This document shows positions 1 to 64,000 of a DNA stretch of 64,000 bases, one piece after another. Both the position numbers and the translations under genes were made by a program. Below the pieces are notes generated by a model that had not been told where the DNA came from, made no database searches, and saw only the letters and a program-made list of their open reading frames with translations. Source of the stretch: Pseudobdellovibrio exovorus JSS (lineage in GTDB: Bacteria > Bdellovibrionota > Bdellovibrionia > Bdellovibrionales > Bdellovibrionaceae); contig NC_020813.1 in NCBI RefSeq assembly GCF_000348725.1, forward strand, positions 806,001-870,000, read 5' to 3'. The first letter of the stretch is position 1. Each line of letters opens with the position of its first letter.

Positions 1-1
1 C

Positions 2-319
2 TTTAGAAATGGTCACGAAGATCCTTTAGACGGGGATTTTTTTATAGCCTCAGCAGATTGGATGTATCGAAACTTGCACGCGCGTGTTGAGTCAATGAGT
101 CCTATCTACGATCGGACCGCTAAAGAAAAACTGTGGTCGATTCTGCAGATGTATTGGAATGACAAAAAACAGTCATGGACAATGAAGTCCGATGCGACCT
201 ACGAGCGTAAACGTAAAGCAGGGGACGCTTCTGTCGGTGTGCAAAATGAACTGATGCGTTTAGCGGCGTCTCCACTGAATTTTACGGAAGATGATTTGAT
301 TAAAGAAGAGAAAGAATAG
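2..319 (+). CDS. ppk: Polyphosphate kinase 1, C-terminal fragment (5' end outside window)
   Basis: The reading frame is open from base 2 and ends at the TAG at 317-319, giving about 105 residues. The translation begins FRNGHEDPLDGDFFIASADW and continues with YRNLHARVESMSPI. This matches the end of the Ppk1 C-terminal domain, where an 'SADWM.RNL..RVE...PI' block follows the second catalytic His region. Ppk1 reversibly makes polyphosphate from ATP. The ATG at 62 is internal and is not the start. Its 3' end overlaps the convergent Ppx/GppA gene by about 20 bp. The family call is firm, although only the tail is visible. Confidence 0.85.
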   Translation, partial: FRNGHEDPLDGDFFIASADWMYRNLHARVESMSPIYDRTAKEKLWSILQMYWNDKKQSWTMKSDATYERKRKAGDASVGVQNELMRLAASPLNFTEDDLIKEEKE

Positions 320-1181
320 CTCCATCTTTTAAGCCAGTACCGGGGATTTTGATTCTTTTGATCTGGTACTTTTTCATCAGAGTTAAAGTTAAATAGATAG
401 CGGGCTCGATAACGTCGACACGATCCGGTCTGAGGTTGAATTTTTCTGAGCGTTGGGAAACACGCGTTTTACGAAAAGCATCGTAAATACTTTTAAGTTC
501 ATCATAGCTGACCATCGTGTTGGGACCTTTTTTTAGAAAGCTCAGCTTCAGTTTGGCAATAGCATCTAGGTTTCCACCAGTTCCAATAGCGACAGCAAAA
601 GGACCTTTTGGCAAAAGTTTTGAGTTCTGTTTGAGTTTTTTTCGCAAGATATTCTGTGGAGTCGTATTATGCTTTTGGGCTTCAGCTAAAGTTCTGACTC
701 CGCCCCATTTAAAACTGCGCGAGTAAAATATCTTGCTGCCTTGTAGGTGAGTCAGCTCCACGCTACCACCACCGATATCAATAAGCAAATTATGCTCATT
801 ATTCGAGCCAATAGCACGTTGAACAGCAAGACGAATCAGTTGCGCTTCTTTATGGCCCGAGATCACTTGAATTTTAATTTTCGAGTGGCGAAAAATAGCC
901 GCTAAAACAGGCTTTTTGTTCTTAGCATCGCGAAAGGCACTTGTGGCAATGGCGAGGTTTTTTTCAACCTTAAATTTACGATTGTTTCGGGCCATACGTT
1001 TAAAGGCCGGAATCAGTCGGTTTTGCGTGTCAGAATGAATTAAACCGTCTTTAAAGACATCGGCACCAAGACGGATCATCTCGCGATGCTTTTTAAGGAT
1101 TTTCCAAGAGCCGTCTTCTTTGACTTCTACAATAACTTGGCGAATGGCATTTGAGCCTATGTCGATGGAAGATAAACGCAT
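300..1181 (-). CDS. Exopolyphosphatase / pppGpp phosphohydrolase family protein (Ppx/GppA)
   Basis: This 293-aa protein has the ASKHA-fold signature of Ppx/GppA: an N-terminal phosphate-binding motif DIGSNAIRQVIVEV (about residues 7-20), the central LLIDIGGGSVEL loop (about 132-143) and a later IGTGGNLDAIAKL segment. It is the short form that lacks the C-terminal HD-like domain of E. coli Ppx (~510 aa). Expected activity is release of phosphate from polyphosphate ends, or pppGpp to ppGpp. It lies tail to tail with ppk and head to head with phoU across an 82-bp gap, so it belongs with the polyphosphate/phosphate genes. Which of the two substrates it uses cannot be decided from sequence. Confidence 0.85.
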   Translation of the reverse strand: MRLSSIDIGSNAIRQVIVEVKEDGSWKILKKHREMIRLGADVFKDGLIHSDTQNRLIPAFKRMARNNRKFKVEKNLAIATSAFRDAKNKKPVLAAIFRHSKIKIQVISGHKEAQLIRLAVQRAIGSNNEHNLLIDIGGGSVELTHLQGSKIFYSRSFKWGGVRTLAEAQKHNTTPQNILRKKLKQNSKLLPKGPFAVAIGTGGNLDAIAKLKLSFLKKGPNTMVSYDELKSIYDAFRKTRVSQRSEKFNLRPDRVDVIEPAIYLTLTLMKKYQIKRIKIPGTGLKDGAILSLL

Positions 1182-1263
1182 TTCTTAGGTTTGCGTTGAA
1201 TGAAGACAAGGGTCAAGAAAGAAGCTATAGTTTTTGAAAAAATCGGACTAAAAAGGACAGGGA

Positions 1264-1923
1264 ATGGACAGAGCAATAGACTCTCAGTTGGAAGACTTAA
1301 AAAAACTAACGTTAGAAATGGGCGGCCTAGTAGAAAAAGCTCTTGTTATGGTTTCTGCGGGTCTACTGAAAAAAGAGCCATCTCATTTACAGGAAGTGTT
1401 TAAAATTGAGGGTTTAATCAATGACCTTCAGATTAAAATTGATAACGAATGTCTACAAGTTTTAGCCAAACAGGGGCCCGTTGCAAAGGATCTGCGTTTA
1501 ATCTTGTCGATTATTAAAATCAATACAGATCTAGAGCGTATGGGAGACCAATGTGTGAACATTTCCTATATCAGCCGAGAACTTATAGAGCGTGGATTTT
1601 TAAATTCTTTAAAGGATATTGAAGAGATGATCGAGGCTGTCACTAAAATGGTGAAAGCGTCTTTGGATAGTTTTGTCAAAATGGACCCGAACATTGCGCG
1701 TTCAGTTTTAGATATGGACGATGCTGTTGATAACTATAAGAAAAAGATCAATCAACACTCAATTCAAATGATGAAGACCGATGTTAACTCATTACAAGAC
1801 CACTTAGACTTCATTCTGATTGCACGTAACTTAGAGCGCCTAGGTGATCACGCAACTAACATTGCTGAAGACGTAATTTTTGCATTTACAGGAAAAGATA
1901 TTAGGCATGGATCGAACGATTGA
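1264..1923 (+). CDS. phoU: Phosphate signalling protein PhoU
   Basis: This 219-aa, all-helical protein has two PhoU repeats. Each carries the metal-binding E/D...D motif: LERMGDQCVNI near residue 90 and LERLGDHATNIAE near residue 190. PhoU links the Pst phosphate transporter to PhoR and keeps PhoR quiet when phosphate is plentiful. The ATG is preceded by AGGACAGGGA, a good Shine-Dalgarno. phoB starts inside its 3' end (17-bp overlap), so phoU-phoB-phoR are probably one transcript. No pst transporter genes lie next to it in this window. Confidence 0.93.
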   Translation: MDRAIDSQLEDLKKLTLEMGGLVEKALVMVSAGLLKKEPSHLQEVFKIEGLINDLQIKIDNECLQVLAKQGPVAKDLRLILSIIKINTDLERMGDQCVNISYISRELIERGFLNSLKDIEEMIEAVTKMVKASLDSFVKMDPNIARSVLDMDDAVDNYKKKINQHSIQMMKTDVNSLQDHLDFILIARNLERLGDHATNIAEDVIFAFTGKDIRHGSND

Positions 1924-2692
1924 AAGTTATATTAAGGGAAAACGGGCTCTTATTGTTGAGGATGAGGCGGCCATTGCACAGTTGATGAAAATGAACCTAG
2001 TGCATATGGGTTTTGATGTTGAGGTCTGTGCTGATGCGGAAACGGGAATAGATTCTCTTAAGAGTAACACTTTCGATTTATGCTTGTTAGATTGGATGTT
2101 GCCGCAGATGCAAGGGATTGATTTTTTAAAATCCGTTCGTCCAGCGCAAAGTAAAATTAAAATTATGATGGTGACGGCAAAAGCAGATGCTGACTCTATC
2201 GTGTCGGGTTTAGAAAATGGTGCTGACGACTATTTGCCAAAACCTTTTGACATCAAGGTCTTACAGGCGCGGGTTCGACATTTGATGCGCCGACGGCATG
2301 CTGAAGAGCAATCTGAAGCTCAGTTGTGCGTACCAAAAAAATCAGAATCGGTTGAAACGACTGAAGCTCAAGAGCTCAAATTTGATGGGCTTGAAATTCA
2401 TATCGCAAAACATCGCGTAAAACATCAAGGAGAAGAGGTTCACCTCACTCCGTCCGAGTTTAAACTGTTAGTGTCTTTGTTTAAAGCGCAGGGCACGGTT
2501 ATGACCCGTGAACAATTAATTGATTTGATTCAGGGTGAGGACGTTTCGGTCACAGGGCGAACCATTGATACCCATATCTTTGCATTAAGAAAAAAAATTG
2601 GAGCTTGGTCTAAATATATCGAGACAGTTCGTGGAGTCGGCTATCGCATTCTTATCTCGGCCGATGATATGAGCGAAAGTGGAGGCCTGTGA
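1907..2692 (+). CDS. phoB: Phosphate response regulator PhoB-like (OmpR/PhoB family)
   Basis: The receiver domain (about residues 12-125) has the acidic pair in VEDEA, the phospho-acceptor Asp in LLDWMLP, and the conserved Lys in YLPKPFD. A linker of about 35 residues leads to an OmpR/PhoB winged-helix domain with LTPSEFKLL, MTREQLI and the recognition segment RTIDTHIFALRKK. I chose ATG 1907 (261 aa) rather than the upstream in-frame TTG at 1880 because MDRTIESYIKGKRALIVEDE begins directly before the receiver fold. It overlaps phoU by 17 bp and phoR by 4 bp. It is expected to be phosphorylated by PhoR and to bind Pho boxes; I could not recognise a Pho box upstream of phoU. Confidence 0.88.
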   Translation: MDRTIESYIKGKRALIVEDEAAIAQLMKMNLVHMGFDVEVCADAETGIDSLKSNTFDLCLLDWMLPQMQGIDFLKSVRPAQSKIKIMMVTAKADADSIVSGLENGADDYLPKPFDIKVLQARVRHLMRRRHAEEQSEAQLCVPKKSESVETTEAQELKFDGLEIHIAKHRVKHQGEEVHLTPSEFKLLVSLFKAQGTVMTREQLIDLIQGEDVSVTGRTIDTHIFALRKKIGAWSKYIETVRGVGYRILISADDMSESGGL

Positions 2693-3954
2693 TACAGACA
2701 TTGCTTTGGCTCCTTGCGATTCTTTTTGTGGCTTTGGTGGTGTACTTATTAAGTTACTATCGATTTCGCAGAATGATTTTGCAGCAGACAAAGCAGATGA
2801 TCGCTTTGATGAAATCTGAAGATGTTGATAATATGCAAATAGGAAGTATCTATGCGCATACCTCTGATGATTTTTCAGATCTTGAGCGGGCAGCTCTCTA
2901 TCTAAGAAGAAAATACTTACGCCTTCGTAATCAGTTTCACGAAGAAAGAAAAGGTTACGAGACTGTTTTCTCTGGTTTGAAAGAGGGAATTGTAACAGTC
3001 GATCAAAATTTAAAAATTATTTCGTTTAATGAATCCTTCATGGACTTTTTTAATTGGGTTCCAGATAAAGCACAGCCCAATACCTATTTGCAGGATGTGG
3101 TGCGTGAACCGCTGGTGATCGCGACATTTAAAAAAACATTTGAGGATTCCAACATCCATAAAACAGAAGTTGATCCAGTTCAGCTTTTTGTAACCCCTTT
3201 GCCCTCTAGAAATGAAAATGAAAGATGGTCGTTAGGGGTATTTTACGACATGTCTGAAATTAAAAAGACAGAAAAAATCAGAATTGATTTCGTTGCGAAT
3301 GCGTCACATGAAATGCGTACGCCGTTAACAGTGATCAAAGGGTATTCTGAACTGATGAAGCAAAAGATTGAACAAGGGGACTTGAACGGACCTGAGATCT
3401 TAGACCTTCTGAATCCAGTGCTACAAAGTGCAGATCAAATGTCTGATCTTATGAATCGTCTGTTGAATCTTTCTCGTGTTGAAGTGAATGCACCATTAGC
3501 CAAAAGCCTACTTCCGACAGAACAGATCACCGAGGAAGTTTTGCAAGATATCGAAGGCCTAGTTTCGTTGAAACATAAAAACATCGTGGTGAAGTGTGAA
3601 GCTCCTGAGGTCTTTGCCAATCCAGAGTCTTGTAAGCAAATTCTAAGTAATCTTTTAACAAATGCGGTGAAATACTCGGGCGATGCGAATGATATTTCTG
3701 TTACATGGATAAAGGCTCCGCAGTCGGTTTTGTTAAAAGTTAAAGATAACGGGCCGGGAATTGTAAAAGAACATCAGTCGCGGGTTTTTGAAAGATTTTA
3801 TCGTGTTGATAAAGGCAGATCGCGTGATCAAGGTGGTTATGGTTTAGGATTGGCATTTGTGAAGCATCATATGCTCAATCATGGCGGCAACGTGCGTTTG
3901 ATCTCTGAAAATAATATGGGAAGTGAGTTTATTTGTGAGTTCCCAAATCCATAA
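2689..3954 (+). CDS. phoR: Phosphate-sensing histidine kinase PhoR-like
   Basis: This 421-aa kinase has one N-terminal membrane segment (about residues 3-22), a short cytoplasmic linker, a PAS domain (about 100-190), HisKA with the H-box FVANASHEMRTPLTVIKGY, and HATPase_c with N-box NLLTNAVKYSG, G1 DNGPGI and G2 GYGLGLAFVKH. The domain order matches PhoR, which phosphorylates PhoB when phosphate is low. Translation starts at GTG 2689, which overlaps the phoB stop (GTGA). A strong GGAGG lies only 3 nt upstream, so a start at the in-frame TTG 2701 is possible. The short single-TM sensor fits the PhoR type that senses through Pst/PhoU. Confidence 0.88.
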   Translation: MIQTLLWLLAILFVALVVYLLSYYRFRRMILQQTKQMIALMKSEDVDNMQIGSIYAHTSDDFSDLERAALYLRRKYLRLRNQFHEERKGYETVFSGLKEGIVTVDQNLKIISFNESFMDFFNWVPDKAQPNTYLQDVVREPLVIATFKKTFEDSNIHKTEVDPVQLFVTPLPSRNENERWSLGVFYDMSEIKKTEKIRIDFVANASHEMRTPLTVIKGYSELMKQKIEQGDLNGPEILDLLNPVLQSADQMSDLMNRLLNLSRVEVNAPLAKSLLPTEQITEEVLQDIEGLVSLKHKNIVVKCEAPEVFANPESCKQILSNLLTNAVKYSGDANDISVTWIKAPQSVLLKVKDNGPGIVKEHQSRVFERFYRVDKGRSRDQGGYGLGLAFVKHHMLNHGGNVRLISENNMGSEFICEFPNP

Positions 3955-4864
3955 CGAGCTTTTTGAAAGCTACTTCGCTGAAATTTATCAAGATAGGTGG
4001 CCAACTTTAAAAGCCGCTTTACATCAGGACCCTTTGCAAGTGGTCCGCAAAAATATGTTTTCTGAAGAGCAGATATCAATTGCTGGTATGGCAGAAGAGT
4101 TTCCTTCGCTAGATCAGTGTTACATCAAACCTCAGGGATATTCTTTAGTTAAAGATTTATCGGGATTGTATCAGGGGTATGTGATGGACCCCGCAAGTAT
4201 TGTCGTGGCTTTAGCTTTAGAGGCCAAGTTTGAGGACCATGTCTTAGATATGTGTGCCGCCCCAGGAGGTAAGTCTTTGGTTTTAGCCGAGCAAATGTTC
4301 AAAGACAGTCAGCGAGCTCAAGCTAATGGAACATCGGATGGATCTGTAACGGGGACTTTAATTGCGAATGAAATTTCTGAGACTCGTCGGTCGCGTTTGC
4401 TAAGAGTTATTCAAGAGTATATTCCTAAAGAAACAAGAATGTTCATTACAGTTAAGGGGTCAGATGCCAGTTTGTATGGTCTTAAGCGTCCTGAAGAATT
4501 TGATCGTATCTTGGCAGATGTCCCTTGTTCTGGGGAAAGACATCTGATTGAAAATCCTGAAGAGTTTAAACTGTGGACACGTAAGCGAACTAAAAACTTA
4601 GCGGTTAGGCAATACTCCATTTTATCTTCAGCATGGCATGCTTTGAAAAGTGGTGGACGCATTGTCTATTCCACGTGTTCGATTTCTCCGGAAGAAAATG
4701 ATCAGGTTGTTTTGAAATTAGTAAAAAAACGAGGCGTTGAGGTTCAACGGCTATCGTGGTTAGAGCAGTTTGATTTTCTTGAACTGACGGAAGTGGGATA
4801 TCGCGTCTTGCCCGATAAGTGTGGCTTCGGGCCCATGTATTTTTCTATTATTAAAAAAGTTTAG
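3923..4864 (+). CDS. RNA (cytosine-C5) methyltransferase, NOL1/NOP2/Sun family
   Basis: This SAM-dependent rRNA or tRNA methyltransferase has about 310 aa. Motif I is DMCAAPGGKSLVLAE (about residue 109), motif IV is DVPCSGERHLIENP with the TC/PC cysteine, and motif VI is YSTCSISPEENDQVV with the catalytic Cys. This matches RsmB/RsmF/NSUN enzymes and resembles mitochondrial NSUN4 in lacking a recognisable PUA domain. It starts inside the phoR 3' end. GTG 3923 and GTG 3935 are both possible, and no strong SD decides between them. A second family member lies at 38272-39477. The rRNA position it modifies cannot be told from sequence. Confidence 0.8.
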   Translation: MSLFVSSQIHNELFESYFAEIYQDRWPTLKAALHQDPLQVVRKNMFSEEQISIAGMAEEFPSLDQCYIKPQGYSLVKDLSGLYQGYVMDPASIVVALALEAKFEDHVLDMCAAPGGKSLVLAEQMFKDSQRAQANGTSDGSVTGTLIANEISETRRSRLLRVIQEYIPKETRMFITVKGSDASLYGLKRPEEFDRILADVPCSGERHLIENPEEFKLWTRKRTKNLAVRQYSILSSAWHALKSGGRIVYSTCSISPEENDQVVLKLVKKRGVEVQRLSWLEQFDFLELTEVGYRVLPDKCGFGPMYFSIIKKV

Positions 4865-4869
4865 ACATT

Positions 4870-4885
4870 GAGGGCTGGAACCCTC
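4870..4885. terminator. Small hairpin between convergent genes
   Basis: GAGGG (4870-4874) pairs with CCCTC (4881-4885) around a 6-nt loop, just after the methyltransferase stop and before the stop of the minus-strand small gene. No strong T-run follows, so it is at best a weak terminator. Confidence 0.3.
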
Positions 4886-4892
4886 TGTTACT

Positions 4893-5159
4893 TTAACCTA
4901 CGCGTTTTTTAAGTTGGTTTTTTCTATATTCCTGTAGGTTATAGTGACCATAGGTTTTCACCTTAAAAATCTCTAGGACCTCAAGTTCAATTTCAGCTAC
5001 GACATCTTGGCCGAATCCATTGGGAGCGAAACCTTTATTGTGTTCGATTTCATCAATACAGATGAAGCAAACACGATCAATAAACTCTTGATCTGTTTCG
5101 TGTAAATACTGTTGTGAAAGTAACTCTTCTTCTACGATGTCAGCTATCCATGATTTCAT
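4893..5159 (-). CDS. Small conserved-looking protein of unknown function (88 aa)
   Basis: I do not recognise this protein. It is acidic at the N-terminus (MKSWIADIVEEELL) and basic at the C-terminus (RKNQLKKRVG), has no signal peptide or membrane segment, and is predicted mostly helical. Two cysteines sit close together in RVCFICIDEIEHN. It is convergent with the methyltransferase and divergent from the RqcH-like gene, with 37 bp between start codons, so the two promoters must be very close or overlapping. Codon use looks like its neighbours, which supports a real gene. Confidence 0.6.
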   Translation of the reverse strand: MKSWIADIVEEELLSQQYLHETDQEFIDRVCFICIDEIEHNKGFAPNGFGQDVVAEIELEVLEIFKVKTYGHYNLQEYRKNQLKKRVG

Positions 5160-5196
5160 GTCGATTTATTCGGGAAAATCCGCTAGGATCTAAACT

Positions 5197-6510
5197 GTGA
5201 AAACGCCTAGTTTTTTAGAGCTTAAGTCCTTGGTCGAGTATCTGACGGAAGAATTACGTGATGCTCAATTACAGGAAGTCATACCCTACGAGGACGAACT
5301 CCTTTTGGGGTTCTATCGCTTTACTCAAGAGCCTAAAATGCTGTATCTAGCCCTTGATATGGACCGTCCTTTTCCGTTCTTAGGTGTCCTCTATCAACTT
5401 CCAAAAAATCGTGTGAAGAAGACTAAGCCCGTGGCTTTGTTTTTAAGTGCCCATGCAAAGAATCAGCGGTTTCAGCGTATTGAAATCAGTGAAGAGCAAG
5501 GGCGAGTGATCCACATATATCTGGGTGAGGGGGGAAGCTCTTGCCATCTAGAGTATCGATTAATCCCGCGGCAAAGTAATTTGATCGTGACCACTCAGGA
5601 CAAGACGATTTCGTGGTATCAAGTGCGTGATTTGCCTCCGCATCAGCCTGTTGAGGGAGGCTCCGAAGAAGAGGTGCGGTCTTTAACCTTTATGAATGCT
5701 CAATGGAGCTTGCGTAAAGGGTTTTCTCACGACTCGGCCTCTAGCCCTAAAGTGCAGACACAGATGACCCCCTATGAAAAGTGGAAGCGCAATAAAGAGA
5801 AAGATCTGCAAAAAAAGAAGGCGGCCTTAGAAAAGATTCAAACTCAAATCGCACAGTATCAAAACGAAGAGTGGCAGGCTGTCGGAGAGTACATCAAACA
5901 TTATGGGTTAAAGTCATTGAAACCTGAATGGAGCGTGTACGTCGATTTTACTAAGTCACGCAGCGAGAACATGCAGATTTGTTTTGAAAAAGCTAAGGCT
6001 GCAAAAAATAAAGTCGTCGGAGCGAGCGATCGCTTGGCTTCGATACAGCACGAGATAGAGGGCTTACAGGATTTAAGTGAGTCAAAATTTGAAGAGCATT
6101 TGCAGCAATTGGCAAAGGTTCAAAAATCATCTTCACCGGCGCGTGAGGTGACAGGACGCCTGCGTAAGCATGTACTCGCAGACTCTGGATTGACCTCTTA
6201 TATGGGGAAGAGCGCTGCGGACAACATGAATTTGCTTAAAAAATCAAAACCACATGACTACTGGCTACATCTTAAAGATTATCCGAGCGCCCATGCGATC
6301 ATTCATAGAAATAAGACGCAGCCTGTTTCTGATGCTAATCTACGAGAAGTCGGTCAATGGCTTGTCAAAGAGGGGCTTGCTTCTAAGGCCAGTGCTGGCG
6401 TTAAGTATGCGGTGGTCATAGTGGAGTGTCGCTTTGTGAAGCCCCTTAAGGGAGATAAGCTAGGGCGCGTCACCTATCATAATGCCCGTGAATTCTTGAT
6501 TGCCGTTTAA
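5197..6510 (+). CDS. RqcH/NEMF (Rqc2) family protein, NFACT domain protein
   Basis: This 437-aa protein has a diverged NFACT-N region (residues 1-180), a long charged coiled-coil (about 195-315) and an NFACT-R domain (about 330-430) containing KPHDYWLHLKDYPSAHAII and a GVKYAVVIVECRFVKP strand. RqcH binds stalled large ribosomal subunits and adds alanine tails. The protein is shorter than typical RqcH (~570 aa). The usual Asp-Arg pair in NFACT-N appears as Gly-Arg in the EEQGRVIHI segment, though my alignment there is by eye. Translation starts at GTG 5197. It may be a ribosome-rescue factor with altered tailing activity. Confidence 0.75.
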   Translation: MKTPSFLELKSLVEYLTEELRDAQLQEVIPYEDELLLGFYRFTQEPKMLYLALDMDRPFPFLGVLYQLPKNRVKKTKPVALFLSAHAKNQRFQRIEISEEQGRVIHIYLGEGGSSCHLEYRLIPRQSNLIVTTQDKTISWYQVRDLPPHQPVEGGSEEEVRSLTFMNAQWSLRKGFSHDSASSPKVQTQMTPYEKWKRNKEKDLQKKKAALEKIQTQIAQYQNEEWQAVGEYIKHYGLKSLKPEWSVYVDFTKSRSENMQICFEKAKAAKNKVVGASDRLASIQHEIEGLQDLSESKFEEHLQQLAKVQKSSSPAREVTGRLRKHVLADSGLTSYMGKSAADNMNLLKKSKPHDYWLHLKDYPSAHAIIHRNKTQPVSDANLREVGQWLVKEGLASKASAGVKYAVVIVECRFVKPLKGDKLGRVTYHNAREFLIAV

Positions 6511-6566
6511 AATTTCAATATCATTTTGATTGTCAGTTTAATGTAAAGAACAACGGAGTGTTTTTT

Positions 6567-7505
6567 ATGATTGAAGTCAGTCATCTGTCTAAAAGTTATG
6601 GCGAGCGTAAAGCTATATCGGATCTTAACTTCATTATAGAAAAAGGAGAAGTCGTCGGCTTACTTGGGCCTAATGGGGCTGGAAAGTCGACCACCATGAA
6701 AATCATCACGGGATTTATGGCTCCTACTTCAGGGCACGCCAAAATCTGTGGTTATGATGTTTATGAAAACCCTTTAGAAGTCAAAAAACGTATTGGATAT
6801 TTACCTGAAACACCTCCGCTGTATGTGGATATGTTGGTTCAGGATTACTTGAAGTTTGTAGCCGAGTTGAAGTGTGTGCCAGCAAATCAGATTAAAGCTT
6901 CTATTGATCGTGCTTTGGATAAGACACAACTCAGTCATGTCCGACATCGCTTGATTAAGAATCTTTCGAAGGGGTTTAAACAGCGAGTGGGTATTGCACA
7001 GGCCTTAGTGTCCAATCCTGAAGTTCTTGTATTGGATGAGCCAACTGTGGGCCTTGATCCTAAGCAAGTTGCTGAGATACGAGATCTCATTCGTGAGCTG
7101 AAAGGTGAGCACACGGTGATTTTGTCGACCCATATTTTATCAGAAGTACAAGCGACGTGCAGTAAAGTGATCATTATCAATGAAGGTCAGATCGTAGCAG
7201 AAGACTCTATCGAAGGAATCGAAAAGTGGAACAAGGGCACGATCTTGTTAAATCTTAAGACGCGCAAACCATTGCAGCAGGCAGACGTATTAAGCCGTGT
7301 TGCTGGGGTTATTGCGGTTGAGGCTATTACCGATCAACATTATCGCATCAAATTAGAAGAGAACGAAAATCTAATAGATCAGGTCGCAACGGCTGTTATT
7401 CAGTCTGGGGCGGGGCTATTAGAACTAGCGCCGTCTAAAGCGAATTTAGAGGAAGTGTTCTTAAAGTTGACCTACGGGCAACAACAGGAAAGGGCAGACG
7501 TATGA
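6567..7505 (+). CDS. ABC transporter ATP-binding protein, GldA/NatA/CcmA type
   Basis: This 312-aa ATPase has Walker A GPNGAGKST, a Q-loop region before ETPPLY, signature LSKGFKQRVGIAQAL, Walker B VLVLDEPTVGLDP, and H-loop LSTHIL. It has a C-terminal extension typical of ABC-2 exporters. I chose ATG 6567, which lies 8 nt after CGGAG; the in-frame GTG 6558 falls within that SD. It is the first of four tightly coupled genes: the permease start overlaps its stop (ATGA), and GldG-like and DUF4340 proteins follow. In Bacteroidetes the GldA-GldF-GldG trio is needed for gliding. Outside that phylum the cargo is unknown. Confidence 0.9.
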   Translation: MIEVSHLSKSYGERKAISDLNFIIEKGEVVGLLGPNGAGKSTTMKIITGFMAPTSGHAKICGYDVYENPLEVKKRIGYLPETPPLYVDMLVQDYLKFVAELKCVPANQIKASIDRALDKTQLSHVRHRLIKNLSKGFKQRVGIAQALVSNPEVLVLDEPTVGLDPKQVAEIRDLIRELKGEHTVILSTHILSEVQATCSKVIIINEGQIVAEDSIEGIEKWNKGTILLNLKTRKPLQQADVLSRVAGVIAVEAITDQHYRIKLEENENLIDQVATAVIQSGAGLLELAPSKANLEEVFLKLTYGQQQERADV

Positions 7506-8281
7506 TGAAAGCCACGTACACTATCTTTAAAAAAGAGCTGGCAGGATTTTTTAAAAGTCCCCTGTTTTACTTTTTGTCTTTTACAATGACGATTTTACTG
7601 AGCATTTTATTTTCTATTTCTTTAGAAAAATTTGCGCAGGCATCAGGAAATGCGGTTATGCAATTCGGTGCTTCGGCGCAGATGCTCAATATTCACTATG
7701 CTGTGTTTTTACCGCATTTATCTATTATGAATTTGATCTTCATCTTCTTGATACCGGCTTTGTGTATGAAACTCTTGTCAGAAGAAAAGAAAATGCGAAC
7801 TTTCGATCTGCTCTTGACCTCACCTGTTAGTTCAGCTTCGATTGTTTTGGGAAAATACTTTGCGGCTTTAGTGACAGTCTTAGCCCTTATTTTGGTATCC
7901 TTTGTGTATCCAGCAGTCAGTCGCCGCGTCTTTGAGTTTTCATGGGCCCCGACAATTGTTGCCGCATTAGGGATATTCTTAGTGGCCGCTGTTTATACCG
8001 CAATGAGCATGTTTGCCTCAAGCTTAACTGAAAATGGACTGGTGGCTTTTGTTCTATCAATCGTCTTAAATCTTTCCGTGTGGTTCATCGGAGCCTTAAA
8101 TGAGTCTTTTGATGGCTCGACGTTAAAGGCTGTCTTAGAGCACTTATCATTGAACACTCATTTGGCGGCGATGATCGAAGGGACCATTCGCACAAATGGT
8201 CTGATTTTTTTCCTCAGTTTGATTTTCTTATTTTGTTTTTTGACAGAGCGAGTAGTTGAGTCTGCTCGGTGGAGGGCGTAA
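7502..8281 (+). CDS. ABC-2 type transporter permease, GldF-like
   Basis: This 259-aa polytopic protein has about six membrane helices (near residues 20-40, 75-95, 120-145, 155-175, 190-210 and 230-250). The conserved EEKKMRTFDLLLTSPVS loop is typical of ABC-2/NosY/GldF permeases. It overlaps the upstream ATPase by 4 bp and the downstream gene by 1 bp (TAATG), so translational coupling is likely. It should form the membrane channel of the complex encoded by this operon. Confidence 0.87.
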   Translation: MMKATYTIFKKELAGFFKSPLFYFLSFTMTILLSILFSISLEKFAQASGNAVMQFGASAQMLNIHYAVFLPHLSIMNLIFIFLIPALCMKLLSEEKKMRTFDLLLTSPVSSASIVLGKYFAALVTVLALILVSFVYPAVSRRVFEFSWAPTIVAALGIFLVAAVYTAMSMFASSLTENGLVAFVLSIVLNLSVWFIGALNESFDGSTLKAVLEHLSLNTHLAAMIEGTIRTNGLIFFLSLIFLFCFLTERVVESARWRA

Positions 8282-9828
8282 TGAGTAAAAAAGGACGCTT
8301 GTTTTTTGCATTAGGACTTCTAAGCTTATTAGCACTTGTTGGTTTGTTCTTCGCGGTTGGTGTGTGGATGCCATTTATGTGGGTTATCATTGCAACGGCC
8401 GTTATTGCTTTTGCTGGTGGTTTTTATCAAGATCGTAAAACGATCAAAGAGTTCTTCACCATGAAAGCCACAAAGCATGGAATGAATATGGGTGTCATGG
8501 TTCTATTAGCCATTGTGTTCTTAAGTGCGATTAATTTTACTGGAGCAAGACACTACAAAGCTTTTGATTTTTCAAGTAACCAAATCAATTCTATTTCTGA
8601 ACAGTCTAAAAACATTTTAAATTCGTTAGATTCAGATTTACGCGTTTACTTCTTTTATAAAACTGGAGTCGAACGTTCTGAGGAAAATAAACGTCTTTTC
8701 CGCGAGCTAGTGAAGCACTATCAGGATGTAAACACCAAGGTAAAGTTGGATATAGTTGAAATCAACGAAAGGCCCTCATTGGCGCGTGAGTTTGAAGCGA
8801 CCAATGGTGCTGGGGAAGCTTTTCTGGACTATAAAGGTAGCCGGAATAAAATTGAAAACTACAGCGAACAAGACTTTACAAATGCCATCATCAAGGCGAC
8901 TAGAAAAAGTAAAAAGAATATTTACTTTTTAGAGGGCCATGGCGAGCGTAGTTTAGACGATGAAAAAAGCGAGTTGAGTTTGTCCGGCTTTCGACAGATG
9001 TTGGAAAAGAACTCTTACGAAGTTAAGAAGCTGAGTTTAACTAAGGAAACTAGAGTACCTAGCGATGCCCATGTGCTTGTGATTGCGGGTCCTCATCAGC
9101 AAATTTTAGCAGCGGAAGCAAAGGCCATTGAAGACTATTTAAAAAATGGCGGACATCTATTTTTGTTGTTAGATGAAAAAACACCGATGGGCCTTGGTGG
9201 ATTACTCAAGTCATTTGGATTAGAGCTAGAGCCACATTATGTCTATAACGTATTTAACTCGCCAATGGGGCAAGTTGTAAATGCGCAAGCGGCGACAGTG
9301 GCGGTGGACTATTCGACGTCAAATGACATCACGAAGTTATTCACGAGCAGTCAGATGACACTTTTTAGAAATCCACATTCTTTCAAATTAACGGAGCATG
9401 ACAGTGCGATTAATCAAGAAGTCATTGTTAAGACACCTCAGTCATCTGTGGCCTTAGCTGATGTTGACAGTACAGATTATACAGGCACTCCGAAGTCATT
9501 TAACTTAGGCGTTCATGTCCGAGGTAAACTTGGAGGATCTGCAAAAGAATTTTCAGCCGTAGTGTTTTCGGATGTGGATTTCTTAAGTAATATTTTGCTT
9601 TATCAAAACCTTAATCGTGACCTAGCTTTAAATACTATCGCTGCTTTGGCTCAAGAAACCGATTTGATTTCGATATCGGCAAAAGAGCCTCAGGCGACGA
9701 AGATGTTATTAAGTCCACCTGAATTCAATCAATTTTTTAAATTTACAGTGGTGGGGCTATTCTTGCCTTTGCCATTTGTATTTATGATTCTAAGTATCGT
9801 CCTTTGGTATAAACGGAGACACGCTTAA
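8281..9828 (+). CDS. GldG-like auxiliary component of ABC system
   Basis: This 515-aa protein has two N-terminal membrane helices (about residues 8-50 as a pair) and another near 75-92. A large periplasmic region follows with the ABC_transp_aux pattern (YFFYKTG, NIYFLEGHGERSL, LVIAGPHQ, GGHLFLLLDE), and a C-terminal helix (about 490-508) ends in a basic tail. I chose ATG 8281 with GGAGGG just upstream; the extra GTG at 8269 lies in that SD region. This matches GldG / 'DUF4350-like' partners of GldF. The next gene starts at its stop (TAATG). Confidence 0.83.
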   Translation: MSKKGRLFFALGLLSLLALVGLFFAVGVWMPFMWVIIATAVIAFAGGFYQDRKTIKEFFTMKATKHGMNMGVMVLLAIVFLSAINFTGARHYKAFDFSSNQINSISEQSKNILNSLDSDLRVYFFYKTGVERSEENKRLFRELVKHYQDVNTKVKLDIVEINERPSLAREFEATNGAGEAFLDYKGSRNKIENYSEQDFTNAIIKATRKSKKNIYFLEGHGERSLDDEKSELSLSGFRQMLEKNSYEVKKLSLTKETRVPSDAHVLVIAGPHQQILAAEAKAIEDYLKNGGHLFLLLDEKTPMGLGGLLKSFGLELEPHYVYNVFNSPMGQVVNAQAATVAVDYSTSNDITKLFTSSQMTLFRNPHSFKLTEHDSAINQEVIVKTPQSSVALADVDSTDYTGTPKSFNLGVHVRGKLGGSAKEFSAVVFSDVDFLSNILLYQNLNRDLALNTIAALAQETDLISISAKEPQATKMLLSPPEFNQFFKFTVVGLFLPLPFVFMILSIVLWYKRRHA

Positions 9829-11231
9829 TGAAAATCAATCGCACGGCTCTTTTCGCCTTTCTGACTCTTGTGACAGTATCTATCGTATATCTTTTCGATT
9901 ACGATGCTGAAAAAAAACAGGAAGAAAAGGACACAGCAGTTGTTTTGGACTACGACATGGACCAGATCAACTATTTCCAAATAATTAAAGGCGAATCAAA
10001 ATTAGCTTTGCAAAAAAATGAACAGGGCTGGTCTTTATTAGAGCCTATTCAAGACATTGCTGATAATGATAATGTGGAAGATTTTTTGAAAAAAATGACC
10101 ACTGAAAAACAAATATCAGTCGTTAAGAATACTAAAGAAGATTTAACTGAAATTGAACTGAAAGAATTTGGCTTGGATAAGCCAGAAGCTGTTTTTGTTT
10201 TTAAAAATAATTTGGGAAATACTAGACGAATTTCAGTGGGCTCTGTACAGAATTACGAAGGTGATAGTTACTTAAGAATTGACTCGGAAAATCGCGTTTT
10301 ATTAGCGCGTTCTGTATGGACCAGCCAAGCGAAAAACGAAATGATTTTTTATCGGGATAAACGACTCTTTCGTGGCAACTTAGCTCATATCGATAACATC
10401 CGTATTAAATCTTTACGTGATGATTTCCAGATGCATAAAATCGACAATGTTTGGGCTGGCAAAGGGGAAATAGTTCCACTTGATCAGAACAAAGTGCGCG
10501 AGTTGCTAAGCAGTATCGTCGATGCAAAGATCGAGGCTTATTTATTTGAAGGGGAGCCATCTCATCGAGTTATTCAAGAAAAGGGTTTAGAAAAAGAACA
10601 GGGTATCTATTTAGAGCTCTCTTCTTCTGACACGAGCTGGGCGGCAGCTATCAATCTTCATGTACAGGATAAAACTTTATACGCTCTAACAGAACGACCA
10701 ACATTTCTTGTTCGTCTAGAAGTGGGAGCATGGGAAAAGTTTGGTAATCTTGAAATGGATGGCTTTAAAGATCGTACAACGGCATTAGCTTTCAATCGCA
10801 AAGAGGTGTCTAAGTTGTACTTTAAAGAAAATGGGGCTGAAAAAGAGATCTCCGTTGAAAATGGTAACTGGTCTTTAAAGAAAGGCGATACGTTTCAGCT
10901 ATTAGATCAGCAATTAGTGAATAATACCATTGATCAGATCCACGAAATGAAAATCTCTGACTTTATTGAAGACGAAAGCGGTAAAACAAAGTTTTCTGGC
11001 AGTAATATTCTGATATTAAAATCTGCAGCAGATAAACTATTGTTACAATTAAACTGGGGACCGTCTTTCACGAAAACTAAAGATGGACAGAGTCAGGATT
11101 ATTACTACACGCGAACACATCAATCAGATGTGATTTTTGCCATGGAAAAGCCAATCATTGATTCACTTGCTTTGACAAAACTAGTTGAAGTTAGCGGAGA
11201 CAAGCAAAAGCAAGGTGCACATGTTGAATAG
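9828..11231 (+). CDS. DUF4340 domain protein of the GldFG-type operon
   Basis: This 467-aa protein has one N-terminal membrane anchor (about residues 7-23). A repeated periplasmic beta-rich unit follows: 'W.L..P....AD...V..FL..' appears near residues 65-85, and similar motifs recur around 205-225 and 340-370. That pattern is typical of DUF4340, a family regularly encoded after GldG-like proteins. The molecular role is unknown; it probably works with the three upstream products at the envelope. The end overlaps the next gene's start region by 11 bp (GHMP kinase ATG at 11221). Confidence 0.8.
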   Translation: MKINRTALFAFLTLVTVSIVYLFDYDAEKKQEEKDTAVVLDYDMDQINYFQIIKGESKLALQKNEQGWSLLEPIQDIADNDNVEDFLKKMTTEKQISVVKNTKEDLTEIELKEFGLDKPEAVFVFKNNLGNTRRISVGSVQNYEGDSYLRIDSENRVLLARSVWTSQAKNEMIFYRDKRLFRGNLAHIDNIRIKSLRDDFQMHKIDNVWAGKGEIVPLDQNKVRELLSSIVDAKIEAYLFEGEPSHRVIQEKGLEKEQGIYLELSSSDTSWAAAINLHVQDKTLYALTERPTFLVRLEVGAWEKFGNLEMDGFKDRTTALAFNRKEVSKLYFKENGAEKEISVENGNWSLKKGDTFQLLDQQLVNNTIDQIHEMKISDFIEDESGKTKFSGSNILILKSAADKLLLQLNWGPSFTKTKDGQSQDYYYTRTHQSDVIFAMEKPIIDSLALTKLVEVSGDKQKQGAHVE

Positions 11232-12237
11232 TGTTAAATTTAAGTCTCCTACACGTGTAGATCTATCTGGCGGTACGCTGGATATGTGGCCATTGTTTAA
11301 TTTTACTAATAATGCTGTCACCATTAATTTAGCGATTGATATTTGGACGACATGTGAAGTCCACGCTCGTACGGACTCTCAGTTGAAGATTAAGTCATTG
11401 GATTTGAATAAAGAGTGGACGTTTGCAGATGCACAGAGCTTTTTTGAATCCACAGATTCAAATATCAAACTCTATCAAGCGATCTTGTCCGCATTTCGCC
11501 ACGAGATTTTGAATTTAAAGACAGGGTTTGAGTTGCAAACTCAGTCTCAAAGTCCGATTGGTGGCGGGCTTGGTGGTAGCAGCAGTTTAACGATTTCTAT
11601 GCTAAAGGCACTAGGTGCCTTTTTGCAGTTACCGAAACTGGAAGTGAATGAAATCGTTCATTTAGCTCATAACTTGGAAGCGAAGTTATTAAGAACGCCA
11701 ACAGGAACACAGGATTATTATCCTGCGGTAACGGGTGGGTTGAGTTTTATTGACTACAATGAAAAAGAAATTTCACAGGAAGTTTTGTCCTTAGATGGAA
11801 CACCTTTTGCTGAAAACTTTTTATTGGTTTATACGGGGCGCTCGCATCACAGTGGTTTAAATAATTTTGAAGTGTTGAAATCAGCGGTAGAGGGTGATGC
11901 TGTTGTCTTAGAGGCGCTGAACGAGATCAAGAGTATCTCGGAAGAGTTGCGTGAGGTTATACGCGCTCAGCGCTGGGCTGAAATTCCAGCTCTTTTTAAA
12001 AGGGAATATAATGCTCGTATTCGCCTAACTCCTGCTTTTAGCAGTCCAGAAATCGAGAAATTATCTGAGATTTGCTTAGCGGCGGGAGCACAGGCTGTTA
12101 AAATATGTGGAGCAGGGGGCGGAGGCTGTGTCCTTGTATGGGTGTCTCCTGATTTTAGAGAAAAGGTCGTGTCGGCATGTCAAAAAGAAAAGTTTCAGTG
12201 CCTGAACGCAAAACCGATCAATCCTCTGACCGAGTAG
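11221..12237 (+). CDS. GHMP kinase family protein, substrate unknown
   Basis: This 338-aa protein has the three GHMP motifs: motif 1 RVDLSGGTLD (about residue 9), the ATP loop PIGGGLGGSSSL (about 115) and motif 3 KICGAGGGGCVLVW (about 305). I chose ATG 11221 with AAGGTG upstream; an in-frame start at 11185 would add 12 residues inside the previous gene. The GG-TL-D form of motif 1 is nearer to heptose-7-phosphate and related sugar kinases than to galactokinase, but the substrate cannot be fixed by eye. It overlaps the DUF429 gene by 61 bp. Confidence 0.78.
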   Translation: MLNSVKFKSPTRVDLSGGTLDMWPLFNFTNNAVTINLAIDIWTTCEVHARTDSQLKIKSLDLNKEWTFADAQSFFESTDSNIKLYQAILSAFRHEILNLKTGFELQTQSQSPIGGGLGGSSSLTISMLKALGAFLQLPKLEVNEIVHLAHNLEAKLLRTPTGTQDYYPAVTGGLSFIDYNEKEISQEVLSLDGTPFAENFLLVYTGRSHHSGLNNFEVLKSAVEGDAVVLEALNEIKSISEELREVIRAQRWAEIPALFKREYNARIRLTPAFSSPEIEKLSEICLAAGAQAVKICGAGGGGCVLVWVSPDFREKVVSACQKEKFQCLNAKPINPLTE

Positions 12238-13070
12238 AGAGCAAACAAGTCTTACGGTTTATAGGTATTTCGTTGGCGGGGGGCAAGTCTGACAAAGCTT
12301 GTATCGCTGTCTTAGAATATTATCCTGAAAACAAAAAAGTATTCCTTTCACGCTTGTTTGAAAAAATTAAATCAGAAGAAAAGATTTCTGGTGATTTAAA
12401 AATTCATGAGCTCATTGAACAAAATCACGAAAGCACACCCTATGTGGCTTTTGATACAGCATGGAATCTTCCTAGCTGTTTAACCTGTAAATTGAAGTGC
12501 CCCGGCTATGAAAACTGTCACGAGCCCCATATTGAATGGATGTGGCGGCATTGGCAGGACAAGCAAAAGAAGAAGCGTCCTAAAAAATTATTTACACCCT
12601 ATACGCAAAGATGCATCGAGATGTATCTGCAGACAGAGTTAGAAGAGTCTTTTAACTTACATCATGCTATGGGAGCTAACTCAGCTCCACTTTTAGCCCG
12701 TGCGAGCTTTATTCGTAGACGACTGACTTCAAACTTTATCGAGGTTTATCCTAAGCTGACACTTTGGCGTCTTGGTAAATCACTGAATATGATGAAGTCT
12801 CAGCTAAGAGGTCACAAAGCGGCATTCGGTGGAGATGCGGCCAGATCGCAGTTCCTCACGGCTCTTAATGAGCACAATATCGCGTTTGTCTATCATCAGG
12901 ATATGAAGTTGATGGTCGAAAACGGGCATGCCTTTGATGCTTTTCTGTGTGGTTTTACCGCTTATCTGAAATACAAGAAGTTGACTGAAGATCGCCCTAA
13001 AGGATTCCCTAAAGTAGAGGACTGGATTGAGTTTCCTAAGCAAGATTTAAAAATCAAAGATTTTTTCTAG
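12177..13070 (+). CDS. DUF429 family protein (predicted RNase H-fold nuclease)
   Basis: This 297-aa protein has an N-terminal strand with GISLAGGKSDKACIAVLE, the acidic FDTAWNLP segment (about residues 95-102), a cysteine cluster C-x2-C-x3-C-x5-C (about 104-117), and a conserved IEVYPKLTLWRLGK block (about 185) before HKAAFGGDAARSQFL. These are the landmarks of the DUF429 family, thought to adopt an RNase H-like fold. The four cysteines may bind zinc, which is my inference. The start at ATG 12177 lies 61 bp inside the GHMP kinase, with AAAGG about 10 nt upstream. No activity can be assigned. Confidence 0.68.
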   Translation: MSKRKVSVPERKTDQSSDRVESKQVLRFIGISLAGGKSDKACIAVLEYYPENKKVFLSRLFEKIKSEEKISGDLKIHELIEQNHESTPYVAFDTAWNLPSCLTCKLKCPGYENCHEPHIEWMWRHWQDKQKKKRPKKLFTPYTQRCIEMYLQTELEESFNLHHAMGANSAPLLARASFIRRRLTSNFIEVYPKLTLWRLGKSLNMMKSQLRGHKAAFGGDAARSQFLTALNEHNIAFVYHQDMKLMVENGHAFDAFLCGFTAYLKYKKLTEDRPKGFPKVEDWIEFPKQDLKIKDFF

Positions 13071-13144
13071 CAATAAGCAGACACCATGTTTGAAAATCTT
13101 GGCAATTATGTAATAATCAGAACAGGTTCAAAGAAGGTGTGGGA

Positions 13145-14221
13145 ATGACTCATTGGAAACAGCGTTCAACGACAAATTTAGACGTCGTTTACTTTGAATA
13201 TCAAACTAAAGCTCAAATTGATAGTATCGATGTGATCTATGTATGGGATCTGGATAAGACCTATCTTGATACATCCATAGATTCGTTATCAGGTTTATTA
13301 AGCACAGTATTTGAAAAAGCATTCGCTAAAAAAAATGTCCCAGGCACTCCTGACATTATTCGAAGTTTGTCCCGTTATCGTAAGAAACATTTCAACGAAG
13401 AGTTTTTCCCTTTGTTTTTTGTGTCGGCGTCGCCTCCACAAATGGAATCAAAAGTTTATGAAAAGTTCGGACTCGATGAAATTCAACCGATCGGGATGTT
13501 TTACAAAGACAATTTACGCAATCTCGTTCCCAAAAAACTTTTGTTCTTAAAAAAACAAATCGGTTACAAGGTTCAGTCTCTTTTACAGCTCAGAACACGT
13601 CTTTCTAAAAATGTGAAGATGATTTGTTTTGGTGATGATTCCGAGTCGGATGCGACCATCTATAATTTGTTTTCAGATATCTGTGCTCGTCGTCATACAG
13701 AAACACAGCTGACGAATTTACTAGAAGACTTAGGTGTGAGCTACTCTCAAATTGATGAGATCTTGCGACTTCAGACCCTGATTCCCATTCAGGACCCAGT
13801 AGAAAAAATTTATATCAACTTAGCCACGGATACTGATCCTGAGTATTATTTGAAGTATGGCCGCCGGACTTTGCCGACATACAACTCATTTCAGGTGGCA
13901 CTTGATTTAGTGCAAGATCAACGATTGTCTTTGGAAGAGCTAGGCTTTATTGCGGGAGGACTTATTGAAAAGTATAAGTTCACTCCAGAACAATTAGTTT
14001 CAACATTTGAAGAGTTGATTCGTCGTCGTGTTTTGGGGCTATCCAGCTTTGAAATGATCAAAAATTATTTCATTGAAAAGGGATTTATCTCGCTATCGTG
14101 GATGCCGAAAAGCGAGCCTTTAAAAGAAAAAAGTGTCGATAATGGTTCTGTCTATGAGTTACACGGAATTTTCGAACCATGGATTCCACGTCATATAGAT
14201 TATCTTAAAGACTATCGTTAA
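13145..14221 (+). CDS. HAD-superfamily protein with APP1-like phosphatase signature
   Basis: This 358-aa protein has a DLDKTYLDT loop (HAD motif I, DxDxT; about residue 36), FVSASPPQ (motif II; Ser in 'SASP' as in APP1 phosphatidate phosphatases) and FGDDSESDATIY (motif IV; about 160). This arrangement matches the APP1/DUF2183 catalytic domain, which in yeast dephosphorylates phosphatidic acid. The C-terminal 150 residues are helical and unrecognised. I chose ATG 13145, 7 nt after AAGAAGG. It may act on a lipid or sugar phosphate; the link to the GHMP kinase upstream is positional only. Confidence 0.68.
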   Translation: MTHWKQRSTTNLDVVYFEYQTKAQIDSIDVIYVWDLDKTYLDTSIDSLSGLLSTVFEKAFAKKNVPGTPDIIRSLSRYRKKHFNEEFFPLFFVSASPPQMESKVYEKFGLDEIQPIGMFYKDNLRNLVPKKLLFLKKQIGYKVQSLLQLRTRLSKNVKMICFGDDSESDATIYNLFSDICARRHTETQLTNLLEDLGVSYSQIDEILRLQTLIPIQDPVEKIYINLATDTDPEYYLKYGRRTLPTYNSFQVALDLVQDQRLSLEELGFIAGGLIEKYKFTPEQLVSTFEELIRRRVLGLSSFEMIKNYFIEKGFISLSWMPKSEPLKEKSVDNGSVYELHGIFEPWIPRHIDYLKDYR

Positions 14222-14257
14222 TAATTAAATTTATCGTTAACGAGTCATCTACTGAAT

Positions 14258-15037
14258 TTATTCGAATCTCAGAGGGAAGACAGTGGCGATAGGTGGACCG
14301 CTGAAGGATCTAAACTGCGTGCGGGCGACGACTTCCACTAGACAAGATTTAAAACTGGCATCGTTGATATCCGTTTTTGAAATTTCGATTTTATTCGTAT
14401 TTCCACTTTTTTCGATGGTAAATGAAAGCAGAACTTGACCTGTAGCTTGTGGGTTTCGCTGTATTAATTGCCCGAAACATTTAAAGAAGTCAGTTTTCTT
14501 AGCACTTAAAATAGATTCAATTTCAATCTGTGAAATCTGCTCTTCAGTATCTGTTGTGGAATTCTTTTTGCCAGCGATAGGATGCGTATTTTTATCAACA
14601 AGGGCATAGTCGGCAGCACTGAAAAGCTGGCCGTCTTTTCGAATCCAGAAGTTTGAACCCTGTCCCAGTTTTTCAATTAAAACATCACCTGCTTTAACAA
14701 GAGCTACGGCTTGGGATTCGTTGATTTGATCAAGTAAAACTTCTGAATTAGGTGTGACTCTTAATTGTCCACCATTCTGAAATTGCAAAAGGACTTCGGC
14801 GTCATCAGCAGTACGGAAGCTGTCTTTGGGACCTAATGTGGTTTTATTTTTAAGCTCATACTCAGCGGCAGAGTCTGCAGGAAAAAGAGTAGCAGAGCCT
14901 GTTTTTTCGATGACTTGAGCTAAAGATACTTTGTTGAAACTAAAATTAAATTTATTTTGAGGCAGAACAACTGACACAAGTATGAGGGCTATACCACAAA
15001 CGATCAGTCCTATAACAAGCCAGTTGTTCTGTTTCAT
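14258..15037 (-). CDS. AgmX/PglI-type TonB-like C-terminal protein with FecR-like domain
   Basis: This 259-aa protein has an N-terminal membrane helix (about residues 6-25). A FecR-like segment follows, with FRTADDAEVLLQF and LRVTPNSEVLLDQ (about 75-110). The C-terminal domain (about 185-259) has GQVLLSFTIEKSGNTNKIEI and ends in FPLRFE, as in the AgmX/PglI domain of predatory and gliding delta-type bacteria. That C-terminal fold resembles TonB. It lies just downstream of secG on the same strand (14-bp gap) and is probably co-transcribed. An envelope-spanning or force-coupling role is an inference. Confidence 0.72.
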   Translation of the reverse strand: MKQNNWLVIGLIVCGIALILVSVVLPQNKFNFSFNKVSLAQVIEKTGSATLFPADSAAEYELKNKTTLGPKDSFRTADDAEVLLQFQNGGQLRVTPNSEVLLDQINESQAVALVKAGDVLIEKLGQGSNFWIRKDGQLFSAADYALVDKNTHPIAGKKNSTTDTEEQISQIEIESILSAKKTDFFKCFGQLIQRNPQATGQVLLSFTIEKSGNTNKIEISKTDINDASFKSCLVEVVARTQFRSFSGPPIATVFPLRFE

Positions 15038-15051
15038 CGAAGAATAACAGA

Positions 15052-15387
15052 TTACTCAGTTGGAGCTGTTGCTGGAGGAGCTTCTACTTCAAGAGGTGCT
15101 GACGCATCAACAGGAGCGGCTGTTGAAGTAGAAGGAATAACGCCATCAACAACTGATTTTTCAGAGCGTGCTGACATGATTGAAAGTCCGATACAAGTTA
15201 CAGCGAAAACAGCAGCGATTACTTTTGTCATTGTTTGCGCAAAAGAAGTAGCACCTGTAGCACCCAACACAGAGTTAGATGTTGTTTGAGAGGTGAATAC
15301 GCCTCCGCCTTTAGAGTCTTGGATTAAAACTAAACCGATCAGACCTAAGCACGCAACGATGTGGATAATAGCCAAAAATGTAACCAT
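15052..15387 (-). CDS. secG: Protein translocase subunit SecG
   Basis: This 111-aa protein has two membrane helices (about residues 3-22 and 55-75) separated by the hallmark loop QDSKGGGVFTS...SVLGATGATSF. That is the SecG pattern: it assists SecYE/SecA preprotein export. The C-terminal tail is Ala/Pro-rich and acidic. In many bacteria secG follows tpiA; here it lies alone with the AgmX-like gene, about 5 kb from tpiA and on the opposite strand. Confidence 0.93.
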   Translation of the reverse strand: MVTFLAIIHIVACLGLIGLVLIQDSKGGGVFTSQTTSNSVLGATGATSFAQTMTKVIAAVFAVTCIGLSIMSARSEKSVVDGVIPSTSTAAPVDASAPLEVEAPPATAPTE

Positions 15388-15529
15388 GAACGCGTCTCCT
15401 TCGAAAATTTGTCAAAGAGGATAACCTATATCTGCTGTTTGACGGCGTCTAGTTTTAACCGCAAAACAGAGGTGATAACGCGCTGTTTAATGATGACAAA
15501 ATACCACCTTTACGAGATACCTTAGGGCT

Positions 15530-16165
15530 ATGTTTTTTCTGGCATTCGAAGGGCTTGATGGCTCAGGCAAATCGTCATTAATGGCGAGGCTTGAAGAGCA
15601 CTTAAGCACACAGCAAATCAGCTTCATTAAAACGCGCGAACCGGGTGGCACTCTGATCGGCGACCAGTTGCGGGAAATTATTCTTTCCAAAGGGAAAGAA
15701 GTTCCTTCTGCGCGAACTGAATTACTGTTGTACGAAGCCAGTCGTGCACAGCATGTGGATTTGATTATCAAGCCAGCCTTGGATCAGAAGAAGTGGGTTC
15801 TTTGTGATCGCTTCACAGCTAGTTCGATTGCCTTTCAGGCAGGAGGTCGTCAGATCTTAGACGAGCAGGTGATGTGGTTAAATCATTTTGCTACCGATGG
15901 GCTAAAACCAGATTTAAATATTCTATTGGACCTGACAGTTGAAGAGTCACATAAGCGACGACAAGGTCGTATTCAAGCTGGTGGCGATGCGGAAGATCGT
16001 ATGGAGTCTGAAGCTGATGAGTTCCATGAGCGTGTACGTTCTAGCTTTTTGAAACAGGCGGTATTGTGCCCTACAGAGTGGCTAGTCTTAGATGCCGCTC
16101 ATTCTCCGGAGCAACTATTTAAAACCTTAATCACTGAGTTACAGAGTCGAAAATGGCTAGAGTAA
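15530..16165 (+). CDS. tmk: Thymidylate kinase
   Basis: This 211-aa protein phosphorylates dTMP to dTDP. It has the P-loop FEGLDGSGKSSL at the N-terminus, the TREPGGT substrate motif (about residue 37) and the DR motif CDRFTASSIAFQAGGR (about 92-107). The lid region contains RRQGR. Length matches the family. It overlaps holB by 13 bp. tmk-holB-tatD is a common bacterial order and probably one operon here. Confidence 0.95.
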   Translation: MFFLAFEGLDGSGKSSLMARLEEHLSTQQISFIKTREPGGTLIGDQLREIILSKGKEVPSARTELLLYEASRAQHVDLIIKPALDQKKWVLCDRFTASSIAFQAGGRQILDEQVMWLNHFATDGLKPDLNILLDLTVEESHKRRQGRIQAGGDAEDRMESEADEFHERVRSSFLKQAVLCPTEWLVLDAAHSPEQLFKTLITELQSRKWLE

Positions 16166-17118
16166 TTGATTCTGTCGTTGGCCATCAAGACGAGATCAAT
16201 AAGCTGTTTCAGCTGAAACAAAAAGGTCGTTGGCCCCATGCCATTATGTTGGTGGGCCCTTCGGGAATTGGCAAAAAAAAGATAGCGCTGGGAATGGCGC
16301 AAGCCTTAGTTTGTGAAAGCTCAAGTGAAGGCTGCGGCCAATGTGGCTCTTGTTTGCGTATTGAAAAACTGCAATCAGAAAGTTTAATCGTCATTGAGCC
16401 TGACGCTGAGCTGGCTCGTCCTGTGATTAAAGTCGAAAAAATTCGTACGCTATTGGATTCATTGGCTTTGGCCAACTTAGCTTCAGCGCGAGTCGTGATT
16501 ATCGATCAAGCTCAATTAATGAATCCACAGGCGTCCAATGCTTTACTGAAAACTCTTGAAGAGCCGACAGACAATGTATTTTTTATTTTGTTGGCTCCAG
16601 ACGTGCACCAATTTTTACCGACGATCAGATCGCGTTCGCAGGTGATGCGTTTTCACGCCTTAAGTTACGAACAATTAAAACAAATCAAGCCACAGCAGCC
16701 GGATTGGGCTTATAGAGCTTGCCGTGGGCGTGTTGATTTGCTGACTTCGCTAGCCTCGCGTGAGGGCGCTGAAAAGCGCGACGAATCGCTTACATTCTTA
16801 GAGCAGTTTTTAACGGATGAAGAGTTTCTATTGGATAAGGGCTGGCGTGATATTGTTAAAGACAGAGCTTGGGCTATATTCTGTGTGAATTGCTGGATGC
16901 AGCTTATCCGTGATGCCATCGTGTTAAAAACTCAAGCTCAGAAGTTTATTTTGAATACGGATCAATCCGAAAGATTGAAACAATTTTTTTCGTTATCAGA
17001 TGCAAAGTTAAATTGGCTGGGCGAGCAGTTGGTACGTGTCGAAAAAGATATCAACTCTAATGCAGATACGGCATTAGCATTTGAAGATTTGTGGGTTAGA
17101 TATGCAAGAGTGGATTGA
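16153..17118 (+). CDS. holB: DNA polymerase III delta' subunit
   Basis: This 321-aa clamp-loader subunit has a P-loop-like GPSGIGKKK (about residue 35), the zinc Cys4 module with C-x8-C-x2-C-x2-C spacing (CESSSEGCGQCGSC, about 54-67) and the SRC-like motif as TIRSRSQVM (about 155). The segment NPQASNALLKTLEEP is diagnostic of the DnaX/HolB family. The start lies inside tmk and the end overlaps tatD by 17 bp. It works with tau/gamma and delta to load the beta clamp. Confidence 0.92.
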   Translation: MARVIDSVVGHQDEINKLFQLKQKGRWPHAIMLVGPSGIGKKKIALGMAQALVCESSSEGCGQCGSCLRIEKLQSESLIVIEPDAELARPVIKVEKIRTLLDSLALANLASARVVIIDQAQLMNPQASNALLKTLEEPTDNVFFILLAPDVHQFLPTIRSRSQVMRFHALSYEQLKQIKPQQPDWAYRACRGRVDLLTSLASREGAEKRDESLTFLEQFLTDEEFLLDKGWRDIVKDRAWAIFCVNCWMQLIRDAIVLKTQAQKFILNTDQSERLKQFFSLSDAKLNWLGEQLVRVEKDINSNADTALAFEDLWVRYARVD

Positions 17119-17878
17119 TGTTCATTGTCATTTAGATCGTCTAGAAGGTGGAGCTGAAAAAGCTCTACAAGATGCACTGGATGCGGGTGTTCAGCGTATT
17201 ATCACTATTGGGACAGAGCCTGCAGACTTTCCCGTGGTGCTTGAGCTAGCTGAAAAATTTGCTCCACGTGTTTTCTGTACGTTGGGAGTGCACCCACATG
17301 ATGGTGTGAAGTACAGCGATGACGTGGGAGCTTTTTTACGTCAAAAAGCCACACACCCTCGTGTTGTGGGTATTGGTGAGATTGGCCTAGATTATTATTA
17401 CAACCAATCTCCGAAAGAAGAACAGCAGCATGCGTTTCGTGAGCAGTTAAAAATTGCAGCTGAGTTTGGCTTGCCAGTCGAAATCCACACGCGCGATGCT
17501 GAAGAAGACACAGTGCAAATTCTTTCTGAATTTTCGGGTACAGTGAAAGGCATTATTCACTGTTTTACAGGTACAGATTACTTGGCGCAAAATGCTTTGG
17601 ATTTGGGATTAGATATCTCGATTTCTGGAGTTGTGACTTTTAAAAATGCCGAAAGCTTAAGAAATACAGTGAAAAATATTATTCCATTAGATCGCTTGCA
17701 TGTAGAGACTGACGCGCCATTTTTAGCTCCGGTCCCTATGCGTGGAAAGTCTAATACGTCGGCATACGTTGTTCACACGGCACAGGTTGTTGCTGATCTG
17801 AAAAATGTCAGCTTGCAAACACTGAGTGAACAAACTAAAAAAAATGCCGAGAAATTATTTTTTAAATTAGTGAATTAG
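17102..17878 (+). CDS. tatD: TatD family metal-dependent hydrolase/DNase
   Basis: This 258-aa TIM-barrel metallohydrolase has DVHCHLD (residues 5-11), GEIGLDYYY (about 95), PVEIHTRDAEEDT (about 130), IIHCFTG (about 155) and the METDAPF-like VETDAPFLAP (about 205). These are the metal ligands of the TatD/YcfH group, which act as 3'-5' exonucleases in DNA repair. I chose ATG 17102, since the translation then begins directly before the HxH motif. It is the last gene of the tmk-holB-tatD operon. Confidence 0.92.
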   Translation: MQEWIDVHCHLDRLEGGAEKALQDALDAGVQRIITIGTEPADFPVVLELAEKFAPRVFCTLGVHPHDGVKYSDDVGAFLRQKATHPRVVGIGEIGLDYYYNQSPKEEQQHAFREQLKIAAEFGLPVEIHTRDAEEDTVQILSEFSGTVKGIIHCFTGTDYLAQNALDLGLDISISGVVTFKNAESLRNTVKNIIPLDRLHVETDAPFLAPVPMRGKSNTSAYVVHTAQVVADLKNVSLQTLSEQTKKNAEKLFFKLVN

Positions 17879-17906
17879 TTATTTATTCAAACAACTGGAG
17901 GAAAAG

Positions 17907-18905
17907 ATGTCTAAAGTTAAAGTAGGGATTAATGGTTTTGGTCGTATCGGTCGTATTTTATTTCGTGCTGGTTTTGAAAAACTAGATATCGTTGGAATCA
18001 ACTCTTTGGATAGCGTAGAAGGATTAGCACACTTGTTAAAGTATGACTCAACACAAGGTATCTTTGATGCTGAGGTGAGCCACGACGAAAATCACTTAAT
18101 CGTAAATGGTAAAAAAATTCCAGTTTCTAAAACGAAAGATCCGTCACAAATTCCATGGAAATCTTGGGGAGCAGATATCGTTTTAGAATGTACGGGTGCT
18201 CTTAAAGGTAAAGAAGATTACCAAAAGCACATTGCCGCGGGTGCCAGAAAAGTTCTTATCTCGGCTCCAGCAGAAGGTGTCGATCTAACTGTTGTTTATG
18301 GTATCAACCACACTCAGTATAGCTCAGAAAAACATACTTTCTTATCAAATGCCTCTTGTACAACTAACTGTTTAGCTCCACTGGTAAAAGTTTTGAATGA
18401 TTCGTTCGGAATTGAAAGTGGCACGATGCTGACAGTTCACTCGTACACAAATGACCAAAGAATCTTGGATTCATCACATAAAGACTTAAGACGCGCGCGT
18501 AGTGCGGCAGTATCTATGATTCCAACGACAACTGGCGCAGCTAAAGCTGTCGGCTTAGTATTACCTGAGCTAAAAGGTAAAATTGATGGTTTGTCTGTGC
18601 GTGTTCCAACTCCGAATGTCAGCTTAGTGGATTTCACATTCTTATCTAAAAAAGAAGCGACAGTGGATGCTGTGAATAACGCTTTAAGAGAAGCAGCGAA
18701 AACATCTTTAAAAGGTGTATTGGCAGTAGAAGAAAAAGAGCTAGTCAGTGTGGATTTCAATGGCAACCCGTATTCATCTATTGTTGATGCCAAAACAACG
18801 ATGGTTGTAAATGGTAAAACAGTTAAAGTTTTATCATGGTATGACAATGAGTGTGGTTTCTCGAATCGTATGGTGGATATGGCGATCTACATGGCGGCTC
18901 ACTAG
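17907..18905 (+). CDS. gap: Glyceraldehyde-3-phosphate dehydrogenase
   Basis: This 332-aa protein catalyses oxidation and phosphorylation of G3P to 1,3-bisphosphoglycerate. It has the Rossmann NAD motif INGFGRIGR, the catalytic Cys in SNASCTTNCLAP (about residues 148-159), RRARSAAVSMIPTTTGAAKA and the C-terminal SWYDNECGFSNRM. AGGAGG-like tGGAGGaaaag sits before the ATG. pgk and tpiA follow, forming a lower-glycolysis operon. Confidence 0.97.
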   Translation: MSKVKVGINGFGRIGRILFRAGFEKLDIVGINSLDSVEGLAHLLKYDSTQGIFDAEVSHDENHLIVNGKKIPVSKTKDPSQIPWKSWGADIVLECTGALKGKEDYQKHIAAGARKVLISAPAEGVDLTVVYGINHTQYSSEKHTFLSNASCTTNCLAPLVKVLNDSFGIESGTMLTVHSYTNDQRILDSSHKDLRRARSAAVSMIPTTTGAAKAVGLVLPELKGKIDGLSVRVPTPNVSLVDFTFLSKKEATVDAVNNALREAAKTSLKGVLAVEEKELVSVDFNGNPYSSIVDAKTTMVVNGKTVKVLSWYDNECGFSNRMVDMAIYMAAH

Positions 18906-18934
18906 TTTTTTGTTAACGTTTGAAAGGTTTCATC

Positions 18935-20155
18935 ATGTCATCAGGTTTAAAAGGTATTAAGACAGTTCGTGATTTTGAGTTAAGCGGTAAAACAGTATTT
19001 CTGCGTTTAGATCTTAACGTACCATTAGACGGACAAAGAATTACAGACGAGACTCGTATTGTAGCGAGCTTGCCGACGATCAACTACTGCCTAGAAAAAG
19101 GTGCGAAGTTGGTTATGGCGTCTCATCTAGGTCGTCCAAAATCAGCTCAAGATAGAAAGTACTCTTTAGAGCCTGTAGCGAAAAGATTAACTGAGCTTTT
19201 GAATAAAGAAGTTGTATTGATGGAAGAGCCAAGTTCAGAAGGTGTAAAACATATTCTTTACGGCAATATGAAAAACGAAGTTATTCTTTTAGAGAACTTG
19301 CGTTTCGATGTTGGTGAAACAGAGAATAGCTCTGAGCTAGCTCAACAGTGGGCTTCATATTCTGATATCTACATTAATGATGCTTTCGGAGCGAGCCATC
19401 GTGCTCATGCGAGCATTCATGCTTTACCAGAGATCATGCACAAAAAAGGAATCGGTCTTCTGATTGAAAAAGAAATTAAGATGTTAGATAGCTTGATGGA
19501 CAGTCCGAAAAAACCTTACTTGGCTGTTTTAGGTGGATCTAAGATCTCTGATAAAATCGATGTTATCGAAAAATTAATTAATATTGTGGATGGCTTTATC
19601 ATCGGTGGTGCGATGGCCTATACCTTCTTAAAGGCGCAAAACATTCCTGTTGGAAAATCTTTAGTAGAGGCTGATAAGCTGAAATACGCAAAAGAGATGA
19701 TCGCGCGTATGGAAGCTCGTAATAAGACATTACTATTACCTGTCGACCATGTGGTTTCGACGGAGTTTGCTAATGTGGCCAATAAAAAAGTCACAACAGG
19801 TGCCGCTATTAATGAAAACTACATGGGTCTTGATATTGGTCCACAGACTGTGAAAAATTTCACAGCAGCTTTAAGCCATGCGGCGACAGTTTTCTGGAAT
19901 GGTCCGATGGGTGTTTTTGAAACTGCAGGATTCAATGAAGGCACATTTGCGATTGCAAAAGCACTTGCAGAAAATAATGGAAATAAAATCGTGGGCGGTG
20001 GAGACTCGGCTGCCGCGGCGGAAGCTTCTGGTTATGCCAGCAAGATGACTCATATATCTACAGGTGGCGGTGCCAGCTTAGAGTACCTTCAAGGCGAAAA
20101 GTTACCTGGTTTAGAAATCCTAAGACCTCGTAAACAAAGTGAACAGGTGTCCTAA
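18935..20155 (+). CDS. pgk: Phosphoglycerate kinase
   Basis: This 406-aa protein has the N-domain signature FLRLDLNVPLDG, substrate residues in MASHLGRPK, ENLRFDVGE and DAFGASHRAHAS, and the nucleotide motif VGGGDSAAAAE near the C-terminus. It transfers phosphate from 1,3-BPG to ADP. I chose ATG 18935, 7 nt after GAAAGG; an in-frame TTG at 18920 lies upstream. It ends with TAATG, overlapping the tpiA start by one base. Confidence 0.97.
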   Translation: MSSGLKGIKTVRDFELSGKTVFLRLDLNVPLDGQRITDETRIVASLPTINYCLEKGAKLVMASHLGRPKSAQDRKYSLEPVAKRLTELLNKEVVLMEEPSSEGVKHILYGNMKNEVILLENLRFDVGETENSSELAQQWASYSDIYINDAFGASHRAHASIHALPEIMHKKGIGLLIEKEIKMLDSLMDSPKKPYLAVLGGSKISDKIDVIEKLINIVDGFIIGGAMAYTFLKAQNIPVGKSLVEADKLKYAKEMIARMEARNKTLLLPVDHVVSTEFANVANKKVTTGAAINENYMGLDIGPQTVKNFTAALSHAATVFWNGPMGVFETAGFNEGTFAIAKALAENNGNKIVGGGDSAAAAEASGYASKMTHISTGGGASLEYLQGEKLPGLEILRPRKQSEQVS

Positions 20156-20901
20156 TGGCTAAAAAGATTTTTGCGGCGAATTGGAAGCTCAATAAAACCC
20201 CAGAAGAGGCCCGTGAGTTCGTCATTAACTTGAAGAATGAAACTTTTAAAATCGAAGGCTTTTTTGATAAGTGCGAAGTGATTTTATTCCCTTCTGCATT
20301 TTCGTTGGAAGCTGTTTCGACTTTATGTGCAGGTACAGCCATAGGCTTCGGTCCGCAAAATATCTACTCACAAAACTCGGGCGCTTTTACTGGTGAAAAT
20401 TCAGCTGAGGTTGCGAAGTCTTTACGTTCAGAGTTTATTTTAATAGGTCATAGCGAACGCCGTGAAATTTTTAAAGAGGCAGATGCAGACTTAAATAAAA
20501 AACACTTACTGACACAACAGTTAGGTCTAACTTCGGTTTTCTGTATCGGTGAAAATCTAGAACAACGTGAAGCTGGCAAAACTCTTGAGGTTTGCTTAGC
20601 CCAATTAGAAAAAGGTCTTCAGGGAGCTAATAAATCGGAAAGACTTATTGTGGCCTATGAGCCTGTATGGGCCATTGGAACAGGAAAAGTCGCGACAGTT
20701 GAACAGGTCGCTGAAGTTCACCAAAAGCTACATGATGAGTTAGTATCTAAAGGATACGCCAGTGTTCAACTTCTTTATGGTGGAAGTGTAAAACCAGATA
20801 ATGCTGCCGAATTATTAAAAATCAATTACGTTGATGGATTTTTAATAGGTGGAGCCGCTCTTAAAGTAGAATCATTTTTACAAATTTGTAATAAAGCCTA
20901 A
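20155..20901 (+). CDS. tpiA: Triosephosphate isomerase
   Basis: This 248-aa TIM barrel has the N-terminal AANWKLNKT (catalytic Lys), GHSERREIF (catalytic His region, about residue 95), YEPVWAIGTGKVAT (catalytic Glu and loop 6, about 165) and LYGGSVKPDN with GGAAL at the phosphate-binding end. It is coupled to pgk through TAATG and completes the gap-pgk-tpiA set. Confidence 0.97.
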   Translation: MAKKIFAANWKLNKTPEEAREFVINLKNETFKIEGFFDKCEVILFPSAFSLEAVSTLCAGTAIGFGPQNIYSQNSGAFTGENSAEVAKSLRSEFILIGHSERREIFKEADADLNKKHLLTQQLGLTSVFCIGENLEQREAGKTLEVCLAQLEKGLQGANKSERLIVAYEPVWAIGTGKVATVEQVAEVHQKLHDELVSKGYASVQLLYGGSVKPDNAAELLKINYVDGFLIGGAALKVESFLQICNKA

Positions 20902-20924
20902 TAAGAGGCTAATAGGGGTGATTT

Positions 20925-22127
20925 ATGAAAGTGACCTTTGACGATATCAAAGCGGCACAGAGTACAATTCAAGACTTGATACTCAAAACTCCCTGCGAGA
21001 TTTCCAGTTCCTGCTCTAAATTAGTCGGATCTGATATCTATCTTAAGTTAGAAAACAATCAACGTACGGGCAGTTTTAAAATGCGTGGAGCCGCAAATAA
21101 GATCGCATCGCTATCTGCACAAGAAAAAGCGAAAGGTGTGGTGGCTTGCTCTGCCGGAAACCACGCGCAAGGGGTCGCCTTAAGCGCGAGCTTAAGTCAT
21201 GTTAAGTCAGTGATTGTGATGCCCGAAACAGCTCCGTTAACCAAAGTTCAGGCTACGCAAAACTATGGCGCTGAAGTTATCCTGCATGGGCAATCTTTTG
21301 ATGAAGCCAAAGAATATGCATTCCAGTTAGCAGATCAGAAGTCTTATGTTTTTGTTCATCCGTATGAAGACGAAAAGGTGATTGCAGGACAGGGAACTAT
21401 CGGACTTGAAATCGCAGAACAAGTGGCTGATCTAGATACAATCATTGCACCTATTGGTGGCGGTGGGTTGATCAGTGGTGCGGCGATTGCGTTAAAAGAA
21501 TTAAACCCAAAAATTAGAGTTATTGGCGTTCAGGCCTCTGCCGTGGATACGATGTATCAGCTTTATAAAACACGGGACTTCAAGGCACCAACACACACGG
21601 GTACTATTGCCGATGGTATTGCGATCAAAGTGCCAAGCCGTGTGATGTATGAAAAATTTATCTCTCGTTATGTCGATGATGTGGTGACTGTGGCTGATGG
21701 TGATGTGGCGGAAGCCATTGTTTTCTTGCTTGAGCGTGCCAAGAGTGTGGCAGAAGGAGCCGGTGCGGCCTCTTTAGCTGGTGTCTTGACTGGTAAGATA
21801 AAACTGGGAAAACGTAACTGCGTTTTAGTCAGTGGCGGTAATATTGACCTCAATATGGTTTCACAAGTGATTCAACGAGGACAAATCCAACGCGGACGTC
21901 TGAGTGAAATGTCGGTGATTGTTCCTGACGTTCCGGGCAGTTTAAGTCAGCTCACTAAAATTTTAGCTTTGCACAAAGCGAATATTTTAGAAGTGCATCA
22001 TGATCGTGTAAAAAACAGTTTGGCTTTAAAAGAGACGAAAATCGACTTTGTCATTGAAACGACCAGCCACGAACACATTCAAAAAATACGTGAAGCTTTA
22101 AGCCAGTGGGGAGCGAAGGTTCAATAG
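20925..22127 (+). CDS. ilvA: Threonine ammonia-lyase (threonine dehydratase)
   Basis: This 400-aa PLP enzyme deaminates threonine to 2-oxobutyrate. It has the PLP-Lys motif RTGSFKMRGA (about residue 48), SAGNHAQGVA, and the phosphate-binding loop PIGGGGLISG (about 175). A C-terminal ACT-like domain (about 330-400, starting near MSVIVPDVPGS) fits the short single-ACT form, intermediate between TdcB and full-length IlvA. Its role may be isoleucine synthesis or amino-acid catabolism. With prey-derived amino acids available, catabolism is plausible but not shown. It is convergent with the hydantoinase-B-like gene. Confidence 0.87.
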   Translation: MKVTFDDIKAAQSTIQDLILKTPCEISSSCSKLVGSDIYLKLENNQRTGSFKMRGAANKIASLSAQEKAKGVVACSAGNHAQGVALSASLSHVKSVIVMPETAPLTKVQATQNYGAEVILHGQSFDEAKEYAFQLADQKSYVFVHPYEDEKVIAGQGTIGLEIAEQVADLDTIIAPIGGGGLISGAAIALKELNPKIRVIGVQASAVDTMYQLYKTRDFKAPTHTGTIADGIAIKVPSRVMYEKFISRYVDDVVTVADGDVAEAIVFLLERAKSVAEGAGAASLAGVLTGKIKLGKRNCVLVSGGNIDLNMVSQVIQRGQIQRGRLSEMSVIVPDVPGSLSQLTKILALHKANILEVHHDRVKNSLALKETKIDFVIETTSHEHIQKIREALSQWGAKVQ

Positions 22128-22135
22128 ATAATTGA

Positions 22136-22159
22136 GGAAGTGTACCTAAGTATACTTCC
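22136..22159. terminator. Hairpin between convergent genes
   Basis: GGAAGTGTA (22136-22144) pairs with TATACTTCC (22151-22159) as a 9-bp stem with one G-U pair and a 6-nt loop. It lies 9 nt after the ilvA stop and overlaps the last codons of the opposite gene (stop at 22146). The downstream T-runs are weak. It is likely a shared, bidirectional transcription end. Confidence 0.45.
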
Positions 22160-23393
22160 AAAGTATTTCTATTTGATCACCTTTTTTTAGCTCGTATTGT
22201 CCTCGTCCTAAAGAAACATTGTTGAGCTTTAAATCGTTCGAAGTGCCATCAGCTTTGTAATTATTTTTAATCGTTAAAGAAACTTTGTCGTCGCTGTTTA
22301 TATCAAAACAAACCTGATTCAAGTTGTCCGTTCGTTTCATCTTCTTTAAATCGATCACTTTGTTGTTAATAAGATCTTCGAACTGCTCTAACTGAATTTT
22401 GTCTGAGCCCACAAAGTTATTTGAATGGTAATGATCTGAATATAAAGAAAAATATAAAAAGTTAGTTAATTCAAAATTTTGCTTAGATTTTCTGGCGTGC
22501 GAGTTTAATTGAATTAAATTGTATTCACACAATTGTGAGCAGATGGTCTGCAGTTCAAAGTTGTGTTCTCCGGTAGGGTGTGATCTTGATACGATCGATT
22601 TCGGAGGCAAGATGATTTTAATTTTATCTAAAATGGACTGAGTAAAAAACTCGTTAACGGCATAGAAATCAATAATCTTCTTAATCAGGACACTTTCGAT
22701 AACATGAGATGATGTGTAGATATCAGGGCAGATATTGGTATTAGTAAAATCCAAAGTGATCATTTTTAAGTTCTGTTTTTCTTCGGCAGAAAAACGTAGG
22801 CGGATGCATGAGCCAGAAGATAATTTATACTGAGCATCTGTGCTGCCTTGAGCTTTATTGTTGAACTGGGTATCAAAAATGCCTTGAGTGGCTTTTAGCC
22901 ATTGCTGCTGTTGCTTTGGATCGCCAATGGTTTTTAATAGCGATGTCGATTTAAGTACAGTGTCGACTTTATACTTTTGGTATTCTAAAAAAGATTCAAA
23001 CTCAGCAGAGTATGGACGGGAACCAATAAGGGCTTGCCACACGAATTCATTTTTTACACCTTGATCAAATATCGGCGTCGGCGGAATTTTGAAATCGACA
23101 TTGAAGTTGTTTTCGTCCCAAATCAGAAACAAGTTAGGACTCAGGCACGATATGAAAATCAATTTACTCAGTTGATAGCCGCCATTTTCGGGGTCATTTA
23201 AAAGGAAAAAGTCCTGAGGCTTTGGGTTTAAATATTTTTTAACAATTTGAAAGGCGACAAGACGTGTCGTGGTCAATACCTCAAAGTTCTGATCTTTCGA
23301 GTAAAGCAAACTGCCCTCAGCATTAACTAAAGAGCAGGATTTGTATTTTCCAAGTAATGTTTTAATGCAATGTTTGTAGGTCAGAAAGTTCAT
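22146..23393 (-). CDS. Degenerate hydantoinase B/oxoprolinase-like protein
   Basis: This 415-aa protein has the HyuB landmarks in eroded form. The N-terminal region (about residues 20-36) reads SCSLVNAEGSLLYSKD, as in HyuB's 'S..l.D..G.l.a'. The central block is DFFLLNDPENGGYQLSKLIF (about 61-80), as in HyuB's 'GD.f..NDP..GG.HL.D'. The C-terminal YELKKGDQIEILWKYT stops where HyuB has its 'GD.l.i.TPGGGGYG' ending. Normal HyuB is longer (over 500 aa), and the His/Asp of the HL.D motif are replaced. It follows the HyuA-like gene by 11 bp. A non-enzymatic or novel function is my inference. Confidence 0.55.
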   Translation of the reverse strand: MNFLTYKHCIKTLLGKYKSCSLVNAEGSLLYSKDQNFEVLTTTRLVAFQIVKKYLNPKPQDFFLLNDPENGGYQLSKLIFISCLSPNLFLIWDENNFNVDFKIPPTPIFDQGVKNEFVWQALIGSRPYSAEFESFLEYQKYKVDTVLKSTSLLKTIGDPKQQQQWLKATQGIFDTQFNNKAQGSTDAQYKLSSGSCIRLRFSAEEKQNLKMITLDFTNTNICPDIYTSSHVIESVLIKKIIDFYAVNEFFTQSILDKIKIILPPKSIVSRSHPTGEHNFELQTICSQLCEYNLIQLNSHARKSKQNFELTNFLYFSLYSDHYHSNNFVGSDKIQLEQFEDLINNKVIDLKKMKRTDNLNQVCFDINSDDKVSLTIKNNYKADGTSNDLKLNNVSLGRGQYELKKGDQIEILWKYT

Positions 23394-23404
23394 AATAATC
23401 CGTT

Positions 23405-24718
23405 TTACACAGCTAACGCTGCCTTAATAATTTCCTTCGGCCATGAAAAGTCTTGGACACGAGTGCCAGTTGTGTCGGGTCCGAAGACATCGACAAGGGG
23501 ACCGAAAAGTAGAGGCTTTTCTTTTTCTGAATGAAATAGAATTTCGTGGGCCATGTTATCAATTAAATTTTGCTTCAACTCGTTCAGTTTCAGGGATAGA
23601 TGAGGATTCTTTTGTCCTTTTTCTAGAACTGAAAGCAAGTTTTGAATTTTAGCTTTCAGTGTATCCTGAGAAATTTGGGAAAAGAGGTTTGAAGCAAGGT
23701 CATTCTTTTGTAAATCTGCATGAAATAGATCCAACATAAGAGGTTTGATCGCTCGCCCAGCAACAACAGGCCCCGGTTCGAACTGAATTGCATGTGGCTC
23801 TGTATCCATAATCGAGAGGTGATTTAACTTTAATTCCGTAAAGGGATGAACACCTAAATCAATATGCTCGCGATGCTTGATCTGCACAGATCCCCATGGG
23901 CTGTTCCAAATATCACTTTGGTAGGAGTTAATAAATTTTAAAGACTCAATATCGAAGTAGGCGCCGAAGCTATGTTTATGACTGCTCACAAAAAATGAAA
24001 GAAAGTCGCTAGCACTGCCAAAGAGCTCACAGTTTTCAAAATTTGTTTGGAATTTATTCTGACAGAAGAAAGAGATCTGCGCTTGCGCTGAAAGATTCTC
24101 TTTAACCTCGTCAATAATTTCCTCTTTTGTGCCTTCACTTCCTGCATTCAGGAGTGTCTTACGTAAGACGCTTTGATTTTCAGGGGAAGGACAGTGAAAT
24201 ATTTTAAGTTCAGCTTTTTGGAAGAAATCAGTGATAAGTTTTTGCTTTTCATCCGAGATGCGATTGGCAGGCAAAGCAATTACGACTTTATTCAGCTCAG
24301 GATTAACTTTTTTTACGCGGCTGAGTTCTTCAGTCAGATAAGCTTCCGTTACTTTTTGTGGATCTATCGGAATAATTAACTGAGTAGCCGCTAGTGAAAG
24401 CGCTTTACTGTCTGTTAATGTGTAAGAGTTTTCAAAGTCCTTCAAGATGACTTGCGAGATACTACCGCCCAGACGAAATTGTCGTAGACGATCAAAATAT
24501 TTAGTGACGATAAAAACAGGAAGTTCCGGATCGTCTTCACCTGTGCTGGTTTTGATATGCTGTTTCACTTGTCCTAAAAGAGACTTTAAAGAAACTTGGG
24601 GTAGAAAAATTGATTTTTCAAATAAGGCTGTAGGCGTTTTTGACTGTGAAATATCAAACAAGCCAATTGTGGCATAAGATTCGCCTAGATACAGAGCAAC
24701 TGCTAGTTTCGACATCAT
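23405..24718 (-). CDS. Degenerate hydantoinase A/oxoprolinase-like protein
   Basis: This 437-aa protein matches HyuA in order but not in motifs. It has an N-terminal strand ALYLGESYATIGLFD where HyuA has a GGTFTD phosphate loop, VFIVTKYFDRLRQF where HyuA has 'VTT.GFRD.L', and a PENQS segment for 'PE.RE'. YFDIESLKFIN replaces 'DMGGTSTDV', and FEPGPVVAGRAIKPLMLD replaces 'DPGPACYGRGG.PTVTDA'. The glycine-rich ATPase loops are therefore gone, and the protein is about 250 residues short. Start is ATG 24718 or 24715. It is paired with the HyuB-like gene downstream; both are divergent from hisC. Confidence 0.55.
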   Translation of the reverse strand: MMSKLAVALYLGESYATIGLFDISQSKTPTALFEKSIFLPQVSLKSLLGQVKQHIKTSTGEDDPELPVFIVTKYFDRLRQFRLGGSISQVILKDFENSYTLTDSKALSLAATQLIIPIDPQKVTEAYLTEELSRVKKVNPELNKVVIALPANRISDEKQKLITDFFQKAELKIFHCPSPENQSVLRKTLLNAGSEGTKEEIIDEVKENLSAQAQISFFCQNKFQTNFENCELFGSASDFLSFFVSSHKHSFGAYFDIESLKFINSYQSDIWNSPWGSVQIKHREHIDLGVHPFTELKLNHLSIMDTEPHAIQFEPGPVVAGRAIKPLMLDLFHADLQKNDLASNLFSQISQDTLKAKIQNLLSVLEKGQKNPHLSLKLNELKQNLIDNMAHEILFHSEKEKPLLFGPLVDVFGPDTTGTRVQDFSWPKEIIKAALAV

Positions 24719-24786
24719 TTTTAATTAACTCACGCTTTCTTTTATTGTAATCGGTATGTTATGAACTCAGATAAAGAGGGTCAACT

Positions 24787-25911
24787 ATGAAAGTATCGGC
24801 ACAGATATTAAACCTAATTCCGTATAAACCAGGAAAACCTATTTCTGAAACACAGCGGGAATTTGGTCTGACTGAAATCGTAAAATTGGCTAGTAATGAG
24901 AATCCTTTAGGGCCTAGTCCTAAGGCGGTTGAAGCTGTGCAAAAATATCTTTCTCAGCAGCACCGCTACCCAGATCCAGTGGGTTACGAGCTGGTAAAAA
25001 AAATCTCAGAAAAATGGGATGTTCCGGCCTCTCAGATCGCTTTGGGTAATGGCTCTAATGAAATCATCGACTTACTCATTCGTATTTTTTGTGAACCATC
25101 TACAGATTCGATTTTAACTTCAGAGGCGGCTTTTGTTGCTTATCAAGTCTGTGCTCAAGCGGCGCGTGTTAAAGTTAGAACAGTACCACTTCGCGAAGAT
25201 TTAACGATTGATTTGAAGGCCATAGCGGATCACTTTTTTAGAAATCCCACAGCTAATATTCATTTGATCTTCATTCCTAACCCGAATAATCCAACAGGCA
25301 CAGTAGTTGGTGGAGCTGAATTAGAAGAGTTCCTTGTGCGCTTGGGAAACCGCGACGATGTTCTATTGGTTTTTGATGAGGCCTATACTGAATATGTGCG
25401 CGATCCTAAGTTCAAAGCGGCTTCCAGCTTCTACAAAAAATACTCGAATGTTTTGGTCTTAAAAACTTTTTCAAAAGTCTATGGTATGGCCGGTTTACGT
25501 TTAGGAGCCTTGGTCGCTCCAGAGTACGTATTAGAGTATTACAATCGTGTCCGTAATCCATTTAATGTGAATGATTTAGCACAAGTTGCGGGGATTGCCG
25601 TTTTAGATGATGAAGATTACGTCAAAGCTTCGCAAAAAGCGGTGTGGGATGGGCTTGAGTATTTTTATAAAGAACTCAGTCGTCTTAATTTGAAGTACTA
25701 TCCATCAGAAGCCAATTTTGTCTTATTTGATACTCAGCGTGATGTCGAGCAAGTGAACCTCAATTTGCTTAAAAAAGGTGTGATTTTACGTCCTGTCCAA
25801 AATTATGGCTTCAAGACATTAATGCGTATGACAGTCGGTAATATGGACGAGAATAAAAAAGCGATTGCTGCTATAGAAAAAATGCTGACTGAGGTTTCTG
25901 AAATCGGTTAG
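24787..25911 (+). CDS. hisC: Histidinol-phosphate/aromatic aminotransferase (HisC family)
   Basis: This 374-aa fold-type I PLP aminotransferase has LASNENPLGPSPKA (N-terminus), YPDP, NPNNPTGTVV (about residue 170), DEAYTEYV (about 197) and the PLP-Lys motif KTFSKVYGMAGLRLG (about 225). AGAGGG is 6 nt before ATG 24787. No other histidine genes are nearby; the neighbours are cmk and rpsA. It may therefore act on phenylpyruvate, prephenate or another keto acid rather than in histidine synthesis. Confidence 0.85.
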   Translation: MKVSAQILNLIPYKPGKPISETQREFGLTEIVKLASNENPLGPSPKAVEAVQKYLSQQHRYPDPVGYELVKKISEKWDVPASQIALGNGSNEIIDLLIRIFCEPSTDSILTSEAAFVAYQVCAQAARVKVRTVPLREDLTIDLKAIADHFFRNPTANIHLIFIPNPNNPTGTVVGGAELEEFLVRLGNRDDVLLVFDEAYTEYVRDPKFKAASSFYKKYSNVLVLKTFSKVYGMAGLRLGALVAPEYVLEYYNRVRNPFNVNDLAQVAGIAVLDDEDYVKASQKAVWDGLEYFYKELSRLNLKYYPSEANFVLFDTQRDVEQVNLNLLKKGVILRPVQNYGFKTLMRMTVGNMDENKKAIAAIEKMLTEVSEIG

Positions 25912-25934
25912 GCTCAGCTTTTCAAGGATTTATT

Positions 25935-26588
25935 ATGGGTTTTGTGATCACAATTGATGGGCCTGCGGCCTCAGGGAAGTCCTCTGTCAGCAGAGAACTG
26001 GCAAAGCGTTTAGGTATCCCATGGGTGTCTACGGGTGCGTTTTACAGAGGATTGGCCTACGCCGCTCTGGAAAGCGGTATCGATCTATCAGATAAAGTGG
26101 CTCTAACAGAGTTAGCAATGTCAGATACGTGGAAGATCGTGATGACTCCAGAAAGAACTCAAGCTTGGTTTCGCGATCAAGATGTCACAGATAAGATTGC
26201 ACAAGAAGCTGTGGGCAATGTGGCTAGCCAAATCAGTCATTATCCAGAGGTTCGTCGTTCTCTTTTAGATCACCAGCGCCAATGCGCTTTAAAAGCCAAT
26301 GGCTTGGTTGCCGAGGGCCGAGACTGCGGAACGGTAGTCTTCCCTCAGGCCGAAGTTAAAATTTATCTGACGGCATCGTCCGAGCACAGAGCCCAAAGAC
26401 GGGCGCAAGAGTTGGGAATGGATGAAAAAGAGCTGGTGATCCAGCAAAAACAACGTGACGAGCAAGATTCAACACGTAAAACGGCTCCTCTACAGATACC
26501 ACAGGATGCCTTGGTGGTGGATACCACTCAAATGACCCTGATGGACGTTGTTGAGAAGATCCATCAGTTCGCTCAGCAAAAAATCTAA
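25935..26588 (+). CDS. cmk: Cytidylate kinase
   Basis: This 217-aa protein phosphorylates CMP/dCMP. It has the P-loop ITIDGPAASGKSSVSREL, DTGAFYR-like STGAFYRGLAYAAL (about residue 32), the substrate motif EGRDCGTVVFPQAEVK (about 127) and the RRAQEL lid. An AAGGA SD precedes it. cmk directly upstream of rpsA is an arrangement shared with many Proteobacteria. Confidence 0.95.
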   Translation: MGFVITIDGPAASGKSSVSRELAKRLGIPWVSTGAFYRGLAYAALESGIDLSDKVALTELAMSDTWKIVMTPERTQAWFRDQDVTDKIAQEAVGNVASQISHYPEVRRSLLDHQRQCALKANGLVAEGRDCGTVVFPQAEVKIYLTASSEHRAQRRAQELGMDEKELVIQQKQRDEQDSTRKTAPLQIPQDALVVDTTQMTLMDVVEKIHQFAQQKI

Positions 26589-26614
26589 TAGCCTAAAAAA
26601 TAAGCAAGTCGAGC

Positions 26615-26679
26615 GGGGTTACTCTGTGGTTGACCATAGCCTTAAAACCCCCTAGAACTACTCTTCAGCCTTAGAGTTC
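26615..26679 (+). promoter_or_regulatory. Structured leader of rpsA
   Basis: The 128-nt cmk-rpsA gap holds a nested hairpin: outer GGGGTT (26615-26620) with AACCCC (26646-26651), and inner CTGTGG (26624-26629) with CCATAG (26634-26639, one G-U pair). A second, weaker hairpin is GAACT (26655-26659) with AGTTC (26675-26679). There is no T-run after either. S1 represses its own translation in other bacteria by binding leader structure, so a similar role is plausible here but unproven. Confidence 0.4.
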
Positions 26680-26716
26680 CAAGAGGACACTTTGCGCGGG
26701 AGGAAAAAGAAAGAAC

Positions 26717-28510
26717 ATGAACAAAACATTAAATAAGAGCGAAAAAGAAAAACAATCGGTTTTAGCGATGCTAGATGCAGAAGATGCTAAGATCCCAGCA
26801 AATCCTGGTTTGAATACTCAAGCTGCAGGTGGAGAGTTCGAAAAACTCTTTTCAGCTTCAACAAAAGAACAAGATTTCAGAGTAGGTGATGTTGTCACTG
26901 GTACTGTTGTTGAGGTTCAATCAGACTACGTTCTTGTAGATATTAACTACAAATCTGAAGGTTTGATTCCGATCAATGAATTCCGTATGGTTGATGGAGT
27001 TCGCCAAGTAAAAGCTGGTGACCAAGTCGAAGTGTTGATTGACCGTATCGAAAACGATAACGGCATGATTTCATTATCTAAAGATAAAGCTGACATGTTA
27101 CGTGCATGGACAGATATTTCTAAAGCGGCTGAAAACGAAGAGATCATTGAAGGTGTTGTTGTAGCGAAAGTTAAAGGCGGCCTTTCTGTTGATATTGGCG
27201 TTAAAGCATTCTTACCAGGTTCTCAAATCGATTTGCGTCCAGTACGCAACATGGATGTTTACTTAGGTAAAAAATATAAATTCAAAGTTATCAAGTTTAA
27301 CAAAAAACGCGGTAACATCGTACTTTCTCGCAGAGCGATTCTTGAAGAAGAACGCGATAGTTTGAAAGCACAAACAGCTGATACAATGAAAGAGGGAGCT
27401 ACAGTAGTAGGTCTTGTTAAAAACGTAACTGATTACGGTGCTTTCATTGATTTAGGTGGTTTGGATGGATTGTTACACATCACAGACATGAGCTGGGGAC
27501 GTGTAAAACACCCTTCTGAGTTGATCAACGTGGGTGACGAAATCCAAGTTAAAATCTTGAAATACGACACTGAAAAAGAGCGCGTATCTTTAGGTTTAAA
27601 ACAATTAACTGAAGATCCTTGGGCAAATATCAAAGGCACATACCAAATCGGTGCTCGCGTTAAAGGTAAAGTCGTATCAGTTGCTGAATACGGTGCTTTC
27701 GTTGAGTTAGGTGATGGAGTTGAAGGTTTGATCCACGTTTCTGAAATGTCTTGGACTAAACGTGTAAAACACGCAAACCAAGTAGTTCAAGTAGATCAAG
27801 AAGTTGAAGTTCAAGTTCTTGAAATCGACACTGAAAATCGTCGTATCAGCTTGGGCATGAAACAACTTCAAGCTAATCCTTGGATCGAGTTGAAAGAAAC
27901 TTACCCTCCAGGAACTATCATTGAAGGTGAAGTAAAATCAGTAACTGATTTCGGTATCTTCGTTGGTATCGAAGACGGTATCGATGGTTTAGTTCACATC
28001 TCTGACTTCTCTTGGACTAAACGTGTAAATCACCCTTCTGAAATGTTCGCTAAAGGACAAAAAATCAGAGCGGTTGTTTTAGGTGTAGATTCTGAGAACG
28101 AAAGATTCTCTTTAGGTGTTAAACAACTTGAAGGTGATCCTTGGTCACAAATCGAAACTAAATACGGTATCGGGACACAACACGATGTTAAAGTAACTAA
28201 AACAACTGACTTCGGTGCATTTGTTGAACTTGCTGCTGATATCGAAGGTTTGATCCACATTTCTGAGTTAACAACTGATAAAATTCAAACAGTTGAAGAC
28301 TTCGTAAAAGTTGGTGAAACTTTGAAAGCTGAAGTGATTACAATCGATAAAGATGCTCGTAAAATCGGGTTGTCTTCTAAGCTTGTAAAACTGCGTGAAG
28401 CTAAAGCAGATGTTGATGACTACGTTAAAAAAGCGACTTCAACTTCTAAAACAAGCTTCGGCGACATGTTCGGCGATCAGTTGAAAAACTTAAAAACAGA
28501 TAAAAACTAG
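26717..28510 (+). CDS. rpsA: 30S ribosomal protein S1
   Basis: This 597-aa protein has six S1 (OB-fold) repeats starting near residues 52, 139, 223, 308, 395 and 480, each with the 'V.G.V..V..YGAFV.L..G.EGL.H.S..' pattern. S1 recruits mRNAs to the 30S subunit. The N-terminal 45 residues before the first repeat are longer than in E. coli and polar. Codon use is strongly biased, as expected for a highly expressed gene. A strong GGGAGG lies 13-14 nt before the ATG, with a nearer AGAAAG. Confidence 0.96.
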   Translation: MNKTLNKSEKEKQSVLAMLDAEDAKIPANPGLNTQAAGGEFEKLFSASTKEQDFRVGDVVTGTVVEVQSDYVLVDINYKSEGLIPINEFRMVDGVRQVKAGDQVEVLIDRIENDNGMISLSKDKADMLRAWTDISKAAENEEIIEGVVVAKVKGGLSVDIGVKAFLPGSQIDLRPVRNMDVYLGKKYKFKVIKFNKKRGNIVLSRRAILEEERDSLKAQTADTMKEGATVVGLVKNVTDYGAFIDLGGLDGLLHITDMSWGRVKHPSELINVGDEIQVKILKYDTEKERVSLGLKQLTEDPWANIKGTYQIGARVKGKVVSVAEYGAFVELGDGVEGLIHVSEMSWTKRVKHANQVVQVDQEVEVQVLEIDTENRRISLGMKQLQANPWIELKETYPPGTIIEGEVKSVTDFGIFVGIEDGIDGLVHISDFSWTKRVNHPSEMFAKGQKIRAVVLGVDSENERFSLGVKQLEGDPWSQIETKYGIGTQHDVKVTKTTDFGAFVELAADIEGLIHISELTTDKIQTVEDFVKVGETLKAEVITIDKDARKIGLSSKLVKLREAKADVDDYVKKATSTSKTSFGDMFGDQLKNLKTDKN

Positions 28511-28516
28511 TTTTAA

Positions 28517-28583
28517 AGGTGCGGGTTTTATACGCACCTAGACAAACAGAATTGAAAAGGGTGCCCACGGGTGCCCTTTTTTT
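28517..28583 (+). terminator. Tandem terminator after rpsA
   Basis: The first hairpin is AGGTGCG (28517-28523) with CGCACCT (28533-28539). The second is a strong terminator: AAAAGGGTGCC (28555-28565) with GGTGCCCTTTT (28570-28580), a 4-nt loop and a run of seven T. It separates rpsA from the sppA group. Confidence 0.9.
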
Positions 28584-28630
28584 ATTTTTACCCCTATAAT
28601 AGATCGTCAGATTAATAAAAAAGGATTTTT

Positions 28631-29608
28631 ATGAAGAAGTGGTCATTCCGTAGAAAATTTGTCATCGGTCTTATTCTGATTCTTTTGGGTATTTACATCT
28701 ATCGTACCTCAACAGGTTACTGGGGTGATAACGAAAGTCGACTTTCTAAAAATGCAATTCTGCACTTAGAAGTGAATGGCGTTATTCTTAATGGCAAAAA
28801 GCTATTAACCACTCTTAAAAAATACAAAACAGATTCCGCTATCAAAGCCATTGTTGTGGATATCAATTCTCCAGGAGGAGCGGTTGGTCCTTCGCAAGAA
28901 ATTTATTACGAGTTAATGCGAGTTAAGCAAGAGACTAAAAAACCAATCGTTTGTGTCAGCACCAACTTGATTGCAAGCGGTGGTTACTATGTGGCTTTGG
29001 CCTGCGACAAAATCGTAGTAGCTCCGGGGACTATGTTAGGTTCTATCGGTGTTATTATGGAGTTTGCTAACTTAGAAAAACTATATGATTGGGCTAAAAT
29101 TCAACGTTATTCAATATCTTCAGGTCGATTTAAAGACTCAGGATCTGAGTACAGACCTATGCGTGAAGATGAGCGTTTATTATTCCAAGGGATGATTGAT
29201 GAAGTATATGAACAGTTTCGCAATGCTGTGATTGAAGCTCGTCAGTTACCTCACGAAACTGTAGCTATGTATGCTGATGGACGTGTGATGACAGGAGCTA
29301 AAGCTGTCGAGCTGAAATTTGCAGATTCTATCGGGACATTTGAAGATGCGGTGAAACTAGCAGCTACAGAAGCTGGTTTAGGGGATGATTACAAAGTCTT
29401 TAAACCGAAAAAAGAGCGCACAGGCTTTATGGATATTTTCAGTCTAAATGATGATGTGGACGATCTGAACACGCTGACTGATGTTCAAGAGTTAATGAGT
29501 GGTAAAGCTGCGATTTCTAGCGGGGCCGCAAAAGAAGTTATCAGAACAGTTTTGAAAACGCGTTACTTAAATCAACCTCTTTATTTGATGCCTGGTTATT
29601 GGGAGTAG
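28631..29608 (+). CDS. sppA: Signal peptide peptidase SppA-like (S49)
   Basis: This 325-aa protein has an N-terminal membrane anchor (about residues 8-25). The S49 core includes DINSPGGAVGPSQEIY, the nucleophile Ser in LIASGGYYVALACDKI (about residue 118), and the catalytic Lys in SSGRFKDSGSEYRPM (about 170). It is the short form with one S49 domain. It degrades signal-peptide remnants in the inner membrane. The C-terminal 70 residues are polar. It heads a likely operon with the HIT and rhomboid genes. Confidence 0.87.
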   Translation: MKKWSFRRKFVIGLILILLGIYIYRTSTGYWGDNESRLSKNAILHLEVNGVILNGKKLLTTLKKYKTDSAIKAIVVDINSPGGAVGPSQEIYYELMRVKQETKKPIVCVSTNLIASGGYYVALACDKIVVAPGTMLGSIGVIMEFANLEKLYDWAKIQRYSISSGRFKDSGSEYRPMREDERLLFQGMIDEVYEQFRNAVIEARQLPHETVAMYADGRVMTGAKAVELKFADSIGTFEDAVKLAATEAGLGDDYKVFKPKKERTGFMDIFSLNDDVDDLNTLTDVQELMSGKAAISSGAAKEVIRTVLKTRYLNQPLYLMPGYWE

Positions 29609-29612
29609 TTGT

Positions 29613-30194
29613 TTGGCAAAGAAAAAAAGTCCAACAACTAAGAAAACGAAAAGCAAAAAGTCTTCATCTAAAAAAGCGAAGACTGATGGCTGGCCCAATC
29701 AACGCAACATCTTCTTTCGCCCTGAAAGACTAAAGTATGTTCGTAAGATGGTTAAAACTTCAGGTTGTGTGTTCTGTAACTCTGCAAATAAACCTGAATC
29801 TTTTGAAACACTTTGTGTTTATAAAAGTCAGCATTCCCAGATCGTCTTGAATAAATACCCTTATAATAATGGTCATCTATTGGTTTTGCCGTTAGAGCAC
29901 GTAGGACAAATATTAGAGCTAAGTCCTGAGCGCTACGACGACTTACATCGCACTTTGCGATTAGCCATTCAAGCCATTCAAGATATCTATGCCCCAAATG
30001 GGATGAATATCGGGATGAATCACGGAGCTTCTGGAGGTGCGGGTATTCCCGAGCATCTTCATTATCATATAGTTCCCCGTTGGAATGGTGATCTTAATTT
30101 CTTCCCGCTAATTGCAGGTACAAAATTAGTGATGGAGTCATTAGACGACACTTACGCACGATTAACTGAATATTTTTCTAAGATAGAGGAGTGA
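29613..30194 (+). CDS. HIT family nucleotide hydrolase/transferase
   Basis: This 193-aa protein has a Lys/Ser-rich N-terminal extension of about 25 residues (KKKSPTTKKTKSKKSSS). The HIT domain has CVFCNS, NNGHLLVLPLEHV and the catalytic HLHYHIVPRW (H-x-H-x-H, about residue 148). The length and extended C-terminus place it near Ap4A phosphorylase-type HIT proteins. Translation starts at TTG 29613, 7 nt after GGGAG; no ATG fits. It overlaps the next gene's SD region. The basic tail may bind nucleic acid; this is an inference. Confidence 0.8.
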   Translation: MAKKKSPTTKKTKSKKSSSKKAKTDGWPNQRNIFFRPERLKYVRKMVKTSGCVFCNSANKPESFETLCVYKSQHSQIVLNKYPYNNGHLLVLPLEHVGQILELSPERYDDLHRTLRLAIQAIQDIYAPNGMNIGMNHGASGGAGIPEHLHYHIVPRWNGDLNFFPLIAGTKLVMESLDDTYARLTEYFSKIEE

Positions 30195-30196
30195 GT

Positions 30197-30943
30197 ATGG
30201 CTCAGATTCAAGTTGCACCAATAACTCCAGTTGTAAAAAAAATCATGATTGCCATTGCTGCTGTTTGGATAGTGATGCAAATCGTTTTAGATAAGTTTGT
30301 GGGTTTGAATATCAGTACATGGTTTTTTCTTCACCCAGATCAGGTGATCGAAAAGTTTTGGGCATGGCAGCTCTTCACCTATATGTTTTTTCATGCGCTT
30401 TCACCTTTCCATATCTTCTTTAATGCCCTAATGCTTTACTTCTTTGGTTCTGAGTTAGAGCGCCATTGGGGTGGCCGCTTCTTCACGATTTATTATGCTG
30501 TCTGTGGGGCTGGGGCTGCCATCGTGTATTGTTTTGGCGTGGCTATTTATGCTGTGATAACTGGCAATCAGGCACCACTCGGGATTCCTGTTATTGGGGC
30601 TTCAGGGGCCTTGTTCGGTCTATTGGTGGCCTACGGAATCATCTTTGGTGAGCGAGTGGTCTACTTTATGGGTCTGTTCCCAATGAAAGCTAAGTATTTT
30701 GCTATGATTGCGGCGGCTTTAGATCTGTCCTCACTGTTGACGACTGGCTTCAGTGGTGGCGAGGTGGCCTATTTAGCCCATCTCGGGGGAGCCCTTGTCG
30801 GTTTCCTATTCTTATGGACGAATACGCGCTTAAAGCTCAGTAAAACCCGCTCTAAGCTGAATAAGAAGGGGGCTGGGCTTCGCCTTGTAGTCGATAACGA
30901 AAAGCTGAAAGACGACAAAAACGGCCCTAAATACTGGAATTGA
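30197..30943 (+). CDS. Rhomboid family intramembrane serine protease
   Basis: This 248-aa polytopic protein has about six membrane helices. HIFFNALMLYFFGSELE holds the conserved Asn region (about residue 75), the catalytic Ser is in IGASGALFGLLVAYG (about 138), and the catalytic His is in YLAHLGGALVGF (about 200). The tail is basic and soluble. I chose ATG 30197 with GAGGAG 5 nt upstream, over GTG 30191. It is expected to cleave transmembrane substrates in the inner membrane. It follows the HIT gene without a gap. Confidence 0.87.
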   Translation: MAQIQVAPITPVVKKIMIAIAAVWIVMQIVLDKFVGLNISTWFFLHPDQVIEKFWAWQLFTYMFFHALSPFHIFFNALMLYFFGSELERHWGGRFFTIYYAVCGAGAAIVYCFGVAIYAVITGNQAPLGIPVIGASGALFGLLVAYGIIFGERVVYFMGLFPMKAKYFAMIAAALDLSSLLTTGFSGGEVAYLAHLGGALVGFLFLWTNTRLKLSKTRSKLNKKGAGLRLVVDNEKLKDDKNGPKYWN

Positions 30944-30999
30944 TTTTAATCCCATTTAAAGATATATAGAACTCTGCATAAAACAGATCGAGGTAAGAG

Positions 31000-31176
31000 A
31001 TGTCATTAAATAAAGCGCTTGAAGAACTTAAGTACGATAAAAGATTAGTAGATTTGAACATTAAAATGGGACGCGTAACTAAAGAACAAGTTGAGCAGTA
31101 CACGCAAAACTTGGAAGATTTAGAGGCTCTTTGCGAAAAACTTGATATCGAAAAAGAAGATAAAGACTTAACTTAG
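31000..31176 (+). CDS. Small acidic helical protein (58 aa), unknown
   Basis: The start is an ATG at 31000, with GAGGTAAGAG just upstream acting as a Shine-Dalgarno. The product begins MSLNKALEELKYDKRLVDLN and continues as one highly charged, probably two-helix or coiled-coil protein ending EKEDKDLT. Its codon choice and lack of rare codons match neighbouring real genes. It is convergent with the L,D-transpeptidase gene, with stop codons 3 bp apart. No family recognised. Confidence 0.6.
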   Translation: MSLNKALEELKYDKRLVDLNIKMGRVTKEQVEQYTQNLEDLEALCEKLDIEKEDKDLT

Positions 31177-31179
31177 TTT

Positions 31180-32181
31180 TTATTTATTTTGTTGGTGGGC
31201 CATATTGACAACAAGAGGGGCCCACTCTTCTCTGCGAATTTTCAGAGTTCCATTCTCTTTAATAACATAAAGAGTTTTCACGCCCACATCCGAGTAACCA
31301 TCTGACTCGTATTCCTGAACAAACTGAATAAGATACTGATTTTTCAATTGAAAAATATTGGGATCAGAAACTCTAACTTTCACGTAGCTGTATCTTTCTT
31401 TTAATTTTTGTTTATGGGCCAACCATGTTTTTTTATTGAATGGTGGAGCCTGGAACTGACTCGAGTACTTTTCGATGTAATTTTCCAGATCTTGATTTTG
31501 CCAATGGGTTCTCCATTGATTGAACCATTCCAAAGCGTAGTCTTTGGCTGCCACATGCTCTTCAGCGGAAATCCAATCAATTTTGTTATCAATCACAAGA
31601 AATGTTTTATTGAGTAAAATAGTGGATTCTATTTTTTTGATGTCGTTATTGCGAAGGACAACACAGCCACGTGATCCACGCGTCAAAGGAACTTTGTCCG
31701 GTACTGAATGTAGCCAGATACCATCCCCAGTTTTATTTTGGAATTTATCGAAGTAGTTTGGATAGTTTGTCGTGAAAGCCATGGAGCCATAAGTTTCAAA
31801 TGGAATTTCCGGTGGAGCTTTGCGCTCCAGTAGGCGATAGATACCTTCAGGTGTTCTTTTGTCATTGCGTTTTGTTTTGTCGCCAGACTTTTTCCCGATA
31901 TCGATTGTGTACTGATCTTTGATGGCACCTTGGCTCAAACTGCTTAGATCGATAACGCTTAATTGTCTTTTCGTCTTATCTGCTAAGAGGGCATTTGTTG
32001 AAATGCGTTCATCTGTGGAAAGATTCAAAATCTGCTTAGGATATTTCGCTTCAATCGAAGGTGCTGGGATCAATTTAATTTCCATTGCCTCAGGTCCAGA
32101 GTCTGGTCCAGTGGCAATAGCTTTATGACTAAAGCTAAAAATAATTAAAAATGATAAAAAATTGTACAAAAACAACAACAT
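31180..32181 (-). CDS. L,D-transpeptidase (YkuD) with C-terminal NTF2-like region
   Basis: This 333-aa protein has a signal peptide (about residues 1-23). The YkuD domain (about 65-215) has TPEGIYRL, and the active-site region DGIWLHSVP...RGSRGCVVLRN carries the catalytic Cys and conserved His. The C-terminal 110 residues (YALEWFNQWRTHWQNQDLENY onward) look like an NTF2/SnoaL-type fold often fused to such enzymes. YkuD enzymes make 3-3 crosslinks or attach proteins to peptidoglycan. Bdellovibrio-type predators use several on prey or self wall; which applies here is unknown. Confidence 0.82.
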   Translation of the reverse strand: MLLFLYNFLSFLIIFSFSHKAIATGPDSGPEAMEIKLIPAPSIEAKYPKQILNLSTDERISTNALLADKTKRQLSVIDLSSLSQGAIKDQYTIDIGKKSGDKTKRNDKRTPEGIYRLLERKAPPEIPFETYGSMAFTTNYPNYFDKFQNKTGDGIWLHSVPDKVPLTRGSRGCVVLRNNDIKKIESTILLNKTFLVIDNKIDWISAEEHVAAKDYALEWFNQWRTHWQNQDLENYIEKYSSQFQAPPFNKKTWLAHKQKLKERYSYVKVRVSDPNIFQLKNQYLIQFVQEYESDGYSDVGVKTLYVIKENGTLKIRREEWAPLVVNMAHQQNK

Positions 32182-32292
32182 AGCGGTGTCTCTCTATCAA
32201 CTCTATACAGGGGCTAGTCTTTGTACAAGTTTTTTTGTAAGGGAAGATTTGAGCGGTTGTCCTAAATTGAGAATCTCTGGATTGGCACTAAA

Positions 32293-32311
32293 GGCTAGTC
32301 CTGCTCTAGCC
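32293..32311 (+). promoter_or_regulatory. Hairpin covering the ribosome-binding region of the FliL-like gene
   Basis: GGCTAG (32293-32298) pairs perfectly with CTAGCC (32306-32311) around a 7-nt loop and ends 12 nt before ATG 32324. No Shine-Dalgarno is visible outside it. A second copy of GGCTAGTC occurs at 32212-32219. It may control translation, or mark that the true start is elsewhere. Confidence 0.35.
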
Positions 32312-32323
32312 GATCCACTTTGC

Positions 32324-32812
32324 ATGAAGGCAACAGTCAAAAAAATCTTAGTGGCATCCATGGTGACAATGAATCTAGCCGCATTGGGATTAGGAACCTA
32401 TTGGGTTTTTATTTCAACCGTAGGTTACGAGTATCCCAATAAAATCACTGAAAAAAAACTGCGTGAACCTGCGAGCTTAAATGAAAAATTCGCTCAGGCG
32501 CCGCTTGTGTACACGATGGATAATTTGGTGGTGAATTTAGCAGGTGTGCCCAAAAGAATGATCATGGTGCAAGTGAACTTAGATATGATCAGTCCTATTG
32601 CCTTCCAAGAGATCATGGATTTTGATAATCGTGCTAAAGCGCGTGATCGCATCGTGCGTATTTTAAATGATAAGACTTTTGATGACCTTGAAACCATTCA
32701 AGGTAAGCTCTTCTTGAAAGATAAAATAGTTTCAGAAGTGAATCAGGTGTTAAGTAAAGGTCTTGTGAAAGATGTGTACTTTTCAGCCTTCGTTATGAAC
32801 TCGGAGTTATAA
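32324..32812 (+). CDS. FliL-like flagellar basal body-associated protein
   Basis: From ATG 32324 the protein has 162 aa, with an N-terminal membrane helix (VASMVTMNLAALGLG, about residues 8-28) and a periplasmic FliL-like domain. FliL landmarks are DNLVVNLAGVPKRMIMVQVNL (the 'f.VNL......y..v...l' strand), a helix with IRDRII-like ARDRIVRILNDKTFDDL, and LSKGLVKDVYFSAFVM at the end. FliL supports the stator ring of the flagellar motor. The in-frame extension upstream to 32162 is not FliL-like and I left it out. No other flagellar gene is nearby. Confidence 0.72.
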   Translation: MKATVKKILVASMVTMNLAALGLGTYWVFISTVGYEYPNKITEKKLREPASLNEKFAQAPLVYTMDNLVVNLAGVPKRMIMVQVNLDMISPIAFQEIMDFDNRAKARDRIVRILNDKTFDDLETIQGKLFLKDKIVSEVNQVLSKGLVKDVYFSAFVMNSEL

Positions 32813-32842
32813 TAATCTGCTTTTAAAAGAACAGGTTCATTC

Positions 32843-32873
32843 AAAAAAAAAGAGGCTCTAAGCCTCTTTTTTT
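32843..32873. terminator. Bidirectional terminator
   Basis: AAAAAGAGGCT and AGCCTCTTTTT form a perfect stem around CTA, with A-run and T-run flanks. It lies between the FliL-like gene (+) and the convergent secreted protein gene (-) and can serve both. Confidence 0.9.
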
Positions 32874-32895
32874 ATTTGTAGGTATTATCAAATAT

Positions 32896-33654
32896 CTATC
32901 GGCGTTTCTGATAAATCTTCATACCGACATAACCCAGAACGGCTAAGATGAACAGGGCTAAGCCAATCAGCATTTCATTTTGAAAGATACTTTTCTTCGC
33001 TTTCGCATGAGCTGCTGTTTCTTCCGGCGCAATAAGATCTGTAGGCATAGCTCCACTGATTGGGGCTCCTAAAATATCAGAAGAGCCGTGAAGAGGACCC
33101 AGATCAGGTCTGTTAAGTAAGTCTTTGGTGGCGATCACACGTAAAGAGCGGATGGTGCGATCAAAGTTAGGACTGTGTTTCGCATAGTGTTTGTTGTGAG
33201 CGCTGAAGGTCACCAAGATGGCAATTTGATCCTTGATCGTGGCCAAGTAACGAGTGAAGTAGTTTGGAACCTCACTGTCCTGATGAAGGGCATCGAGCCA
33301 CTTTTGATCATTGATTTTTTGCTCTTGAGATTTGTATTTCACCAGAGACGTCAGAGGAATACCAGATTGAGTCACTGTATTGATGGGGTTGTCCATGTGG
33401 CCGGCATAGATTTCATAAGAGTCAGTTGGACCGGTTTCTTTAGCTGTTAAAATAATAACCGCTTCTTTTGCCTCTTGAGGATCTTCAGCGCGGCAAACCC
33501 ATTCAGTCTGTTCGAGCTGGCACTTCCAATTGTCCTGCATTTCAAAAGAAATATAGGCGTTTTTAAAGGTTCTTGCCTCAGCTTGTAGACTTGATAGTCC
33601 TACAGAAGCTAAACACAGAACAGATAAAGTAAGTTTAGTCCTGAATCTTGACAC
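32896..33654 (-). CDS. Secreted membrane-anchored protein, unknown
   Basis: This 252-aa protein has an N-terminal signal peptide ending near AEA-RTF (residue 28). A periplasmic domain follows with two cysteines (DNWKCQLEQTEWVCRAED), then a Pro/Ala-rich linker and a C-terminal membrane helix LIGLALFILAVLGYVGM with a KIYQKRR stop-transfer tail. No family recognised. It is divergent from a LysR-family gene, with 134 bp between them holding a long inverted repeat, so it is the natural candidate for the LysR target. Confidence 0.65.
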   Translation of the reverse strand: MSRFRTKLTLSVLCLASVGLSSLQAEARTFKNAYISFEMQDNWKCQLEQTEWVCRAEDPQEAKEAVIILTAKETGPTDSYEIYAGHMDNPINTVTQSGIPLTSLVKYKSQEQKINDQKWLDALHQDSEVPNYFTRYLATIKDQIAILVTFSAHNKHYAKHSPNFDRTIRSLRVIATKDLLNRPDLGPLHGSSDILGAPISGAMPTDLIAPEETAAHAKAKKSIFQNEMLIGLALFILAVLGYVGMKIYQKRR

Positions 33655-33702
33655 GATGACCTCACTTTGATGTGGACGTAAAGTTTATTTACCGCCTATC
33701 AT

Positions 33703-33765
33703 TATAAGCATAAATTATATAAACGACCAGCAGAATTATTTTAGCGTGAGTATATCATGCTTATA
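33703..33765. promoter_or_regulatory. Inverted repeat in the lysR divergent promoter region
   Basis: TATAAGCAT (33703-33711) and ATGCTTATA (33757-33765) are perfect 9-bp inverted copies, 45 bp apart, one near each divergent start. Neither alone shows a clear LysR T-N11-A box, but paired sites in the divergent region are typical of LysR autoregulation. Confidence 0.45.
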
Positions 33766-33788
33766 TAGGGTATCTAGAAGGAGAGTTT

Positions 33789-34685
33789 ATGCTGAACCTG
33801 TCCCAGCTACAGACGTTTGTCACGGTTGTCTCTGAAGGAAGTATGACGGCGGCTGCAGATAAATTATTTCTTACTCAACCAGCAGTAAGTCAGCAAATGA
33901 AGAACATGGAAGACGACTTAGGTGTCGAGTTAATCGTCCGCGGTTCCAAGCAGATTAAGATGACAGCTCAAGGTGAAATTCTTTATGAGCATGCCAAGAA
34001 AATTTTAAGTTTGGCTCAGGTGGCTGAGGTTTCGATTAAATCTATCGGAGCACAGTTGCGCGGTGAACTTCGCATTGGAACTCTGAATTCGATCGGATTA
34101 CATTTGATGAGTCCTGTTGTAAGTCGACTTTTAAAATTTAATCCTGACTTCAAAATCAAAGTGAACTACGCAAAAGGCGAGTCTTTGATTCAGGATTATA
34201 AAAAAGGCGAGTTGGATGTTGTGGTGATTCCAGATGCCGAGCTGAACTACAAAACGCAGATGGCGGATTCGAAGTCTCAGATTTTATTTCAAGAAGAGAT
34301 GTGGTTGGTCGGCTCGGGTAAAGATGAGTTCTATCCGATGACAATTGCCTTGAATGAAATCAAAAAAATTCCCTATGTGCATTTCTCGGATGAATTCCCT
34401 GACTTTGACCTTAAGCTGAATGCGAAAGTGGGAAAAGTGCAGTCGGTATTTGAGTCGGCGAATGTGGGAACTTTAAAACGTGTTATTGAGTATGGTTTGG
34501 GAATTGGTTTCTTGCCTGCAAGTTCGATCAAGAAACAAGTGCGCAGTGGACGTTTGAACCATGTGCGTATTTCTGACTTTGAATACAAGATGAACTTCCA
34601 CTATTACTACAAGACGAGTTCACCAGTTGCTGAAACAGCACAAATTCTGTTTCAAGCTTTAACGGGTGACCAAGAAAAGAATTAG
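33789..34685 (+). CDS. LysR family transcriptional regulator
   Basis: This 298-aa regulator has an N-terminal winged helix (MLNLSQLQTFVTVVSEGSMTAAADKLFLTQPAVSQQMKNME region, residues 1-41). A type 2 periplasmic-binding-like effector domain (about 90-295) follows, with LRIGTLNSIG and IEYGLGIGFLPAS. It has a strong SD, AAGGAGAG, before ATG 33789. Its effector and regulon are unknown. The divergent secreted protein gene and the intervening inverted repeat suggest local control and self-repression. Confidence 0.9.
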   Translation: MLNLSQLQTFVTVVSEGSMTAAADKLFLTQPAVSQQMKNMEDDLGVELIVRGSKQIKMTAQGEILYEHAKKILSLAQVAEVSIKSIGAQLRGELRIGTLNSIGLHLMSPVVSRLLKFNPDFKIKVNYAKGESLIQDYKKGELDVVVIPDAELNYKTQMADSKSQILFQEEMWLVGSGKDEFYPMTIALNEIKKIPYVHFSDEFPDFDLKLNAKVGKVQSVFESANVGTLKRVIEYGLGIGFLPASSIKKQVRSGRLNHVRISDFEYKMNFHYYYKTSSPVAETAQILFQALTGDQEKN

Positions 34686-34692
34686 TAAAAAA

Positions 34693-35541
34693 CTAGAAAA
34701 GAACTGATTCTGGCCAGCCCATGCGGGATGCGATAATACGTACAATCTCGCTGGCGGTTTCTTCAAGAGCCCGTTCGGTGACATTAAAAACAGGCCATCT
34801 TTTATTTTGTTTAAAGAGGCCTTCTGCATATTCAATCTCTTTTAAAATTTGCTGAATCGAAGCGTATTCTCCGCCGGAGTCTTGCCCAAATTTTTCTAGG
34901 CGATTTTTTCTGATTCTTTGTAATGAGTTAATATCAATAATCAAACCCACAATTTTTCGCTGATCGATTTTGAACAGTTGCTCGGGTAGAGGAGCACCCA
35001 AAACCAATGGGATATTGGCGACTTTCCAACCTTTGTGACTTAAAAAAATCGAAAGAGGAGTTTTACTTGTGCGGCTAATGCCGACCAGAACGATATCGGC
35101 TTTATCTAATTCGTTCAGTGTTTTGCCGTCATCATGTCGGACTGTGTATTCGATAGCTTCGATACGTTTAAAATACATATCATCAGTTTGTCTAAGGGCT
35201 CCGACTTTTTTTGCAGAGGGAACACCAAAGAAGTGATCCAGCTTTTCAATTAAGGGTCCAAGGAAATCAATGGCCGGAATAGATTTTTCAAGGCAAAGAT
35301 CAGCTGTCTTTTGTCTAAGAGTGGGGCTCGCAAAGGTGTAGGCGATCATGCCTCTTTTTTCGAAACACTCATCTACTAAGCTCTGAACTTGCTCTTCTGA
35401 ACGAATATTTTTACAGCGTTGGATATGAATTTCTTGGGCGTCGTATTGCACAAGTGCTGCACGAATCATGGTCACGGCAGTTTCGCCAGTTCCATCAGAT
35501 AACAGAAAAATAGTGTGGTTGGATTGCTGTTCTGAACTCAT
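34693..35541 (-). CDS. ppsR: PEP synthase / PPDK regulatory kinase-phosphorylase (PpsR, DUF299)
   Basis: This 282-aa bifunctional enzyme family switches PEP synthase or pyruvate phosphate dikinase on and off by ADP-dependent phosphorylation and Pi-dependent dephosphorylation of a threonine. The N-terminal LLSDGTGETAVTMIRAAL and the P-loop-like VLVGISRTSKTPLSIFL (about residues 151-167) are diagnostic. The target enzyme is not in this window. It is the last gene of a minus-strand operon that includes nrdR and nusB, and its start overlaps the upstream stop (ATGA). Confidence 0.92.
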   Translation of the reverse strand: MSSEQQSNHTIFLLSDGTGETAVTMIRAALVQYDAQEIHIQRCKNIRSEEQVQSLVDECFEKRGMIAYTFASPTLRQKTADLCLEKSIPAIDFLGPLIEKLDHFFGVPSAKKVGALRQTDDMYFKRIEAIEYTVRHDDGKTLNELDKADIVLVGISRTSKTPLSIFLSHKGWKVANIPLVLGAPLPEQLFKIDQRKIVGLIIDINSLQRIRKNRLEKFGQDSGGEYASIQQILKEIEYAEGLFKQNKRWPVFNVTERALEETASEIVRIIASRMGWPESVLF

Positions 35542-36107
35542 GTCGGGAAATTAATTTTCATCAATGTTTTTTGCAGTAACTCGATTCGTAGTCGCGCCCA
35601 AGGTTCTGCTAAGATCGTGGTAACCGCAATACTGTAGCGATCATTCAGCGGAATCAGATAAGAGATCAAACCTGAGTCATTGTAGTTTTGTCCTAAATCT
35701 AAACCGAAGTGTCGCATTAAAGTTTTGGTAGGTGTTTTTAAAACTTTAAATGCACTTGTGCGTGGTAAATGTAATGTTCTCTGAGGTAGCTGTTTGCAAG
35801 AGATCGACTTACCGGCCCAAAAAGCTTGCGTTAGGATAGCGACACCATTGGTTTGTTTTTTTTCAAATAAAAAACCACCTTCAAAGAAACTGGATAGGTG
35901 AGAGAAAAGCAAAGGAAGATCTTTTTCTGTAATTTGATCTCCTGAAAAAATATAACTTATATTTTCAAGGAGCTTGTTGTTCTCAGTAATCTGAAATTCA
36001 TCAGTTTTTAATACTGTGGCTGTTGTTGGCTTGTTTTCGACATGTGATGCAACCTCAGAAGGTTGATCGAACATTTTTTCAAGTTTAGAACTGAGCTTTT
36101 TAAACAT
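35538..36107 (-). CDS. Unknown protein (189 aa) in nrdR-nusB-ppsR operon
   Basis: I do not recognise this. The N-terminus is basic then polar (MFKKLSSKLEKMFDQPSEVA), there is no signal peptide, and the middle alternates hydrophobic strands and helices (FFEGGFLFEKKQTNGVAILTQAFWAGKS, given here as landmarks only). The pattern resembles small GAF-type sensor folds, but no motif confirms it. It overlaps ppsR by 4 bp and follows another unknown gene by 18 bp. Confidence 0.62.
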   Translation of the reverse strand: MFKKLSSKLEKMFDQPSEVASHVENKPTTATVLKTDEFQITENNKLLENISYIFSGDQITEKDLPLLFSHLSSFFEGGFLFEKKQTNGVAILTQAFWAGKSISCKQLPQRTLHLPRTSAFKVLKTPTKTLMRHFGLDLGQNYNDSGLISYLIPLNDRYSIAVTTILAEPWARLRIELLQKTLMKINFPT

Positions 36108-36125
36108 CAGTTCTAATATAGCTCG

Positions 36126-36566
36126 TCAGACATTCTCAATGTACGATATAGTCACCGAACTAGCCGTAAGGCGAGTCATCAATTGTGCACTGACATGGGT
36201 ATGTGAAAAGAGGCGTAGACTTTCTGCTTTTAACTGCTGGCTCGTCAGGGTGATCAAGTTAACCAACTGGGCATCGCTTAAATTTTCCCAAAGCAACAAC
36301 CACGTATTCAAAAAGTGATCGCCTGTGCCCAGTAGTAACGAGTTCCGACTGTAATCACTTTGCTGCAACGTCATGTCCGTAGCATTTAAGATATTTTGAA
36401 TTTCAATCGGATGTTCTTTTTTTGGCTTTCTGAGATTCTGTGAAAGAAGGTACTTTGAATGTAAATCGAGCTTCTTCCACCAATAGAGATCGGGATCGTT
36501 CTTAATAATCCATAACTGAGCTCCGGCATTGAGGGCCTGAGCTTCTGCGAGTTTATTTTCGCTCAT
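36126..36566 (-). CDS. Unknown helical protein (146 aa) downstream of nusB
   Basis: The start is taken as ATG 36566, which overlaps the end of nusB by 14 bp. A longer in-frame version to 36659 would lie mostly inside nusB. The product is alpha-helical, Leu-rich (LLLGTGDHFLNTWLLLWENL) and has no signal peptide or known motif. It sits between nusB and another unknown gene in a tightly packed operon, so it is probably expressed. Confidence 0.6.
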   Translation of the reverse strand: MSENKLAEAQALNAGAQLWIIKNDPDLYWWKKLDLHSKYLLSQNLRKPKKEHPIEIQNILNATDMTLQQSDYSRNSLLLGTGDHFLNTWLLLWENLSDAQLVNLITLTSQQLKAESLRLFSHTHVSAQLMTRLTASSVTISYIENV

Positions 36567-36954
36567 TGCGGACAACCTGATCAAGTAATCCGTTAACAAA
36601 AGAAGCGGACTCTTGAGTTCCGAAAATTTTGGCAATCTCGATAGCTTCATTGATCGCAATTTTAGGCTCGATCAATTCATCGGCATAAAACATTTCGTAC
36701 ACAGCCATTCTTAAGATGTTGCGATCAACACCGCCCATACGTTCAATTTTCCAATGGCGACTAGCTTCTTGAATTTTGTGATCAATTTTTTCACGATACT
36801 GTCCAACACCACGAACGATGATGTCAGCGTACTTAACTAAGGATTGATCGCGGTTTTGTTCAAAAAGATTAATAAGATCATTAAAAGAAATTTGAGGAGC
36901 ATACTCGACTTGAAATAGAACTTGTAATGCGATCTCTCTGGATTGTCGTCTCAT
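36553..36954 (-). CDS. nusB: Transcription antitermination protein NusB
   Basis: This 133-aa all-helical protein has RRQSREIALQVLFQVEY at the N-terminus, the VRGVGQYREKID segment (about 48) and the C-terminal IAINEAIEIAKIFGTQESASFVNGLLDQ motif that is the clearest NusB mark. NusB with NusE/S10 binds boxA of rRNA operons. It lies 20 bp after nrdR, an order found in many bacteria. Confidence 0.94.
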   Translation of the reverse strand: MRRQSREIALQVLFQVEYAPQISFNDLINLFEQNRDQSLVKYADIIVRGVGQYREKIDHKIQEASRHWKIERMGGVDRNILRMAVYEMFYADELIEPKIAINEAIEIAKIFGTQESASFVNGLLDQVVRNERK

Positions 36955-36974
36955 GTTGTGTCCTTAAAAGAAAA

Positions 36975-37508
36975 CTAGTTGTTTCCGCTGAAGTCTTTAT
37001 CTGGTTCGCGCATGTTGATTGGGGTAAGGCTCAACTGTGGGCCATTCGTTTCGATCATATCAACAAGCTCATCGCCTTCGAGTTTTTCGACAAACTCTTG
37101 TACGTCTTTGAATGTTCTGTAAACACTGGCAAAACGAACGTAGGCAACATCATCTAAAAGTTTTAGTTCTGCCATTACGCGACGGCCGATGATTTGCGAT
37201 GAAACCTCTCCTTCGCCGCGAGTAATAAGCCATGCTGAGATTCTTTCAACAGAAGCTTCTACTTGCGCCAAGCTCACAGGTCTTTTTTGACATGAGGCTT
37301 GCATGCCGCGAATGAGTTTTTCTTTGCTATAAGGTTCGCGGCGTCCATCTTTCTTGATGACAAATGGATAGCTCAACATCACGGTTTCGTGTGTTGAATA
37401 ACGCGACTTGCAAGAAAGGCATTCTCGTCTTCGACGAATGCCGCCATCCTTTTGGACGCGCGTATCTAAAACTTTATCTTCGGAATGACCGCAGAAAGGG
37501 CATCTCAT
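36975..37508 (-). CDS. nrdR: Transcriptional repressor NrdR
   Basis: This 177-aa protein has a Cys4 zinc ribbon (MRCPFCGHSEDKVLDTR...RRRECLSCKSRY landmarks, residues 1-36) and an ATP-cone domain (about 50-140, FVIKKDGRREPYSKEKLIRGM). NrdR represses ribonucleotide reductase genes when dATP is high. Length is slightly above the usual ~150-160 because of a C-terminal tail (ETNGPQLSLTPINMREPDKD). It is the first gene of the nrdR-nusB-ppsR operon. Confidence 0.94.
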   Translation of the reverse strand: MRCPFCGHSEDKVLDTRVQKDGGIRRRRECLSCKSRYSTHETVMLSYPFVIKKDGRREPYSKEKLIRGMQASCQKRPVSLAQVEASVERISAWLITRGEGEVSSQIIGRRVMAELKLLDDVAYVRFASVYRTFKDVQEFVEKLEGDELVDMIETNGPQLSLTPINMREPDKDFSGNN

Positions 37509-37605
37509 AGCTGAGACTTAAATTAGGTGAGGCTAAAGTCAGGGTCAATCAACTCAATTTGCAAAAAACAAAACTTGCGCGTAGCATAAAAACGAGGAGG
37601 CTGAG

Positions 37606-38253
37606 ATGCTATTAAACAGGTGTACGCTGCTTTTTGTATTTTCTACACTGGCTATAACTGCATCAGCTTTTGCTAATGCGCCAAAAGTGGGCAGAGCAGC
37701 AGCTGCAAAATACTTTCAGCAAAACCCATCACAAGAATCCACTCAATACACACGAGCTGTGGCTTCCGACTATGCGACAGATCGGTATCTTGCGTTGGGG
37801 CTGAGTCTTTATACGAAATCAGACAGTTATCAGTGGGGTCCGGTAAATAAGGAAGAGGATGTCGGTAAATGGGGAATAGATGTGACTTATCGTCTTGGCT
37901 CCCATGCTGACTTGATGGATTACGCGTTACGCGTGTCTTACACGGAGTACGAACCAGTAAATAGCAAAGCAAACAAAATGAGCTTTATGTATGCGGTGAC
38001 TTTTCCTGATGCGAGTTCAAAATTTCCACTTTATTTTGGTGCGGCAGCAGGGCCGGGTGTTTTCTTTACTCAAATCAGTAATGAATCTTCATTAACATTA
38101 GATTATCAGTTGTTTTTAGGGCTACGTATTTTTAATTTATTTGAAAGTGCGGGCTTCTATGTCGAAGGCGGTATGAAGAACCACTTGCAACTGACTTCGG
38201 ATGGACAGTTGAATGGGACCTATGTTTCAGCGGGTGCCATCTTTAACTTTTAA
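37606..38253 (+). CDS. Predicted outer-membrane beta-barrel protein, unknown
   Basis: This 215-aa protein has a signal peptide (cleavage near ASAFANA, about residue 25). Alternating amphipathic strands with aromatic girdles follow (RYLALGLSLYT, WGIDVTYRLGS, LYFGAAAGPGVFF, FYVEGGMKN), and it ends in the terminal Phe of AGAIFNF. That ending is a typical BAM-recognition signal. Its function is unknown. GAGGAGG precedes the ATG. Confidence 0.65.
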   Translation: MLLNRCTLLFVFSTLAITASAFANAPKVGRAAAAKYFQQNPSQESTQYTRAVASDYATDRYLALGLSLYTKSDSYQWGPVNKEEDVGKWGIDVTYRLGSHADLMDYALRVSYTEYEPVNSKANKMSFMYAVTFPDASSKFPLYFGAAAGPGVFFTQISNESSLTLDYQLFLGLRIFNLFESAGFYVEGGMKNHLQLTSDGQLNGTYVSAGAIFNF

Positions 38254-38271
38254 TTAAGATCGGAACCATCT

Positions 38272-39477
38272 TTGGCGCTTCAACTTCATTTTCACCTTGT
38301 ACAGTCCATTGCTACCGCATTGGATGAAATTTTTTTGAACCACAGATATGCGGATAAAGTTATCGAGTATAGCTTTAAGAAAAATAGTAAGTGGGGAGCG
38401 CGTGATCGCCGCTTCTTTGCTGAGGGTGTTTATGAAATTGTTCGCCACCGTCGGTACCTTGAATTTATAGCTGGCACCTCTGAGTCATGGGGATTGTTAG
38501 GCGCCTACCTTTACCAAATGTATGGTGAGTTGCCACAGTGGAAAGAAGTAGCAGGATTAAGACCTGAAGCGATGGCTCAGCGGGCTCAAGAAAAGTTGCC
38601 GACCGAGATAGAAAACTCTTTTCCTGATTGGTTATCTTCTTTGGGGTATGATGAATTCAAAGATGAGTGGCCAGCGTTGATGAACGCACTCAATAAACCA
38701 GCAGAGGTCTTTCTGCGTGTGAATACTTTAAAAGCGACTCCAGATAAAGTGATCAGCGAGTTGGCTCAAGAAGATGTGCATGCAGAAAAAGTGTTGGCGG
38801 ATAAGTTTACACTTCCTTCTTGTTTGAAATTAGCTAAAAGAAAAAATGTTTTTGCGACGAAGTGTTTTAAAAAAGGTTACTTTGAAGTTCAAGATGCCGC
38901 ATCACAATTGATCGCTCCGCTGTTAGAAGTGCAGCCGGGCCATCGTGTGGTCGATGCGTGTGCTGGTGCTGGTGGAAAGTCGTTACACTTAGCCGCAGCG
39001 ATGAAAAATAAAGGCAAAATTATTTCCATGGATATTCATGAATGGAAATTAAAAGAACTGAAAACTCGTGCTGCACGCGGCGGGGTTGACATCATTGAAA
39101 CGAAAGTCATCGAGTCGAATAAAACGATTAAACGCCTTGAGGGGTCTTTTGACCGCGTACTTTTGGATGTTCCCTGTTCAGGTTTAGGAGTTATTCGACG
39201 AAATCCAGACACAAAATGGAAATTAACAATTGAAGAAATTGAACGATTGCAAAATCTTCAGAAAGAAATTATTTCGCAATACTCCAAGATGTGTAAATCG
39301 GGTGGCCTGATGGTTTATGCCACATGCAGTATTTTACATCGCGAGAATGAAGAACAAGTGAAATGGTTTTTAAGTTCACCAGCCGGCGAAGGGTGGACGT
39401 TAAAAAATCAGTTACGAGTATGGCCACACAAGGATCAGTTTGATGGCTTTTATGCGGCTGTATTGCTTAAAAGCTAA
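38272..39477 (+). CDS. RNA (cytosine-C5) methyltransferase, RsmB-like NOL1/NOP2/Sun family
   Basis: This 401-aa protein has an N-terminal NusB-like helical region (residues 1-130) and a Rossmann methyltransferase. Motif I is DACAGAGGKSLHLAAAM (about 224), motif IV DVPCSGLGVIRRNPD (about 297) and motif VI YATCSILHRENEEQV (about 344). That matches RsmB, which methylates C967 in E. coli 16S rRNA, or a related NSUN enzyme. The start is TTG 38272; no ATG fits well. It is a paralogue of the gene at 3923-4864. Confidence 0.82.
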   Translation: MALQLHFHLVQSIATALDEIFLNHRYADKVIEYSFKKNSKWGARDRRFFAEGVYEIVRHRRYLEFIAGTSESWGLLGAYLYQMYGELPQWKEVAGLRPEAMAQRAQEKLPTEIENSFPDWLSSLGYDEFKDEWPALMNALNKPAEVFLRVNTLKATPDKVISELAQEDVHAEKVLADKFTLPSCLKLAKRKNVFATKCFKKGYFEVQDAASQLIAPLLEVQPGHRVVDACAGAGGKSLHLAAAMKNKGKIISMDIHEWKLKELKTRAARGGVDIIETKVIESNKTIKRLEGSFDRVLLDVPCSGLGVIRRNPDTKWKLTIEEIERLQNLQKEIISQYSKMCKSGGLMVYATCSILHRENEEQVKWFLSSPAGEGWTLKNQLRVWPHKDQFDGFYAAVLLKS

Positions 39478-39557
39478 AAGCACTTTCTTTAGATGTTCTA
39501 ATTTGAGAAAGCCTGCTTTTGCCTGTCTTTGTTTCTTGAATCACGGGATAATGAGCA

Positions 39558-40172
39558 ATGCCTACTAAGCATCTTGAGTTGTCTAAATCCATTGAGGGAA
39601 GCCATTTTCAAATTCGCATCAACTCTTTAGTTGGTCGATTGTCGTTACTCGCCGATCATCCTCGTTACAAACTCAAAGATGCAATGAATTTTAAAGAAAA
39701 AAATTATTCAACTAAAGGACAACTATCTTTAGTTCCTATGAGCACAAAAAATCTTTTCGTGTTAGAAGATCGCGATGATAAAGGCGATAAAGCACAGAAT
39801 TTTATCTATGTCAGTGATGAGCTCAGTCAGATGATGAATATTGTGCCAGCAGGGGCTTGGTACAAAGAGCACATCATGGACTTCTTTATGCGAAGTATAT
39901 CGGTGCCCTTCTTTATCATATACGTTTTATATTATTATACTGTGATGAGATATTATAACACGACAGACACGTTATACGTTTTAAGTTACATCACAGGAGT
40001 GATCACGGTGATGTTCGCTGTTATTTATTATTATGCTTGGTCTTCAAAAACAAAATCGAGCTTTCTGCGATTTTGTTTTAAGACAGAGCTGTTCTTTTTT
40101 ATTGTTGTAGGCACGCTTAATAACGCGTACCAATTGCGTCATCTTATTAGTAGTGCCACGGATATTTTTTAA
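39558..40172 (+). CDS. Membrane protein with three to four helices, unknown
   Basis: This 204-aa protein has a soluble N-terminal half (about residues 1-110) and then hydrophobic helices near 113-130, 138-160 and 175-195. The membrane half is Tyr-rich (IYVLYYYTVMRYYN). No signal peptide and no known motif. Its end overlaps the convergent menB gene by 26 bp. Confidence 0.6.
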   Translation: MPTKHLELSKSIEGSHFQIRINSLVGRLSLLADHPRYKLKDAMNFKEKNYSTKGQLSLVPMSTKNLFVLEDRDDKGDKAQNFIYVSDELSQMMNIVPAGAWYKEHIMDFFMRSISVPFFIIYVLYYYTVMRYYNTTDTLYVLSYITGVITVMFAVIYYYAWSSKTKSSFLRFCFKTELFFFIVVGTLNNAYQLRHLISSATDIF

Positions 40173-41079
40173 AGTCCTTATCGCGTTTCTGTACAAATGA
40201 ATCACGACCTTCTTGTGCTTCTTCTGTGCCGTAGGCAAGTCGTGTAGCTTCGCCAGCGAAAAGCTGTTGTCCTACAAGTCCATCATCAATGAGATTAAAC
40301 CCATACTTCAGCATTCGCATCGCGGTAGGAGATTTCTTATTCATTTCAGCGGACCATTCAAGAGCCACCTCTTCTAGTTTTTCATGGGGGATAACTTCAT
40401 TGACCATACCCATTTGGTAAGCTGTTTGTGCATCGTAGTTACGACCTAAAAAGAATATTTCACGCGCTTTTTTCTGGCCAACTTGACGAGCCAAATAAGC
40501 TGAACCATAACCAGAGTCGAAGCTGGCCACATCAGGATCGGTTTGTTTGAAAATAGCGTGTTCTTTTGAAGCTAAGGTCATATCGCAGACGACATGCAAA
40601 GAGTGTCCACCGCCAACAGCCCAACCCGGTACTACGGCCATAACTACTTTGGGCATAAAACGAATTTGTCGTTGCACTTCCAGTATGTGAAGTCGCCCTA
40701 ATTTTGCAAGATCGACTTTGCTGAGTTCGGTATTTCCAGTGCCATTAGAGTCACTACCTTCATATTTATAACCATCTTTTCCACGGATGCGTTGGTCTCC
40801 GCCCGAGCAAAAGGCCCAACCGCCATCTTTTGGTGAGGGGCCATTGCCTGTGATGATGACCACTCCGACATCAGCACTGATGCGAGCGTGTTCAAGAGCG
40901 ATAGAAAGCTCGTCTACAGTTTTCGGACGGAAAGCATTGCGAACTTCAGGTCTATTGAAGGCGATGCGCACAGTGCCTTGGTCAACGGCTCTATGATAGG
41001 TGATGTCAGTGAAATCGAAGCCTTCGATTTCAGTCCATTTTTCTGGATTGAAGATATCAGATACTTTTTTTGTGCTCAT
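40147..41079 (-). CDS. menB: 1,4-dihydroxy-2-naphthoyl-CoA synthase
   Basis: This 310-aa crotonase-family enzyme closes the naphthoate ring in menaquinone synthesis. It has FNRPEVRNAFRPKTVDEL, FCSGGDQRIRGKDGY (about residue 85), GWAVGGGHSLHVVCDMTLAS (about 155) and TDPDVASFDSGYGSAYLARQ (about 180). These are MenB-specific. I chose ATG 41079; an in-frame TTG at 41103 would add 8 residues. No other men gene is in this window. Confidence 0.93.
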   Translation of the reverse strand: MSTKKVSDIFNPEKWTEIEGFDFTDITYHRAVDQGTVRIAFNRPEVRNAFRPKTVDELSIALEHARISADVGVVIITGNGPSPKDGGWAFCSGGDQRIRGKDGYKYEGSDSNGTGNTELSKVDLAKLGRLHILEVQRQIRFMPKVVMAVVPGWAVGGGHSLHVVCDMTLASKEHAIFKQTDPDVASFDSGYGSAYLARQVGQKKAREIFFLGRNYDAQTAYQMGMVNEVIPHEKLEEVALEWSAEMNKKSPTAMRMLKYGFNLIDDGLVGQQLFAGEATRLAYGTEEAQEGRDSFVQKRDKDFKKYPWHY

Positions 41080-41155
41080 GTGGCTATATGTACCATTGAC
41101 CAAATTACTTAGCCAAGCAAAGATATGGCATTGATATTATACGCATGGAGTGCTT

Positions 41156-42238
41156 ATGAGTTATGTACATGATTTGAGCCCTTTTATCTTAAAATTACCT
41201 GAAACCGCATTGTGGGGAGATCAGTTTGGATTTCGCTGGTATGGCTTTTCTTATATGTTGGGGTTCATCGTTGCATATCAACTGATTAAATGGCTGGCAC
41301 AAAGACAACGTGCTGGGCTGACAACTCAGATGGTAGGTGACTTTATTACTTATGCTGCCATCGGTGTTTTGGCGGGTGGTCGTTTAGGATACTGTATCTT
41401 TTATGATCCGAACTTGTTCTTCAGTTTCAAATCAAGTTTTCCATTTTGGGGAGTCTTGGCTGTTAATGAAGGTGGGATGGCTAGCCATGGTGGTGTTATC
41501 GGTGTGTTGCTGGCATGTGTACTATTCGCTCGTAAACATGGTTTGAACTACGCTTACCTGTTGGACTTAGCTGCTATCACAGGCCCATTGGGATTTTTGT
41601 TTGGAAGAATTGCAAACTTTATTAACGGAGAGTTAGTAGGACGTATTGCTCCTGAAAGTTTTCAGTATGCTGTAAAATTTCCTTCGGATATTTTGAACTG
41701 GCCACAATATCAGTTTGATCGTCTGTCGACGTTAACGGGCGTGGTAGAAAATCTGGGGGTGCAAGCTAGTCAGTGGAGCACATGGCTTGCGAACTTCCGT
41801 ACAGATCCATCAGCGCGAGAACAAGTTTATTCAGTTCTTTATCGCATCATTCATGAAATCCAAAATGGGAACGGGGCTGTTAAGCAACTGATTGCGCCAG
41901 CTTTGGATGCTCGTTATCCATCGCAATTGTTCGCGGCTCTAACTGAAGGCTTGATTTCATTTCTAGTCTTATTCTTCCTTGCAGGTAAGTCACGTAAACC
42001 AGGATTTATCGCGGCAAGTTTTGGTATTGTGTATGCAATCTCTAGAATTGTGAACGAGCAGTTTCGAGAGCCAGATATTCAAATTGGATATCAGTTATTC
42101 GGACTTACGCGCGGGCAATGGTTAAGTGTGGGTCTATTTGCTTTAGGTGTAGGGTTAATGTTTTATTGGTCACGTACACAGTCGCAAACAGTATTCGGCT
42201 GGAGACGTGGTGAAAGTGTAAGAGTAGGAAGAAGGTAA
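41156..42238 (+). CDS. lgt: Phosphatidylglycerol-prolipoprotein diacylglyceryl transferase
   Basis: This 360-aa polytopic enzyme lipidates prolipoproteins at the lipobox Cys. It has GGRLGYCIFYD, MASHGGVIGVLLAC and the Lgt signature GRIANFINGELVGR (about residue 158). YPSQLF and a final NEQFREPD follow. It is about 75-85 residues longer than typical Lgt (~270-290) because of a segment between GELVGR and YPSQL (about 172-253) rich in polar residues. ATGGAG is 5 nt before ATG 41156. The dienelactone hydrolase gene follows by 2 bp. Confidence 0.92.
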   Translation: MSYVHDLSPFILKLPETALWGDQFGFRWYGFSYMLGFIVAYQLIKWLAQRQRAGLTTQMVGDFITYAAIGVLAGGRLGYCIFYDPNLFFSFKSSFPFWGVLAVNEGGMASHGGVIGVLLACVLFARKHGLNYAYLLDLAAITGPLGFLFGRIANFINGELVGRIAPESFQYAVKFPSDILNWPQYQFDRLSTLTGVVENLGVQASQWSTWLANFRTDPSAREQVYSVLYRIIHEIQNGNGAVKQLIAPALDARYPSQLFAALTEGLISFLVLFFLAGKSRKPGFIAASFGIVYAISRIVNEQFREPDIQIGYQLFGLTRGQWLSVGLFALGVGLMFYWSRTQSQTVFGWRRGESVRVGRR

Positions 42239-42240
42239 AA

Positions 42241-43038
42241 ATGAACTTATTTAAAAAAAGCATTCTCTCATTAGGTTTTTTATTGGTGTCATCTGCAGCC
42301 TTAGCTGAAATCAAATCTGAGGTTGTAGAGTATAAAGATGGCAAGACTGTATTAGAGGGAGCAATTGTTTACGATGCCGCCTTAGTTCAGACCGGTAAGA
42401 AGTTACCTGCAGTGGTGATTGTTCATAACTGGATGGGTGTTGGCGACTATGTGATGATGCGCGCTCAACAAATGGCTGAGATGGGTTACGTGGCTTTTGT
42501 TGCTGATATTTATGGTAAAGGTGTACGCCCTCAAACAGTTAAGGAAGCTGCAGAGCTCGCAGGAAAATATAGATCAGGTGATCGTAAAGAGTTGCGATCT
42601 CGTGCACGTGCCGCTTTTGAAACACTTAAAAAGCACAAATCAGTGGATGCTAAGAAAATCTCGGCCATGGGTTATTGCTTTGGTGGTACAGTGGCTTTAG
42701 ATATGGCTCGTATCGGCTTGCCACTAGCTGGCGCTATTAGTTTTCATGGTGGATTGGCTTCAGCAACAGCTGGCGACGCTAAAAAAATTAAAACAAAAAT
42801 TTTAGTATTACATGGAGCTATCGATCCATTTGTTCCAGAGTCTGAAGTTTTACAATTCCAAAAAGAGTTGAATGAAGCTGGTGTTAATTACGAATTTGTA
42901 TCTTACAGCGGTGCGGTGCACTCTTTCACTGAAAAAGCAGCCGGAAACGATGTTAAAGCGGGCGCTGCTTACAATGAACAAGCAGACAAAAGATCATTCG
43001 TGGCTGTGAAAAACTTCTTAACAGAAGTGAATCAATAG
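42241..43038 (+). CDS. Secreted dienelactone hydrolase family protein
   Basis: This 265-aa alpha/beta hydrolase has a signal peptide (cleavage near SSAALA-EIK, about residue 22). The catalytic Cys is in MGYCFGGTVAL (about 142), the Asp in HGAIDPFVPE (about 198) and the His in SGAVHSFTEK (about 228). A Cys nucleophile is typical of the family; Asp and His complete the triad. The substrate is unknown. It starts 2 bp after lgt and is probably co-transcribed. Confidence 0.85.
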   Translation: MNLFKKSILSLGFLLVSSAALAEIKSEVVEYKDGKTVLEGAIVYDAALVQTGKKLPAVVIVHNWMGVGDYVMMRAQQMAEMGYVAFVADIYGKGVRPQTVKEAAELAGKYRSGDRKELRSRARAAFETLKKHKSVDAKKISAMGYCFGGTVALDMARIGLPLAGAISFHGGLASATAGDAKKIKTKILVLHGAIDPFVPESEVLQFQKELNEAGVNYEFVSYSGAVHSFTEKAAGNDVKAGAAYNEQADKRSFVAVKNFLTEVNQ

Positions 43039-44283
43039 TTAGATTGATTTAAGCAAGTCTGTAATGGAGCCGGCGATCTCTTCGCCGGTTTTAAAGTTTT
43101 TGAGCTTATATTCAAAGCTTCCATTTTCCTGCTCGAAAATTAAAATCGCTTTTTCTGTTCCCAGCTTGTTCGCTTTTTCTAATTTCTTTTTAAAGTTTCC
43201 AGTTAAGAAAATTTCGCAGTATTTATTTTGATGGCGTAACGCGCTTGTAATTTTCATGGCTTCTGCAAGTGCTTTATCACCATGGCCGATAATCGCAATT
43301 GGAGCCTGCGCTGTACGAAGTGATTCGATGTGTGCAGAGCACAGATCAGCTAAGCGATCCACACCAGCGGCCCAGCCAACACCTGGGGTTTTGGGACCTC
43401 CGAGCATTTCGACTAAACCATCATAGCGTCCACCCGAAAGAATTGCGGATTGTGCACCTAGTTCGGTTGTAGTGAATTCAAAAACGGTGTGACAGTAGTA
43501 ATCTAAACCACGTACTAGTTTGCTATTAATTTTGTAAGGGATACCTAATGTTTCAAGTCCGGCAATAACATCCGAGAAAAACTTTTTAGAGGTTTCATTC
43601 AGGTAATTTTCCATTAATGGAGCTCCTGCAACGATTTTTTTATCACCCTCATCTTTTGAATCTAAAATACGTAAAGGATTTTTTTCTAGACGAGTTTGCG
43701 AATCTGTTGAAAGTTGTTCTTTGAATGGAGTTAAGTATTCGACTAAAGCTTGCCGATAAGAGTTGCGAGATTCAACGTCACCTAGTGTGTTGATTTCAAG
43801 AACACAGCGATTTTCTAAACCAATTTGTTTTAAGATATTCCATGCTAAATCTAGGCACTCGACATCGGCTAACGCAGATTCAAGGCCAAGTACTTCCACA
43901 CCTAATTGATAGAATTGGCGGTAGCGGCCCTTTTGAGGGCGTTCGTAGCGGAACATCGGGCCATAGTAATAAAGTTTTAGTGGTAAATGCTGAGCTAAAC
44001 CTTCACTTACAAATGAGCGAACGACTCCGGCTGTGCCTTCGGGTCTTAGCGTGATAGAGTCACCACCGCGATCCGTGAACGTATATGTTTCTTTGCTGAC
44101 AGCATCTGAGGTTTCACCAAGTGAGCGGTGAAAAACGTCCGAGAATTCAAAAATAGGAGTTTCAATTTCTTTAAAACTGTAGTTTTTAGCTGTTTTGTAG
44201 GCAGTTTCTTCGATTTGACGAAAAATCTGTTTAACTTCAGGTAGCAAATCTCTTGTGCCGCGGACGTTTTGGTATTTACTCAT
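43039..44283 (-). CDS. hisS: Histidyl-tRNA synthetase
   Basis: This 414-aa class II synthetase has the N-terminal [11 protein letters not shown], motif 2 [23 protein letters not shown] (in two blocks near 115), the histidine-binding [14 protein letters not shown] (about 260) and [24 protein letters not shown]-type motif 3. An anticodon-binding domain forms the C-terminus. The start is ATG 44283 or ATG 44298. It is convergent with the hydrolase gene with no gap, and a terminator-like hairpin for the other strand lies in its last codons. Confidence 0.93.
43070..43092 (+). terminator. Plus-strand terminator inside the hisS 3' end
   Basis: CCGGCGA (43070-43076) pairs perfectly with TCGCCGG (43082-43088) around TCTCT, followed by TTTT. 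It is 31 nt past the stop of the dienelactone hydrolase gene and lies within the hisS coding region read on the other strand. Confidence 0.6.
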
Positions 44284-44388
44284 AAGCCAGTAGAGCATAA
44301 CCTATAAATCCTTAAAAACGCAATAAGATGCCTCTATTCTTTACTTGAAGAGGTCTATTTTATTGAACCTTTGAAAGAGGGAAGTGTT

Positions 44389-44832
44389 ATGAAATGGGTT
44401 CTGATTTCACTACTTGTCTTTTCTGCCGCTGTTGGGGCTGGTGTCTACTTTATACAAGGCGCAGGTAAGGGCGAAGGGATTGAAGTGGATTGGCGTCTGT
44501 TGAATCAGATGGATTATATCACTAAACACGCTCCTACAGAAATACAACAGCTTGAAGGCCAAAGAATTAAGATTCCTGGCTTTATGGTGCCACTGGAAGA
44601 TGATCAAAGAAAAGTGACAGAGTTCTTATTGGTGCCAACTCCACAGGCGTGCATACATGTACCGCCTCCTCCGCCGAATCAGATGGTCTACGTGCGTATG
44701 AAAAAAGGTACGGACCCAATCCCAGGTCTTCCGATTTGGGTTTATGGGAAGTTTAAAGTTTCAACTGTTAGGTCGCAATACGGAGAAGTCTCTTTCGAGA
44801 TGGAAGGCGACATCATAGAAGATTACAGATAA
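44389..44832 (+). CDS. DUF3299 domain protein
   Basis: This 147-aa protein has an N-terminal signal/anchor helix (about residues 4-19) and the DUF3299 pattern: WRLLNQMDY, RIKIPGFMVPLE (about 63-75), FLLVPTPQACIHVPPPPPNQ (about 82-101) and a final strand. I chose ATG 44389, 5 nt after GAGGGAAG. The conserved Cys and His in the CIHVPPPP loop could bind metal, which is my inference. The next genes encode an ABC ATPase and a permease; the three together resemble the core of Vibrio Zrg-type zinc uptake loci. Confidence 0.78.
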   Translation: MKWVLISLLVFSAAVGAGVYFIQGAGKGEGIEVDWRLLNQMDYITKHAPTEIQQLEGQRIKIPGFMVPLEDDQRKVTEFLLVPTPQACIHVPPPPPNQMVYVRMKKGTDPIPGLPIWVYGKFKVSTVRSQYGEVSFEMEGDIIEDYR

Positions 44833-44834
44833 TT

Positions 44835-45497
44835 ATGATTGAGATTAAAAATTTAAAATTTTCATATTCGCAAAAACCGATTTTGGATATACCGGAAATA
44901 TCAATCAAATCAGGTGAAGTTGTATTTTTACATGGTCCCAGCGGTTCTGGTAAGTCCACTTTGCTGGAGCTTCTTGCGGGCATACTGAAGGCAGACTCTG
45001 GTGATTTAGTTATTAATCAAAAAAATCTGTCTCAGATGAGTTTAGCTGCGTTAGATAGTTTTCGTGCGGATTCAATCGGATACATTTTCCAAAGCTTTAA
45101 TTTAATTCCATACCTTTCAGTTATGGAAAACATCATGTTGCCATTTTTATTTCGTAAAGCTGATGTGGACACTGAAGATTTGAATGACATGTTGTCGCAT
45201 TTAGGATTGGCTCCGTATGTAGATCGCCCAGTTTCACGGTTATCAGTGGGGCAACAGCAGCGTGTAGCAGTCGTGCGTGCATTGATCAAAAAACCTCAAA
45301 TCATATTGGCGGATGAGCCGACCTCTGCTTTAGACTACGATCGTCGCGAAGGATTTTTGAAAATCTTATTTTCACTTTGTCGTAAACACGGAACAACAGT
45401 TGTTTTTGTAAGCCATGATCTGAGTATTGCTAAGTTGTTTGATCGCTCTATCGGTTTATCTGAGGTGAATCAAGTGAAGTCTGAGGCTGAAGTATGA
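44835..45497 (+). CDS. ABC transporter ATP-binding protein, LolD/MacB type
   Basis: This 220-aa ATPase has Walker A HGPSGSGKST, Q-loop YIFQSFNLIPYLSVMENI, signature LSVGQQQRVAVVRAL, Walker B IILADEPTSALD and H-loop FVSHD. It is the MacB/LolD branch. It starts 2 bp after the DUF3299 gene and overlaps the permease gene by 4 bp, so it is surely a partner of that permease. Confidence 0.9.
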   Translation: MIEIKNLKFSYSQKPILDIPEISIKSGEVVFLHGPSGSGKSTLLELLAGILKADSGDLVINQKNLSQMSLAALDSFRADSIGYIFQSFNLIPYLSVMENIMLPFLFRKADVDTEDLNDMLSHLGLAPYVDRPVSRLSVGQQQRVAVVRALIKKPQIILADEPTSALDYDRREGFLKILFSLCRKHGTTVVFVSHDLSIAKLFDRSIGLSEVNQVKSEAEV

Positions 45498-46768
45498 AAC
45501 AGATAAGTTGGATTAATTTAGCATGGAAATCATTAAAGAATCGTAGGTTCTCTACAGTGCTCACAGTTTTCTCGATGGTACTGAGCTTGGTGTTATTGAT
45601 GAGCGTCGAACGTATCAAGCGTGCGGCTCAAGATGGATTTACACAAAGTGTGTCCGGAGTGGACTTAGTTGTGGGGGCGCGTTCAGGGCCATTACAAATT
45701 ATTTTATATTCTGTATTTAATATCGGGCAGGCGACACAAAACGTGTCTATTGAAAGCTATAATGAAATTCGCCAATTACCGGAAGTGGAATGGACGATTC
45801 CTTATAGTTTGGGCGATGGCCATCGTGGTTTTCGTGTTGTGGCTACGAATCAAGATTTTTTTAAGTATTATAAATTTCGTTCGCAAGAACATATTGAGTT
45901 AGCTGCAGGACGGCCCTTTGAATCGTATTTTGATGTGGTTGTTGGGGCTGATGTGGCGAAGACTTTGGGTTATCAAGTGGGCTCCAAAGTTGTGGTGGCT
46001 CACGGGGTGACTACGGGAATTGCCATTCAAGAACATGACGATAAGCCCTTTCATGTAGTAGGTGTGATGAAGCCCACAGGGACACCATTGGATCGTGCTT
46101 TATATATCCCGCTTGAGGGAATGGAAGCTATCCATTTAGATTGGCAAACGGGAAGTGCACCAAGTGAAGATCAGCAAATTAAAGTAGATCAAATCACAGC
46201 TGAAATGGTACAGCCCAAAACAATCACCTCGTTTTTCTTGCGCACCAAAAACAGAATTGAAACTTTGCGATTACAAAGATGGATTAATGAATATCAGGCA
46301 GAGCCTTTAACAGCCGTGATTCCGGGTGTGGTGTTAGCTGAGATGTGGACTTCTTTATCCATGGTGGAAAAAGTGTTGAAGGGGATTTCGTTCTTGGTGA
46401 TGCTCGTGGGATTAATTTCTATGTTGATTGCCATTATGACCGCATTGAATGAGCGCCGTCGAGAGATGGCGGTATTAAGAGCTTTAGGGGCGTCTTTAAA
46501 AAATATATTAGCTCTGATTCTGATCGAGACTTTTATTTTGAGCTCTGTGGCGATTATCTTAGCCTGTGGAGTGAAAGTGTTATTTGAAATGCTTCTTGGG
46601 CCTTGGTTGCAATCTAATTATGGCTTGTATTTACAAGCACCACTATTTTCGGTGAATGAACTTTTGTATTTGGCCCTGATGTTGATCAGTAGTTTGTTGA
46701 TCAGCTTTATTCCTGCAATCAAAGCTATGCGCTCGGCACTTAAAGATGGGTTGAGTGTTAAGCTATGA
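45494..46768 (+). CDS. ABC transporter permease, FtsX/MacB family
   Basis: This 424-aa protein has one N-terminal membrane helix (about residues 20-38), a large MacB-type periplasmic domain (about 40-270), and three C-terminal helices (about 295-320, 340-362 and 385-408). The FtsX motif MTALNERRREMAVLRALGAS precedes the second of these. It is a mechanotransmission-type permease coupled to the upstream ATPase. It may move or sense zinc with DUF3299, or act in lipoprotein/envelope transport. It overlaps greB by 4 bp. Confidence 0.87.
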   Translation: MKQISWINLAWKSLKNRRFSTVLTVFSMVLSLVLLMSVERIKRAAQDGFTQSVSGVDLVVGARSGPLQIILYSVFNIGQATQNVSIESYNEIRQLPEVEWTIPYSLGDGHRGFRVVATNQDFFKYYKFRSQEHIELAAGRPFESYFDVVVGADVAKTLGYQVGSKVVVAHGVTTGIAIQEHDDKPFHVVGVMKPTGTPLDRALYIPLEGMEAIHLDWQTGSAPSEDQQIKVDQITAEMVQPKTITSFFLRTKNRIETLRLQRWINEYQAEPLTAVIPGVVLAEMWTSLSMVEKVLKGISFLVMLVGLISMLIAIMTALNERRREMAVLRALGASLKNILALILIETFILSSVAIILACGVKVLFEMLLGPWLQSNYGLYLQAPLFSVNELLYLALMLISSLLISFIPAIKAMRSALKDGLSVKL

Positions 46769-47241
46769 GCGAAAAAAAGAATTACATCACGCCCGAGGGC
46801 TTTGAGCGCCTTCGTTCTGAGTACAGTGATTTATTAAATGTAGAAAGACCCAAAGTTGTGGAAGTGGTGGCTTGGGCCGCCAGCAATGGTGATCGTTCTG
46901 AAAATGCAGATTATCAGTATGGTAAACGTCGTCTGCGTGAGATCGACCGCCGTCTTTTTTTTCTGAAAAATCGTATACAGGATGCTGAAGTTATCGACCC
47001 AGCTCAGGTGAAATCGGATAAGGTCGTCTTTGGGGCAAAAGTCACCCTCGAGACAGAAGAGGGTGAAGAAGTTACTTACCAAATTGTAGGCGAAGACGAA
47101 ATCGACGTGAAGAATAAAAAAATTTCATGGCGTTCACCACTGGCAAAAGCCATATTAGGCAAAAGAATGGACGATGAGGTCAAAGTTGCCAAACCGAGTG
47201 GTGAAGAGATGATGATTATCATTGATATAGAATTCAGTTGA
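46765..47241 (+). CDS. greB: Transcription elongation factor GreB
   Basis: This 158-aa factor has an N-terminal coiled-coil with the GreB-type acidic tip GDRSENADYQYGKRRLREID (about 36-55) and a C-terminal FKBP-like domain (VTYQIVGEDEID...ISWRSPLAKAILGK). It rescues backtracked RNA polymerase. The 'YGKRRLREIDRR' stretch marks GreB rather than GreA. Its ATG overlaps the permease stop. Confidence 0.93.
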   Translation: MSEKKNYITPEGFERLRSEYSDLLNVERPKVVEVVAWAASNGDRSENADYQYGKRRLREIDRRLFFLKNRIQDAEVIDPAQVKSDKVVFGAKVTLETEEGEEVTYQIVGEDEIDVKNKKISWRSPLAKAILGKRMDDEVKVAKPSGEEMMIIIDIEFS

Positions 47242-47274
47242 ATGTAGTATAAAAAATAGGCAAAGGGGTGTGCC

Positions 47275-48012
47275 ATGAACATTAAAAATCATCACTATGT
47301 ATTTATAGCTATAATTTTAGTGGCTGCGATTTTAGTGCGCTACGATCTTAATCGCCGTGTTGCCAACATCAATACGACGACACCAGTTGCTATTGATTCA
47401 ACAGCTCAGTCGCCTATTGCAAGGGAAGCGGCACCGATGATGGCAGTTGCGCCCACTGTGACACCTGCAGTTCCAACTCAAGATTTAGAAGAGGCGTTTC
47501 GTCAAAAGTTTTTTACAGAGGCTTCAGAAATTATGAAGTCACAGGGTGATGCTGATGGTGTGGAAAGAAAACTAAGAGCATTAGCCGCGGGTATGAATCA
47601 AAGGGACGTACAAGCTTTGTACGAAGTTATTTCTGACGAAAACCAAGATGGTGAAAAAAGAGCTTTAGCTGTTGAATTACTATCTATTAAAAATGACACC
47701 GCTTCATTGACTGTTCTACAAAACTTTGTAGCGAATAAAAAAACAGTTAATGGAACGGAGTGGGACCCTAAAAAAGAAATTGAAACAATCTTAAGAGCTC
47801 AAGCCGTTGAAAGTATCGCAGCTTATCCGCAAAAGGACATTGCTCTTTCTACATTAAGCTTCTTACAAAGACGTGTAGATGAGGCGTTCTTGAATGATCG
47901 TATTGGTAGAGCTTCAGCTAACCTGACTGGTGACCCTGTGTTTCAGTTACAGCCACAAATGACACAGCCGCAACCTGTTCTTGATGACAGTATTCGCGGA
48001 CTGGTTCAGTAA
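47275..48012 (+). CDS. Anchored protein with HEAT-like repeats, unknown
   Basis: This 245-aa protein has an N-terminal membrane anchor (about residues 6-22). A Thr/Pro/Ala-rich linker (about 30-65) and helical pairs (about 70-210, e.g. GEKRALAVELLSI, ETILRAQAVESIA) resemble HEAT or armadillo units. No enzyme motif is visible. GGGGTG lies before the ATG. It is convergent with the RhlE helicase gene, with 2 bp between stops. Confidence 0.6.
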   Translation: MNIKNHHYVFIAIILVAAILVRYDLNRRVANINTTTPVAIDSTAQSPIAREAAPMMAVAPTVTPAVPTQDLEEAFRQKFFTEASEIMKSQGDADGVERKLRALAAGMNQRDVQALYEVISDENQDGEKRALAVELLSIKNDTASLTVLQNFVANKKTVNGTEWDPKKEIETILRAQAVESIAAYPQKDIALSTLSFLQRRVDEAFLNDRIGRASANLTGDPVFQLQPQMTQPQPVLDDSIRGLVQ

Positions 48013-48014
48013 TA

Positions 48015-49319
48015 TTATTTTTGTTTTTGATTTTTTCTAAAACGATCGTGAAAGCGTTTTTTCTTCGGCTGAAATCTTGAATCTTTAAATGGTGAATTCG
48101 CTTTCTTTTCAATCTGAGCTTTTGCTTTCCCTTTTGACAGAGTCGTCGCATTTTCTACGGCATCAGAATGGAAAGGATGATCGCGATTCACTTCAATTTT
48201 GTGACCTGTTAGCTTTTCAATATCACGGATAAAGGACTTTTCTTCAGCATCACAGAAAGAGATAGCGACGCCCTCTGCGCCGGCTCGGGCTGTTCTACCT
48301 ATGCGGTGAACATAACTTTCAGAAATATTCGGTACTTCATAGTTAATAACGTGAGTAATGCCATCAACATCAATACCTCGAGCAGCAATATCCGTTGCAA
48401 TCAAAACACGTGTTTTGTTATTTTTAAAATTGTCGAGAGCGCGTTGGCGGGCATTTTGTGACTTGTTCCCATGGATAGCTTCAGATGGAATATTGCTTTT
48501 AGTTAAAACATCTGAAACGCGATTGGCCCCATGCTTCGTTCTTGTGAAAACAATAACGCGATAAAAATTTGCATCTTCTAGAATATGCTTCAGAAGCTCT
48601 CTTTTTTTCGATTGTTCGACATACATGACGTACTGTTTGATTCTGTCGGCTGTCGATGAAACAGGAGAGGCCTCAACTTTAATTGGCTTAACCAACATAG
48701 TTGATGCTAACTTTTCGATTTCGGGTGGCATCGTGGCAGAGAAAAGCAATGTCTGTCGCTCTTTCGGCATCATGAAAAGGACTTTTCTAATATCCTGAAT
48801 AAAGCCCATATCTAACATGCGGTCCGCTTCGTCGAGGACAAAGATTTTGACTTTTTGTAACGAGACACTTTTTTGGCTGATTAAGTCTAATAAGCGTCCC
48901 GGTGTTGCAATCAAGACGTCAGAGCCTGAGCGTAAAGCTTGTATTTGCGGGTTTATGCCGACGCCGCCATAGACAACATTGATATGCAAATTCAAGTTAG
49001 CAGAGTAAGTTTTGAAGTTTTCGTGAATTTGCAGCGCCAACTCGCGGGTAGGCGTTAAGATCAAACAGCTTACTTGTTTAGGGCCAGCGAAAAGTTTATT
49101 TTGAACGATATTATTTAAAATGGGTAAGGCAAACGCAGCAGTTTTCCCTGTCCCTGTCTGAGCACAACCAAGTAAATCACTGCCTTTGAGCAGATGGGGG
49201 ATAGCCATTTGCTGAATAGGCGTAGGATTTTGATAGCCCGCTTTTTTAATAGCCGTCAAAATGGGTTCGATTAAAGCAAGGTCACTAAACTGAAATGGAG
49301 TTGATGCAGATGTATTCAC
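48015..49319 (-). CDS. rhlE: DEAD-box RNA helicase, RhlE-like
   Basis: This 434-aa helicase has the Q motif (NPTPIQQMAIPHLL), motif I AQTGTGKTAAFALPIL, Ia PTRELALQ, II VLDEADRMLD, III SATMP, V ATDIAARGIDVDG and VI HRIGRTARAG. The C-terminal tail is short and very basic (KKKRFHDRFRKNQKQK). It belongs to the RhlE group that acts in ribosome assembly and RNA decay. The N-terminus overlaps no other gene. Confidence 0.92.
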   Translation of the reverse strand: MNTSASTPFQFSDLALIEPILTAIKKAGYQNPTPIQQMAIPHLLKGSDLLGCAQTGTGKTAAFALPILNNIVQNKLFAGPKQVSCLILTPTRELALQIHENFKTYSANLNLHINVVYGGVGINPQIQALRSGSDVLIATPGRLLDLISQKSVSLQKVKIFVLDEADRMLDMGFIQDIRKVLFMMPKERQTLLFSATMPPEIEKLASTMLVKPIKVEASPVSSTADRIKQYVMYVEQSKKRELLKHILEDANFYRVIVFTRTKHGANRVSDVLTKSNIPSEAIHGNKSQNARQRALDNFKNNKTRVLIATDIAARGIDVDGITHVINYEVPNISESYVHRIGRTARAGAEGVAISFCDAEEKSFIRDIEKLTGHKIEVNRDHPFHSDAVENATTLSKGKAKAQIEKKANSPFKDSRFQPKKKRFHDRFRKNQKQK

Positions 49320-49480
49320 CGGCCCAAACTACTGGTTCACTGTGGCTTTGTCAGCTGAATTCTGTGTTAAAGTGTTTCACTATAAGACATCACATAAAAA
49401 TGACAGGACGATCTACCTAAAATTTCTCAATATTGATTCCTATTATCCCGATAAGAGACCTAACAAAAGGAAAGGTTTTC

Positions 49481-49978
49481 ATGAAAACACAATTTTTTTT
49501 AGCAGCATTGCTGGCTGGTCAACTTGCTTTCGCACAGGCGCAAACACAGACGCCAGAACCTAACTCTGTCGTGGCTTCATCTGAAGTTTCATGGGAAGTA
49601 GATCCAACAGCATGGGACTCATTTGATTTAAGCCAAATTCCAAACAATCGTGGGGATGTGGTGTTTGTGCAAGCACCTCAAAACAGTCGTTTAAATTTGT
49701 CATTACCAGAAGAATTTGTTCCGGTGACATTTGGAGAGAATGCAGCGCCTGAAGAGGAAGTGATTGAGAATCCCAACCTATTCCGTTTTTCAAATAATCA
49801 AGATGGCTTGCAGGGTGCGATTCGGTCTTTACGTAATAACGTAAACTCAGGTCTTGGTTTTAGCGGTTACCGTATTCGTATTAGAAGAATGGAAAGATTC
49901 GAAGATGTAAGCAGATTCGCGCCAGGGATCAAAAAGCCATCTCGTCCTTACATGGTTGAGTTTGTTAAAAAATTCTAA
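49481..49978 (+). CDS. Secreted protein, unknown
   Basis: This 165-aa protein has a signal peptide (MKTQFFLAALLAGQLAFAQA) that precedes a Gln/Thr/Pro-rich mature start. The C-terminal part is basic with strand-like YRIRIRRMERF. I chose ATG 49481 with AAAGGAAAGG upstream. No family recognised. A strong terminator follows. Confidence 0.65.
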   Translation: MKTQFFLAALLAGQLAFAQAQTQTPEPNSVVASSEVSWEVDPTAWDSFDLSQIPNNRGDVVFVQAPQNSRLNLSLPEEFVPVTFGENAAPEEEVIENPNLFRFSNNQDGLQGAIRSLRNNVNSGLGFSGYRIRIRRMERFEDVSRFAPGIKKPSRPYMVEFVKKF

Positions 49979-50012
49979 GACTTAGTTTTTAGATACATTG
50001 AGTTTTAAATGG

Positions 50013-50053
50013 AATTGCAGAAGCTTCATAGGGGCTTCTGCAATTTTCTTTTT
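50013..50053 (+). terminator. Rho-independent terminator
   Basis: AATTGCAGAAGC pairs with GCTTCTGCAATT around a 9-nt loop (TTCATAGGG), followed by TTCTTTTT. It is 35 nt past the stop of the secreted protein gene. Confidence 0.85.
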
Positions 50054-50177
50054 CCAGTCAGATTAGAGTGATTTATCAATCATATATCCAGATTTTTGAA
50101 CAAAGCTTGGGCATTCAGCTCATGTGTCTATGGGAAGCTTGTTGCCATAGACGAAGCCTACGTTGTATGTCTTAGGT

Positions 50178-50837
50178 ATGACAAGTCAAAAAGCTGATCA
50201 AATCGCTGGCGAGATCGTCGATATTTGTGAGCGCCTTCATCGCCGTAATATGTTAGCCGCCGCGGACGGAAATATTTCTTTTCGTATAAGTGATAATGAA
50301 ATTTTGATTACTCCTTCTGGAATTGCCAAAGGCTTTATGAAGCCTGAACAGATGGCTGTGATTAGTCTGGATGGAAAAGTTCTAAAAGGTAATCCTTCCA
50401 GTGAAAGATTGATGCATCTTGAAATTTTTAAATCTTCTGAAAAAGCCAAGGCGATTATCCATGCGCATCCACCTACAGCTATTGCATGGTCGATTGCACA
50501 GCCTCATTTAGACAAGCTACCAAGTGATTGTCTATCTGAAGTGATTTTAGCAACAGGTGATATTCCTTTTGTTCCTTATGCTCGTCCGGGGACTTTACAA
50601 ATGGGTGAAGTGCTTAAGCCATTTCTTCCACAACATCGCGCTATGATTTTACGTAATCATGGAGCCGTCGCATGGGGTGAAAGCTTAGATGAGGCTTATC
50701 GCGGCATGGAGCGCATTGAACATTCAGCGCAGATTTTAGCAACGGCGAAGCAACTGGGTGGCTTACATCCACTGCCAGCAGAAGAAATTGCTTACTTGTA
50801 TGAGCTTCGAAAAAAAATCGGTGAGGTATTGTTATGA
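50178..50837 (+). CDS. Class II aldolase/adducin family protein, Ald2-like
   Basis: From ATG 50178 (219 aa), it has AAADGNISFRISDNEILITPSGI-type N-terminal landmarks (about 25-48), the catalytic Glu in PSSERLMHLEIF (about 76), zinc His residues in IIHAHPPTAIAW (about 95) and a third His in LRNHGAVAWGESLDEAYRGME (about 160). It is class II aldolase, like fuculose-phosphate aldolase or MtnB. mtnA and mtnP follow in overlapping frames, so the substrate is probably 5-methylthioribulose-1-phosphate. Cleavage to DHAP plus methylthioacetaldehyde (Ald2) or dehydration (MtnB) are both possible; the 'PSSE..MHL' form favours Ald2. Confidence 0.75.
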   Translation: MTSQKADQIAGEIVDICERLHRRNMLAAADGNISFRISDNEILITPSGIAKGFMKPEQMAVISLDGKVLKGNPSSERLMHLEIFKSSEKAKAIIHAHPPTAIAWSIAQPHLDKLPSDCLSEVILATGDIPFVPYARPGTLQMGEVLKPFLPQHRAMILRNHGAVAWGESLDEAYRGMERIEHSAQILATAKQLGGLHPLPAEEIAYLYELRKKIGEVLL

Positions 50838-51862
50838 AGCAAATTAGATCATTGGCCTTAGAGGCTGATATCTCAGATACTCGTTTTGATTTACGTTTGC
50901 TAGATCAGACTCTTTTGCCTAATCAAGAAAAATGGATGACGATTGAAACCAATGAGCAGATGATTGAAGCCATTCAAGCTTTGCGTGTACGTGGTGCACC
51001 TTTGATCGGTGTGGCCGCCAGTTTGATGATCGGTAAATTAGCTTTTGAAAAATCAGATGAAAGCATTGATAAAGAAACCTTACTAGAGCAGGCCCGCCAA
51101 CTTTATGAAGCTCGTCCCACGGCAGTGAATCTGATGATTTGTGTTGATCGCATGACGGCAAAAATCAAACAGACAAATTCAGTGCAAGAAATTGTGGATT
51201 TAGCAGTTCAAATTTTCGATGAAGACGTGCAGCTATGTAGTCGCATTGCAGATAATGGAGCTGCTCTAATTGAAGATGGTGACCGCATTCTAACTCATTG
51301 TAATACCGGTGGTTTAGCCACGGCCGGAGTTGGAACGGCGCTGGGCGTTTTAAGACGGGCTCACGAGCAAGGTAAAAACATTCATGTCTACGTAGATGAA
51401 ACACGGCCTTTACTTCAAGGGGGACGCCTGACGGCATGGGAACTGACTAAACTTGGAATCCCATGCACTTTAATCACAGATAATATGGCAGCCCATTTAA
51501 TGAGTTTAGGTAAGATCACAAAGGCCATTGTTGGCGCTGATCGAATTGCGACGAATGGTGATTTTGCGAATAAGATTGGGACGTACAGTGTGGCTGTTAA
51601 CTGCCACTACCATCGTATTCCATTCTACATTGCAGCTCCTTATACGACTTTAGATCCTGAATGTTCTAGCGGCGAGCAAATCCCGATCGAGCAGCGGAAG
51701 TCTTCTGAGGTCAGAGGTTTTGGCGATTTCATGTGGGCACCAGAAAAAATTGAAGTTTACAATCCTTCTTTTGATGTGACTCCACACCCTTTGGTAGAAG
51801 CGTGGATTTTAGATAAAGCTGTTTATAATAAAAACGATGTGAAAAACGGAGTATTCAAATGA
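50834..51862 (+). CDS. mtnA: 5-methylthioribose-1-phosphate isomerase
   Basis: This 342-aa protein converts methylthioribose-1-phosphate to methylthioribulose-1-phosphate. It has RVRGAPLIGVAASLM (about residue 54), THCNTGGLATAGVGTALGV with the catalytic Cys (about 155), ETRPLLQGGRLTAWEL (about 188) and IVGADRIATNGDFANKIGTY with the catalytic Asp (about 233). It overlaps both neighbours by 4 bp (ATGA), so the three genes form one translationally coupled operon. Confidence 0.93.
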   Translation: MKQIRSLALEADISDTRFDLRLLDQTLLPNQEKWMTIETNEQMIEAIQALRVRGAPLIGVAASLMIGKLAFEKSDESIDKETLLEQARQLYEARPTAVNLMICVDRMTAKIKQTNSVQEIVDLAVQIFDEDVQLCSRIADNGAALIEDGDRILTHCNTGGLATAGVGTALGVLRRAHEQGKNIHVYVDETRPLLQGGRLTAWELTKLGIPCTLITDNMAAHLMSLGKITKAIVGADRIATNGDFANKIGTYSVAVNCHYHRIPFYIAAPYTTLDPECSSGEQIPIEQRKSSEVRGFGDFMWAPEKIEVYNPSFDVTPHPLVEAWILDKAVYNKNDVKNGVFK

Positions 51863-52716
51863 TTGGTGTGATTGGTGGATCTGGTTTTGAAAAATTTGAA
51901 GAGTTCGAAGTTGTTGAGTTATTAGATCGCGAAACGCCATTTGGTTTGGCGGCCAGTGGATTCAAAAAAGTAAGAGTGGAAGGAATTGAATTCCTCTTTA
52001 TTTCCCGTCATGGTGAGCACCATGAACATTTGCCAAGCGAAATTAACTATCGAGCGAATATCTATGCGTTTAAAAAATTAGGAGCCAAAGCCATCGTCTC
52101 TTTCAGTGCGGTAGGGTCTTTAAGAAAAGAATATGCTCCTGGTGACATGGTGATTCCTTATCAGTACATTGATCGTACGAAATCATTAAGACAGCATAGC
52201 TTTTTAGGTGGTGGCCTAATTGGACATGTGTCATTAGCTAAACCGATATGCGAAGTGATGGCGACAGCTGGGCAGCAGCTCTATGTTGAAAATAAATTAG
52301 AGCAAAGCTTTAAAGCGCACTTTGGGCAAACCTACGTGTGTATTGAAGGACCCTATTTTTCAACAAAAGCAGAGTCTAATACCTATCGTCAAATGCAGGC
52401 GGATATCATTGGGATGTCGAACTTCCCAGAATATGCCTTGGCTCGTGAAGCGGGTTTGCCGTATTTACCTTGTTGCTTCGTCACTGATTATGACTGCTGG
52501 GATGACTCTATTCCGCACGTTACTGTAGAAGAAGTGATTAAAGTGATGAAGGGCAATAACTCTAAAGCATTTTCATTCCTGAAGGTTTTATTGAAGTCAG
52601 GTGAAATCTATAAAAATAGCTTGGCTTATGATGGTGGTTTGCGCACAGGGCTGTTTATGCCAATGGATGCAATCCCAACTGACAAACGCAGCTGGGTAGA
52701 TGTCCTGCTAAAGTAA
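51859..52716 (+). CDS. mtnP: 5'-methylthioadenosine phosphorylase
   Basis: This 285-aa phosphorylase splits methylthioadenosine to adenine and methylthioribose-1-phosphate. It has IGVIGGSGF (N-terminus), FISRHGEHHEHLPSEINYRAN (phosphate-binding, about 53-73), EGPYFSTKAESNTYRQM (about 168) and VTDYDCWDD (about 213). It supplies the substrate of MtnA encoded just upstream. The DYDCW motif points to MTA rather than purine-nucleoside specificity. Confidence 0.93.
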   Translation: MIGVIGGSGFEKFEEFEVVELLDRETPFGLAASGFKKVRVEGIEFLFISRHGEHHEHLPSEINYRANIYAFKKLGAKAIVSFSAVGSLRKEYAPGDMVIPYQYIDRTKSLRQHSFLGGGLIGHVSLAKPICEVMATAGQQLYVENKLEQSFKAHFGQTYVCIEGPYFSTKAESNTYRQMQADIIGMSNFPEYALAREAGLPYLPCCFVTDYDCWDDSIPHVTVEEVIKVMKGNNSKAFSFLKVLLKSGEIYKNSLAYDGGLRTGLFMPMDAIPTDKRSWVDVLLK

Positions 52717-52736
52717 AGTTAACAAATAGGGTTGTG

Positions 52737-52753
52737 AGCCTCTTGACGAGGCT
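52737..52753. terminator. Hairpin between mtnP and a convergent gene
   Basis: AGCCTC (52737-52742) pairs perfectly with GAGGCT (52748-52753) around TTGAC and is followed by ATTTGCTTTT. It can end the mtnP operon and touches the stop codon of the convergent secreted protein gene. Confidence 0.5.
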
Positions 52754-53255
52754 ATTTGCTTTTCCATGCTTGTTCACAGGTATGAACACAGTCAGCTGAA
52801 GAGTTAGTTTTGATTTTCGCACCATAAGCTGTGGCAATGTAGTCTTGATGCTCGAAGCGAGTATTGGGATTGCAATCGATGAGATCTTGTCGCTCTTTGT
52901 ACCATCCCATGTAATTGGCTGTATTTTGAGAAGTCTCTTGGGCTATACGGCAGCCAGCATAACAATGTTTTACTTTGTCGTTGCTGAGACCACGCATTTT
53001 CGGAAGTTCTGATTTATAAAGATTGTAGCCGTTAACAAGATTTAGCGGATTGGGAATGATTGGCATTTTGCCAGCCCAAAAATTGAGATGAGCTTGATAC
53101 TCTGTTGCTGAAGAGTAGCGTTTTCCTGTCACAGGATTATTTTCTTGCTGCCAGCAGGCAGCTGAAGCTGTCGTCGCCCAAACTAAATTGGGAATCAGAG
53201 ATAAAATAATAAGAGCTATTCTGAAATTGGATTTAAGGACGTGCTGTATTTTCAT
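52752..53255 (-). CDS. Secreted cysteine-rich protein, possible DUF6973-like
   Basis: From ATG 53255 it has 167 aa: a signal peptide (cleavage near ASA-ACW, about residue 34), then a mature domain with six cysteines (CWQQ, HCYAGCRIAQET, DCNPN, DCVHTCEQAW). The KVKHCYAGCRIAQ segment followed by an acidic-aromatic stretch recalls a domain found in some Rhs/secreted proteins (I think DUF6973). The match is faint. The paired cysteines suggest disulfides in the periplasm or outside. Confidence 0.58.
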   Translation of the reverse strand: MKIQHVLKSNFRIALIILSLIPNLVWATTASAACWQQENNPVTGKRYSSATEYQAHLNFWAGKMPIIPNPLNLVNGYNLYKSELPKMRGLSNDKVKHCYAGCRIAQETSQNTANYMGWYKERQDLIDCNPNTRFEHQDYIATAYGAKIKTNSSADCVHTCEQAWKSK

Positions 53256-53328
53256 ATCACAGTGTCTAGCACGCCCCACAGAGCGAAGCAAAAAAACAGC
53301 GACTGTCAAATATTCTGACAGATAAAAA

Positions 53329-54945
53329 CTACAGCTGCCAGTTTTCAGGAGCCGCGAAAACAGTTCCTTCGTAGGAATCTTGCATTCCTGTTAAACTCTT
53401 GGGAATCACCACCGCTTCACGGCGATGATATAAAGGTAAAAGGTAAAAATTCTGACGAAACAGCTCGTCTAATTTCAGCGTTATTTCATGTCGCTTGGTT
53501 AATTGGTTTTCTTTTTCAAACTGAATCAAGAGCTTATCAACTTCGGGGGAACGTAAACGGATACTGTTACCACCAGCCCAACTGTTTTTAGCCGTTGGAA
53601 TTTCTTTCGATGAAAAATAATTTTTTAAAGAAAGATCAATAGGAACGGGTTGGCCATACATGGCTAAATCAAAGTCTCCGCGAGGAACGCTTTGTCCTAA
53701 TAACAAGCGTGGTGGCTCATTTTTGATGATGCATTCCACACCAATGGATTTGAACTCGCTACAGACAGATTGTTGAATGTTTTCTAGAACCTTAATCCCT
53801 GCAGAAGTTTTAAATTGCAGACTTAAAGTTTTTCCATTTTTTTGTCGGATGCCGTTACTATTACCAGTCGTCACGACCTTCCATCCAGCTTCATCTAAAA
53901 GTTCGCGCGCTCGTTTCTTAGAATGAATAGAGGAAGTAGCTTTGTAAGCAGGGTGCTGCGGAGACAAAATTCCCTCTGCTGCTTGTAAGTGGTTGCTAAA
54001 AAAAGCACTGACGATTCGCTCTTTATCGACGGCACGGCTAAGAGCCTCACGAACTTTTATATCTTTCAGAGGCTCTTTATCTAAATTAAAATAGATTCCT
54101 TGAAATATTCCCGAGTTCTGAAACCTCACTTGGTGAGGACTGCGAGCGGCTTTGAAGTCTTCTGCAAAGTTCAGGGCTGTGTCCGGAGGAAATCCCACTG
54201 CTCCGATGGCATTGATTTGTCCTGATAGAAGATGCGCTTTAAGGGCGCTGGTATCCGACACATACTTAATCACAACGCGTTCGATCTGTGGCTGTGTACC
54301 AAAGAAGTGCTTGTTGCGATCTAAGATTACATGACTGCCCAGTTTAAATTCCGTGACTGTGTAGGGGCCACTGTAAAGACCTTTATTGGTGGGCGAGCCG
54401 ATATAAAGTGTATTGCGATCATAGCCTTCACTTTCATTCTTAGACTTGTCGTAGATATTTTTTTCTAAGTGTGAAGGAAGTAACGAAGGTAAGTTACGAT
54501 CGTATGACCAATCTGAATTGATGTAGGTGACCGTGCAAACTTTTGGATTTTGTGGGGTCCACTCGATATTAGATATTTGGTTATAGAATTGGCGTGAAAT
54601 CACCGAAACTTTTGGATTCAGTCCCGCTTGCCATCCTAAGTGCCAATCGGCGCAGGTGATGTCTTGGCCATCGCCCCATTTGGCATTGGGTTTTATCGTC
54701 CACACCGCTTTATTTTTTTTAAGAGTGGGAACCTCGACAGCGATATCAGCCACAACACTTCCATTGGCTTGGTGGCGGATCATTTTTCTATTCAGGAAAG
54801 GATCTAATGACTCATTTGAAGCCAATTGTGAGGTGACAGGATTGAAGTGAGACCACTCTTGAATAATAGCAATCGTTAGCGATGAAGGGGCTGCAAAGGC
54901 AAAAGAAGAAGACAATAGAAACAAAACTGTAAAAAAATAAGCCAT
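53329..54945 (-). CDS. Peptide ABC transporter substrate-binding protein (SBP_bac_5)
   Basis: From ATG 54945 it has 538 aa, with AGAGG 5 nt upstream and a signal peptide (FFTVLFLLSSSFAFA). The family-5 (OppA/DppA) pattern includes TIKPNAKWGDGQDITCADW, LSRAVDKERIVSAF-type helix, HPAY, and GFDLAMYG-like DFDLAMYGQPV. A longer in-frame start at 55074 is unlikely. No permease or ATPase gene adjoins it, so it may serve a transporter encoded elsewhere. Peptide uptake would suit a predator. Confidence 0.87.
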   Translation of the reverse strand: MAYFFTVLFLLSSSFAFAAPSSLTIAIIQEWSHFNPVTSQLASNESLDPFLNRKMIRHQANGSVVADIAVEVPTLKKNKAVWTIKPNAKWGDGQDITCADWHLGWQAGLNPKVSVISRQFYNQISNIEWTPQNPKVCTVTYINSDWSYDRNLPSLLPSHLEKNIYDKSKNESEGYDRNTLYIGSPTNKGLYSGPYTVTEFKLGSHVILDRNKHFFGTQPQIERVVIKYVSDTSALKAHLLSGQINAIGAVGFPPDTALNFAEDFKAARSPHQVRFQNSGIFQGIYFNLDKEPLKDIKVREALSRAVDKERIVSAFFSNHLQAAEGILSPQHPAYKATSSIHSKKRARELLDEAGWKVVTTGNSNGIRQKNGKTLSLQFKTSAGIKVLENIQQSVCSEFKSIGVECIIKNEPPRLLLGQSVPRGDFDLAMYGQPVPIDLSLKNYFSSKEIPTAKNSWAGGNSIRLRSPEVDKLLIQFEKENQLTKRHEITLKLDELFRQNFYLLPLYHRREAVVIPKSLTGMQDSYEGTVFAAPENWQL

Positions 54946-55061
54946 AAAACCTCTAAAACTCAGACTTTGGTCAAAGTTATGAATAAGAATTAATGTGTTT
55001 TTAATCACGTCTTTAGCTTGAACTGGTAGATTAAACCTACACCTAAAAAGGAGATTTAGAA

Positions 55062-55451
55062 ATGAATAAGTCAACTCTCACAATGCTTTGTATGATCTTT
55101 ATGATGGGTACTGCTTTTGCCAATGAAAATCGTGCTGGAGTGCCGAATACAGGTACGACAGAGCCTCGCTCGTCAGTTACACGCGAGCAGGCCAGAGAGG
55201 CCTTTAAAGCTCATCGCGAGAAAGTACGCACTGCATGTGCTGCTGATGTTGGGAATGCAGGATGTGCCAGTGAAGAAGGACGCAAAGCTATTAAGTGTGT
55301 TCAGAAATTTAAAAAGAAGAATAAGGGTTTTCAGTTAAGTGAATCGTGTAAGTCGGCGTTAGAAGAAGGGCGCCAAATGCGCAAAGAAATCAAAATGTCC
55401 AAGAAGCAGCGCAAAGGCCACAACAAGGCTAAAGCTAAAAAAGAAGAGTAG
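55062..55451 (+). CDS. Small secreted basic protein, unknown
   Basis: This 129-aa protein has a signal peptide (cleavage near AFA-NEN, residue 20), a Thr/Pro linker, a helical domain with four cysteines (TACAADVGNAGCAS, IKCVQKF, LSESCKSAL) and a very Lys-rich tail (SKKQRKGHNKAKAKKEE). No family recognised. It has AAGGAG before the ATG and a strong terminator after it. The basic tail could bind nucleic acid or the wall. Confidence 0.62.
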   Translation: MNKSTLTMLCMIFMMGTAFANENRAGVPNTGTTEPRSSVTREQAREAFKAHREKVRTACAADVGNAGCASEEGRKAIKCVQKFKKKNKGFQLSESCKSALEEGRQMRKEIKMSKKQRKGHNKAKAKKEE

Positions 55452-55486
55452 TATTTAATAAATCGTGTGATCCCGCTCCTTTCGTT

Positions 55487-55518
55487 GGGCCAATCTGATA
55501 CAGATTGGCCCTTTTTTT
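55487..55518 (+). terminator. Rho-independent terminator
   Basis: GGGCCAATCTG pairs perfectly with CAGATTGGCCC around a 4-nt loop (ATAC... reading GATA/CAG junction), followed by seven T. It ends the small basic protein gene. Confidence 0.93.
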
Positions 55519-55535
55519 GTTTAAAATCCCAGATA

Positions 55536-55597
55536 GTCCTTAAGTCCAGTCTAGGGGAGTCCGATACCAGAGGTAAGGACATAAGTGTCCTATTTTT
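55536..55597 (+). promoter_or_regulatory. Leader with alternative hairpins upstream of spoVG
   Basis: GTCCTTA (55536-55542) is perfectly complementary to TAAGGAC (55574-55580). AGGACA (55576-55581) also pairs perfectly with TGTCCT (55586-55591) in a 6-bp hairpin with loop TAAG, followed by ATTTTT (55592-55597), like an intrinsic terminator. The two pairings share GGAC and exclude each other. Further GTCC copies at 55544-55547 and 55559-55562 offer other partners. The spoVG start is 53 nt downstream. Confidence 0.5.
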
Positions 55598-55649
55598 AAG
55601 CAACTTGTACGATGTTTTTACGACAGCTTGGGAAACTACTGGGGGCAGC

Positions 55650-55970
55650 ATGAAAATCACCGAAGTGAAGATATTTCCGGTAAACGAGGACCGATTAAAA
55701 GCCTACGTGACCATCACGATTGAGGGCTGTTTTGTTGTTCGTGATTTAAAAGTCATTCAAGGTCCACAGGGCCTATTTGTCGCGATGCCGAGTAAGAAGC
55801 GTAAAGACGGGCAATTTCGTGACATAGCCCATCCATTGAATCAAGAGACTCGACAACACATTGAAGATATGGTTTTTGAAGCATACGAAAATCAATTAAG
55901 GTCTATGGGAGAAACACTTGTAAATCTGAAACGGCAAAAGGCTCCGATGAGCTTTGGCCATGATGATTGA
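55650..55970 (+). CDS. spoVG: SpoVG family nucleic-acid-binding regulator
   Basis: This 106-aa protein begins MKITEVKIFPVNEDRLKAYV, with FVVRDLKVIQGPQGLFVAMPSKK (two blocks, about 29-52) and FRDIAHPLNQETR (about 58). These are the SpoVG landmarks. SpoVG binds DNA and RNA and affects envelope and virulence genes in Firmicutes and spirochaetes. I chose ATG 55650 with GGGGG 4-5 nt upstream; the reading frame is open back to 55467 but that extension is not SpoVG-like. Confidence 0.92.
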   Translation: MKITEVKIFPVNEDRLKAYVTITIEGCFVVRDLKVIQGPQGLFVAMPSKKRKDGQFRDIAHPLNQETRQHIEDMVFEAYENQLRSMGETLVNLKRQKAPMSFGHDD

Positions 55971-56056
55971 CGAGAAAATTAGCAACTAGCACGACACCAC
56001 AGAGTAATCAAAGAAAGCCCTGCTCGGTTAAATCTTTCGATGAACCTATAGATAAC

Positions 56057-56098
56057 AGCCCAGATTGTTTTTAAGACCTTCTGGGCTTATTTTTTCTT
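56057..56098 (+). terminator. Rho-independent terminator after spoVG
   Basis: AGCCCAGA (56057-56064) pairs perfectly with TCTGGGCT (56080-56087), followed by TATTTTTTCTT. It isolates spoVG from the tRNA gene. Confidence 0.85.
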
Positions 56099-56146
56099 GC
56101 CCTTTCATCTAAATTTCATTAGTTTCAACTTTACGTCATTTCATGT

Positions 56147-56222
56147 TGGGGTATCGCCAAGTTGGTAAGGCAGTAGATTTTGATTCTACCATTCGCAGGT
56201 TCAAGTCCTGCTACCCCATCCA
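56147..56222 (+). tRNA. tRNA-Gln (anticodon UUG), CCA encoded
   Basis: The acceptor stem TGGGGTA (56147-56153) pairs with TACCCCA (56212-56218). The D arm contains AAGTTGGTAAG. The anticodon stem GTAGA/TCTAC encloses loop TTTTGAT with anticodon TTG. The T arm is GCAGG-TTCAAGT-CCTGC. The discriminator is T (56219) and CCA follows at 56220-56222. The U1-A72 pair is typical of bacterial tRNA-Gln. Confidence 0.96.
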
Positions 56223-56229
56223 AATTTTT

Positions 56230-56496
56230 ATGTCTGAAATTAAACCTAAAAAACCCAGAACAAATAAGTGTCCCGCAGAAGGCATTACGCTTGAAATGAA
56301 GCTAAATGATCTTGTGGAGGTTTACGGGTGGGAACGACTTGGCGAGAAGATCACCATTCGTTGTTTCAACTTTGACCCCAGTATTAAATCAAGTCTGAAG
56401 TTTTTAAGACGAACACCATGGGCACGCGAACAAGTCGAAAAGCTTTGGCAGTGGCGAGAGGATACCGGTTGGGATCCGCGTGATGATCATAAGTAG
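56230..56496 (+). CDS. VF530 family (DUF2132) putative DNA-binding protein
   Basis: This 88-aa protein has [21 protein letters not shown] (two blocks), [30 protein letters not shown] landmarks, diagnostic of VF530. The family fold is helical and thought to bind DNA. The ATG lies 7 nt after the tRNA-Gln CCA, with no Shine-Dalgarno possible between, so the mRNA is either read as part of a tRNA-mRNA transcript or is leaderless after tRNA processing. Confidence 0.85.
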
Positions 56497-56506
56497 TTTC
56501 TCGAAA

Positions 56507-57172
56507 TTATTTAACACTCGTACAAAACCGTAATAGCTCGTTTGCATACTTCGTTTTTTCGATACCGATGCGTTTCTTTGCGATTATTTTCAAATCGGTA
56601 AAATCTCGTGAAGATGGCACAAGTTCAATACCAGTTGAGTTTCTGAATATATCAGCTCCGTTCAGCTCTTGCAGAATCATTTTTTCTTTTTCTGACCAAC
56701 CGAAGTTTTGTGGTGTTTTTTTGCGAGAGATAGGTAAAAAGCCAATATCACCTCTTAATAAAACTCGTAAAGCACGTCCAGAGCCATCTTGATGATTTTT
56801 TCCACCAATATGCCGAATTAGAATGCCTGCATAAATTCCTAAATCAGGATTGCCACAGGTGATATCGACACCATGGCGATTGAAGATGGGTAAGGACCAG
56901 CGATCACCTTTAGATTTTGTATGAACGTAAAATCGTGAAGAGGTTAATTGCTCTTTTCTTTTATGGCTCGCTCCCGCGTTGTCTACATCATCTTCTAAAA
57001 CATGAGGTATGCTTAAGTAAAATTCTAGTCCTTCAAAAGTATGAAGGCTTCCGCAGGCTGATTTGATTTTCCAGTTTAACAGAAGCTCCTCGGCAATGGT
57101 ACGTGCATGAACTAAAGCCTCTTGATGAGTTCTGACATGGGAAAAACTTAAGAGGGCTTTAAGAGTGCTCAT
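56507..57172 (-). CDS. Unknown protein, possible 3-methyladenine glycosylase-like fold
   Basis: This has about 221 aa from ATG 57172, or 243 aa from 57238; the start is uncertain. It has GVDITCGNPDLGIYAGILIRHIGG (two blocks near 125-150) and a C-terminal KRIGIEKTKYANELLRF. These faintly recall the Mpg/AAG glycosylase strands 'GAVLIRA' and 'PRIGI......RF'. The N-terminal glycosylase landmarks are not seen. Treat it as unknown with a possible nucleic-acid link. It is convergent with VF530. Confidence 0.5.
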   Translation of the reverse strand: MSTLKALLSFSHVRTHQEALVHARTIAEELLLNWKIKSACGSLHTFEGLEFYLSIPHVLEDDVDNAGASHKRKEQLTSSRFYVHTKSKGDRWSLPIFNRHGVDITCGNPDLGIYAGILIRHIGGKNHQDGSGRALRVLLRGDIGFLPISRKKTPQNFGWSEKEKMILQELNGADIFRNSTGIELVPSSRDFTDLKIIAKKRIGIEKTKYANELLRFCTSVK

Positions 57173-57317
57173 GACTTTGGATACTAGCGTACATTGTTTT
57201 GTATTTAAAGGGGGCTGTGCGCTTAGCATTACATCCAATGTTGGCGCATAAGGCTAAGCAAAAGTTGTGTCTAGAGTCAGAGCGATGTAAGCTCGAAATG
57301 TAAAACAAGGAATCACT

Positions 57318-57803
57318 ATGCCATCATTTGACATCGTTTCAGAACTAAATATGCAAGAAGTAGACAATGCGATCAATCAAGCTCGTAAAGAAATTGAAGG
57401 TCGTTATGATTTCAAGGGTAGCAATGCCGAATTGAATTGGGATAAAAAAGAAGTCACGTTGTTAGCTGAAGATGAATATAAAGTACAGACCATGGCGAGC
57501 ATTTTAGAAATGAAAATGGGTAAACGTGGTGTCGATCTTCGTGCATTAAAATTATCTAAGATTGAACCTGCGGGCGGGAAGTTACTTCGTCAGAAAGTGA
57601 CCTTTGCTCAGGGCATTGAAAAAGAAATGGCCAAAGAGATCGTGAAGTTCATTAAAGATTCAAAGTTGAAAGTACAGCCGCAGATTATGGATGATAAAGT
57701 GCGTGTGACCTCTAAGAGTATTGATGAGTTACAGACAACTATGCAAACGGTTAAGGGTCATAATTTTTCGATCCCATTGCAGTTTGAAAACATGCGTTCG
57801 TAA
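57318..57803 (+). CDS. yajQ: YajQ family nucleotide (c-di-GMP)-binding protein
   Basis: This 161-aa protein begins PSFDIVSELNMQEVDNAINQ and has RYDFKGSNAELNW (about 30-42), GVDLRALKLSKIEPAGGK (about 75) and KVQPQIMDDKVRVTSKSIDELQ (two blocks, C-terminal). Two ferredoxin-like halves are typical. Some YajQ proteins bind c-di-GMP and work with a transcription factor. AAGGA precedes the ATG. Confidence 0.94.
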   Translation: MPSFDIVSELNMQEVDNAINQARKEIEGRYDFKGSNAELNWDKKEVTLLAEDEYKVQTMASILEMKMGKRGVDLRALKLSKIEPAGGKLLRQKVTFAQGIEKEMAKEIVKFIKDSKLKVQPQIMDDKVRVTSKSIDELQTTMQTVKGHNFSIPLQFENMRS

Positions 57804-57927
57804 CCTCACTGGAAACAGAATAGGTCATTAGATAAATAAACTTTTTATTATTTATTTTGCGTATGAAAATTAAACTCCTGTCTAGGTTGGTTTGAATAAT
57901 TTCATTAGATGAATTACTCTATTTTTC

Positions 57928-58584
57928 ATGGCCTTAAAATCGTCGGTTGCATCAGTTAAGTTGCGTGTAGAGCACGGTGAGCGTTTGAACGTTTTCACCC
58001 ATTTGATTGGGATGATCTTGGCTATCATGGGTGTAGGTCTTTTGCTTTACACCGCTATCAACAAAGCAGATCTGTCACGTATCGCGACCTGTATTATCTA
58101 CGGAATTTCAACAGTGGGCATTTACGTATTGTCGGTTCTGTATCACAGTGCTCATCAATCCAAAAAAGAGTTTTTCCGCAAGTTAGATCATATCGGAATC
58201 TATTTGAAGATTGCAGGTAACTATACACCCTATATGATTTTGGCCGTGAATGGTTTGGCGGGTTGGTCGGTGCTCACAGTTGTATGGTCATTGGCGATTG
58301 TCGGCATTTTCTATGATGTTTTTGTAAAATCTAAAACTCGTTTTATTCAAAACTGTATCTACATTGCGATGAGTGCCACTGTCTTGCCAGTTATCAACCG
58401 CTTGATGATGGGACTGGGAATGACGGGCTTCGGTTTGGTGATGCTCGGGTTCTTATTTTATGCCATCGGCTTTTTAGTTTTTCTATATGATGAAAAGATC
58501 AAGCATGGCCATGGAATCTGGCATATGCTGGTTCTTGGTGGCAGCGGCTGTCAGTTCGCTTGCCTGTGGATGTTTGTTGTCTAA
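57928..58584 (+). CDS. Hemolysin III / PAQR family membrane protein
   Basis: This 218-aa protein has seven membrane helices. Conserved family points are GERLNVFTHLIG (about residue 17), VLYHSAHQSKKEFFRKLDHIGIYLKIAGNYTPY landmarks (about 71-103) and HGHGIWHMLVLGGSGCQF (about 190-207). The His and Asp residues match the zinc site of PAQR/adiponectin-receptor-like hydrolases. No clear SD is visible before ATG 57928. Confidence 0.88.
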   Translation: MALKSSVASVKLRVEHGERLNVFTHLIGMILAIMGVGLLLYTAINKADLSRIATCIIYGISTVGIYVLSVLYHSAHQSKKEFFRKLDHIGIYLKIAGNYTPYMILAVNGLAGWSVLTVVWSLAIVGIFYDVFVKSKTRFIQNCIYIAMSATVLPVINRLMMGLGMTGFGLVMLGFLFYAIGFLVFLYDEKIKHGHGIWHMLVLGGSGCQFACLWMFVV

Positions 58585-58746
58585 ATCGTTTAGTGTTGTT
58601 TAATTCGTTATCGCGCTCACTAAAGTGAAAAAAGTATAGACAGTTTTTGGCCTTGAAGACTGGGTTTCTGGTAATTATTTCCAAGCATTTTCTAAAAGCT
58701 GGTTATTATTCGGCTCGTACATTAAAACTTCAGCACGAGGTTTAAT

Positions 58747-59163
58747 ATGAATTGGAAATTTTTTGTGATTATTCTGAGCGGTGCTTTTGCTTATGCGGGA
58801 ACTTCGTCAGCTTCTTTAGCCATTCAAAGTCCTAATGAGTTTGAGTTCATCCATTGCATTACTGAAAACAAGGGTAGCGCTGTTGTGCCTCACTTTGTAA
58901 TTGATATCCGTGCAGAAAATCACGTTTTGTATCGCGCTGTAGCCCCAGCAGAAGCTCGTGTGACAGATTTGTCATTAGTGCTGATTGATGAGAACTTACA
59001 GGCTAACACGATTGATACAGTGGATGTGAGCTGGGTTTCCTTAAAAAATAACTTAAGCCTAGAGTTAAATATTTTAGATAATGGCGGATATATTATGGAC
59101 GGGGTGTTGAACCAAGGTAAGTCTCAGTATCCTATCATGTGCCGTGATGTGACTGTCGAATAA
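58747..59163 (+). CDS. Secreted protein, unknown
   Basis: This 138-aa protein has a signal peptide (MNWKFFVIILSGAFAYAG, cleavage near SSA-SLA, about residue 23). A beta-rich domain with two cysteines (FIHCITENKG, YPIMCRDV) follows, one near each end, so a single disulfide is plausible. No family recognised. AGGTTT lies near the start, and a strong terminator follows. Confidence 0.6.
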   Translation: MNWKFFVIILSGAFAYAGTSSASLAIQSPNEFEFIHCITENKGSAVVPHFVIDIRAENHVLYRAVAPAEARVTDLSLVLIDENLQANTIDTVDVSWVSLKNNLSLELNILDNGGYIMDGVLNQGKSQYPIMCRDVTVE

Positions 59164-59207
59164 GTCTGAGTCAGTTGCAGTTACAATATTGATTTTGAAA
59201 TTAAGAA

Positions 59208-59243
59208 ATAAAAAAAGGCCGCTATCTGAGCGGCCTTTTTTAT
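59208..59243. terminator. Bidirectional terminator
   Basis: AAAAAGGCCGCT pairs perfectly with AGCGGCCTTTTT around ATCTG. It lies between the secreted protein gene (+) and the C25 peptidase gene (-). Confidence 0.93.
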
Positions 59244-59261
59244 TTTATCTTTAAGATATTT

Positions 59262-60800
59262 TTAGAATTGGATGTTTAATCCTGGATCACCTTGTAGGTG
59301 GTACCATTCCATATTGTCGATGATTTGGGTTTTGTTGTTCCAACGAGAAGCTAAGTACATTTGACCTGCCATTAAAGCTTCTCCTAAGTGTTTAAACTTC
59401 TTTTCAAGGTGTTGGAATGCAATCCCTTGTGCCATCACTGCAGGTGGATGCCATGAGATATTCACAGTTCCACCATAGTAAGCCGCAGCACCAGCCGCTT
59501 CACCTGTTGGGTTCATAAAGCTAGTACCAAGGTAGCGGCTCAAGAGGCGTCCGTTTTGGCAAGCCACATCGATAATGATTGGCTTAACAACAGTTTGATT
59601 GCGCATCTCTGGGATATGACGAACGTAGTAAGTTTGGTTCAGGTTATCCCAGCTAGTACCACTTCCGTGGCCCATGTAAGTCAACCATGCAGCTCCCGTA
59701 TTCAAACCGCGATTTAATCCCGCTGGATTAGAGTTTTCGCGATCATTTTGGTAATAGTGAAGAACTTCGCTGCCATTCACTTCTTTATGGCGGTCGCCGA
59801 TAGAGGTGATGTACTGGTTATCAGAAGGGTTTGAGCCTTCATTTGAAGCGATACCAATAAAGCGTCTTAAACCACTTGCATCTTGGAACGCACGTTGTTC
59901 AAACTCGATCGACTTCGCCAATTGAGCTGTTACTTGTTCAACAGATGTCGCCACGATACGGCTAGCAAGAACATCTGGGATATAGTCGTCAGCGCCATCC
60001 ATTGTGAAGTATTTCAGGTCACTTGGTGTTTGATAGCTTCCAGAAGTAGATACACGGAACATCGGGATTGTGTTTTCATCGCCAACGATAATAGCGAAAT
60101 CAATGCTGTGTTCGTCGTAATACTTTTTAATCAATGCTTGAATGGCATTTAAGTCGTTCGATGGTGACGTTACTGTTTCCACATGCACTGTATAACCCTG
60201 AGAGCGTTTCCATTCAGTGAATGCAGTTAATCCATCCACTAACTCAAGCGGGCTAACGATTAAATAGCTATTACGCTCCGTTTGTGGGTAAGTGAAAAGC
60301 GGCATATTGATAGTGACATCACCATCGGTAACGATTTCCACTTCGTTTGTTTCAGAGTTGTATTGACCCAAACGAACATCGACACGGCTAACTGGAATTC
60401 CGCGGTAAGATCCTAGATAGTCGATATTTACTGAGTTCATTGGTTGTGCGTAGAACTTGTTATTCACTTTGAAAGTTTTAATTTGGTCTTGAGCACAGCG
60501 GCAGTCTTGTTCTTGAACTGGATAAGGTTTGATGTTGCTCAACTTTTCAGTTTTGAAAGATTTGAACTGAACTTTGATTTGTTCAGGCTTGGCTTGCACC
60601 AGCCAACTTTTAACAGGAAGCTCAGGAGCACCTACTGTTTTTTCTGATTCTGTTCCATCAACCGAAACATGCGTGAACGCATTTTCCTTTTGGCTGGATT
60701 GAATTTTGATATCTGTTGAGTGGATGCTGACTTTAAATTTTTCAGCAGCGTGCGAGCTCAACGTGGCTAATAAAATAAGACCAATTAGATTGAATTTCAT
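59262..60800 (-). CDS. Secreted C25 family (gingipain-like) cysteine peptidase
   Basis: From ATG 60800 (512 aa), with GAGGGG 9 nt upstream and a signal peptide (LIGLILLATLSSHA). A propeptide-like region (about 20-170) is followed by the caspase-fold C25 domain: YLIVSPLELVDGL, FAIIVGDENTIPMFR, ADDYIPDVLASRI, the catalytic His in YMGHGSGTSWDN (about 395) and the catalytic Cys in DVACQNGRLLSRYLG (about 430). No C-terminal sorting domain is seen. It may digest prey proteins or process surface proteins. A structured element lies just upstream. Confidence 0.83.
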   Translation of the reverse strand: MKFNLIGLILLATLSSHAAEKFKVSIHSTDIKIQSSQKENAFTHVSVDGTESEKTVGAPELPVKSWLVQAKPEQIKVQFKSFKTEKLSNIKPYPVQEQDCRCAQDQIKTFKVNNKFYAQPMNSVNIDYLGSYRGIPVSRVDVRLGQYNSETNEVEIVTDGDVTINMPLFTYPQTERNSYLIVSPLELVDGLTAFTEWKRSQGYTVHVETVTSPSNDLNAIQALIKKYYDEHSIDFAIIVGDENTIPMFRVSTSGSYQTPSDLKYFTMDGADDYIPDVLASRIVATSVEQVTAQLAKSIEFEQRAFQDASGLRRFIGIASNEGSNPSDNQYITSIGDRHKEVNGSEVLHYYQNDRENSNPAGLNRGLNTGAAWLTYMGHGSGTSWDNLNQTYYVRHIPEMRNQTVVKPIIIDVACQNGRLLSRYLGTSFMNPTGEAAGAAAYYGGTVNISWHPPAVMAQGIAFQHLEKKFKHLGEALMAGQMYLASRWNNKTQIIDNMEWYHLQGDPGLNIQF

Positions 60801-60895
60801 ATGATGATTTCCCCTCATTAATAATTAGATGACCGAAGTGGTTACTTGTCCAGCATGCAATCCATGACGCACATTGAAAACGCAAATAATTAAAG

Positions 60896-60952
60896 AGGGG
60901 AGCCGGGGGGCGGATTGGGGCTACGTCAGCCGGAAAAGCTGAGGGAACCCCT
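60896..60952. other. GC-rich three-way-junction element
   Basis: AGGGG (60896-60900) pairs with CCCCT (60948-60952). Inside are AGCC (60901-60904) with GGCT (60919-60922), and TCAGC (60926-60930) with GCTGA (60938-60942). The element is strongly GC-rich against AT-rich flanks. On the minus strand it is about 96 nt before the C25 start and 28 nt past the htrA stop. Its strand and role are unknown. Confidence 0.45.
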
Positions 60953-60980
60953 AATTATAAAAGTATTTAACCAAAAGTAA

Positions 60981-62174
60981 TTAACGACGCTGACGACGTT
61001 GAAAGCTCTGTTGTAACAGCTGTTTTTCGTCGGGACGTTCCTCGATCGTAACAGTCGTATTTCGTTCGATGGCTTGGCCGTTATTATTACGTAAGTATTT
61101 GATAGAGACCTTTTTGCCAGGCTCTTTATCCGCAATGATATCAACAAGGTCTTGAGCGTTACGAACGCGCTGTCCATCAATAGACGTCACCACATCATAG
61201 ATTTTCAATGCCGCTTTATCTGCAGGCCCGTTGGGTTGAACCACGGCAACGACTGCACCGCGATAGTCGTCATCCATTTTAAGATAAGCTGCTGTTTGAT
61301 TATCTAAATCTACAGGGCTGATGCCAAGGTATCCTTTGCGAATACTTCCTCGTTGCTCCAGTTGAGGAAGTATAGACTTCACTTCATCGATGGGGATTGC
61401 AAAGCCAATCCCTTGAGCCCTTGCATCAATGGCTGAGTTAACACCAATAACTTGTCCACGTGAATTGACCAGAGGCCCACCTGAGTTTCCAGGGTTAATG
61501 GATGCATCTGTTTGTAGAAGAGGGAACTTGTTGATTTCTTGGATAGCTCTTCCTTTAGAAGAAATAATGCCTTTTGTCATAGTGTGGCCATGACCATAGG
61601 GATTACCGAAGGCGGCGACCCATTCACCGACTTCAACGTCTTTTGATGAGCCAAGGCTGGCCACATGAAGCTTAACGTCCGCCTTAATTTTAATCAGAGC
61701 GATATCTGTTCTTTGATCGCTTCCAATGACTTCGGCTTTGTATTGCTTGTCGGCTTTTTCTGTCAGTTGAACTTCGATAATGTCCGCATCTTTAATGACG
61801 TGAGCATTCGTTACGATAAGTCCATCTTCACGGATAATAAATCCTGTTCCTAATCCAACGCGGCGAGGACGATTACTCCAACCTTCAGATTGAGGTGGAA
61901 TGCCGTAAAATCGTTCCAACATATCCTGTAAAGGGTCGCGTGGTCCTTTTCTAGCAATAGCCGATGTTGAGATATTAACAACAGCGGGATTGATGGCTTT
62001 TGCTAGCTCAACAAATAAATTGGCAGGCAAAGGATCGTTGAGATTGAGTTTTGGTAGGGGCTGTTGAGGCAAAGCGCCTTTAGTAACTGTTTGTGAGCTG
62101 GCTAAGTTCGGAATAAGAAAGAAAAGGCAGCTGAAAAAAAGAGTGGTCACGAGGATAAGAGATTTTTTTTTCAT
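60981..62174 (-). CDS. HtrA/DegP-like periplasmic serine protease with one PDZ domain
   Basis: This 397-aa protein has a signal peptide (LILVTTLFFSCLFFLIPNLAS). The trypsin-like domain has His in VTNAHVI (about residue 123), Asp in RTDIALIKI (about 153) and Ser in NPGNSGGPLV (about 230). One PDZ domain follows (about 285-375, KGYLGISPVDL ... GPADKAALKIYDVV), then a basic tail rich in Gln/Arg. It is expected to degrade or refold misfolded periplasmic proteins, like DegS/DegQ. A second PDZ domain is missing. Confidence 0.92.
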   Translation of the reverse strand: MKKKSLILVTTLFFSCLFFLIPNLASSQTVTKGALPQQPLPKLNLNDPLPANLFVELAKAINPAVVNISTSAIARKGPRDPLQDMLERFYGIPPQSEGWSNRPRRVGLGTGFIIREDGLIVTNAHVIKDADIIEVQLTEKADKQYKAEVIGSDQRTDIALIKIKADVKLHVASLGSSKDVEVGEWVAAFGNPYGHGHTMTKGIISSKGRAIQEINKFPLLQTDASINPGNSGGPLVNSRGQVIGVNSAIDARAQGIGFAIPIDEVKSILPQLEQRGSIRKGYLGISPVDLDNQTAAYLKMDDDYRGAVVAVVQPNGPADKAALKIYDVVTSIDGQRVRNAQDLVDIIADKEPGKKVSIKYLRNNNGQAIERNTTVTIEERPDEKQLLQQSFQRRQRR

Positions 62175-62206
62175 AGAGATCCTTTCTGAATACTTCTTGT
62201 TTAAAT

Positions 62207-62470
62207 TTATTTTAATTGAACAAACTTCATTTGAAGATCTTGTAGGATATGATCCAGCAATCCGATCTCATCTGGTGTCAGGTTGCCTTTAGTTTTTTCC
62301 TTCAAAACAGAGAGAAGGTCGATATTAAATCTGGCCATATTGCGATCAGATTCAGTTTTTCCTGTCTGTGGATCTGGAGTTAACCCCATAGCCATCATCG
62401 CGTTGGAAGCGATGGACATGATAAGTAAAGAAAATGAAGCCTCAAGTTTTTGTTCGTTGTTCGAGCTCAT
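62207..62470 (-). CDS. DUF1844 family protein
   Basis: This 87-aa protein has LEASFSLLIMSIASNAMMAMGL (two blocks near 9-31), then PDPQTGKTESDRNMARFNID and LLDHILQDLQMKFVQL. These are DUF1844 landmarks. The family is small, helical and often near translation or envelope genes, with unknown function. It lies 32 bp before htrA, so both may be co-transcribed with the HtpX-like gene upstream. Confidence 0.82.
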   Translation of the reverse strand: MSSNNEQKLEASFSLLIMSIASNAMMAMGLTPDPQTGKTESDRNMARFNIDLLSVLKEKTKGNLTPDEIGLLDHILQDLQMKFVQLK

Positions 62471-62483
62471 TTCGTCGTTCCTT

Positions 62484-63239
62484 TCATTTCGATAAAGAAA
62501 ATCCCATTAAGTGTTTTAATCTAGATTCTAAACTCGGGATGCCGTATTGATTAAGTGATCCATGACTTATGCTTAATACAGAAAAGTACTCTGTGCCTAA
62601 GACCTTCTTGTTATGATGAAAATCAAAGTTGTGCAGCTTGTTAATAAGATACCCTGTTTCGTGATGAGAAGCATCGGACGTAAGTTTAAATTTCTTGTCA
62701 GATTCTAAGATATCACGAGGAATGCGAAACAAGGTCGTTATTAAAATAGAAACAGGCAGAACAAGAATTTTTAAATTGAGTAGACTTTGGTTGATAACAG
62801 ATAAAATCGGTGTGACTAAAAAGGATCTATTTTCCAAGTGAGCCAGCAGAAACAGCGCCGAGAGTCTGATCTCTTCGGTGTTTAAATTGTCTAGTAATTG
62901 CTCATGCAAAAGAATATGTCCTTCATTTGCTTTGCTTTTCCAGATCAAAGGTGGGGTCTTGTGTGATGTTTTGTAGACATATATTTTACGAAAGCCAAAG
63001 TTGAGCTTGTTTTTGTTAAGCTCAGTGAGGAATCCTGATGGATCGTTCCCTGAAAACTCGTGCGCGTTGAGTTTTTTCTTGAACAGGGTAATGCCTCTTT
63101 GAAGCGTGGCATAAACTAAGATCACGCTAACTAAGAAGGCGATAAATAAACCGGCGCGTCCTGCTAAATGAAAGCCAAGTAGTAGGAATAGAAATGTCAG
63201 AGCAAGAAAGAAAAACCAGACTTGTGTCAAGGCACGCAT
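62484..63239 (-). CDS. HtpX/M48-like membrane protein lacking the zinc motif (pseudoprotease)
   Basis: This 251-aa protein has two N-terminal helices reading LLLGFHLAGRAGLFIAFLVSV, like HtpX's 'lG..lGGr.Gl.ia...a'. Next are a FGFRKIYVYKT strand, HILLHEQLLDNLNTEEIRLS (like 'v.vt.GLL..L...El..V'), and AHLENRS where M48 enzymes have 'AHE..H'. Two more helices follow (about 155-185), and the C-terminus ends SLESRLKHLMGF, like HtpX's 'HP....Ri..L'. The HExxH Glu and second His are absent, so zinc catalysis is very unlikely. Confidence 0.62.
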   Translation of the reverse strand: MRALTQVWFFFLALTFLFLLLGFHLAGRAGLFIAFLVSVILVYATLQRGITLFKKKLNAHEFSGNDPSGFLTELNKNKLNFGFRKIYVYKTSHKTPPLIWKSKANEGHILLHEQLLDNLNTEEIRLSALFLLAHLENRSFLVTPILSVINQSLLNLKILVLPVSILITTLFRIPRDILESDKKFKLTSDASHHETGYLINKLHNFDFHHNKKVLGTEYFSVLSISHGSLNQYGIPSLESRLKHLMGFSLSK

Positions 63240-63324
63240 AGAGATTTATATTCTTACGACTTGAGGTTGAAATCAAGACTATTTGTGACAGAATAATAGG
63301 GCACATTCAGCGCTGGGAGACTTC

Positions 63325-64000
63325 ATGGCAGATATGGACTTATCAACACTTAATCAAACCGTTAAAGAGCAAAGTATTTTTGTTTCGCAAATGATGAGCG
63401 AAATGGGGAAAATAGTTGTTGGTCAAAAAGAAATGATCGAAGGCATCACAATGGGTTTGCTAACAGGCGGCCATATCTTGCTTGAAGGGGTTCCGGGTTT
63501 AGCGAAGACACTTACGATTTCGACGTTAGCTCAGACAATTTCGTTAGATTTTCATCGTATTCAGTTCACGCCGGATTTGTTGCCCACAGATTTAATCGGA
63601 ACGATGATTTTTAATCCTAAATCAGGAGACTTCTCGGCGAAAAAAGGACCTATCTTTTCCAATATCGTTTTAGCGGACGAGATCAATCGTGCTCCAGCCA
63701 AAGTTCAGTCGGCTCTGTTAGAGGCCATGGCCGAAAAACAAGTCACGATCGGCGAACAGTCCTACAAATTAGATCATCCCTTCTTGGTATTGGCGACGCA
63801 GAACCCGCTAGAGCAAGAGGGAACATATCCTCTGCCAGAAGCACAGATGGATCGTTTCATGTTTAAGATTGATGTGACCTATCCAACGAAGGAAGAAGAA
63901 CTCGAGATCGTATCGCGTATGGGACATAATCAACGCCCAGAAATTCAGAAGGTCATCACGAAAGAGCAGCTTTTAAACGCGGTACAAATTGTGGATCAAA
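63325..64000 (+). CDS. MoxR family AAA+ ATPase (3' end outside window)
   Basis: The frame is open from ATG 63325 (GGGAG 6 nt upstream) to the window edge, 225 residues. It has VVGQKEMIEG, Walker A EGVPGLAKT, DLLPTDLIGT, Walker B IVLADEINRAPAKVQSALLEAM (two blocks), and sensor-1 ATQNPLEQEGTYPLPEAQMDRF. This is the MoxR chaperone-like AAA ATPase, usually followed by DUF58 and von Willebrand factor genes. Those would lie beyond the window. Confidence 0.92.
   Translation, partial: MADMDLSTLNQTVKEQSIFVSQMMSEMGKIVVGQKEMIEGITMGLLTGGHILLEGVPGLAKTLTISTLAQTISLDFHRIQFTPDLLPTDLIGTMIFNPKSGDFSAKKGPIFSNIVLADEINRAPAKVQSALLEAMAEKQVTIGEQSYKLDHPFLVLATQNPLEQEGTYPLPEAQMDRFMFKIDVTYPTKEEELEIVSRMGHNQRPEIQKVITKEQLLNAVQIVDQ

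Follow-up and report, generated by a model that had tools for sequence, protein, structure and literature searches.

The two adjacent genes described here are best read as encoding an ancient pair of pseudoenzymes, descended from the HyuA and HyuB subunits and maintained by selection. We consider it likely that their products, A and B, are two subunits of a non-catalytic HyuAB derivative which was carried already by the common ancestor of the Bdellovibrionia and which binds instead of catalysing. The genes are located in a stretch of 64,000 nucleotides (the window) from Pseudobdellovibrio exovorus JSS, whose genome is one contig of 2,657,893 bp. Both frames are intact, and the coordinates, strands, frames and 11-bp gap given for the pair in the initial annotation proved correct; the window differs in this gap from most relatives, whose A and B genes share 1-64 bp. 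The features are listed below, with residues of the caprolactamase subunits CapA and CapB given for reference.

20925..22127, plus strand: gene of ilvA-type threonine dehydratase, convergent neighbour (conserved locus; context)
22146..23393, minus strand: gene B, short HyuB-like pseudoenzyme, 415 aa
23163..23198, minus strand: place of NDPYxGGTHLPD; B residues 66-77, NDPENGGYQLSK, with the CapB metal ligands His99 and Asp102 replaced by Q and K
23394..23404, minus strand: gap of 11 bp between the A stop and the B start
23405..24718, minus strand: gene A, short HyuA-like pseudoenzyme, 437 aa; predicted ASKHA module with an inserted alpha/beta domain, without the alpha+beta domain and the C-terminal barrel
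23753..23779, minus strand: retained PGP of the adenosine motif (GxxPGP); A residues 314-322, EPGPVVAGR
23927..23959, minus strand: place of the phosphate-2 loop (DMGGT in the enzymes); A residues 254-264, YFDIESLKFIN, by alignment
24665..24697, minus strand: place of the phosphate-1 loop (DxGGTFTD in the enzymes); A residues 8-18, ALYLGESYATI, with Y as the equivalent of CapA Asp11 by alignment columns
24787..25911, plus strand: gene of hisC-type aminotransferase, divergent neighbour of A, 68 bp away (conserved locus; context)

Searches of Pfam and NCBIfam with the single window proteins were uninformative. B by itself matched PF02538 with E=1.5e-4 and 20.9 bits, under the cut-off of 26.8, and A by itself gave no relevant Pfam match, so that the reading of the motifs could not be settled from single sequences and profiles were needed. 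Pfam matches to D5_N, ParM_N, CC_BshC and Myb, along with a weak match to GatE, were set aside as isolated or due to chance. Family profiles were built from 30 A and 32 B sequences, relatives having been collected from 60 genomes and 40 stretches of no more than 19.5 kb. Among enzymes of solved structure, the A profile matched N-methylhydantoinase (8.7e-20), CapA (1.7e-15) and subunits of acetophenone and acetone carboxylases, and the B profile matched N-methylhydantoinase (1.7e-24), CapB (1.7e-15) and acetophenone carboxylase. A canonical HyuAB pair (locus L127) was recovered by profiles built without it, at 2.6e-17 for A and 5.9e-26 for B, and profiles made solely from the window's genus connected this genus with other families of the class. 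PF02538 (Hydantoinase_B) was matched by all 32 B members and PF05378 (Hydant_A_N) by 19 of the 30 A members; only two of the latter matched the Hydantoinase_A domain (best E=0.0016). A and B are true, if very divergent, homologues of HyuA and HyuB, and homology at the level of the families is far beyond chance. It had been proposed in the initial annotation, where a significant profile match was named beforehand as a test, and such matches were indeed found. A profile scan of contigs, covering the window's genus, found 13 loci.

Models built with AlphaFold2 from 14 A and 13 B sequences of the genus reached pLDDT 84 and pTM 0.84 for A, and pLDDT 88.4 and pTM 0.83 for B. For each model, the top seven PDB matches in Foldseek all belong to the HyuAB family (E of family members 1e-10 to 1e-14), and VIA-align gave Z of 13-25 between the models and members of this family. 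The B model was aligned with CapB (6yra_B) at Z 25.1 and rmsd 3.4 over 395/415 residues, and with 5l9w_A at Z 20.2; the A model was aligned with the beta subunit of acetone carboxylase (5svc_B) at Z 18.6 and rmsd 4.6 over 415 residues, and with CapA at Z 14.3. Since these matches span residues 8-512 of the 710 in 5svc_B and 6-496 of the 696 in CapA, A would consist of the ASKHA module and the insert, without the two C-terminal domains. Thus, the folds predicted for A and B are the ASKHA fold and the three-domain HyuB fold, respectively, as the proposed homology demanded, and the models also bear out the earlier remark that the proteins are much shorter than the enzymes. In caprolactamase, two elements of CapA touch CapB: a long helix and an omega loop of the alpha+beta domain. 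Our reading of the alignment suggests that this helix corresponds to residues 378-396 of A and is kept, and that the domain bearing the omega loop is gone.

Neither active site of the enzymes is preserved in the pair. In caprolactamase, substitutions D11A and D295A in CapA left only 0.05-0.4% conversion, and substitutions D41A, H99A, D102A and H124A in CapB less than 0.015% (PMC8453981 Table 4). When the short A and B sequences were aligned with five canonical sequences, the phosphate-1 (DxGGTFTD) and phosphate-2 (DMGGT) motifs were missing from 46/46 short A sequences; in the window they are replaced by YLGESYAT and DIES. Some A members have an isolated Asp in the phosphate-loop columns, and in the window's genus D256 falls in the Asp295 column or close to it, although the loop's GGT has been lost. 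The Asp-His-Asp-His tetrad was found in none of the 47 short B sequences, all of which lack both His, with D or E at the third (Asp102) place in a few; the HHxDIGG segment of HyuB is substituted or deleted across them. B of the window has QLSK for HL.D and has lost the GGGGYG tail. Judged by these alignments, the positions of the six CapAB-essential residues have ceased to make up either of the two active sites, not just in the window but class-wide. The losses are shared by three genomes of family f11, outside the window's order (L144-L146, of which L146 has a split A), so the simplest account is that they arose before f11 and that order diverged, and the sequences are most simply explained if both active sites had been lost already in the common ancestor of the class.

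All the motif losses reported in the initial annotation (ATPase loops, HL.D, GGGGYG tail) were thus confirmed, and its list of preserved landmarks was right in part. NDP..GG (as NDPENGG), PGP...GR and GD are literally present, but VTT.GFRD reads VILKDFENS, PE.RE reads PENQSVLRK and the final TD is LD, though all of these stand at homologous positions. The word "eroded" undersells the case, as the active sites would have been lost in the class ancestor and only the glycine-rich and tail loss would be of genus level, with a few other lineages.

PGP of the adenosine motif is retained in 93-96% of class members, the first G of GxxPGP being mostly lost, and in the class alignment A also retains the PTVTDAN Asp and a Gly close to its C-terminal end, and B retains NDPxxGG, IPPxP and a DF motif. 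Glu at position 258 is present in 85% of the class in place of Thr of the canonical enzymes, and W271, S273, G276 and P292 (Gly of the GAGGGS loop in the enzymes) are other residues of A newly fixed class-wide where the enzymes differ. His and Cys fall short of 75% conservation at every position of both families, so that no replacement metal site was seen; no Lys of the A family reaches 75% either, and N, D, P, G and F account for most of the class-conserved positions of B. Most members other than those of the window's genus retain the glycine-rich segments and GGGGYG-like tail of HyuB and the R/KERiDsxG segment of HyuA, which adjoins the alpha-beta interface in acetophenone carboxylase (PMC5214803). 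All three were lost in the window's genus, and by sequence comparison the glycine-rich and tail loss is specific to this genus and a few other lineages. An apparently independent shortening, of B to about 380 aa, was observed in genus g4 (L114, L121), with dN/dS of B (0.24) above that found elsewhere.

Among 107 Bdellovibrionia genomes, each at least 90% complete, A is present in 69 and B in 70 (about 65%), in the same genomes except for G092, where B begins 232 bp into a contig, at its edge. Genus g6, which we take to be Bdellovibrio itself and which is sampled more densely than any other sister genus in the family, has the pair in all 22 genomes at least 90% complete; named relatives in the window's own genus include Pseudobdellovibrio MAGs and Bdellovibrio sp. 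qaytius. Presence in one genome only was therefore rejected. Across 290 genomes sampled from elsewhere in the phylum, matches to the A profile were mainly fused canonical enzymes of about 1275 residues, with two weak partial matches besides.

The surroundings of the pair are conserved as well. At the 45 loci examined, the order is hyuA-hyuB, with a gap or overlap of -64 to +14 bp except in the split L146; the divergent neighbour of A is hisC or, at loci lacking it, cmk; rpsA comes next wherever the sequence reaches that far, and any ilvA present is convergent with B. Trees (FastTree) of A+B and of the neighbouring genes have 25 of 37 splits in common, against 0.27 expected from label shuffling, which argues for vertical inheritance and led us to reject horizontal transfer as the source of the patchy distribution. 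For the seven sampled genomes that lack the pair (L167-L173), parsimony gives seven separate losses from an ancestral presence. In six of these, ilvA runs directly into hisC or cmk, and in one another gene lies between; there ilvA, hisC and cmk all point the same way, mostly with hardly any space between them. Where the pair is present, it sits between ilvA and hisC and reads in the other direction. Two irregular loci were also observed. In G002, the pair is duplicated: apart from the intact syntenic copy there is another at a non-syntenic place (L104, G002:C24:135000-150264, about 8359-10015), which contains stop codons and is visibly decaying; in G115 (L146, 1933-3252), a stop codon and a gap interrupt A next to an intact B, owing to sequencing error or recent loss.

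Both genes are under strong purifying selection, without the old active site. In close pairs of sequences dN/dS was 0.06 for A and 0.04 for B in the window's genus (L097/L098), and 0.06 and 0.03 in genus g6 (L115/L147), similar to flanking housekeeping genes; the comparison of the window with its nearest relative, in which synonymous sites have reached saturation, gave 0.13 for A. About 75 positions of A are invariant across the genus, and frames of the syntenic copy are intact in every genus member with a complete contig. These dN/dS values reject neutral codon decay, which, like restriction to one genome, had been named at the outset as an alternative. An enzyme fold, lost catalytic residues and purifying selection are all found here, as the definition of a pseudoenzyme has it. 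Two observations speak against our main reading: the pair is dispensable, as seven sampled genomes lack it, and its rate of evolution is about 3.4 times that of its neighbours (39.4 versus 11.7 in total tree length).

As the catalytic residues were lost and yet the pair has been held at one place under strong selection, it probably performs a non-enzymatic, so far undescribed job, and A and B probably form a complex. They would still assemble, probably as A2B2 like caprolactamase, and the complex would bind something rather than drive ATP-dependent lactam or ketone chemistry. Such a scaffold or sensor may bind a ligand, protein or nucleoside-like, that it does not turn over, which would fit the kept PGP, the late Gly of the adenosine pocket and the B-pairing helix together with the new Glu-for-Thr, W-S..G and Pro-for-Gly. 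Shortening in the window's genus has removed the interface-adjacent R/KERiDsxG segment, which also weighs against this reading and could mean that the old interface is partly remodelled in that genus.

Could A and B still be an enzyme, catalysing a different reaction at a rebuilt active site independent of the ancestral metal tetrad and phosphate loops? Strong purifying selection would be expected in this case too, and E258, W271, S273, G276 and P292, newly fixed around the old phosphate-2 and GAGGGS loops, as well as the retained D330, PGP and G406 of A, could belong to such a site. We find this unlikely, however, given that the six CapAB-essential residues no longer make up either site, that the conserved positions of B include no His or Cys and those of A at 75% no Lys, His or Cys, and that two C-terminal domains of HyuA are missing.

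The constant divergent and convergent arrangement across the class might indicate that the pair modulates hisC-cmk-rpsA or ilvA, like some conserved divergent gene pairs. Such a regulatory role is improbable in the light of the pair-less genomes, which retain ilvA-hisC-cmk, and of the genomes without hisC, which retain the pair beside cmk; as each side exists without the other, a strict functional tie to hisC-cmk-rpsA is hard to uphold. Moreover, no DNA-binding domain stands out among the PDB matches of either model in our non-exhaustive fold search.

It is very improbable that, at least in the window's genus, A and B are decaying relics with no selected function. Shortening and additional motif loss in this genus, fast evolution, the seven losses elsewhere, the broken second copy in G002 and the split A in G115 could be viewed as signs of decay, but dN/dS of 0.04-0.06 in the close pair, intact syntenic frames, the invariant positions of A and the confident AlphaFold2 folds contradict it.

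After the Hyu family, the next matches of the model of B residues 1-164 (window 22902-23393) are Roadblock/LC7 domains (Z 8-10.7; 10.7 for 8yqk_A and 9.5 for MglB, 6izw_C), which canonical HyuB may match equally; no PF03259 (Robl_LC7) match occurs in the 107 class genomes, the window's own included. MglA of B. bacteriovorus is without MglB (PMC3983030). We give the resemblance little weight, as canonical HyuB probably has it too, and hardly credit a dedicated Bdellovibrionia regulatory complex in which the roadblock-like N-domain of B would take the place of the MglB-type partner that a small GTPase (e.g. MglA) lacks, with the dead ASKHA subunit as a ligand-sensing arm.

Taken as an ancient pseudoenzyme pair, A and B offer a clean natural case of a repurposed enzyme complex: a two-subunit metabolic enzyme, both active sites of which were apparently lost before the class diversified, kept as a pair at one locus. 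Its presence throughout the g6 genomes makes its role open to genetics in a tractable predator. The transferred names hydantoinase and caprolactamase should be treated with caution in annotation, as they imply a reaction that these proteins very probably cannot perform. In the open-access literature, as judged by titles and abstracts of the hits and with subscription papers outside its scope, we found no description of the pair.

The closest known systems are caprolactamase CapAB of Pseudomonas jessenii (PDB 6YRA), which has two subunits and both folds in common with the pair, and, grouped with it, 5-oxoprolinase and ATP-dependent hydantoinase/N-methylhydantoinase (7hk5, 9h03). In contrast to all of these, the short pair lacks the phosphate-1 and phosphate-2 loops and the Asp-His-Asp-His metal site, A lacks the alpha+beta and barrel domains, and B of the window's genus additionally lacks the glycine-rich polyproline-II segments and the GGGGYG tail. 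Acetone carboxylase (5SVB, 5SVC, 5M45) and acetophenone carboxylase (5L9W) have the same folds as A and B, and the likeness extends to the R/KERiDsxG segment beside the alpha-beta interface, kept by most short-pair members outside the window's genus; unlike these carboxylases, the short pair is much shorter, lacks the ATP and metal residues and shows no gene for a gamma subunit at its locus. Homologous subunits matched by the same profiles are also found nearer at hand, in the canonical HyuAB of 706 + 586 aa at L127 (5646-9517), in a genome (G042) that also holds the short pair, and in the fused enzymes of about 1275 aa from family f18 of the phylum (L148-L150, L155). Unlike the short pair, these lie at other loci and have intact ATP loops. 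The four fused enzymes retain the metal motifs, and HyuB of L127 retains GHQADIGG but has QNND in place of HLPD, which suggests that its metal site may be altered too.
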